IMG/VR virus record: IMGVR_UViG_3300032288_000390
Span: 1 to 29,218 of that record
Length of the DNA stretch: 29,218 bases
Origin: a virus
Reading direction: 5' to 3' (one strand)
Numbering within the stretch: position 1 is the first letter of the stretch; each line of letters starts with the position of its first letter. The position numbers and the translations under genes were made by a program. The notes beneath the pieces were generated by a model. That model searched no databases. It saw only the letters and a list, made by a program, of their open reading frames with translations, and was not told the origin of the DNA. Positions 1-29,218 of the stretch are shown here, in pieces.

Positions 1-86
1 CACCAGAGATAAGAGCAAGAATGCTGGCAATCAAAGCATCTGGCGAAAGCGCAAATCAATCAATCATCACGAAGGGAAATCTATGA
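1..86 (+). CDS. 3' end of an unidentified gene (partial)
   Basis: The frame starting at base 3 is open from the window edge to a TGA at 84-86 and encodes the last 27 residues of a protein whose start lies outside the window (ending ...SIITKGNL). Its stop overlaps the ATG of the next gene as ATGA, the same coupling used along this whole gene chain, which is the main reason to call it real. The fragment is too short to assign a family. The frame from base 2 is also open and is in phase with the next gene, so an alternative is that the next gene simply starts further upstream. Confidence 0.5.
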   Translation, partial: PEIRARMLAIKASGESANQSIITKGNL

Positions 87-310
87 TCAACGCATTTTTA
101 AATCAAAAGGGTATCAAACTTGCCTACTGCGATTACATCGCATCAATTATTAAAAAAGAATTATTGCCAAACGATCATGCAAAGTTGCTTGATGAAGTTG
201 GAAAGATTCAATTTAATTTTGGACCCGAGGGCGAGTTTGATACGACAAAGACAATAGATGTATTAGACATGCAAGGCAAGATGTATCGCATAACTATCCA
301 AGAGTTATGA
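83..310 (+). CDS. Small phage protein of unknown function
   Basis: This encodes 75 residues with no domain I recognise. The protein is mixed alpha/beta in appearance, acidic towards the C-terminus, with no signal peptide or membrane segment. The ATG at 83 is preceded by a good ribosome binding site (AAGGG at 72-76, six bases upstream) and overlaps the stop of the preceding partial frame as ATGA. The frame stays open upstream to the window edge, but the binding site favours this start. The stop overlaps the start of the zinc-ribbon gene. Function unknown. Confidence 0.7.
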   Translation: MINAFLNQKGIKLAYCDYIASIIKKELLPNDHAKLLDEVGKIQFNFGPEGEFDTTKTIDVLDMQGKMYRITIQEL

Positions 311-468
311 AATGCCCGTTATGCAACGCGCCAACGGATGTTAAACAGACGTTGAATAGAGATGGTGAATACGTTAGACGCAGAATGTGTTTTAACCGCC
401 ATACGTTTAGCACAAAGGAAGTGCCAATAAACGAACCAAAACCAAAACGTAATTATCGAGATCAATAA
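307..468 (+). CDS. Small zinc-ribbon protein, NrdR/Ogr-like fold
   Basis: This 53-residue protein begins MKCPLC and has a second metal-binding half near residues 24-35 (RRRMCFNRHTF). The layout, a CxxC at residues 3-6, then an Arg-rich turn and a Cys plus His about 22 residues later followed by FST, resembles the N-terminal zinc ribbon of NrdR repressors and Ogr/Delta-type phage activators. The second pair is Cys28 and His32 rather than CxxC. In known families such ribbons bind DNA or RNA polymerase, so a regulator of phage transcription is a reasonable inference, not shown. The C-terminus is short and basic. It starts in an ATGA overlap with the gene before; the next gene starts 11 bases after its stop. 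Confidence 0.75.
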   Translation: MKCPLCNAPTDVKQTLNRDGEYVRRRMCFNRHTFSTKEVPINEPKPKRNYRDQ

Positions 469-479
469 AAGGAGTAAAC

Positions 480-815
480 ATGACAGAGCATGACATTAGC
501 CCATTTAAGGCATTGGACTTTATACGAGACAACGCGCAAGCGTATGCGCAAGCAAAGGCAAACGTTGTCTACATGACAGAGTATCGCAAGACTATCAAAG
601 CAACATTAATGGCAAGTTGCTCTGAGAAAACAGAGTCGGCAAAAGAAACGTATGCGTATTCACATGATGATTACAAACATCATTTGCGTGCGTTGCAAAT
701 AGCCGTAGAGCAAGCAGAAAAAATGCGTTGGCTAATGATTGCCGCAGAAGCCAAGATCGAGGTCTGGCGGTCGCTTGAATCATCTGCACGTGCTGAAGGG
801 AGATCGACACAATGA
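480..815 (+). CDS. Conserved phage protein of unknown function
   Basis: This 111-residue, almost wholly helical protein has the pattern SPFKALDFIRDNA at the N-terminus and a C-terminal helix ending in KIEVWRSLESSARAEGR. I recognise this as a family common in phages of proteobacteria, annotated only as hypothetical. The central part (residues 38-60) carries a Tyr/His-rich segment. A strong ribosome binding site (GGAG at 471-474) lies before the ATG at 480, the clearest in the early chain, so this may be a translational restart point. The stop overlaps the next start as ATGA. Function unknown. Confidence 0.85.
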   Translation: MTEHDISPFKALDFIRDNAQAYAQAKANVVYMTEYRKTIKATLMASCSEKTESAKETYAYSHDDYKHHLRALQIAVEQAEKMRWLMIAAEAKIEVWRSLESSARAEGRSTQ

Positions 816-1042
816 CACAAGATGAAATCATTGAACTGGCTTTAAAGGTTGATTTGATGGGGCATGAATTGGCATATTCCGATTGGTATAAAAATAGGCT
901 TAAAGCCTTTGGCAAACTGGTAGCAGAGAAAGAGCGTGAGCAATGCGCCTTGTTATGCGAAAAAATGAAATACACAGGATTTGGATATGAGCCAGAAGCA
1001 CCTCGGCTTGCAAAGAAAATCCGAGCAAGGAGTAACCAATGA
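812..1042 (+). CDS. Conserved small phage protein of unknown function
   Basis: This 76-residue protein begins MTQDEIIELA and has a central helix with the pattern VAEKEREQCALLCEKM, then a C-terminal AKKIRARS. This arrangement is very common in small phage proteins next to recombination or replication genes, but no activity is known. Two cysteines (Cys45 and Cys49, spacing CxxxC) are visible. It is joined by ATGA overlaps at both ends. The next gene has a good AAGGAG site inside the end of this frame. Confidence 0.8.
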   Translation: MTQDEIIELALKVDLMGHELAYSDWYKNRLKAFGKLVAEKEREQCALLCEKMKYTGFGYEPEAPRLAKKIRARSNQ

Positions 1043-1716
1043 CCCCACTAATTAAAGAAATGATTAAATTAGTATCTGTTGCAAATTTAGACCCAACGCA
1101 AATGCAATGGTTTGATGTAACAAATATATTTAATAAAAAAATTGATTGGAATCCAAAAAAACATTTATTGCATCCAGCCCCATATAAAAACATGATGCTT
1201 TGTGGACGCACAGAACAAGGCAATTTTATTGTGTCTGTTTTAACTGAACCTGAAGCAACCATAGTGTCTGGTTGGATATTGAAGCCAAATGGATACAAAA
1301 AACTCGGTTCATTTTTATTTGCTGAACATAATGGTGAGCCTAAAATTGGGCAAGTTGATGAATTAGTTGACCCTAAAGACCAATCTATGATGGTAAGTAT
1401 TGTTTCTATGTTTTATGCGTCATTAGATACTAAAGTCGAAGCATATACACCAATAGTAAAAGACACATTTACAAATCGTAGAAAAATTCAACAAGGTAAA
1501 TTACCAACATATGATTGGCATACAGTAGTAATTGAGTCATCTAAACCTAAGAAAGAATATCAAGGAGGTACACACACAAGCCCTCGCAGGCATCAATCAA
1601 GAGGTCATTGGCGTACATATAAATCTGGCAAACGTGGTTGGGTTAAGGAATGCTGGAAAGGCGATGCAAGTAGAGGTAATGTATTTAAAGATTATGTTAT
1701 TGGAAAAAAGAAATGA
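1039..1716 (+). CDS. Phage protein with conserved C-terminal RGHWR...CWKGD motif
   Basis: This encodes 225 residues. The N-terminal two thirds looks like a mixed alpha/beta domain without a motif I can name. The C-terminal 43 residues (about 176-218) hold a dense basic/aromatic pattern: SPRRHQSRGHWRTYKSG, then WVKECWKGD and FKDY. I have seen this tail on phage and plasmid proteins of otherwise different composition, annotated as hypothetical; a nucleic-acid contact is possible given the charge but is inference. AAGGAG lies before the ATG, and both ends use ATGA overlaps. Confidence 0.8.
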   Translation: MTPLIKEMIKLVSVANLDPTQMQWFDVTNIFNKKIDWNPKKHLLHPAPYKNMMLCGRTEQGNFIVSVLTEPEATIVSGWILKPNGYKKLGSFLFAEHNGEPKIGQVDELVDPKDQSMMVSIVSMFYASLDTKVEAYTPIVKDTFTNRRKIQQGKLPTYDWHTVVIESSKPKKEYQGGTHTSPRRHQSRGHWRTYKSGKRGWVKECWKGDASRGNVFKDYVIGKKK

Positions 1717-2135
1717 CACAACAAGAAATTCAAGAACTAGCAGGACATCGCCAAGTGCCAGCATGGGTGATTAAGTTGGTGGGTGACTGCTTGGCTAAAG
1801 AGCGTGAGCAAGAGCCTGTGGCGTGGCGTTACAAACCAGTCAGAGAAAATAATCCAAGATGGGAATACACAACAAACCATCCATTGGATATGGGTGACGG
1901 CTATCTTCGTCCAACATTGGTTGAGTATTGCAAGTGTATTGAGCCTTTGTATGCAAAAGAAAAGCCAAAACTTATGCTTGAAAAGTTCCGCGAAATGAAG
2001 GATTTGCTTGATGCCCCCACCCTACCACAGCGCACATGGGTTGGGCTTCCTGAATCTGCGTTTGCAGGCATGACTTTGCAACAAGTGACCGCGATGAAGT
2101 ATGCAGAACAAATATTGAAAGATCAAAACACATGA
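1713..2135 (+). CDS. Phage protein of the EPVAW...EPLY type, unknown function
   Basis: This 140-residue protein carries the segments EPVAWRY (about residues 34-40), EPLYA (about 77-81) and PQRTWVGLPESAFAGM (about 105-120). That modular set occurs in many small phage proteins, sometimes joined in different orders, and has no known activity. The gene is linked by ATGA overlaps on both sides. The next gene carries related segments, which suggests the two come from the same module pool. Confidence 0.75.
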   Translation: MTQQEIQELAGHRQVPAWVIKLVGDCLAKEREQEPVAWRYKPVRENNPRWEYTTNHPLDMGDGYLRPTLVEYCKCIEPLYAKEKPKLMLEKFREMKDLLDAPTLPQRTWVGLPESAFAGMTLQQVTAMKYAEQILKDQNT

Positions 2136-2374
2136 GCAAACGAGAACCTACGGCATGGATTACGGAAAACGGAAAAGGCTGGTTGCGTTGGCATAACAAG
2201 AACGATGCTGAAATTAATAAAACAAGTGTTCCACTTTACAAACATTCCAAACGTGAGCCATTAAGCGATGAAGAAATTGCTTTAATTTCCGCTGAATGTT
2301 CACTCAGAACGCCAAGTGATATTTATTTTGCCCGAGCCATCGAAGCCGCCCACGGCATTAAGGGGAAAGCATGA
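2132..2374 (+). CDS. Small phage protein related to the preceding module family
   Basis: This 80-residue protein begins MSKREPTAWI, contains VPLYKH (about residues 32-37), and ends with LSDEEIALI...FARAIEAAHGIKGKA. The TAWI/PLY pair echoes EPVAW/EPLY of the gene before, and the end resembles the DEEI...ARAIEA ends of many short phage proteins. Function unknown. It has ATGA overlaps with both neighbours, the downstream one being the truncated RusA-like frame. Confidence 0.75.
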   Translation: MSKREPTAWITENGKGWLRWHNKNDAEINKTSVPLYKHSKREPLSDEEIALISAECSLRTPSDIYFARAIEAAHGIKGKA

Positions 2375-2526
2375 CTTTGGTTGTAACTTTCACAATTGAC
2401 GGAGACCCCGTACCCAAGGGCAGACCACGTTTTGCTCGTAGAGGTCAGTTTGTCCAAACTTACACCGATTCCAAGACTTTGGAATACGAAACCCATGTAG
2501 CAATGAGAGCAAGGAAACAAGCATGA
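2371..2526 (+). pseudogene. Truncated RusA-like Holliday junction resolvase (N-terminal part only)
   Basis: The 51-residue frame MTLVVTFTIDGDPVPKGRPRF... matches the start of phage RusA-type resolvases: a first beta strand, the GxPVPKGRPRF loop (residues 11-21), and the YTDSKTLEYE region (31-40). RusA proteins are usually about 120-140 residues and their catalytic aspartates lie in the second half, which is absent here. The bases after the stop do not continue the family in another frame that I can see. It keeps ATGA overlaps with both neighbours, so it may still be translated, but it cannot be an active resolvase alone. A deletion remnant is the simplest reading. Confidence 0.7.
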
Positions 2527-2660
2527 AAAGACCAAAGCCAAGTAAACAATTCTGTCTTGAAAGTGCCAAGTATTATCACGACAATGATTGCCCGTTGATG
2601 ATGTGGGATTGGTTAGTCATGTGGGCTTTTTACGATATGTACGTGGTTGCATATCGATGA
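2523..2660 (+). CDS. Short Trp/Tyr-rich protein of unknown function
   Basis: This 45-residue frame begins MKRPKPSKQF and has an aromatic, weakly hydrophobic second half (MMWDWLVMWAFYDMYVVAY). The second half could be a membrane-seeking or amphipathic helix, though it contains two Asp residues. The only support for it being a gene is exact ATGA overlap with the frame before (2523-2526) and the one after (2657-2660). I do not recognise a family. It could be a by-product of the deletion that truncated the RusA-like gene. Confidence 0.45.
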   Translation: MKRPKPSKQFCLESAKYYHDNDCPLMMWDWLVMWAFYDMYVVAYR

Positions 2661-3154
2661 TAAGAGTCACATTAACAAAAACAGAATACGCAATTCTGGA
2701 GTTTGTTGGCAACATGCGTCACTCTATTACAAGTGCATCAGGCACAGAGATGAAACAAGATACAACAATGAATGCTTTGCAAGCAAGCATTGATGGTGTC
2801 ATTACAGAGTACGCAGTTGCTAGATATTTAAATCTACATCTTGATTTGAATTGCGACTATCGAAAGTTTGGCGCGGACTTAGTTTCTCGTCTTGGCAATC
2901 ACATAGACGTAAAGTCCACAAGACGCGCAAACGGCAACTTGAATGCAGTAGGTTGGTCGAACGGAAAGTGTGCCGATATTTTTGTCTTGACCGAAATTCT
3001 GCATTCTGCCGTTGGTATAGTCGGTTGGATTCCCCGCGACTTGTTGTTGCAAGATGCGAACATTGTTGTGCCAAAAGATCGTGCGCCATACTATTCAGTT
3101 GATCGTTCCAAGTTGCAATTATTTTATGAACAAGCAGACGCAAAAACACTTTAA
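2657..3154 (+). CDS. PD-(D/E)XK-like nuclease-fold protein
   Basis: With the ATG at 2657, which overlaps the preceding stop as ATGA, the protein has 165 residues; the frame is open further upstream but that start lacks coupling. Residues Glu51 (ITEYAVARYL), Asp74 (FGADL) and Asp84-Val-Lys86 (HIDVKST) give the E...D...DxK pattern of the PD-(D/E)XK nuclease fold. A later GxVGWIPRDLL (about 120-131) matches the end of a family of small phage proteins that I know as uncharacterised, many of which have lost the metal ligands; here they appear intact. A DNA nuclease role in recombination, host DNA breakdown or repair is inference. Confidence 0.7.
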   Translation: MIRVTLTKTEYAILEFVGNMRHSITSASGTEMKQDTTMNALQASIDGVITEYAVARYLNLHLDLNCDYRKFGADLVSRLGNHIDVKSTRRANGNLNAVGWSNGKCADIFVLTEILHSAVGIVGWIPRDLLLQDANIVVPKDRAPYYSVDRSKLQLFYEQADAKTL

Positions 3155-3422
3155 CGCTCTTGCCGAATTGGGTTGCATACTTTGCTGGCATCTTGGCAAT
3201 AGAGGTACGCCAGCAGAGATTCATCACATAAGACGCTATGGCGGTAAACGTGACAACGCGCCTGTCATACCGCTATGCACTGAGCATCATCGTGGCAATA
3301 CTGGAGTACACGGGTTAGGTGCAAAAGGTTTTGAAAAACACTACGGCATTGATCAAGATTTTCTTTTGAACTTATGCGCTGAAAAACTTACGCAAATGGG
3401 CGAGTACCCGTTTTATCAATAA
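3126..3422 (+). CDS. Ref-like HNH nuclease (RecA-dependent nuclease family)
   Basis: The 98-residue protein from the ATG at 3126 shows Cys17-x2-Cys20, AEIHHIRR (His33-His34), and PLCTEHHRGNTGVHG (Cys51, His54, His55, His62). This spacing matches the C-terminal nuclease domain of phage P1 Ref, which cuts DNA at RecA-made displacement loops and binds zinc. P1 Ref is about twice as long because of a basic DNA-binding N-terminus that is missing here, as in many small phage homologues. The start lies 29 bases inside the upstream gene. An earlier in-frame start at 3054 adds residues that do not fit the family. Its 3' end overlaps the convergent endolysin gene. Confidence 0.8.
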   Translation: MNKQTQKHFNALAELGCILCWHLGNRGTPAEIHHIRRYGGKRDNAPVIPLCTEHHRGNTGVHGLGAKGFEKHYGIDQDFLLNLCAEKLTQMGEYPFYQ

Positions 3423-3855
3423 TTAGTTGCGACTTCTTTGGTGCATCGCCTTCGTGCGTTGGAATCGCTACATGTGTCCAACGATCAAACTCGCGTATGA
3501 CTTGTGCATACGGCAATTCACTTTTAATAATTGCACGCGTTACTTCATCTGGTGTCATACCACTAACGCGTATATCTGCCGCGCATCCGCGCCTATGATC
3601 GCTTGTATCTTTAGAGCCTATTGCCGTATTGACTGCGTGTGATCTAAACCCGCTGTTAACAATAATTGGTTTATTGCCAAGCACTACTCGCACTTGCTCA
3701 AGAAATGCCGCAAGTCGTGGCAGATTTGCAAGTGCATCAATCGTCACCTCTCGACCATCTATGATGCACAACTCCGCATTGGTAGGAGTGTTATCAAATT
3801 CGCGGTGGTCTGTGTGTGTCAAATCTTCAAACGTAAAATGTTCTGTTAAGTTCAT
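3388..3855 (-). CDS. Peptidase M15 endolysin
   Basis: This 155-residue protein is a zinc-dependent DD-carboxypeptidase/endopeptidase of the M15 type (Peptidase_M15_3 group), which cuts the peptide part of murein at lysis. Ligands are visible: His87 in SDHRRG, Asp94 in CAADI and His128 in WTHVAI, with the family SGFRSHAVN segment at 68-76. No signal peptide is present, so export by the neighbouring holin is expected. The start overlaps the holin stop (ATGA at 3852-3855). The 3' end overlaps the convergent plus-strand Ref-like gene by 35 bases, with no terminator between them. Confidence 0.9.
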   Translation of the reverse strand: MNLTEHFTFEDLTHTDHREFDNTPTNAELCIIDGREVTIDALANLPRLAAFLEQVRVVLGNKPIIVNSGFRSHAVNTAIGSKDTSDHRRGCAADIRVSGMTPDEVTRAIIKSELPYAQVIREFDRWTHVAIPTHEGDAPKKSQLIIDKTGTRPFA

Positions 3856-4331
3856 TTTTTACCGCCCTTTATAGCCATGATATTTTCGATTGTCTTGCCT
3901 CCGAAATAGGCGGTCATCACTAACATGCCCCATTGTCCCAATAGATTAACGTATGACTCATTTACTTGATGCCCAAATGCAGACATAAGCGCAAACACGT
4001 TGTACGTTGACAAAAGATAAACAAGCGTTGCGGGTCGTATGTTTTTATTTAACCAACCATCGGATTGATTGTCCGATTTCCACCGATCAGTTACGTTGTT
4101 ATCTTCATTCTTCTGCGCATCCATTGCGACTTTAGTTAATTCAAGTTCGTACTCTTTTATTTTTTCTGTCGCTTCTGGATTACCCACAATAGCCTTTGCA
4201 ACAGACTCAACGGAATCAGAAACGCCAAGGCGAGAAGCCAAAGCGGTAACAGCAACAGCACCCATAGGACCAGCGATAGCAGTTGCCAATGTGGGTGCGA
4301 TACCCTTGAGTAGACCGAGTAGTTCATTCAT
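3852..4331 (-). CDS. Holin, GTA 3-TM type
   Basis: This 159-residue protein resembles the 'holin of 3TMs, for gene-transfer release' family. Hydrophobic segments are seen at about residues 10-36 (Gly/Ala-rich), 101-120 and 128-148. The family signature of an acidic helix followed by DRW...D...WLNKNIRP sits between the first and second segments. Family members make the inner-membrane lesions that release endolysin. It lies directly before the M15 endolysin and is coupled by ATGA overlaps to genes on both sides. Confidence 0.85.
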   Translation of the reverse strand: MNELLGLLKGIAPTLATAIAGPMGAVAVTALASRLGVSDSVESVAKAIVGNPEATEKIKEYELELTKVAMDAQKNEDNNVTDRWKSDNQSDGWLNKNIRPATLVYLLSTYNVFALMSAFGHQVNESYVNLLGQWGMLVMTAYFGGKTIENIMAIKGGKK

Positions 4332-4480
4332 TGAACCTCCTGTAATTGCTTTATTAAACGATTAACTTGCCGTTCTTTTTTTTCAATTCTTACTTCTGCT
4401 TTTTGAATCTTAATCCACATGTGAATCATTACAGGCGTGATGATAAGTAGGATTGCAAGTATTATGCAAACCAAAATCAT
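4328..4480 (-). CDS. Small protein with one membrane helix and coiled coil (possible inner-membrane spanin)
   Basis: I place the start at 4480, where ATG overlaps the upstream TGA as ATGA and GAGG lies five bases before it; a longer frame from 4522 lacks a binding site. The 50-residue product has a hydrophobic helix at residues 2-24 and then a charged heptad-like helix (KIQKAEVRIEKKERQVNRL) to the end. One N-terminal membrane helix plus a coiled coil is the plan of inner-membrane spanins, and the place beside holin and endolysin fits, but it is short and no partner lipoprotein was identified. It could also be an antiholin or holin accessory. Confidence 0.7.
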   Translation of the reverse strand: MILVCIILAILLIITPVMIHMWIKIQKAEVRIEKKERQVNRLIKQLQEVQ

Positions 4481-5190
4481 AGTGCCTCGGAAAATGAAGT
4501 TACCCATACCGCCCACAGCCATGCAACTATTACAAGAGTTAGAAACAAACCAGCAATCATTTCTGTTTGCTCACGCTCAATTCTTTCCCGCCTGTTAGTT
4601 TCTTGTTGCCGTCTTATGCGAATTTGTTCCTTGCGTTTTAATTGCTCGGCTTGTACTTTGCTATAAATCTGATTGTAATTCTCCCACAAGGGACCCAGTT
4701 GTGCTGGCACGTTTGCACCACGCATCATGCCACTAAGTTTTACGTATGACTGATCGAGTTCATTCTTGTAAACGCTTAACTCTAATATTACTTCTGGGTC
4801 TGGGTCTATGCTGGTAAAAACTTCCTCATACTTTATCTCCACGTACTCGGTTAATTCTTTGTGATGCCGAAAAAATGCGCCTAGATGCCCAATAAATTGT
4901 TGAACAATCTCAGTCTCGTTTGGCACATGTTTGATGTAGACTTCTTTTGCCTTTTTTGTTTCCGTAGGCTCTGCGGTTTTGATAGGCTCTGTTTTACTTT
5001 CAAATAAGCCCTTGAAGAAACCCCATATTCCTTTTACGTCAGCAACGATTGCCTTGGCATCTTCGGTTGCTTTTTTTATTTTTTGTACTTTGACTTTGCC
5101 TTCTGACAAGGCTTCACAACAATACGTTATGCCGTCATATGCCGCTTGCATTGCCTTAAAAGCAAGACCAATAGTTAGCGGGTCAAACAC
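4477..5190 (-). CDS. Membrane-anchored coiled-coil protein of the lysis region
   Basis: This 237-residue protein has a short hydrophobic N-terminus (MFDPLTIGLAFKAMQAAYDG), a Lys/Glu/Pro linker at about 60-90, a helical middle, a long charged helix (about 175-208, rich in Arg, Glu and Gln) and a C-terminal membrane helix at about 211-231. Similar proteins sit next to lysis genes in marine and freshwater phages and have no proven role. The start codon is GTG, four bases after the previous gene's stop. A tail-anchored cytoplasmic protein that tunes holin timing is one possibility; this is inference. Confidence 0.75.
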   Translation of the reverse strand: MFDPLTIGLAFKAMQAAYDGITYCCEALSEGKVKVQKIKKATEDAKAIVADVKGIWGFFKGLFESKTEPIKTAEPTETKKAKEVYIKHVPNETEIVQQFIGHLGAFFRHHKELTEYVEIKYEEVFTSIDPDPEVILELSVYKNELDQSYVKLSGMMRGANVPAQLGPLWENYNQIYSKVQAEQLKRKEQIRIRRQQETNRRERIEREQTEMIAGLFLTLVIVAWLWAVWVTSFSEAL

Positions 5191-5194
5191 ATGC

Positions 5195-5389
5195 TTATAT
5201 GCCTAAAAATTTGCGCACAAATTCTGCCGCGACTCCAGGTCCCAATAGCACAACGCCAATGACTGCATAAAGTAAATACTCAATTTTGGTCATGCGTTTT
5301 TCGCCAGCCGTTAATGAGTCATCAATGCGACCATAACGTTCTGCGCATATTGCCTCGTGTACGGCGAGTTTTGTTTCCATAGATTCCAT
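5195..5389 (-). CDS. XhlA-like single-span membrane protein (holin accessory candidate)
   Basis: The ATG at 5389 with GTGAGG just upstream is preferred over a GTG two codons earlier. The 64-residue product has a helical N-terminal half (METKLAVHEAICAERYGRI) and one C-terminal membrane helix (YLLYAVIGVVLLGPGVAAEF, about residues 40-59). This size and plan match phage XhlA-type haemolysin/holin-accessory proteins with the N-terminus in the cytoplasm. It is the first gene of the lysis block after the non-coding stretch, so a promoter for the block may lie upstream of it. Confidence 0.7.
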   Translation of the reverse strand: MESMETKLAVHEAICAERYGRIDDSLTAGEKRMTKIEYLLYAVIGVVLLGPGVAAEFVRKFLGI

Positions 5390-5686
5390 TTGCACCTCAC
5401 GTAAAAAGTTGGATTCGATTCGGTCGTTTTATATACATATCAATGTATACGTGCATAGGAAAGCCAGAAAAATATACACATCAACATCCTCGATTGCTGG
5501 CTTAACATCCAACACGGCTGGAGACTGCAAGACTGGGCGACAAGAGCCAGCATTAAAACGCTCAATCTCCATGCGTGTTAGTTGTTGGCAACCACCTCAT
5601 AAAGCAGAGTGTTTGACTTTCATGTATTTGCACAACAGGAAAAATAAGGCGCTAACCCTTATTTGGTTACCAACGCGGGCAGTATA
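5390..5686. other. Non-coding stretch between glycosyltransferase and lysis genes
   Basis: This is the longest gap in the minus-strand block. It holds the terminator described separately, a perfect 7-base inverted repeat with a 4-base loop (TATACAT/ATGTATA at 5432-5449), and a pair of inverted repeats GCTGGCT/AGCCAGC at 5496-5502 and 5545-5551, the first of which also pairs with AAGCCAG at 5461-5467. Two short minus-strand frames (5429-5572, 47 codons; 5440-5553, 37 codons) overlap each other but lack ribosome binding sites. No clear -35/-10 pair was found. A leader or promoter for the lysis genes is likely by position only. Confidence 0.4.
5640..5664 (-). terminator. Candidate intrinsic terminator after the glycosyltransferase genes
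   Basis: Read on the minus strand there is an 8-base perfect stem AAATAAGG/CCTTATTT with a 7-base loop, running into TTTTT and then CC. It lies 23 bases after the stop of the GT9-like gene. The stem is AU-rich, so termination may be partial. Confidence 0.6.
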
Positions 5687-6115
5687 TCAAAGGCATTTAA
5701 AAACTTCACGCGCTGACACAAACGTTTCTTCATTGTGATCGTATGCCTCCCACCACAAAAACTGATTGCCAGCCAAATATTTTCTGTCTTTTAAAAGATT
5801 AGTATTTTCGGGATGCCCATATATTAGAGGGTCGCTAACTGACCATAATACTATTCCCTTTTTGCCAACTGTCCATGCAAGATGCTGAAAAAAACTATCG
5901 CAAGCAATCCATGTTCTGCACTCAGCAAGTAACGTTTTTAGTTCTGTCATTGGCAAGTCTGTACGAAAGTCATCAACTAATGCAACTTCGTTAGCAACAC
6001 CAATTTGCACTATCGGCTCTTTGATCATTGCAATTAGTTCTTTCCAAAACGGATAATTCTTTGGATTGCGTTTGCCATTAGATAGTGGGCGAGAGTACGG
6101 CTGTATAACTATCAT
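5687..6115 (-). CDS. GT9 (heptosyltransferase-like) C-terminal domain protein
   Basis: This 142-residue protein matches the donor-binding half of family 9 glycosyltransferases: PYSRPLSNGKRNPKNYPFW (about 6-24), PIVQIGV (34-40), LPMTELKTLLAEC (54-66) and CDSFFQHLAWTVGK (72-85). Family 9 enzymes move heptose or related sugars in lipopolysaccharide synthesis. The N-terminal Rossmann half is missing here, but a segment resembling it forms the end of the upstream GT2 protein. The start overlaps that gene's stop as ATGA (6112-6115). The two polypeptides may assemble as one enzyme. Target sugar and acceptor are unknown. Confidence 0.75.
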   Translation of the reverse strand: MIVIQPYSRPLSNGKRNPKNYPFWKELIAMIKEPIVQIGVANEVALVDDFRTDLPMTELKTLLAECRTWIACDSFFQHLAWTVGKKGIVLWSVSDPLIYGHPENTNLLKDRKYLAGNQFLWWEAYDHNEETFVSAREVFKCL

Positions 6116-7077
6116 AGATACATCCTTTCAAATGCTTCTTGCAAAGTTTTTTTCCATTTCCATTCGTCCATCTTTTTGTAGATAGACCATTGATCAATGT
6201 TGCCAAATATTGCTTGCGCTTCTGCTATCGATTTCCCTTCTATGACTTCTGGATAGCAAGTAAATACCAACGGCTTTTTAATCTTTGGTAATACTTTGCT
6301 AAACACTAAATGATCACCAAGACCACAATTAAGTATTACAACTGTATAGTCTTTAAACTTTAAATGCGTGCGAAATATATGCTCGTCATGCTCATACATC
6401 TCGCGTTTTGTCTCGCTACGAATACCGCCATTGGGATTTTTTAAATGCCAAGATACTGCGTTACTCACAGCGTACACGCCATAGCCACGCTTGTGTAGCC
6501 CATACGTAAATAACGTTTCCTCTCGATGCGCTACGCGTGAAAGATTCAAATTGTAATCATTTATGCCAGCACGATACAGAAACGAACAATGCAGATGCTC
6601 TACTTGCTTGTAACCCTTAATCATGCCCCATTGAATATTAGGTTCATGATCTATTAAATCAATCGTGCCAGCGACTCTGCTTGTATCCATTACGGGCGGG
6701 GTAAGAATAGACCCACCGACTGCACCAACTTTGTCAAAGAACTTTGTAAAAGAATACAGTCGTTCTAATACATTTGGCTCTGGCAACGCATCATCATCAA
6801 CGCGCCACACCCATTCATAGCCCATGCTGTTAGCCATTTGGTGAATGTAATGCTGACCTTTTTTCTGTGCATAAATCCATTCCCACTTAATGCCTTTAAT
6901 GTCGAGCATTTGAAAAAAGTGCGCATAGATCAACTCATTGCGCATGTCTTGCGGTTCATCGTTATCGTCAAAGATAACTAACTTGTCTACTGATAGCGTC
7001 TGATTAATGATTGCTTGTAGCGTTAGCGGTAATGTGGTGTGATAGCGACCACGCGTTGCGACAGAACAAAGAATCAT
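6112..7077 (-). CDS. GT2 family glycosyltransferase with GT9-like C-terminal segment
   Basis: From the ATG at 7077 (ATGA overlap with the methyltransferase stop, AGGTGG just upstream) the product has 321 residues; a start at 7086 is also possible. Residues 1-235 are a GT-A glycosyltransferase: the nucleotide-sugar site IFDDND (35-40), the metal motif VDDDA (93-97) and a HREETLF segment typical of the acceptor loop. From about residue 240, VVILNCGLGDHLVFSKVLP (GLGDH at 252-256) looks like the opening Rossmann motif of family 9 transferases. So two catalytic half-systems appear joined. Sugar transfer to virion or host polysaccharide is inferred. Confidence 0.8.
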   Translation of the reverse strand: MILCSVATRGRYHTTLPLTLQAIINQTLSVDKLVIFDDNDEPQDMRNELIYAHFFQMLDIKGIKWEWIYAQKKGQHYIHQMANSMGYEWVWRVDDDALPEPNVLERLYSFTKFFDKVGAVGGSILTPPVMDTSRVAGTIDLIDHEPNIQWGMIKGYKQVEHLHCSFLYRAGINDYNLNLSRVAHREETLFTYGLHKRGYGVYAVSNAVSWHLKNPNGGIRSETKREMYEHDEHIFRTHLKFKDYTVVILNCGLGDHLVFSKVLPKIKKPLVFTCYPEVIEGKSIAEAQAIFGNIDQWSIYKKMDEWKWKKTLQEAFERMYL

Positions 7078-7748
7078 GCATCCCACCTACACAGCATCAA
7101 GTTACATTTATTACTGTCATCAATAGCGTGCGGTTTATCACTAACGTAACCCGCCTCGGAGATGTACGCAAATTTAAAATCTGGAAAGTTAGACTCATTA
7201 AGTCCGTGCAACTTGTGATGTTCGCCCCAAAAACCTTTTGGTTCATTCCAAGGCACAGAAATTAACAAACGCTGGCAATTTTGTTGAAGTGTTTTAACAA
7301 TTTCTAAGCCATTGTCTAAATGCTCTATGACTTCAAAAGCAATGATCGTGTCCCATGAATGAGTTAACCCATCATTTATATTGGCATGTTTAAAATGTCT
7401 ATGCAAACCCCACTCTTGCTCTTGCGCCACGTTAACAATGATTGGGTCATAATCCAAACCAAGATAGTGCGCTGTAACTGGCAAAAACTGTGAGCCGTAT
7501 CCAGTAGAACAACCTACCTCTAATACGTCTGTGCCAAACAGATTCATATTTGCCCAACAATAACGAATTGCTTCGCGTGGCAGTACTGGGTCGCCTTTTA
7601 AAAACACCGCCCGTTCATAGTTGTTGGACAGTCGCCAACGATACCAATCAGGGTGATGTTCTTTTGCAAGTTGCAAAACGTGTATATCTAATATCTTGTC
7701 CCATTGGGTTGCTATGTCCAACCCATATAGTGTCTTATCTTGTTTCAT
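7074..7748 (-). CDS. Class I SAM-dependent methyltransferase
   Basis: This 224-residue protein has the Rossmann SAM-binding motif VLEVGCSTGYG (75-85), the acidic residue after strand 2 (LGLDYD, 97-101) and FEVIEHL (138-144) at strand 4. This resembles small-molecule or sugar methyltransferases of the UbiE/Methyltransf_11/23 sort more than DNA methylases, as no DPPY or PCQ motif is present. It lies between the collagen-like fibre gene and the GT2 gene and is coupled to the latter, so methylation of a sugar or glycan made by the cassette is the likeliest role. Confidence 0.8.
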   Translation of the reverse strand: MKQDKTLYGLDIATQWDKILDIHVLQLAKEHHPDWYRWRLSNNYERAVFLKGDPVLPREAIRYCWANMNLFGTDVLEVGCSTGYGSQFLPVTAHYLGLDYDPIIVNVAQEQEWGLHRHFKHANINDGLTHSWDTIIAFEVIEHLDNGLEIVKTLQQNCQRLLISVPWNEPKGFWGEHHKLHGLNESNFPDFKFAYISEAGYVSDKPHAIDDSNKCNLMLCRWDA

Positions 7749-7751
7749 TTT

Positions 7752-9989
7752 TTATCTTGGATACACCGCATCCACCCTTGTTCCAACTGCCAAACCTGTG
7801 CCAAACACAATAGATGTTCCGCTTGTAACTGTTACATCTGTGCCGTTTACCATTCTTACACCATTTACATACACGCTAATTTTTCCAGACGTATAACTTA
7901 ACGAGGTTGTAAATGTTGTTTGTGCCGCAGTTGCAGTAAATGAATCATATATCACGCCAGTTGCCGTGCCTGAGTATCCAGAATAACCAGAGTAGCCAGA
8001 TGTTCCAATGCCTGAGTACCCAGAATAACCCGATATACCAGAGCCAGAATATCCAGAGTACCCACTTATACCGCTTGCGCCATTTGTTCCATTTGTTCCT
8101 GAGTAACCGCTAATGCCTGACGCACCAGAGTAGCCAGAAATTCCGCTTGCACCATTGCTTCCGTTTGTTCCAGAAATTCCTGAGAAACCAGAATATCCGC
8201 TTGTTCCAACTGCGCCTGAGTACCCGCTATATCCACTTATGCCACTTGCGCCATTGCTTCCCGTGCCACCAGAGATTCCAGAGTAACCAGAAAACCCGCT
8301 TATTCCGCTTGCGCCTGAGTAACCAGATACACCGCTACCGCTAAAGCCTGAGTAGCCAGAGTAACCGCTTGCACCGCTATAACCACTTTGCGTATACATC
8401 ACTTGCGTTGCAGTCAAAATTACAGAAGGTGTTAATGGATATGTTCCATTACCAGCAATAGTTTCTATTTTTACATTTGCATTTGTTGTGTCCCAGAAAA
8501 GTTGAAACACATCACCAGCAGTAACATCCAAAACATAATTAACAGTTAAAACTTCAGATGAAAACGCGCTACCTTGTTTATCTGGAACGTCATAATGCGT
8601 ATTGCTATCAGCAACATTAGTTCCGTTTTTCTTTAACCAAACTTGCGTAGTTCCCAAAGCCGTGCTGGTGTTTGTGAACTGAATGGAATAGGTAATGCTG
8701 TAAGTGCCAGCATTAGTAAATTGCCATTGGCTTGCAGATATAAGAGTTACGCCATTGTTGCCAGCCGTGGTGTTTAGCGTTATAGCCGTTGGCGTATTGG
8801 CAGTTGTTGTTTGATTTGTTGTGTCATAGAAAGAACCATAAGCACCAACTGCGCCACCCAAACCAGCCGCACCACTAAATCCGCTTGTACCGCTATAACC
8901 CGATATGCCAGAGTAACCGCTAAAGCCAGACAGACCGCTTCCAGAAAATCCAGAGTAACCAGAAATGCCAGAGTAACCCGACCATCCGCTAACACCACTT
9001 CCAGAAAATCCGCTTATGCCTGATGCACCCGAGTAACCGCTTATTCCCGAATATCCGCTTATGCCAGACGCACCACTAAATCCAGAGATGCCACTACCTG
9101 AGTAACCAGAAATTCCACTAAAACCAGAATATCCGCTAATGCCTGACGCGCCACTCCAACCACTAACTCCGCTACCAGAGTAACCGCTAAAGCCAGATTC
9201 GCCAGAAAATCCACTTATGCCAGAGTCTCCGCTAAAACCAGAGATGCCAGACCAACCGCTTATTCCAGATGCACCGCTAAATCCAGAGATGCCAGAAAAT
9301 CCCGACCAACCAGAAACACCGCTACCTGAGTAACCAGAAATCCCCGACCAACCAGAAATGCCACTTGCGCCCGACCAACCGCTGACACCGCTTCCGCTGT
9401 AACCAGAGATGCCACTAAAACCTGACCAGCCACTAATGCCAGAAAATCCTGAGTAGCCCGATATACCGCTATCGCCTGACCAACCAGAAATGCCAGAGAA
9501 GCCAGAGTAACCACTCACTCCACTACCAGAGTAACCAGAAATCCCGCTATCGCCTGAGTAACCGCTTATGCCAGACCAACCAGATATTCCTGAGTAGCCA
9601 GAGTAGCCACTTAAGCCTTGGGGTCCGACAATTTGTCCCGCATCGTACCAAGCAGAACCATTCCATACCCAAAGATTGCCGTCTGCTGTGACGATGTATG
9701 CATCATTGACTTGATTGCCTGTTGGCGGTAAATCACCAACTGTTGGCACTTCGCCTTTGACGTTAATGCTTGTGCCTTGCTGACCGCTGTAACCAGAGTA
9801 ACCAGAGATGCCGCTATACCCTGATATGCCACTAAAGCCAGAGTATCCGCTTGTGCCTGAGGCACCGCTATAACCAGACCAACCACTGGGACCGATAATC
9901 CCGCGATCAATGTTTATAACTTGATTGGGCGTTGGCGTTACTTCAACGGCAATGTTGTTTTCGTTTACGACTGTGACTTGTATGGACAT
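7752..9989 (-). CDS. Collagen-like tail fibre with C1q-like and adhesin domains
   Basis: This 745-residue protein starts with a beta-strand N-terminus (residues 1-33) common on phage fibres, then three blocks of Gly-X-Ser triplets, where X is mainly Tyr, Phe, Trp, Ile or Ala. Between blocks 1 and 2 lies a short domain (about 72-125) with VWNGSAWYDAG. Between blocks 2 and 3 is a C1q/TNF-like jelly roll (about 380-534). A C-terminal beta module (about 675-745) has VYVNGVRMVNGTDV. Collagen-like stalks form trimers in other phage fibres; the C1q-like and C-terminal domains probably fold as trimers and contact the host. Proline is nearly absent and triplets are broken at regular places by an extra Gly-Ser. 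Confidence 0.85.
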   Translation of the reverse strand: MSIQVTVVNENNIAVEVTPTPNQVINIDRGIIGPSGWSGYSGASGTSGYSGFSGISGYSGISGYSGYSGQQGTSINVKGEVPTVGDLPPTGNQVNDAYIVTADGNLWVWNGSAWYDAGQIVGPQGLSGYSGYSGISGWSGISGYSGDSGISGYSGSGVSGYSGFSGISGWSGDSGISGYSGFSGISGWSGFSGISGYSGSGVSGWSGASGISGWSGISGYSGSGVSGWSGFSGISGFSGASGISGWSGISGFSGDSGISGFSGESGFSGYSGSGVSGWSGASGISGYSGFSGISGYSGSGISGFSGASGISGYSGISGYSGASGISGFSGSGVSGWSGYSGISGYSGFSGSGLSGFSGYSGISGYSGTSGFSGAAGLGGAVGAYGSFYDTTNQTTTANTPTAITLNTTAGNNGVTLISASQWQFTNAGTYSITYSIQFTNTSTALGTTQVWLKKNGTNVADSNTHYDVPDKQGSAFSSEVLTVNYVLDVTAGDVFQLFWDTTNANVKIETIAGNGTYPLTPSVILTATQVMYTQSGYSGASGYSGYSGFSGSGVSGYSGASGISGFSGYSGISGGTGSNGASGISGYSGYSGAVGTSGYSGFSGISGTNGSNGASGISGYSGASGISGYSGTNGTNGASGISGYSGYSGSGISGYSGYSGIGTSGYSGYSGYSGTATGVIYDSFTATAAQTTFTTSLSYTSGKISVYVNGVRMVNGTDVTVTSGTSIVFGTGLAVGTRVDAVYPR
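7966..8386 (-). repeat. Collagen-like coding repeat, block 3
   Basis: Nine-base coding units (Gly-X-Ser) repeat in degenerate form through this stretch, with two Gly-Ser breaks (GSGVS and GSGIS) and several GTNG/GSNG variants. The variety of synonymous Ser and Gly codons limits exact DNA repeats. Confidence 0.85.
8866..9626 (-). repeat. Collagen-like coding repeat, block 2
   Basis: This is the longest block, opening with GPQG and then Gly-X-Ser triplets with seven GSG(V/I/L)S breaks. The breaks are almost always followed by GWSG, GFSG or GYSG. Because the unit is nine bases long, several other reading frames also stay open here and produce spurious frames. Confidence 0.9.
9775..9897 (-). repeat. 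Collagen-like coding repeat, block 1
   Basis: A short Gly-X-Ser run near the N-terminus of the fibre, opening with GPSG and ending in GQQG. It follows directly on the N-terminal attachment domain. Confidence 0.85.
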
Positions 9990-9990
9990 A

Positions 9991-10470
9991 TCAATTCACC
10001 ACACCATCAGAACGAACCAAGAACAACAAGAAAATAATTAAATCTTGCGCGGGTGTTTCGCCTACTGCTTCAAAACTAATTTTGATGCGACCGCTAAACG
10101 CTACGCAGTCGACCGCGTTAATGTCTAACTGCGGGTCAGTAGAGATTACATCCCATGCAGACTCATCTATTACAAGAGTAAACATTCCATCCGTGTCATG
10201 TCTATTTGTAATAGTCATGTCTACTGGAGTTGGTGGTGGCTCATAGTCCGCTATGTCAAAACTCAAGCCGTTGCGTGTATCAACTAGATTAGATATTTGT
10301 CTGCGAATGATTTGTGCATCAATGCCAACGCCTGTTAAGTCTATTGGCACATCATTGGTCGCCATGACCAAGTTCCAATATTGTCGTTGGTTGTAGACAA
10401 GTTCGCCAGAGATAATCTGGTTGTCAAACCCTGACACTTGCGTCAAGGTGTTTTTAGAAAATAATGCCAT
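9991..10470 (-). CDS. Fibre-associated virion protein, unknown function
   Basis: This 159-residue protein is mostly beta strand, with VPIDLTGVGIDAQIIRR (about 41-57), FTLVIDESAW (about 96-105) and GRIKISFEAVGETPAQDLIIFLLFLVRSDG near the end. The LTG...AxIR pattern resembles Ig-like baseplate/fibre N-terminal proteins (BppU-like), and similar proteins sit just before collagen-like fibres in environmental phages. A fibre adaptor is the most likely role, but this is inference. It ends one base before the fibre ATG and has an AGGGAA binding site. Confidence 0.65.
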   Translation of the reverse strand: MALFSKNTLTQVSGFDNQIISGELVYNQRQYWNLVMATNDVPIDLTGVGIDAQIIRRQISNLVDTRNGLSFDIADYEPPPTPVDMTITNRHDTDGMFTLVIDESAWDVISTDPQLDINAVDCVAFSGRIKISFEAVGETPAQDLIIFLLFLVRSDGVVN

Positions 10471-10546
10471 GACAGTTCCCTGTTCTCAGGTTGTGACGCG
10501 CCCCGCGTACTCGCAAGGTTCGGATGTCTTGTCTTATGTTTCTATT

Positions 10547-10828
10547 CTACTGCTTTCCTTCAGAAAATACATTAACAAAAACAGTTCCATCTTCTAAGGC
10601 TTCAATCTCATGCCATTCTGCGGCTTTAAGATTTATGGGTTGTGTGTTTTTGTCAATAATTTTTTCTATACCTTCTTTGCGTATAACGCAACTTCCAGCA
10701 TGGCAAATAGTTAAGTGCGCGTATATATGATCGTGGCGTGGCAACCCCTCGCCTTTGTTGGCGTGATACACATTAACAATTGCACCATCATAAGTGACTT
10801 GATGTTTCGGAAATATTTGATTGATCAT
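10547..10828 (-). CDS. Small cupin-fold protein
   Basis: This 93-residue single-domain cupin has HDHIYAH (His32, His34, His38) in the first cupin motif and EWHEIEA (His73) in the second, so four His metal ligands are plausible; the usual Glu of motif 1 is absent. Cupins range from enzymes to sugar-binding and storage proteins. Phage homologues in tail-fibre regions are known only as cupin-domain proteins. It overlaps the end of the upstream frame by 41 bases. Between its stop and the next gene are 76 bases holding a short GC-rich inverted repeat (10496-10508) without a T-run. Confidence 0.75.
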   Translation of the reverse strand: MINQIFPKHQVTYDGAIVNVYHANKGEGLPRHDHIYAHLTICHAGSCVIRKEGIEKIIDKNTQPINLKAAEWHEIEALEDGTVFVNVFSEGKQ

Positions 10829-10973
10829 TTTCTTTTTCCGTTTTTACATCTAGCCACTTACCAACATAGCCCATTGATGTGTTGATATATCTAACTTGCA
10901 TAGCCATTGTTCCGTCTGCTTTATGAACCATACAAAACTCAGGTGTAGAGTTTGGATATATCCCGTAAGTCAT
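10788..10973 (-). CDS. Small conserved tail-region protein
   Basis: This 61-residue protein has the pattern PEFCMVHKADGTMAMQVRYINTSMGYVGKWLDV, which I have seen on short proteins of environmental phages in the same place, with no known role. Its start overlaps the previous stop as ATGA (10970-10973). The last 13 codons overlap the cupin gene in another frame; the low-complexity end (Ser, Glu, Asn) suggests the overlap is a later extension. Confidence 0.6.
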   Translation of the reverse strand: MTYGIYPNSTPEFCMVHKADGTMAMQVRYINTSMGYVGKWLDVKTEKENDQSNISETSSHL

Positions 10974-11239
10974 AGTTCCTGTGAGCCTGTAGTTGATGGT
11001 TGATTGTTAGCAGTATTAGAATAAACTGGAATATGTTCAACAACAATAAACTCACCAATTTGTCCAAATTCACCCGCCATAATTCTTTGATACGCCTGTC
11101 TACCATGTTCCATAGTGTCATAAGAAGTTGCGTTAAAAGGATGTTCTTCAGAGAATTCTTCAAATTTTATTAAACATTCAATTGCAGTTCCTTCATTATT
11201 AGAAAAAACTGGATTGCGAATATATTCAATAGTTAACAT
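10970..11239 (-). CDS. Tail-fibre-assembly-like small protein
   Basis: This 89-residue protein includes ECLIKFEEFSEEHPFNATSYDTMEHGRQAYQRIMAGEFGQIGEF. The order 'vPF.A...D.E.HGr..y....aGefG.I' is the C-terminal pattern of phage tail fibre assembly chaperones and related small proteins. It lies directly after a fibre-like gene, which fits a chaperone role. Its ending is a short flexible tail. Assignment rests on this pattern only. Confidence 0.6.
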   Translation of the reverse strand: MLTIEYIRNPVFSNNEGTAIECLIKFEEFSEEHPFNATSYDTMEHGRQAYQRIMAGEFGQIGEFIVVEHIPVYSNTANNQPSTTGSQEL

Positions 11240-11253
11240 TTTTTATCCTTTCT

Positions 11254-11868
11254 TTAAGAAATACGAACCCATAAACCAGAACCTGGACTTGTTTCGTTAT
11301 CACACGAGTTGTATCCAGCACTCGCGCTTCCACTCATACATCTCCAACTACCAGAAGCGGCAGTTGTGCTGTTGTATCCTGACTTGCCCGCCCCTGGAAC
11401 ACTAACATTTCCTGACCTTCTAAAATCGCCTGCATTAAGAGCGGTATTACCGCCACCAGCAGTACCACTAGACCAATATCCAAGATTTGCCCCTGATGCT
11501 GTTGAATTTGCAACAATAGTACCAGTAGAAAATTTCATTAGGATTGCATAACTTCCAACGCTATTAAAAGCAACATCACCTAAACTTATAGTTCCAGTTG
11601 TTGTAATAGTTCCACCTTGCAATCCATTACCAGTTGCTACTGATGAAACTGTACCGCCAGAAAATGTAACTGCGCCTGTGCTTCCATTGAAAGAAGTAAC
11701 TCCAGCATTAGTTAGCGTTATAGAACTACCTAAAGCAACCGAACCACCGCCCGACATTCCTGTTCCAGCCGTAACTGTCACAGATGAATTTTGCAATCCA
11801 GCGTTAGAGGTTGCCCCGCTTGTGTTTAGGTTGTTAGCAAAGTTTGCCAAATTTAGTGCTTGCGTCAT
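11254..11868 (-). CDS. Tail fibre/adhesin protein
   Basis: This 204-residue protein opens with MTQALNLANFANNLNTSG, a typical start of small phage fibre proteins. It continues with Gly/Ser/Thr-rich beta repeats (VTAGTGMSGGGSVALGSSITLTN and similar, about 31-100). The C-terminus has GSWRCMSGSASAGYNSC...GLWVRIS, like the receptor-binding ends of fibres: two Cys and several aromatic residues. It is joined to the J-like gene by an ATGA overlap. A trimeric tail-tip adhesin is likely. Confidence 0.75.
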   Translation of the reverse strand: MTQALNLANFANNLNTSGATSNAGLQNSSVTVTAGTGMSGGGSVALGSSITLTNAGVTSFNGSTGAVTFSGGTVSSVATGNGLQGGTITTTGTISLGDVAFNSVGSYAILMKFSTGTIVANSTASGANLGYWSSGTAGGGNTALNAGDFRRSGNVSVPGAGKSGYNSTTAASGSWRCMSGSASAGYNSCDNETSPGSGLWVRIS

Positions 11869-14800
11869 ACTGCCCCTGTCCTAGTAAAAGTTTGTTGAAC
11901 CAAAATATTCAGATTAGTTGTTGGCGTTTGAGCCAACGTATACGAACCTGATGCCACGGAATAATCCACAGTTTCTAGCAACAATGCGCCATTATTCCAT
12001 AGATTAAACGCCAACGGGTCAAATGTAAATGGGTAGATTGTTTGCCCCACAACTGTAAAAGCATCCACGTTGACGGGCGTTCCATTGGGTACGCTCAAGT
12101 TATTTTGCGCCCACATAATGACTTGCAAGTCACCCGATACCGCATTTATAAAAGTTATGTCTTGCCCTGATATGTTGTAGTCTTGTGCGTTAACTACTGT
12201 GCCGTTTAAAAATATTAATTCTTGTCCGCTTATTAACCAACCAGATGCCGTGTAAGTTGCTTGGCTTGTTAGCGTGTCGGCATAACGAGTAAAAGAATCA
12301 TAGGTTGCTGGCGTAGAGTTTACAGATGCAAAAGAAATAATAGTCACAATGTCGCCTGAGTTTGCGCCTACTGCCAATGTCACAGTAGATGCCGCATCTG
12401 TGTATTCGCTCTCATCTAATAATAACCCGTTTTGCAGTACCCAACAATTACCGACCACGTATTCTGCGCCACGCGTAACGCTAAAGACTGTTTGCGCACT
12501 TGATGCGCTAAAGGCAGTCATTGTGTAATAGAACTCGTCTGGTGCTTCAAAGCCTACCACGCGCCCGTAAATATCAATGGTTAGATTTGCAACGGCAGAT
12601 GTTCTTGTATAAGCCCCACCAGCAAAAGTAAGCAGTTGCGCCAAAGATGCCACTACCTGACCTTGTGGGTTGTTTGTAATAGCAATCTCGCCTGTGCCTA
12701 CTGTTGTTGTTCCAGTTTGTATTAATTGACCAGACCTATGCGTTGTATCAATAATATTGAACCCATCTTCCAATGCGTTCCAAGTAGTTTGATCGTATAA
12801 AGCGGTATCGCTTGGGACAAACTGTGCCGTGCCAGCAGATGCTTGTGCTTCGCCCACGGAAAAACTCATTAGGCTATTTGTTCGATTACTCCAAAGCAAA
12901 TAGTTAGTTGTTCCAAATGCTGGTGATGCGGGATACCATGTATAAGAACTAGGCGTGGGGTCAAACTCTGCAATGTTTGTATTCAATAAACCAAAGTATG
13001 TTTTGCCACCTCTGGGGCTTGTGCTAAATCCCGCGCCAGCCGAACTTGTTCCATAAGCAATAGCAAGATAGCGTTCTGCAAATTGAAATGTAAGTGGTCG
13101 CCAATTCAATGATGCGCTTGCCGAACTGAATGCAGACTTGGCAATAGAGTTAACCATACGGCTAAAAAAATACCAGTTGCCAGCCGTCAACCCAGAAACA
13201 GTTACAGGAGGCATTGCAACGCTATTGTCGTAAGGCGTTCCATTAGATTGAATCTCAGTAGTGCCAACAAAAAACATTTGTTCCATAGTTGGATTGGTAA
13301 ACGCTGAATACCAAACCTCTGCATACTGAATAATGCCCGCGCTGGATGTTGTCACATTGACTTGAAAAGACGGGACAGGCGCAGACACCAAGGTATTTGT
13401 TGCCGTAGGCGTTGGCACAGTTCCAAAGATTGCAGGATTAGGCAAGCCCGTATTGTCTGGCGGGTCAAACTGTGTAATTGACGCATCATCATAAACAGTC
13501 GGGTCAAAGTTCATCAATGTTAGGTCGGCAGTTATTGCGCCATCATCTGCAAACTTTTGAACAACCTTAGTGATGCGGAATAGTTTTGCCACCCATCCGT
13601 AGTTGACATTTGTAACAGTAACAATGTCACCAGAATCTAATTGCAATCCGACAAAGTTAATGGAACAAGAAACTTGTAAATCCATTCGTGCCGCTTTTAG
13701 AAATCGTTGCCCTAAAAGTTGCGCCTGAACATTGTTGTTGCAAAGATTAAGTTGAATAGTTTGTAAATTGACAGGCTCATTTGGATACAACAATTCTGGC
13801 GCAACAACTGCCAAGTCAATTTGCGTTGTATTAAAAGAACTGTTAATTGCTATGTCTGGATATTGGCATTGTGCAATGTTAAAAGTGTTTGATATATCCA
13901 AAGAAGATATGCCAATGGTAGAAATCATGTTGGAATCGTTAATGTCCATTGCGACTGTGTAAGTCGGGCTTTGAACAATGGCAGACCACAAGCCATAAAT
14001 CTCGTTGTACTTTAACAAGCAATCACAACTGTCGGTAATGATTTGCAGATTAGACATTACTGGCTTTGTCGTATCCAAAAAGCCGTTCATTTTAAAACGT
14101 GCTTGCGTGGCACTACCGCCCGTGTATGGCGTAAACGTAATGACCTCGTTGCAATATGTGTTTAATGCGGTAAGACTTGCGGTGTCTATTTGATTTGTAG
14201 GGATTGCACCGCCATAACGCTCATTGGATAAATAATCATACAAAACATCTCCCGCGCTACTGCGAGAATTTGTTACTTCAAATTGTGTTTGTTGTATGTT
14301 GGTTATGTTTGCCGCTTGGTTGTAATTTAAATGAACAATAGCAAACGCACAGTTGCTCATTAACTTTGTATCATCCCATGTGTATGTCAGCCCGCTAGAC
14401 TGCATAACGCTAATTGCGCTTGTAGATGAATTGGCGGGACTGTTAGAGCCATTGCTATACAAGTAAATGTATAAATGACCACTTACTGTATTGTCCGTTG
14501 TGCCTGTAGATTGATCGGTTAAGCCTACAACCTTAGTGTGATCTGTTCCATCAAACACGCAAAGTTTGCCACCAAAGAAAATGTCGCCAAATGTAATTGT
14601 GTCTGGTGTTGTCACACCTGTAACTTCGCAAAGCGACATTACATAGTAAAGGTCTTGATTGTTTGTGGTAATGCTTAAATCAGTAATTGTTCCACCAATA
14701 AAAGTATTGCCATATACCACGGGCAATTTATTATTAGTCGCTGGTTGTACTTGTAAATTTGCGCCAGCGTTTAATTGGTCTTGTTGATTTAGCCCCGACT

Positions 14801-14927
14801 GTGGCGGGTCTGATGCAAACATTTTTGAAATGATAGATGAAGCAATCATTGATACGGCAAAGCCAACAACGTTTGCCATAAACGCACCAAGTGATGCCTC
14901 TAACAATGGAACAACAAGAAAGCCCAT
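11865..14927 (-). CDS. J-like central tail-tip protein
   Basis: I prefer the ATG at 14927 (TAATG overlap with the acetyltransferase stop), giving 1020 residues; a TTG four codons earlier is possible. The start is hydrophobic with Gly/Ala (about 1-37), then NKLPVVYGNTFIGGTITDLSI matches the N-terminal domain of lambda gpJ-type hub proteins. Later parts hold the DIVTVTNVNYGWVAKLFRI beta domain and a fibronectin-III-like region. The last about 218 residues appear to be three tandem beta modules. Such proteins form the tail-tip hub and carry host recognition. Position after distal tail genes matches lambda order. Confidence 0.85.
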   Translation of the reverse strand: MGFLVVPLLEASLGAFMANVVGFAVSMIASSIISKMFASDPPQSGLNQQDQLNAGANLQVQPATNNKLPVVYGNTFIGGTITDLSITTNNQDLYYVMSLCEVTGVTTPDTITFGDIFFGGKLCVFDGTDHTKVVGLTDQSTGTTDNTVSGHLYIYLYSNGSNSPANSSTSAISVMQSSGLTYTWDDTKLMSNCAFAIVHLNYNQAANITNIQQTQFEVTNSRSSAGDVLYDYLSNERYGGAIPTNQIDTASLTALNTYCNEVITFTPYTGGSATQARFKMNGFLDTTKPVMSNLQIITDSCDCLLKYNEIYGLWSAIVQSPTYTVAMDINDSNMISTIGISSLDISNTFNIAQCQYPDIAINSSFNTTQIDLAVVAPELLYPNEPVNLQTIQLNLCNNNVQAQLLGQRFLKAARMDLQVSCSINFVGLQLDSGDIVTVTNVNYGWVAKLFRITKVVQKFADDGAITADLTLMNFDPTVYDDASITQFDPPDNTGLPNPAIFGTVPTPTATNTLVSAPVPSFQVNVTTSSAGIIQYAEVWYSAFTNPTMEQMFFVGTTEIQSNGTPYDNSVAMPPVTVSGLTAGNWYFFSRMVNSIAKSAFSSASASLNWRPLTFQFAERYLAIAYGTSSAGAGFSTSPRGGKTYFGLLNTNIAEFDPTPSSYTWYPASPAFGTTNYLLWSNRTNSLMSFSVGEAQASAGTAQFVPSDTALYDQTTWNALEDGFNIIDTTHRSGQLIQTGTTTVGTGEIAITNNPQGQVVASLAQLLTFAGGAYTRTSAVANLTIDIYGRVVGFEAPDEFYYTMTAFSASSAQTVFSVTRGAEYVVGNCWVLQNGLLLDESEYTDAASTVTLAVGANSGDIVTIISFASVNSTPATYDSFTRYADTLTSQATYTASGWLISGQELIFLNGTVVNAQDYNISGQDITFINAVSGDLQVIMWAQNNLSVPNGTPVNVDAFTVVGQTIYPFTFDPLAFNLWNNGALLLETVDYSVASGSYTLAQTPTTNLNILVQQTFTRTGAV

Positions 14928-15343
14928 TAGATTACCCAATCATTAGAAACTTTTCTTGCGCCAAATTTAGACAAGTCTGCATCTGAAAAGTTGGAAATGT
15001 AGAACTCGACAATCTCGCCAGCATCTTTCATTTCTTTGCCAATATCTATGTATTCTTTTATTAGTCTTACACTTGTTTTTTTGCTTTTGCTGTGCCACAT
15101 TGTTTCTTGTAATACCCAAAGATTAGGAATCCAGAAACAGGGTCCACGCATAGCACAAAGAAATCCATCATCCGCTAATAAAATAAATCCAAGACCAGCA
15201 TAGATTTTTGCAAGTTGATCATCAACGTAATTGCCAGACCATTTATCTATGTGATGCGACAAAGCATTGCCATGCTCTCGATGAAAGTCTTTAAGCAATT
15301 CTTTAATTTGCTCGTTATCAAATTTATTGGCTATACGTATCAT
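14927..15343 (-). CDS. GNAT-family acetyltransferase
   Basis: This 138-residue protein follows the GNAT fold: MIRIANKFDNEQIKELLKDF at the start, GFILLADDGFLCAMRGP strands in the middle, then WHSKSKKTSVRLIKEYIDIGKEM where the acetyl-CoA loop and helix sit, and FGARKVSNDWVI at the end. The usual QxxGxG/A loop is degenerate (KSKKTSVR). GNAT proteins in tail gene clusters are frequent in phages of this type, with unknown substrate. It takes the place of lambda genes K and I, between distal tail and J-like genes, with overlaps at both ends. Confidence 0.75.
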   Translation of the reverse strand: MIRIANKFDNEQIKELLKDFHREHGNALSHHIDKWSGNYVDDQLAKIYAGLGFILLADDGFLCAMRGPCFWIPNLWVLQETMWHSKSKKTSVRLIKEYIDIGKEMKDAGEIVEFYISNFSDADLSKFGARKVSNDWVI

Positions 15344-15927
15344 GCTGTTTTACCAAATGGGAAATAAATGGTTGAAACATAACCAACTCTATTCATACTT
15401 GTATCACCAGAGTTATAAAACTGCCAACTCTGATCATTTGTAAATCTTCCAGCAACTCTGTTTTGCAAAATGATTTGAATGCTTGATGCGCTAACTGCAA
15501 TAGTTCCCACATACATACGCGCTTCTTCCATCCATTGTTCGCCAATGCTAAAGTTGTTTACAAAGCCATAAAAGTATTGATACAAACCAGCCGTGCCACC
15601 GCCAGTAATTAGATTGCCGTCAGTATCAAAAAAGCCTTTCCACATTGTTATTTGTGAGCCTTTGATTTCTTGTCCTAGCACCCAACCAAGCAACGCGGTA
15701 TCAATGCCAACCAAAGTGATTGACGTTTGATTTGCAGTTGATTTAATGTCGCGCTGTATTTCTCCAACACCTACCAATGCACCTAGCCCGTCAAATGTAC
15801 CAATGCCAGCAACAGTCAATGCCGTTGGCGTAGTAGCAAATCTATACGTATCCGTAGGCGTAACAACTTGAACAAACTCCGCAAAGCGAATATTGTTTGT
15901 GTTTTCTAATGGTGCTATGACATTCAT
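15340..15927 (-). CDS. Minor (distal) tail protein
   Basis: This 195-residue beta-rich protein starts with RFAEFVQVVTPTDTYRFATTP and continues with FDGLGALVGVGEIQRDIKSTANQTSITLVGID and KGSQITMWKGFFD. That order (a column-like 'F..vvtp..tYrf', then siksT...itl.Gid) is typical of a family of minor tail proteins in GTA-like and lambda-like phages, in the position of lambda L. It is coupled to its neighbours by ATGA at 15924-15927 and 15340-15343. Confidence 0.75.
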   Translation of the reverse strand: MNVIAPLENTNNIRFAEFVQVVTPTDTYRFATTPTALTVAGIGTFDGLGALVGVGEIQRDIKSTANQTSITLVGIDTALLGWVLGQEIKGSQITMWKGFFDTDGNLITGGGTAGLYQYFYGFVNNFSIGEQWMEEARMYVGTIAVSASSIQIILQNRVAGRFTNDQSWQFYNSGDTSMNRVGYVSTIYFPFGKTA

Positions 15928-16619
15928 AGTACGGCTTCAAATGCTTTAAAGGAATTGTTCCACGCAATGAATGAATCATTAGCAATCGGCACTAATGTGT
16001 ATTGTGGGTATTGCTGAAGTATTACTGGGAATGTTGTTCCTGTATATGTAGTCCCGCCCATTGATACAGTCGTGCCGTATTGCCCTATGACTGCGTTAAT
16101 CACGCTACCAATGGGACCATTTATAAGGTTGCGGTGTACGGGTATGGTGACAGTTGAACCCGTGCCACGCAGTACGTCAGCGGTCGCAATGTATGCATAC
16201 AAACCAACTTGGCAAAAGTCTCCAGTACGCACAATGTATTTGTTTGCTGGCAATGCTACGTTAGTAGGAAGATTTCCTAGCACCATGTTTTTTGCCGATG
16301 AACTTGTTTGCCATTGACAAGATGCTATTTGCGATGGAGTCATGTCTCCTTGATAGTCAATATAGTTGTACCAACCAGTAGCACCAAAATTTAAATACTG
16401 CGTTAGCGACTTATCAAAGTAACGAAGATTGGCAAGCAAATCTCTATTCTGACTATATTGCAAATAGTTGTTAGGCTTAAATTCAAACTGGAACGGAACG
16501 ACTGTAAGTATTTCAGATGTTGCAATTCTTTGATTCCTTGAAATTACTTGCCCAACAAAACGCTGGTCATTAATCGAAACCGATTCCGCAAAGCCTAATA
16601 TGTCTGTAAGTGATGCCAT
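15924..16619 (-). CDS. Distal tail protein
   Basis: This 231-residue protein has no motif tied to an enzyme. It is beta-rich, with QFEFKPNNYLQYSQNRDLLANLRYFDKSLTQYLNF in the first third and repeated Gly/Thr/Val strands after that. The position just after the tape measure matches lambda M or a Dit-type protein. It starts three bases after... the tape measure stop at 16623, so the two are closely linked. Structural role is inferred from place and composition. Confidence 0.65.
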   Translation of the reverse strand: MASLTDILGFAESVSINDQRFVGQVISRNQRIATSEILTVVPFQFEFKPNNYLQYSQNRDLLANLRYFDKSLTQYLNFGATGWYNYIDYQGDMTPSQIASCQWQTSSSAKNMVLGNLPTNVALPANKYIVRTGDFCQVGLYAYIATADVLRGTGSTVTIPVHRNLINGPIGSVINAVIGQYGTTVSMGGTTYTGTTFPVILQQYPQYTLVPIANDSFIAWNNSFKAFEAVL

Positions 16620-16622
16620 GTG

Positions 16623-18563
16623 TTACCTACTTTGTGGTAATGAACGTTGTGCGGTTTGATTTGCCGCCCAAACTGCGCTTTTGTTTTTAGATAAGAACTG
16701 CGTTGCTGACTGCGTATCAATCGCGCTCATGTTTGCAATATAGGGACCATTGTAGGTAATGCTTGGTTGATTGTTGCCCATTGAACTTAGCATGTTATTT
16801 GGAATAACTGTGCCAGACGTTTTGGGAACAAACAATTCGGGACCTCGTTCGCCTACCATGTATGTTGTATTAGCGGATATGTCCCCACCTTCAGCCGCGT
16901 AACCACCAAAGCCACCAGAATAATTTGCTTGACCTTTAAACAAACTATCCATACCGCCCGTATATGGTGTGCCAAAACCCAAACTTTTAAACATAGCCAT
17001 GGCTGATGCTTTTAATTCAATAGAAATTAAATCTTGAATAATGCTACGCGCTAAATCTTTGAACGATAACTTGCCTGTGCGCACAAAGTTATCCAATGCC
17101 GCATTCATATTACCCATTACAGATTCAAATGCTTGTTGCCCGCGCTCTAATTCTGTTGACATGTTACGGAACGTATCTTCCATAGCCATGCCAAAACCAG
17201 CGCCAAATGAACCACCGCGTTGAGCCTTTGTAATTTCTTGTCTTGCTCTTGCATTACGTTCTGCAAGTTGTGCAAGTTTTTCTTCGCGCTCTATTGCAAC
17301 ATCTTTTGCCGCCTGATCTAGTACACCGCTACGGCTAATCTCATCTACCATTTTTTTGCGATTGCTTTCAATTTGCAAAAGTTCTTTTTCAAGTAGCACA
17401 TCCTCTTGGCGCATGTGCTTTGCTCTAATAGATAATTTATATTCCTCTTGTTGATCTTGCAAAAGTTTTTCGTATTCTTTTTGTCGCAATGAAACAGCAG
17501 TAAATGTATCAACTTGCAGTTTCAAATTATTAAATGCTTCTTTGCCTTCTTGTATTTGTAAATTGTTTATGTAACGAATTTCTGCAAGACGTTGACGCGC
17601 AAGTTTTTCTGCTTCTGCATCACGACCTTCTTTGACGTTTCTGCCATCACCCTTAGGGCGATCCATTGGCATCCAGCCTTCGTAATTACCTTGATCAAAT
17701 TTTCCTAGTTCTTGTTGCTTTTGTAATTTTCTATATTCTTCAGCAAACTTTTTTAATTTTTCCTCGTCTGCGCCAAACATTGAAAAACCAAATGCTGTTG
17801 TAAATTGAGCCAACATTTTCATGTTGCGCCCTAGATTTATAAAAGCATCCGAAGCGTTCTCCGCTTTTTTGGCAATACCTTCTAACCAGTTTAAAAAGTT
17901 TAATGCTGGCGTTCCAATAAACGCAGTAAATTCGACCATGACTGCATGCGTTATTTTGTGCAACTTATCCCATGCCTCACCAGCCTCTTGAACGCTACGC
18001 GCTTGCACTTCTGTAATGTGTCCAGCCTCTTGCATTTGCTTTGCAAGATCACCTATTGCTACGCCTTTAACGCCTTTGCCAAACAATTCCATTGCGCGTG
18101 CATTACGCGTTATGGTGTCTGGCATTTTCTCCAGACCGACAAAAACTTTTTCAAGCAACTGTTCCATGCTCATTGAGCCTATATCTTTAAGACTTATGCC
18201 CATGTCTTTAAAAGATTTTTGCGCTTCAAATGAACCGCTTGCCGCTTTATCAACAAACGCGGTAAACGATGAAAGCATCTTGCTTGCGTTTTCAGCCTTG
18301 CCACCATTTTGTGCAAGTGCTTCGCCTAACTTTAATACTGTATCGATTGCTATTTCATTGGCAGTTGCAACGTCTGCAATGCTGTCTGCAAACTCTAGTG
18401 CTTTGTAAGTCATTGCCGCAAATGCGGTAACACCCACAGTTGCCATTGTCTTTGCTTGCGATGCAAACTCCGCCAAATCCTTTTTGGCGGCTTCTATACC
18501 TTTAACAAACTCGGCAGTATCTAAGCCAAGTCGTACACCTAAGCGAGCAATCGTATTAGCCAT
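16623..18563 (-). CDS. Tape measure protein
   Basis: This 646-residue protein begins ANTIARLGVRLGLDTAEFVKGIEAAKKDLAEF, the usual start of lambda H-type tape measures. It has long Ala/Lys/Glu helices, with a strongly charged coiled-coil stretch at about 315-450. Near the C-terminus is MVGERGPELFVPKTSGTVIPNN, a hallmark of this family. It sets tail length; at about 0.15 nm per residue the tail would be 95-100 nm. It overlaps the end of the T frame by 8 bases. Confidence 0.93.
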   Translation of the reverse strand: MANTIARLGVRLGLDTAEFVKGIEAAKKDLAEFASQAKTMATVGVTAFAAMTYKALEFADSIADVATANEIAIDTVLKLGEALAQNGGKAENASKMLSSFTAFVDKAASGSFEAQKSFKDMGISLKDIGSMSMEQLLEKVFVGLEKMPDTITRNARAMELFGKGVKGVAIGDLAKQMQEAGHITEVQARSVQEAGEAWDKLHKITHAVMVEFTAFIGTPALNFLNWLEGIAKKAENASDAFINLGRNMKMLAQFTTAFGFSMFGADEEKLKKFAEEYRKLQKQQELGKFDQGNYEGWMPMDRPKGDGRNVKEGRDAEAEKLARQRLAEIRYINNLQIQEGKEAFNNLKLQVDTFTAVSLRQKEYEKLLQDQQEEYKLSIRAKHMRQEDVLLEKELLQIESNRKKMVDEISRSGVLDQAAKDVAIEREEKLAQLAERNARARQEITKAQRGGSFGAGFGMAMEDTFRNMSTELERGQQAFESVMGNMNAALDNFVRTGKLSFKDLARSIIQDLISIELKASAMAMFKSLGFGTPYTGGMDSLFKGQANYSGGFGGYAAEGGDISANTTYMVGERGPELFVPKTSGTVIPNNMLSSMGNNQPSITYNGPYIANMSAIDTQSATQFLSKNKSAVWAANQTAQRSLPQSR

Positions 18564-18915
18564 TTTTAAACCTACTCTTTGTAAATTTTGGGGCTTGTGT
18601 TACATACGCCAGCAGACTATTATTTACTGACTCCTTCTTGTCTTGTTCGCTCATTGGCGGGTAGATGTAATCATAACCTCTGCCCAATATTGTGGCAAGT
18701 TTGTACGCTGGTGAATTGGGCGTTCTCATGTAGTTAAACACGCCAGCAGTCAACGTGCCTAATACTTCTAGAATCGCACGATTGCCTATTACTCCATCCG
18801 CATACATTGTTTGGATTTGCGCCATAGTTACATCATCTATGTCGGCAAGTGTGTCATGTGTATGCCCATTGAAAATCATCGCCACTTCGACTTGTTTTCT
18901 CAATGAGCCAATTAG
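18556..18915 (-). CDS. T part of the G-T tail assembly chaperone (made by -1 frameshift)
   Basis: This frame has no convincing start of its own; the first candidate is a TTG at 18903 without a binding site. It lies in the -1 frame relative to the G gene and joins it at the GGGAAAC site. The fusion would read ...SRGN-LIGSLRKQVEVAM... and be 160 + 119 = 279 residues. In lambda, gpGT made the same way binds the tape measure and tail tube during assembly. The T part is mixed helix and loop with IFNGHTHDTLADIDD near its start. Confidence 0.85.
   Translation of the reverse strand, partial: LIGSLRKQVEVAMIFNGHTHDTLADIDDVTMAQIQTMYADGVIGNRAILEVLGTLTAGVFNYMRTPNSPAYKLATILGRGYDYIYPPMSEQDKKESVNNSLLAYVTQAPKFTKSRFKNG
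18867..18905 (-). promoter_or_regulatory. Candidate stem-loop downstream of the frameshift site
   Basis: Nine bases after the slippery site on the minus strand, CATTGA followed by G-AAAA can pair with TTTTCAATG (18867-18875), giving about 9-10 pairs with one bulge and a loop of about 20 bases. The spacing fits stimulatory structures, but pairing is AU-rich and weak. Confidence 0.35.
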
Positions 18916-19394
18916 TTTCCCCGCGACTCCTTGTAACTAGGGCTAATGGCTTCTGCAATCTTTTCCATTAACGCTATCTGAACTGTTATCGGAAACTCTA
19001 ATTCGACTTCTTCGTAGGTAAGTTCTGCCAATGAGTCGTTAGGGTTTTCTGGTATGAGTAATTTAATAAATTCTGTAATACGTGTTTGCGTCATTAGTTT
19101 TGTTTTGGCAGTCTCGCGTAACGAGCGACCATTAACAACTATGTCGTTTTCAGTAAATTTAAATTCTTCTGTATCTTGATCTCTGAATTGCTCTAGCGGT
19201 GTTGCAATAGTTGTATAGATTGCATCTACCTCTGCTTCGGCTGGATTTTGTATGCGGTCATACATTGCATCCGATTCTGCTACCGATGGAATCTTTACCT
19301 TAAAGACGTGCCCACCTAATTCAAACTGCCGAATGAATAAGCCCTTACGCTTAGTTTCGTATTGAGTCCCTAAAAGACTTGCTAATTTTGTCAT
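18912..19394 (-). CDS. G-like tail assembly chaperone
   Basis: This 160-residue protein is soluble and acidic, with GLFIRQFELGGHVFKVKIPSVAE near the start, which fits the beta-rich N-terminal domain of phage tail chaperones. It ends ...SPSYKESRGN at the slippery site. It lies between the tail tube region and the tape measure, as gpG does in lambda, and is expected to be in large excess over the G-T fusion. Identification rests on position and the frameshift more than on sequence. Confidence 0.85.
   Translation of the reverse strand: MTKLASLLGTQYETKRKGLFIRQFELGGHVFKVKIPSVAESDAMYDRIQNPAEAEVDAIYTTIATPLEQFRDQDTEEFKFTENDIVVNGRSLRETAKTKLMTQTRITEFIKLLIPENPNDSLAELTYEEVELEFPITVQIALMEKIAEAISPSYKESRGN
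18915..18921 (-). promoter_or_regulatory. -1 programmed ribosomal frameshift site GGGAAAC
   Basis: On the minus strand the end of the G gene reads CGG GGA AAC TAA, so G GGA AAC is a canonical X XXY YYZ heptamer placed directly before the G stop codon. Slipping back one base enters the open T frame. Lambda uses the related GGGAAAG at the same point in its tail chaperone genes. Confidence 0.9.
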
Positions 19395-19406
19395 ATCGTA
19401 TCCTTG

Positions 19407-19988
19407 TCATTTGACGTTCTTCGCTCTGAATTGCTCCACGCGTCTACCGATTATCTCACCCAAACTGGTTGCAACTCTAGTTGCATTGCTTTCAAGTGAG
19501 GTACGCATAAATGGAGTACCCGCTTGGTTGGCTGTTCCAAATTCTTGTGCTATTGCTCTAGCATCGTAAGGGAAGTTTAAAGAGTATGCATATTCCTTAA
19601 ACTTTTTTCTATATGCTTCTTTATCTCTTTTGTATAAATCAACATTAGCCTCAAAGAATTCTTTTCTCTTTTTCTTTGGGAAAGGCTTAGTCGTTACCAA
19701 TCCAATAACTGTATCGCCTGCGCTGGCATACTTTGATTTTTGGTCGCGCTTGTTTGGTCTGCGAGCCTCTATCCAAAGGGTTCTAGCCAAGTCACCTGTA
19801 TCCTTAGGGGCAAGCATTTTTGCCATCGCCAAGACGGGTTTCATGGCTTCTCTTGCGGCTGGCACAAGCACTTTACTTGTTGCCTTCTTATCGCCTATCT
19901 CGTCTGCCAATTCATCAAAGATAGCCAACGCCTCGCTCAAGCCTGTAATGGTTACTTGTTGACCACCAAACGCGCCAGATACATTCAT
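19407..19988 (-). CDS. HK97 gp10-like head-tail/tail component
   Basis: This 193-residue protein has VPAAREAMKPVLAMAKMLAPKDTGDLARTLWIEAR (about 42-76), the signature helix and 'aP.dTG.L..s' turn of HK97 gp10-like proteins. The end shows AQEFGTANQAGTPFMRTSLE (about 146-165), also typical. A Lys-rich insertion (about 103-132) separates the two. Family members act at the head-tail joint or in tail completion. It usually lies upstream of the tail tube gene; here it is downstream, after the terminator. Confidence 0.85.
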   Translation of the reverse strand: MNVSGAFGGQQVTITGLSEALAIFDELADEIGDKKATSKVLVPAAREAMKPVLAMAKMLAPKDTGDLARTLWIEARRPNKRDQKSKYASAGDTVIGLVTTKPFPKKKRKEFFEANVDLYKRDKEAYRKKFKEYAYSLNFPYDARAIAQEFGTANQAGTPFMRTSLESNATRVATSLGEIIGRRVEQFRAKNVK

Positions 19989-19991
19989 GGC

Positions 19992-20213
19992 TTACCCCTT
20001 AAGTATCTTGTTATAAATCGCGCTGTTTAAATCAAGTACAAACTGGACTATTTGCTCTGGCGTCATTTTGTCTGCATGAGCGACTGATAACCGATAGGCT
20101 AAATCAACGCCAGCAAGACGTTGCTGTTGCCAACCAAACCAATTCTTCTGTTGACCATTTTGGGTTTGGTCAATTAGGAAATTTAAAAGAGCGTCTGAAT
20201 TATTTATTGTCAT
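19992..20213 (-). CDS. Small conserved protein of unknown function
   Basis: This 73-residue helical protein is rich in Gln and Asn at the N-terminus (LIDQTQNGQQKNWFGWQQQRLAG) and ends with MTPEQIVQFVLDLNSAIYNKIL. I cannot name a family. No clear ribosome binding site precedes its ATG, which lies just after the terminator following the tail tube gene, so expression is probably low. It ends three bases before the HK97 gp10-like gene. Confidence 0.65.
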   Translation of the reverse strand: MTINNSDALLNFLIDQTQNGQQKNWFGWQQQRLAGVDLAYRLSVAHADKMTPEQIVQFVLDLNSAIYNKILKG

Positions 20214-20221
20214 GTCTTATA

Positions 20222-20243
20222 GAAAAAGCCCCGAAGGGCTTTT
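20222..20243 (-). terminator. Intrinsic terminator after the tail tube gene (UUCG loop)
   Basis: On the minus strand a perfect 8-base stem AAAAGCCC/GGGCTTTT encloses a TTCG tetraloop and runs into TTTTTCT. It begins directly after the tail tube stop. The DNA is palindromic outside the loop, so the plus strand can form it too. It should let some transcripts stop after the abundant tube gene while others read through. Confidence 0.9.
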
Positions 20244-20244
20244 G

Positions 20245-20769
20245 TTATGTATTGTTTGACCAGCCGTAAGAGTTACCGCCTACTGGATGAATAACAAACT
20301 CAAATTTGCCTTCAGCAGTTGGAGACATATCCCATTTCAGACCGCCAACGCGACCATTAAATGCATACGCAACTGTGTTCGTGCCGTCATAGACTGCGAC
20401 AACATAAGTGCGGATGATTGTGCCGTTGTAGCCATCATCACGAATTAACAACTGCGCTGTGTCTGCGGGATTCCAAGGAGCAGTAATGCTCAATGATGTA
20501 ACTTGGTTTTGCGTAGTGATCTTTGCACCAGTACGCGCACCAGCAACGTTGTATGCGGCAAATGCATCGTCAGAACCAAATGGAGGTACTGCTTCAACAG
20601 GAACTTGAATGCCGTCAGTACCAGTACCGCCAGCGGGTGTGCCGACAATATCTGCTACTTGTGCTGTCCAAGTTTCTAGTTGTGTATCTGTTAATGCTGT
20701 GGGCGATGCGCCAGTTTGCATCCATAAGGTTGCTACGTATCCGGGTAAGACTTTATTAATGAGAGCCAT
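20245..20769 (-). CDS. Major tail tube protein
   Basis: This 174-residue protein resembles lambda gpV-like tube subunits: a start of INKVLPGYVATLWMQTG, a variable Gly/Thr-rich loop (about 41-56), and the beta domain SLSITAPWNPADTAQLLIRDDGYNGTIIRTYVVAVYDGTNTVAYAFNGRVGGLKWDMSP toward the end. Many copies stack to make the tail tube. A strong AAAGGA site precedes the ATG, and a strong terminator follows, fitting high expression. Confidence 0.85.
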   Translation of the reverse strand: MALINKVLPGYVATLWMQTGASPTALTDTQLETWTAQVADIVGTPAGGTGTDGIQVPVEAVPPFGSDDAFAAYNVAGARTGAKITTQNQVTSLSITAPWNPADTAQLLIRDDGYNGTIIRTYVVAVYDGTNTVAYAFNGRVGGLKWDMSPTAEGKFEFVIHPVGGNSYGWSNNT

Positions 20770-20806
20770 TTTTAATTTCCTTTAAAAGAAGTTGATCATT
20801 CTTGTC

Positions 20807-21229
20807 TTATGTTGGTACGTCAATCGTGCAGTCGATTATCACTTGATTCATACCCAGAGTGTCATCATAGGTGTTGTAGAGCCACATGCAATCTACTTTG
20901 GCTACAAAGAAACCGCTTGTCGAGGGATTGCCAAACATGCCAGAGTAGCCATGCAACGATTGTAGTATTTCATTTGACAAATTGAAAGCATCATTCATTG
21001 TTTTACCAAAACATGATACTTGGAATATTGGACGGTCAATGCCTTTGTTACTTTGCGTTTGTCCCGTATAGACTTCTTGGTGAATGTTACGCAACTGCCA
21101 TGTAAGAAATTGAAGTTCCGTTGCCCAATTTCTATTAAAGTTGGCATATACAGGCACAGGGTCGACCACATCCGAGAGTTGCCATTGGATGCACTCTGCA
21201 TATAGGATAGGGTTTTGTTGCGTGCTCAT
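20807..21229 (-). CDS. Tail terminator-like protein
   Basis: This 140-residue protein has DRPIFQVSCFGKTMNDAFNLSNEILQSLHGYSG (about 65-97) and MNQVIIDCTIDVP at the end. This is the layout of DUF3168/gpU-like tail terminators, which cap the tube and join it to the head. It lies between head-closure and tube genes, the usual place. Its start overlaps the previous stop as ATGA (21226-21229). Confidence 0.75.
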   Translation of the reverse strand: MSTQQNPILYAECIQWQLSDVVDPVPVYANFNRNWATELQFLTWQLRNIHQEVYTGQTQSNKGIDRPIFQVSCFGKTMNDAFNLSNEILQSLHGYSGMFGNPSTSGFFVAKVDCMWLYNTYDDTLGMNQVIIDCTIDVPT

Positions 21230-21570
21230 ACAGGCGTATCAGGGTCGTTGCGGTAGCAAAGTAAATTAACAGTCAGGCGGTCATTGGATTCCCGTATGTC
21301 AGTTATACGCCAATCGAACCCACGCCATGTAATACTGTATAAGTTCTGATTGTCGACCATTAATTTTGTGTTGGGCGTATAGTTCAAAGTCAATCCAACC
21401 AGATCAGAATAAACCCTATATCGCTCAGAGATTCTTAGACTATTGGCAACATCTGCTACAAGTGCGCGAGTATCAAACCACTTTGTAATAGTAGTTGTAT
21501 ATTCGCCAATGTCATTTACGCCATTGGTCACATTGTTTACAGCGATGTTTTCATAGCGTCTAATGCCCAT
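21226..21570 (-). CDS. Head closure / head-tail adaptor protein
   Basis: This 114-residue beta-rich protein begins MGIRRYENIAVNNVTNGVNDIGEYTTTITKWFDTRALV and ends YSITWRGFDWRITDIRESNDRLTVNLLCYRND. 'W...I..I......l.l.c' is typical for head-closure proteins (Phage_H_T_join, lambda FII and SPP1 gp16 group), which seal the connector after packaging. It lies two bases from the connector gene and overlaps the terminator gene. Confidence 0.75.
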   Translation of the reverse strand: MGIRRYENIAVNNVTNGVNDIGEYTTTITKWFDTRALVADVANSLRISERYRVYSDLVGLTLNYTPNTKLMVDNQNLYSITWRGFDWRITDIRESNDRLTVNLLCYRNDPDTPV

Positions 21571-21571
21571 G

Positions 21572-22240
21572 CTACATCACCAAAGGCTTGTATGGGCGTA
21601 GCAATGCGTGTACACCAAATGGGATTTCAGACTTCATGCCAACTGTGTCGCCAACTGTGGAACGTGTGTTGTACAGATGCGTTAACAACATTAATCCCGC
21701 TTGCTTTACCACTGGGTAACTTGCAAGTGGATTTGCATTCTGCGTATACGTTACAACGATTGGATTTGCAACTTGTTGGCTTAATTCATTTAATGCAACA
21801 TTCAATATGACGCGACTTCCCGTTGGGTCATATGAGTAATCAGTATTACTAATAGTGATTGGTACGGTGTTAGAACTACCATAGTAACGAACATTATTTA
21901 TTGTTACTGCTGGATAGCCTGTTACATCAACACCTGTTTCTGGCAAATCTAAATACAACGTTGTGTCATACATGCCAAAGTTTGCATAGTACACATTCCA
22001 TTGCGTAGAGAAAATTGCCATTCCAAGAATGTCCTCAATCGTCATGCGTACTGCAAGTTCAAGCGAGGACAAATATGTGTCTTGGCTTTCATCATCAAAC
22101 AAGTTTAATTGTTGTGTGATTTCTTCAAGCGTTAACCATGGCGTTGCAACATCACGCGAAATTTGTTCAAACCTTGCGTAGTTGTACGGGTTGCGCCCGT
22201 TTGAATAAAACGGGGCTAGGGTTTGATTTTCTACTGGCAT
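21572..22240 (-). CDS. Head-tail connector (gp6-like adaptor)
   Basis: This 222-residue protein has PWLTLEEITQQLNLFDDESQDTYLSSLELAVRMTIEDILGMAIF (about 34-77), the helical core of HK97 gp6-like connectors: 'lt.ee.k..lr.d...D..l..l...A...ie..lg'. A beta domain follows, and it ends KQAGLMLLTHLYNTRS, a last helix also seen in the family. It forms the ring under the portal. It lies 11 bases after the second capsid gene. Confidence 0.85.
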   Translation of the reverse strand: MPVENQTLAPFYSNGRNPYNYARFEQISRDVATPWLTLEEITQQLNLFDDESQDTYLSSLELAVRMTIEDILGMAIFSTQWNVYYANFGMYDTTLYLDLPETGVDVTGYPAVTINNVRYYGSSNTVPITISNTDYSYDPTGSRVILNVALNELSQQVANPIVVTYTQNANPLASYPVVKQAGLMLLTHLYNTRSTVGDTVGMKSEIPFGVHALLRPYKPLVM

Positions 22241-22251
22241 GTTTATTTGCC

Positions 22252-23274
22252 TTAGTCAACACCACGCACGCCAGCAAACGGGTCGCGTATTGTGCTGACC
22301 ATTCTTTTTTCACACCACAAAGTAATAAATCCTGGACTTGTCTGATCAAATGTTTGAATAGACATTTCTTCTACATCTGCAATTTGCAAAAATCTATTCC
22401 AGTTTGCCAGATAAACTGGGTATGCATCAGTTAAATATGGATTGATTACTACTGGTGCGCCAAAGATTGAACCTACTGCACCGCCATCATCTCTTTCACC
22501 TAGTTCCAAAAACTTGGGCAAACCTTGTTCGTCTGCCAAGTTACGCAAGCCTTTGATATAGGTTGGAGTCATATGCCATGCAGTTGTTGGTTGTCCCCAA
22601 TACTGCGCGGGCAAAGCATCAGCCAGAGCAACAACTTGTGCATACGTTGGCGCGTTATAACTTGTAGCAACTTGCAATATAGTATGAATACCATCTGTCA
22701 TTTGCGTACCAGAATCACCAAACGATGCATCGGTACTGTCGCCAAGATACATATCTAAGCCACGCAAGCCAGCAGTTGCGCCAGTTGTAGTAGTGCCAGA
22801 ACCCGCTTGGTCGTTGTTACGTGCCATTGAATAGGCTTCTGCTTGAGAAAATTCTAAAGTTAAATCTTGCATTAATTCTGCTTGCAAACCATTAATATCA
22901 TCGAGTGCGGCAATGCGAATAGGCAACTGCGCTGATAAAACACGGGTAGGCAAAACCCATGTATTTGTAGCCGTATCGGGCGTGCCCGTATTAGGCGTAA
23001 ATGTATATCCCCACGGGTCTGATTGCGTCAAAGCGTTACCAACTTTGGCAACAAATTGAACCGAGGACATGTTAGGTGTTTTAATTTGTAATGCACCCAT
23101 ACGGAAAGGGTTTGCAAAACGCAGAGCGGCAAACGCATCGTCAAAATATGTGCGACCACCAATTCCCGCGCCTGAACCAGTCAGGGTAGATGCTTCACGT
23201 AGATCAATTGTGACCTTACGATTTTCTTGTAGCGATTGCTTGATGCCGTCAATAATTTTTTGCGTTGCACTCAT
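22252..23274 (-). CDS. Second HK97-fold major capsid protein paralogue (no scaffold domain)
   Basis: This 340-residue protein is clearly related to the capsid protein encoded just before it: both have EASTLTGSGAGIGGRT, a P-IR-AALDDI-GL segment, a NNDQAG-T-TTG segment with GLRGL, and PGFIT--EKR near the end. It has only about 26 residues before the shared region, so it lacks the N-terminal delta/scaffold domain. A minor capsid form (for example pentons), a decoration of a mixed lattice, or an alternative capsid are all possible. AAGGAA precedes its ATG, and a hairpin lies between the two genes. Confidence 0.9.
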   Translation of the reverse strand: MSATQKIIDGIKQSLQENRKVTIDLREASTLTGSGAGIGGRTYFDDAFAALRFANPFRMGALQIKTPNMSSVQFVAKVGNALTQSDPWGYTFTPNTGTPDTATNTWVLPTRVLSAQLPIRIAALDDINGLQAELMQDLTLEFSQAEAYSMARNNDQAGSGTTTTGATAGLRGLDMYLGDSTDASFGDSGTQMTDGIHTILQVATSYNAPTYAQVVALADALPAQYWGQPTTAWHMTPTYIKGLRNLADEQGLPKFLELGERDDGGAVGSIFGAPVVINPYLTDAYPVYLANWNRFLQIADVEEMSIQTFDQTSPGFITLWCEKRMVSTIRDPFAGVRGVD

Positions 23275-23297
23275 TTTGATTCCTTAATAAAACAAAG

Positions 23298-23323
23298 AAG
23301 GGGAGGGTTTTATTCCTCCCCTT
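23298..23323 (-). terminator. Hairpin between the two capsid genes (possible attenuator)
   Basis: A perfect 9-base stem AAGGGGAGG/CCTCCCCTT with an 8-base loop sits five bases after the first capsid stop. On the minus strand it runs into CTTTGTTTTATT, an imperfect T-run, so partial termination is likely. On the plus strand the run is purer (CTTTTTATT), but no plus-strand gene needs it. Confidence 0.7.
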
Positions 23324-23327
23324 TTTA

Positions 23328-24689
23328 TTACGCTACATCGTAACCAGTTGCGGTAGAGCGATAACGAATGATAGAGAAGGGATCGACAACAGAAGTTGCC
23401 AAACGCTTTTCGCCATAGAACGTTATAAATCCAGGAGCCGTTTGTTCGTATCTACGAAGAATCATAGACAGGCGATCAACGATTGTGTGTCCGCGATTCC
23501 AATCACCAAAATACATTGGATACAAGGAAGTAGAACCACCACCGCCAACGCTAATTGGGCTATTCAAATAAGTATTGACAACTACGTCAAAGCCTAAAAG
23601 TTTACCAACAATGCCGTCATAAATTAGCGGTGACATACGCTCAAACACAGGAGTGCCGTTGTCATCACGCAAACCACGAATGCCAGCAAGCATTATTGGG
23701 TTGATGATAAAAGCGTTACCAGCATTCCAGTATTGTTGTGGCAAGTTATGGATGAATTGAATCAAGTCCAAATACGACACATTGTTTGTTGCAGTACCAC
23801 CATTGGTTGTGATCTGATCATAGGTTGCAATTTCGTGCAAGCCATCAGTAGATGCATAACCAGTTGTACCAAACTCAGCAGTAGAAATAGTTCCACCAGC
23901 ATAAGAAGCATTGTTGCCACCATACTGATTCAAACCACGCAAGCCGTTAGTACCGCCAGTTGATGTTGTAGTAGTGCCAGCCTGATCATTGTTCAAGATC
24001 ATTGACAAGCCTTCTTGTTGCGAGAATTCTTGCAACATGTCATCTACAACATTGGCTTCTAAACCATCAATATCATCAAGCGCGGCAGTACGGATTGGGA
24101 ACTGCACGTTAATGTCTTGCATGTTTAATTGCCAAACAGTGGTCGATTCAGTCGTTGGGTTAGGACCATCAGAGCGGTTGTTGTTAATTGCATAACCCCA
24201 AGTCGCACCAGCGTTGCCCGTTTTTGCTCTAAATTGATAGGTTGAACCATCAGTAGAAACGTTACGTGAAACACCGCGCATTGGGTTCATTAAACGCAAT
24301 TTGTGGAATACAGGGTCATACGCAGTACGACCACCGATGCCAGCACCAGAGCCAGTAAGAGTAGATGCTTCTGTCAAATATGCTTGATGCTCACTCTCGT
24401 CAGCCCACAATTTGATTTCGGTATGCAACTTAGTGCCACCTTGGTAGAAGCCTTTTAATTGCTCACGCACTTTACGGTTCACGTCACCGCGAACTGTTTT
24501 GTGAGGTGTGCGAATAAACTCAGGCACTTGAATAGAAGCAACTTTGGCTTCCAACGCAGTTACTTTATCTGCAAATTCTGCTTTAGCAATTTCGACAGAT
24601 GCAATAACTTCGGTTTTGATTTCTTCAATTTTGGATTCGTTTTGAGCGGCAATGCCGTCAATCTTTTCCAGTACTTTATCCATTGACAT
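23328..24689 (-). CDS. HK97-fold major capsid protein with N-terminal scaffold (delta) domain
   Basis: This 453-residue protein has a charged coiled-coil N-terminus (about 1-105: repeated Glu/Lys/Ala heptads, then a basic stretch) typical of the delta domain that acts as scaffold and is removed by the prohead protease. The HK97 fold starts near EASTLTGSGAGIGGRT (107-122) and ends PGFITFYGEKRLATSVVDPF. The cleavage point is probably near residues 103-110. AAAGGA lies six bases before the ATG. It follows the protease gene by 10 bases. Confidence 0.93.
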   Translation of the reverse strand: MSMDKVLEKIDGIAAQNESKIEEIKTEVIASVEIAKAEFADKVTALEAKVASIQVPEFIRTPHKTVRGDVNRKVREQLKGFYQGGTKLHTEIKLWADESEHQAYLTEASTLTGSGAGIGGRTAYDPVFHKLRLMNPMRGVSRNVSTDGSTYQFRAKTGNAGATWGYAINNNRSDGPNPTTESTTVWQLNMQDINVQFPIRTAALDDIDGLEANVVDDMLQEFSQQEGLSMILNNDQAGTTTTSTGGTNGLRGLNQYGGNNASYAGGTISTAEFGTTGYASTDGLHEIATYDQITTNGGTATNNVSYLDLIQFIHNLPQQYWNAGNAFIINPIMLAGIRGLRDDNGTPVFERMSPLIYDGIVGKLLGFDVVVNTYLNSPISVGGGGSTSLYPMYFGDWNRGHTIVDRLSMILRRYEQTAPGFITFYGEKRLATSVVDPFSIIRYRSTATGYDVA

Positions 24690-24699
24690 AGTATGTCCT

Positions 24700-25488
24700 T
24701 TATTTGATACGTTTAGATAGTGCTTCTGCTAACTCGCGTGCTTCAAACACAGCAAGCAATGCATCGGCTTCATTTACCACCGCAACAGGCTCACCCTGTA
24801 TTGGCGTTTCTTCCACAATCACTTTTGACGCATCACGCGTTTCCAAGATTTTGCGGAAAACCAAAGATGCGGTGGTCGCATCTTTCCTTGAGAAGCCCGC
24901 CTCACGCAAGGCTTTTTCAATATGTCGAGGGTTTAATTTTCCCTCTGCATCAAAGTATTCCAACTTCATTACTTCTGCGGATGGGTTGTTTGGATACATA
25001 ACAACGCTCACTTCTTGCAAACCGCCTTTAGTGATTTGGAAATATGCTTCATCACTATCGTCTGGCTCACCATCTGCATTTACATACATTGCTTCTTCCG
25101 CGTATGCGCCAACAGAAACACCGCCAAACATTTTTGGTGACTCTTTTAAAATTTGATATAGATCATTACCGCCAACTGTGTTTGTGTAGAGTCGACCTTT
25201 AGCAGTCATACCATCTTCATCAAACATGAATTCATTCCATTCACCCATGGGCATTCCCATGTCGTTATGATTTAAAAACATTGGTAATGGTTTGTCACCG
25301 CTTGCAAATTCTTTTGCCCAATCCATGAAGCCTTCGGGCTGGTAATTAAACTTGCGACCATCTGCGCCTTCGCGTGCGCCCCAAGTTGTAACGCGTGCTT
25401 CAATCAGTCCGCTTGGCTGGTCTGCCTCGTTTGCGTTTTCCCGCAGTTGTATTTGTGCTTCGCAAATCAGGTTCAGATTTTTGTTCAT
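24700..25488 (-). CDS. Prohead maturation protease
   Basis: This 262-residue protein matches the HK97 gp4-like serine protease family. His74 in LPMFLNHND and Ser125 in MFGGVSVGAYA are the likely catalytic pair, followed by GGLQEVSVVMYPNNPSAEV (155-173), the conserved strand. The C-terminal part has LNPRHIEKALREAGFSRKDA, a helix found in many of these enzymes. It cuts the delta domain from the capsid protein after assembly. GGGGTGA precedes its ATG at 25488; the first 89 bases overlap another frame. Confidence 0.9.
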   Translation of the reverse strand: MNKNLNLICEAQIQLRENANEADQPSGLIEARVTTWGAREGADGRKFNYQPEGFMDWAKEFASGDKPLPMFLNHNDMGMPMGEWNEFMFDEDGMTAKGRLYTNTVGGNDLYQILKESPKMFGGVSVGAYAEEAMYVNADGEPDDSDEAYFQITKGGLQEVSVVMYPNNPSAEVMKLEYFDAEGKLNPRHIEKALREAGFSRKDATTASLVFRKILETRDASKVIVEETPIQGEPVAVVNEADALLAVFEARELAEALSKRIK

Positions 25489-25618
25489 TGATCACCCCAT
25501 TATGAATAGATTGATTATCGTCTTGTATCTTGTGGGGCTTATCTATGTCGGGCAGTATAACCCGAGGTTTCTTAATTTGTGAAGTCAAATATGCAAGTGC
25601 TTTTTTTAACTGATTCAT
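25400..25618 (-). CDS. Small basic protein with AT-hook-like end, overlapping the protease gene
   Basis: This 72-residue frame starts in a TAATG overlap with the portal stop and ends 89 bases inside the protease gene in another frame. The protein has a helical start (MNQLKKALAYLTSQIKK), a polar middle, and the end GKRKRGRPAKRTD, where GRP flanked by Lys/Arg resembles an AT-hook. It fills the 129-base gap between portal and protease, which otherwise would be empty, and the coupling favours a real gene. DNA binding is inference. Confidence 0.6.
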   Translation of the reverse strand: MNQLKKALAYLTSQIKKPRVILPDIDKPHKIQDDNQSIHNGVINEQKSEPDLRSTNTTAGKRKRGRPAKRTD

Positions 25619-27012
25619 TAGGTTGCCCCTATGTTCATTTTTCGGGTCTGACTACCACCGCCACCGCCCGTATCTTGTGGACTACTTCCGTTCATTGGTT
25701 CTGCCTGACCACCGCTTGCGCAAAGTTCATCGCCACCATCCAACGTTGCCATATTCATATATATGCGTGCTTCATTGGGCGTCATAATACCGCTTTTTAC
25801 GCCAGCCGTGACAAAATTCATTTGATCAAGTGCCGCGCCTTTTAAGAAATCCTTGGTATCAAAGCGAATACACAGATTAGGGTAACCACGGAAAAGATGC
25901 TGTTTTAACTTTTGCTCAATGTTTATTACAGTCGGATACATCACAGTTTTATAGAACTCATCCAACATTGTTTGGGTATTATTAAACTTGCCGTCTGTAA
26001 TACCTAGCATTGCTGGTGGCACGCCAAACAATCCGCATATGCGTCTCATTGTTTGCATTTTTAAATTTGCCGCGTCTGCATCTTGTAGCGTTAGCATCTT
26101 TACTGACTCGTATGTCATACCTTGATCTAGCAACATGCCTTGTCCCGCTTTGCTTGGGTCAGTTGCTCGACCGCCTGTCATAGCGTTCCAAGTTTCTTTA
26201 ATGCGCGATGCAATCTCTTTATATTTTGCGTCTGGTATTACTTGATCAGTTTTAAATATGCCAGACGGCTTTGCCCCGTTTTGCATAATAAAGTTGGCAT
26301 ATAAATCTATATCTTGATCAAGTGCTACTAATTCTGTTGCCAAAATTGCCTTGTTAAAACCAGACGAACCTTGCCATGCCGCTTCTTTTATGTGCATTAC
26401 TTGCCAATAATCAAGCGGTTGATCTTTGCTAAAGCCATAGGAAGGCGAACTTAAAACGTATTGGGGATAACGCGTACCAGACAAGCGTACTGTTACAAGC
26501 GTTGCATCTAAGTTATACATTTCAATTGGCGTTGCATTTATATCTTTTTGCTTGTCGCGCCACCAAAGCGTAAATGTCTCACCAGCCAAGTCTTGCCACA
26601 TCATCCATTGATACCAAAATTCATAAAGACTTTGAAAATTGTTTGGGTTGTATATCAAACTTTGAACTTGTTTTGCTTTTGCTTGATCGCGCTTGCCAAC
26701 GCTTGGGTCTGAGCAAGCATCTACAAATGTCCCGTCTGGTTGCTCTGCCATAACTTTGACCGAGCATTGCGCCAATGCGCGTGCCTTAATTCCTACGCAT
26801 GACATGATTGTCGAATTGCGCGTAAGCATTGACATGTCGACCACGCGACCAGCAGTTGTCGTGCTTGCAGTTGTTACATATAGCAGTTGTTGTGACGGCT
26901 GATCTTTTTGTGTGCCAATGACAACTTGATTGCCTAATTGCAACTGCCCAAGTACAACGTTTGACTCTTTATTGACGTTAGTATTGCGCTTGAAAATATC
27001 TAATAAAGCCAT
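25618..27012 (-). CDS. Portal protein
   Basis: This 464-residue protein is an HK97-type portal (Phage_portal family). Visible features: MLTRNSTIMSCVGIKARALAQCSVKVM (about 62-88), PNNFQSLYEFWYQWMMWQDLAGETFTLWWRD (about 122-152) and the stem/crown segment RRICGLFGVPPAMLGITDGKFNNTQTMLDEFYKTVMYP (about 335-372). The C-terminus is Gly/Ser-rich. Twelve copies form the DNA entry ring. It lies between terminase and protease as in HK97. Confidence 0.93.
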   Translation of the reverse strand: MALLDIFKRNTNVNKESNVVLGQLQLGNQVVIGTQKDQPSQQLLYVTTASTTTAGRVVDMSMLTRNSTIMSCVGIKARALAQCSVKVMAEQPDGTFVDACSDPSVGKRDQAKAKQVQSLIYNPNNFQSLYEFWYQWMMWQDLAGETFTLWWRDKQKDINATPIEMYNLDATLVTVRLSGTRYPQYVLSSPSYGFSKDQPLDYWQVMHIKEAAWQGSSGFNKAILATELVALDQDIDLYANFIMQNGAKPSGIFKTDQVIPDAKYKEIASRIKETWNAMTGGRATDPSKAGQGMLLDQGMTYESVKMLTLQDADAANLKMQTMRRICGLFGVPPAMLGITDGKFNNTQTMLDEFYKTVMYPTVINIEQKLKQHLFRGYPNLCIRFDTKDFLKGAALDQMNFVTAGVKSGIMTPNEARIYMNMATLDGGDELCASGGQAEPMNGSSPQDTGGGGGSQTRKMNIGAT

Positions 27013-27043
27013 AAAACCCCCGTATAGTTACACGGATACTAAC

Positions 27044-28714
27044 CTAAAACGCACGAAATCCAAAACTACTTGATACAAACGGATGGTCAAGTGAACAATG
27101 TGCCGCAATAATCATTGCAATTATTCCGTCAACTTTTGCAGACTTATCGGCTTCGTTCTTGCGCACTTTGATATTTCCGTTTACGTCTGTGTAGACTTCG
27201 CAATTGCCTAATTGCCAACCAACAAACGGGTTGCCGTCATGCTTGATTTGTTTGTTAAGAATTAATTTTTCTACATACTTGCTTGGGTTGTTTAAGACTG
27301 CCATGCCTTGACCTACCTTCTTTACGGGTAAACCCGCATCGTGTAGACGCGCTACTAAACTTGCCGCGTTGTATGCATCGTAACCAATCTCTTTAACATC
27401 ATACTTGTTGCATATGTTGTTTAATATGTGATCGCTAATTTCACGATCATCCATGACGTTGCCTTCTGTGAGTTTCAAGATACCGCTTGCAATCGCTACT
27501 TGGAAAATATCTTGATAATGCTTTGGCACTAATTGCAAACTTTCTTCTGGCAAAAAGAATTGCCATTCTGCGTGGTAGTCCAATTCGCTATATCGTTTAA
27601 GCGTACAGACTGCGTTCAAGTCTCGCGTTGCCGCCAAGTCAAAGCCCAAGAACACCGCCTCTGGTTCTTGCTCACGTGGCAATATCCAGCATGACGGGTC
27701 ATCCCAATTTGCTCGATCAAGCCATGCCGCATTTGCAGACACCCATACATTTAATGTCTTACAAAGAAACTCATTAAGTGCCGCTGGCTTGTGTTTGGCT
27801 TCCTCTGCGCGTGCAGTAATAGCATCTTCAAAGACGCTAATGCCGTGCATCGGGTTTGCTTTTGCCCAATTCTTTGGCTCTCGCCAATCATCGCCCAAAT
27901 CTAAGCCGTAAAGCAAACCAAACCATCGAGGATTGTCCGTTGCTTCACCGCGCAAAATAGATTGCACCATCGACAAATCTTCATAAAATTTTGTGTCTTT
28001 GGTAAACGATGCAGTTGTAATATATATGCGCAACGGGTTTTGCCGTGCCACCATACCAGAATGTAATACCTCGATGGAGTTGCGGTCGACAATTTGTGCC
28101 GCCTCATCGACAACTACGCACGATGGATTCTTGCCGTCTCCAGATTTTTTTGTGTCGCGTGATAACGCTTTAAACATTGACTGCGTGTCACCGCGTTTGC
28201 CAATTGTGTATTTGCTTGGCGTAAACAAATCTGCTAAATCTTTTGGCATGGCATCAATGAAACCTTTTGCCGCATCAAACACAATCGTTGCTTGCTCTCG
28301 ATTTGTTGCCAGCGTAAAAACTTCTGCGCCAGCCTCGCCACAAAGTAACTCATACAAAGTCAATACTGCCGTCAATGTTGATTTGCCAGCCTTGCGCGGG
28401 ATAAACAGTATTACATCTGTGACCATGCGTTTGTTTAAATCTTTTTTACTGCGAAAACCGTAGACTGCGCACAGCAAAAGAATTTGAAACGGCTCTAATA
28501 CAACTTGCTCACCCGCTTGGGGTCCCTTGGTGTGTTCAAGCGTAGATGCAAACTGCAATACATGAATTGGAAATCTTTCGTCAAAGATGTATTCCCACTC
28601 TTTGTTTTCGAGTTGGTTTAAAAATCTTTGGCACGCAAGTCTTACATCATTGCAAACGTCAATCTCGTTTTTAGCAACTGCGTGCGCGTATGCAATGCCG
28701 TCTTGCCAATTCAT
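27044..28714 (-). CDS. Terminase large subunit
   Basis: This 556-residue packaging motor belongs to the HK97/Terminase_1 type. The ATPase has Walker A PRKAGKST (106-113) and Walker B CVVVDEA (Asp203, Glu204). The RNase H-like nuclease shows FLGFDLAATRDLNAV (Asp359), EIGYDAY (Asp446) and a late Asp in a DGIIAMIIAAH helix. Full length for the family. Its start overlaps the small subunit stop as ATGA (28711-28714). Confidence 0.95.
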   Translation of the reverse strand: MNWQDGIAYAHAVAKNEIDVCNDVRLACQRFLNQLENKEWEYIFDERFPIHVLQFASTLEHTKGPQAGEQVVLEPFQILLLCAVYGFRSKKDLNKRMVTDVILFIPRKAGKSTLTAVLTLYELLCGEAGAEVFTLATNREQATIVFDAAKGFIDAMPKDLADLFTPSKYTIGKRGDTQSMFKALSRDTKKSGDGKNPSCVVVDEAAQIVDRNSIEVLHSGMVARQNPLRIYITTASFTKDTKFYEDLSMVQSILRGEATDNPRWFGLLYGLDLGDDWREPKNWAKANPMHGISVFEDAITARAEEAKHKPAALNEFLCKTLNVWVSANAAWLDRANWDDPSCWILPREQEPEAVFLGFDLAATRDLNAVCTLKRYSELDYHAEWQFFLPEESLQLVPKHYQDIFQVAIASGILKLTEGNVMDDREISDHILNNICNKYDVKEIGYDAYNAASLVARLHDAGLPVKKVGQGMAVLNNPSKYVEKLILNKQIKHDGNPFVGWQLGNCEVYTDVNGNIKVRKNEADKSAKVDGIIAMIIAAHCSLDHPFVSSSFGFRAF

Positions 28715-29181
28715 TGCGCCAAGGGTCCTCGTAAAAACTGCGCGACAGGACTATTTTCTTCCGACTTGCCAGCAGACAAGCGACTGCGCGGAGTAAGTCC
28801 TAACTCGTTCATGATTTGAATGATCAATGTCATAGTCTTGTTGCGCACAGTCAAATAGGGATTGGGTCCGATAGTCTGTCCGTTATTAAACCGCGTGATG
28901 ATGCCGTTGGATTTAATATTTTTTGTACACCTAATATATGTCTCTATGTGATCGGCAAGCATTGCAAGCGTATGTTTGTCTTGATCGTTGCCAATGCCGT
29001 ATACGTCATAAAGAAAATTGGAAGTTTCTTCAATGAATTTGTCTTTGTCCCATGCGTCTGGGTTGTCGACCCATTCGGCTTTTGGAATGCGTTTTTTTAG
29101 GTTGTCGGGCATAGACGCGGGCATGCCTTTGCGCGGTGTTGTGCCGTCAACCAAGTGCAGTTCTGGGGGTTTTTTGTTCAT
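28711..29181 (-). CDS. Terminase small subunit, P27 family
   Basis: This 156-residue protein has an N-terminal PPELHLVDGT segment and C-terminal GPNPYLTVRNKTMTLIIQIMNELGLTPRSR (105-134), the hallmark of P27-type small terminases (Terminase_4). It recognises packaging DNA and regulates the large subunit. No clear ribosome binding site lies before the ATG at 29181, and the frame is open upstream to the window edge, so a start beyond 29218 cannot be excluded. Confidence 0.88.
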   Translation of the reverse strand: MNKKPPELHLVDGTTPRKGMPASMPDNLKKRIPKAEWVDNPDAWDKDKFIEETSNFLYDVYGIGNDQDKHTLAMLADHIETYIRCTKNIKSNGIITRFNNGQTIGPNPYLTVRNKTMTLIIQIMNELGLTPRSRLSAGKSEENSPVAQFLRGPLAQ

Positions 29182-29218
29182 GGTTGGGGATAATACCTTA
29201 TGAACCCCCCTAACGTCA

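Follow-up and report, generated by a model that had tools for sequence, protein, structure and literature searches.

Hexons and pentons are rarely made of different proteins; among phages T4 is the example, its large genome making this affordable, and phages of about 40 kb (HK97 and P22, for instance) save genome space with one protein for both roles (PMC13185644, a 2026 review). In T4, gp24 is a duplicate of the gp23 gene that has specialised for the vertices (PMC9958956), where it is present in 55 copies. The T4 genes follow the order portal-protease-scaffold-23-24. A division of labour between two capsid sisters is well known only from this much larger phage, and among the papers that we searched for tandem HK97 capsid genes, none described the pair analysed here.

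Here we analyse a head operon with two capsid genes, mcp1 and mcp2, that shares features with both T4 and HK97. As in T4, adjacent genes for HK97-fold paralogues lie downstream of the portal and protease genes, whereas the scaffold, the separate protein gp22 in T4, is fused to MCP1, and an S78 protease takes the place of T4 gp21. As with HK97 gp5 and the RcGTA capsid protein, the HK97 fold is accompanied by an S78 protease gene just upstream and by the portal/TerL/TerS order, and MCP1 has a fused N-terminal domain that would correspond to the delta domain of the HK97 protein. In HK97 and RcGTA, however, one gene provides both hexons and pentons, while two capsid genes are present here.

Two HK97-fold capsid paralogues in one head operon

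The window, meaning the whole stretch of DNA that was analysed, is an IMG/VR virus record of 29,218 bases. Open reading frames and profile matches revealed a minus-strand head operon in the standard order TerS, TerL, portal, S78 protease, MCP1, MCP2 and head-tail connector (Table 1). The first-pass annotation of this DNA had proposed two HK97 capsid genes that are paralogues in one operon. Both ORFs are present on the minus strand, with mcp1 transcribed first, and BLASTP aligned the two proteins at 41% identity over 343 aa (216 bits, E = 3e-71), compared with 27.7% identity between T4 gp24 and gp23. This E-value rules out chance or low-complexity similarity.

Table 1. Coordinates of the head-operon features and of the probable tail-tube gene in the window
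Feature	Position	Strand	Basis
mcp1: major capsid protein of the HK97 fold (453 aa), coiled-coil scaffold domain (delta-like) fused at its N-terminus	23328-24689	-	Pfam/PHROG and AlphaFold2/Foldseek
mcp2: paralogous capsid protein of the HK97 fold (340 aa), proposed as a minor or vertex component of the shell	22252-23274	-	BLASTP, PHROG, AlphaFold2/Foldseek
Propeptide/scaffold part of MCP1 (residues 1-107), up to the predicted site YLTE↓ASTLTG	24369-24689	-	MCP2 homology onset, invariant E107; cleavage predicted
Short propeptide of MCP2 (residues 1-27), up to the predicted site DLRE↓ASTLTG	23194-23274	-	invariant E27, motif; cleavage predicted
Intrinsic-terminator-like hairpin, AAGGGGAGG-AATAAAA-CCCTCCCCTT + CTTTGTTTTA, between mcp1 and mcp2	23298-23323	-	hairpin search
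Prohead serine protease (Peptidase_S78), predicted cutter of both MCPs	24700-25488	-	PF04586, 2e-9
Portal protein	25618-27012	-	PF04860, 1e-59
Terminase large subunit	27044-28714	-	profile matches
Terminase small subunit	28711-29181	-	PF05119
Head-tail connector/adaptor, directly 3' of mcp2, no hairpin between	21572-22240	-	profile matches
Probable major tail (tube) protein	20245-20769	-	identity inferred from position and size

MCP1 matched the Pfam family Phage_capsid (PF05065, 1.6e-29) and, by sequence, the RcGTA capsid protein (E = 6e-4). The window MCP2 had no match in the Pfam profile search and matched the PHROG_10 major head protein (1.7e-13), and its orthologues matched PF05065 at 1e-14 to 1e-22. 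The AlphaFold2 model of MCP2 (pLDDT 71.5, pTM 0.73) retrieved the RcGTA and HK97 capsids as its top Foldseek matches, and the weak MCP1 model (pLDDT 60.7) gave the same fold matches. By profiles and fold together, both proteins belong to the PF05065-type HK97-fold capsid proteins. Divergence between MCP1 and MCP2 was not concentrated in the A-domain; the sequence thus offers no pentamer-versus-hexamer signature, and domain-wise divergence was dropped as a marker of pentamers. MCP2 had no detectable homology to T4 gp24 (profile E = 1.2), and gp23 was not among the matches listed at E ≤ 10. A T4-like split would therefore be convergent, and MCP2, which we do not file as a gp24 family member, may work like gp24.

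Two further features of the window were observed. A 72-aa ORF between the portal and protease genes (25400-25618, minus strand) ends in a basic, AT-hook-like KRKRGRPAKR tail. The most GC-rich stretch (~50%; 7752-9989, minus strand) encodes a 745-aa tail-fibre-like protein that matches several tail-fibre and collagen-like PHROGs.

A short putative propeptide and a conserved cleavage-like site in MCP2

AlphaFold2 predicted the N-terminal 107 residues of MCP1 to be helical (helices 3-52, 66-83 and 98-111); together with a conserved putative cut site, this region makes MCP1 a candidate for a fused-scaffold (delta) capsid protein, a type in which the phage protease removes an N-terminal coiled coil of ~100 aa. 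The coiled coil is present in MCP1 and absent from MCP2. In MCP2, alignments and AlphaFold2 revealed that the shared motif is preceded by about 27 conserved residues, which comprise a helix and a strand. The BLASTP similarity between the two proteins begins abruptly, exactly at LREASTLTGSGAGIGGRT / LTEASTLTGSGAGIGGRT (LTE/LRE-ASTLTGSGAGIGGRT). Because a conserved cleavage-like motif sits where this similarity begins, MCP2 appears to carry a truncated propeptide of 27 residues, compared with 107 in MCP1, rather than none, and the propeptide is predicted to be removed by cleavage. The first-pass annotation had given a scaffold to the first protein only, which stands for the coiled coil (107 residues, earlier put at about 105), but its description of MCP2 as beginning almost at the mature start and as lacking a scaffold of its own was overstated, given the short conserved propeptide. 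T4 also has a shortened second propeptide (65 versus 10 residues; PMC9958956).

At the similarity boundary, all distinct MCP1 proteins (232/232) contained [LMIVYF]-x-E↓[A,S,D,T,Q] and all distinct MCP2 proteins (237/237) contained [LVIF]-x-E↓[A,N,S,T], where the arrow marks the putative cut; in the alignments, the boundary glutamate was invariant (E107 in MCP1, E27 in MCP2). The boundary region of the single-MCP outgroup phages resembled K↓A or other sequences. HK97 is cleaved after K103, in contrast to the conserved putative [LMIV]xE↓A site seen here, and since the best-known S78 protease, HK97 gp4, cuts after lysine, cleavage at E↓A by the present enzyme is a prediction. The T4 cut sites are of the L-x-E form (gp23, FLTE↓A; gp24, LLRE↓S) and resemble the MCP1/MCP2 site; T4 gp21 and giant-phage proteases cleave after glutamate at short motifs (PMC5694885). 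That MCP2 conserves this putative protease site would be accounted for most simply if the protein were present in proheads.

Age, retention and selection of the capsid pair

The comparison covered seven IMG/VR scans and the isolate P19250A. Both genes were found in 368 loci of the IMG/VR relatives, with mcp1 upstream in all, some contigs having entered the locus counts twice under different locus ids. The 32 single-gene loci (23 with MCP1 only, 9 with MCP2 only) were each cut by a contig end, with less than 250 nt remaining downstream in all 23 of the former and less than 450 nt upstream in all 9 of the latter; no true exception to the pairing occurred among the scored loci. Both genes were complete in 314 loci, which together gave 239 distinct mcp1/mcp2 pairs. 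A search of genome contigs for single-copy or prophage sister lineages gave only 6 contigs, all labelled as MAG parts.

In an 89-row tree that included MCP1 and seven single-MCP phages, MCP2 formed one clade (support 100/100) and the single-MCP phages formed the outgroup (100/100), while MCP1 was not resolved as monophyletic against this distant outgroup, its branches being long. The MCP1/MCP2 split is older than every sampled lineage, in agreement with an old duplication common to the related phages. Across 898 pairs, the median dN/dS was 0.126 for MCP1 and 0.185 for MCP2. MCP2 is intact and under purifying selection, and it evolves faster than MCP1. The dN/dS values and universal retention rule out a decaying duplicate, so the first-pass annotation does not founder on clearly decayed mcp2 copies in relatives.

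The carriers of the pair are small freshwater phages of a large family, which comprises hundreds of contigs, the longest mostly 36-39 kb, compared with 169 kb for T4. P19250A (KX815270), a Methylophilaceae phage with a host of the LD28 clade, carries both genes in the same order, at 60% and 56% identity to those of the window. Its second capsid copy is annotated 'hypothetical protein', and its MCP2 propeptide is longer, with extra residues before DVNE↓A. The literature places Venkman (MT375522; L091) in a genus-level cluster with P19250A, but the mcp1/mcp2 module is absent from it, with no tblastn match among the listed records at a threshold as loose as E = 10. The capsid module of Venkman is a different one, a podovirus-like set of scaffold and MCP for which homology to MCP1 or MCP2 was not detectable.

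The mcp1-mcp2 junction and variation in MCP2

The hairpin between mcp1 and mcp2 is GC-rich and is followed by a T-rich run; in relatives it lies at the same place with a changed sequence. In a strict test on distinct 3' flanks, a hairpin followed mcp1 in 79/107 flanks and the probable tail-tube gene in 10/92, and none followed TerL, portal, protease, mcp2, connector, head-closure or tail-terminator genes. Most of the 28 mcp1 flanks missed by this test carried a G-rich hairpin with fewer T's. T4 likewise has a strong hairpin, GGGAACCTTCGGGTTCCCTTTTTT, between genes 23 and 24. Single-MCP phages also carry a hairpin 3' of their MCP gene, so it was ruled out as a duplication-specific signal and is either older than the duplication or unconnected with it. 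Its position between the genes puts mcp2 beyond a terminator that follows MCP genes in general, on the side where expression would be low; this suggests lower MCP2 expression rather than a vertex location and bears only indirectly on a minor MCP2 stoichiometry. The other terminator hairpin in the window, AAAAGCCCTTCGGGGCTTTT on the minus strand (20224-20243), lies just 3' of the probable tail-tube gene. Homing endonuclease ORFs occur in the mcp1-mcp2 junction of L248 (GIY-YIG-like) and L388 (HNH-like), comparable to segD between T4 genes 23 and 24.

An insert of about 65 aa was found in MCP2, and never in MCP1, at 17 loci (13 distinct proteins). Flanked by the KTGNA and NPW motifs in what is presumed to be the E-loop, it resembles a domain of the tail-fibre families PHROG_38233 and PHROG_21413. 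The insert loci include L180, L184, L185, L187, L188, L190, L191, L193, L194, L292, L296, L297, L301 and L391; the insert is what sets L185 apart from L178, to which it is close in other respects. At 13 loci (L132, L133, L138, L289, L306, L324, L339, L340, L382, L389, L393, L397 and L398), an extra N-terminal PHROG_2859 domain of about 95 aa and unknown function (EARKGLEWRKEF.RGGTEVGVARARDI) lies upstream of the putative MCP2 cut site. Comparison of L045 (9400-10450) with L048 (2130-3170) revealed replacement of mcp2 alone (61% identity), with identical MCP1 and flanks of 98-100% identity. Gene swaps were counted for the connector in 29/158 cases and for mcp2 in 16/183; swapping is not unique to mcp2, because the connector gene is often swapped too.

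Discussion

We propose, with a probability of about 0.62, that MCP1 forms the hexamers and that MCP2 is a minor processed shell protein, most likely forming pentamers, a vertex placement that we infer. An ancestral HK97/RcGTA-type capsid gene would have duplicated once, before the radiation of the phage family. MCP1 would have retained the fused coiled-coil scaffold, driving shell formation and forming the hexamers that make up the bulk of the shell, and MCP2 would have lost the coiled coil while keeping a short propeptide and a cleavage-like site. Made in smaller amounts behind the terminator, MCP2 would enter the shell through co-assembly with MCP1, most likely as a pentamer-forming vertex protein, of which a T=7 head would hold about 55 copies. 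Within the prohead, the S78 protease would cut MCP1 and MCP2 at the homologous hydrophobic-x-E site, so that both mature proteins would start with the same ASTLTGSGAGIGGRT arm. The first-pass annotation had suggested co-assembly at pentons, as with T4 gp24. The intergenic terminator, the cleavage-like site that MCP1 and MCP2 both conserve and a gene order like that of T4 favour the penton role, in which the vertex position itself is a proposal. MCP2 resembles gp24 in being an adjacently encoded paralogue of the major capsid protein with a shortened, putatively cleaved propeptide ending in the same motif.

The HK97-fold and cleavage-site evidence for MCP2 would also fit a mosaic lattice, in which MCP2 is a processed shell protein mixed into hexamers or placed at other special sites, for example around the portal vertex. 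The exchange of MCP2 alleles independently of MCP1 in L045 and L048 shows an interface that tolerates variants, and MCP2 alone accepts the E-loop insert, which would also suit such a lattice. We consider it unlikely, since lower expression and a homo-oligomeric role suit pentamers better, every allele swap would risk a mismatch at the MCP1-MCP2 interfaces within mixed hexamers, and the best-characterised shortened capsid paralogue, T4 gp24, is located at vertices. From the swapping of mcp2 among near-identical phages and the recurrence of a tail-fibre-type domain in the MCP2 E-loop, one might also imagine that the vertices, or another lattice class made of MCP2, are exchangeable surface modules, dedicated capsomers on which these small phages would display domains that interact with hosts or particles; this is a speculative suggestion and decidedly unlikely.

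MCP2 could instead be an assembly factor or nucleator, acting for example in portal-vertex seeding or head size and gone from mature heads. The direct adjacency of mcp2 to the connector gene without an intervening hairpin would agree with this, as would the PHROG_2859 domain that cleavage would remove from the propeptides of some relatives, but purifying selection on the whole HK97 core and the kept mature N-arm are as expected of a lattice component, and we regard such a role as very unlikely. The 41% identity and common motifs, with the faster evolution of MCP2, might finally be read as signs of a redundant or alternative capsid gene, interchangeable with MCP1, condition-specific or decaying. 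With 0 losses in 368 testable loci, a coiled coil never regained by MCP2 as judged from lengths and N-termini, and MCP2 standing as a long separate clade, this is extremely unlikely.

If MCP1 and MCP2 do divide the shell into hexamers and pentamers, the family would represent an independent gp24-like hexon/penton split and a counter-example to the economy rule for phages of about 40 kb. The recruitment of a scaffold-less capsid paralogue to one capsomer class would become testable, as would the question of whether the layout of truncated propeptide, shared E-site and intergenic terminator evolves repeatedly, and many genes now listed as 'hypothetical protein' could be named.
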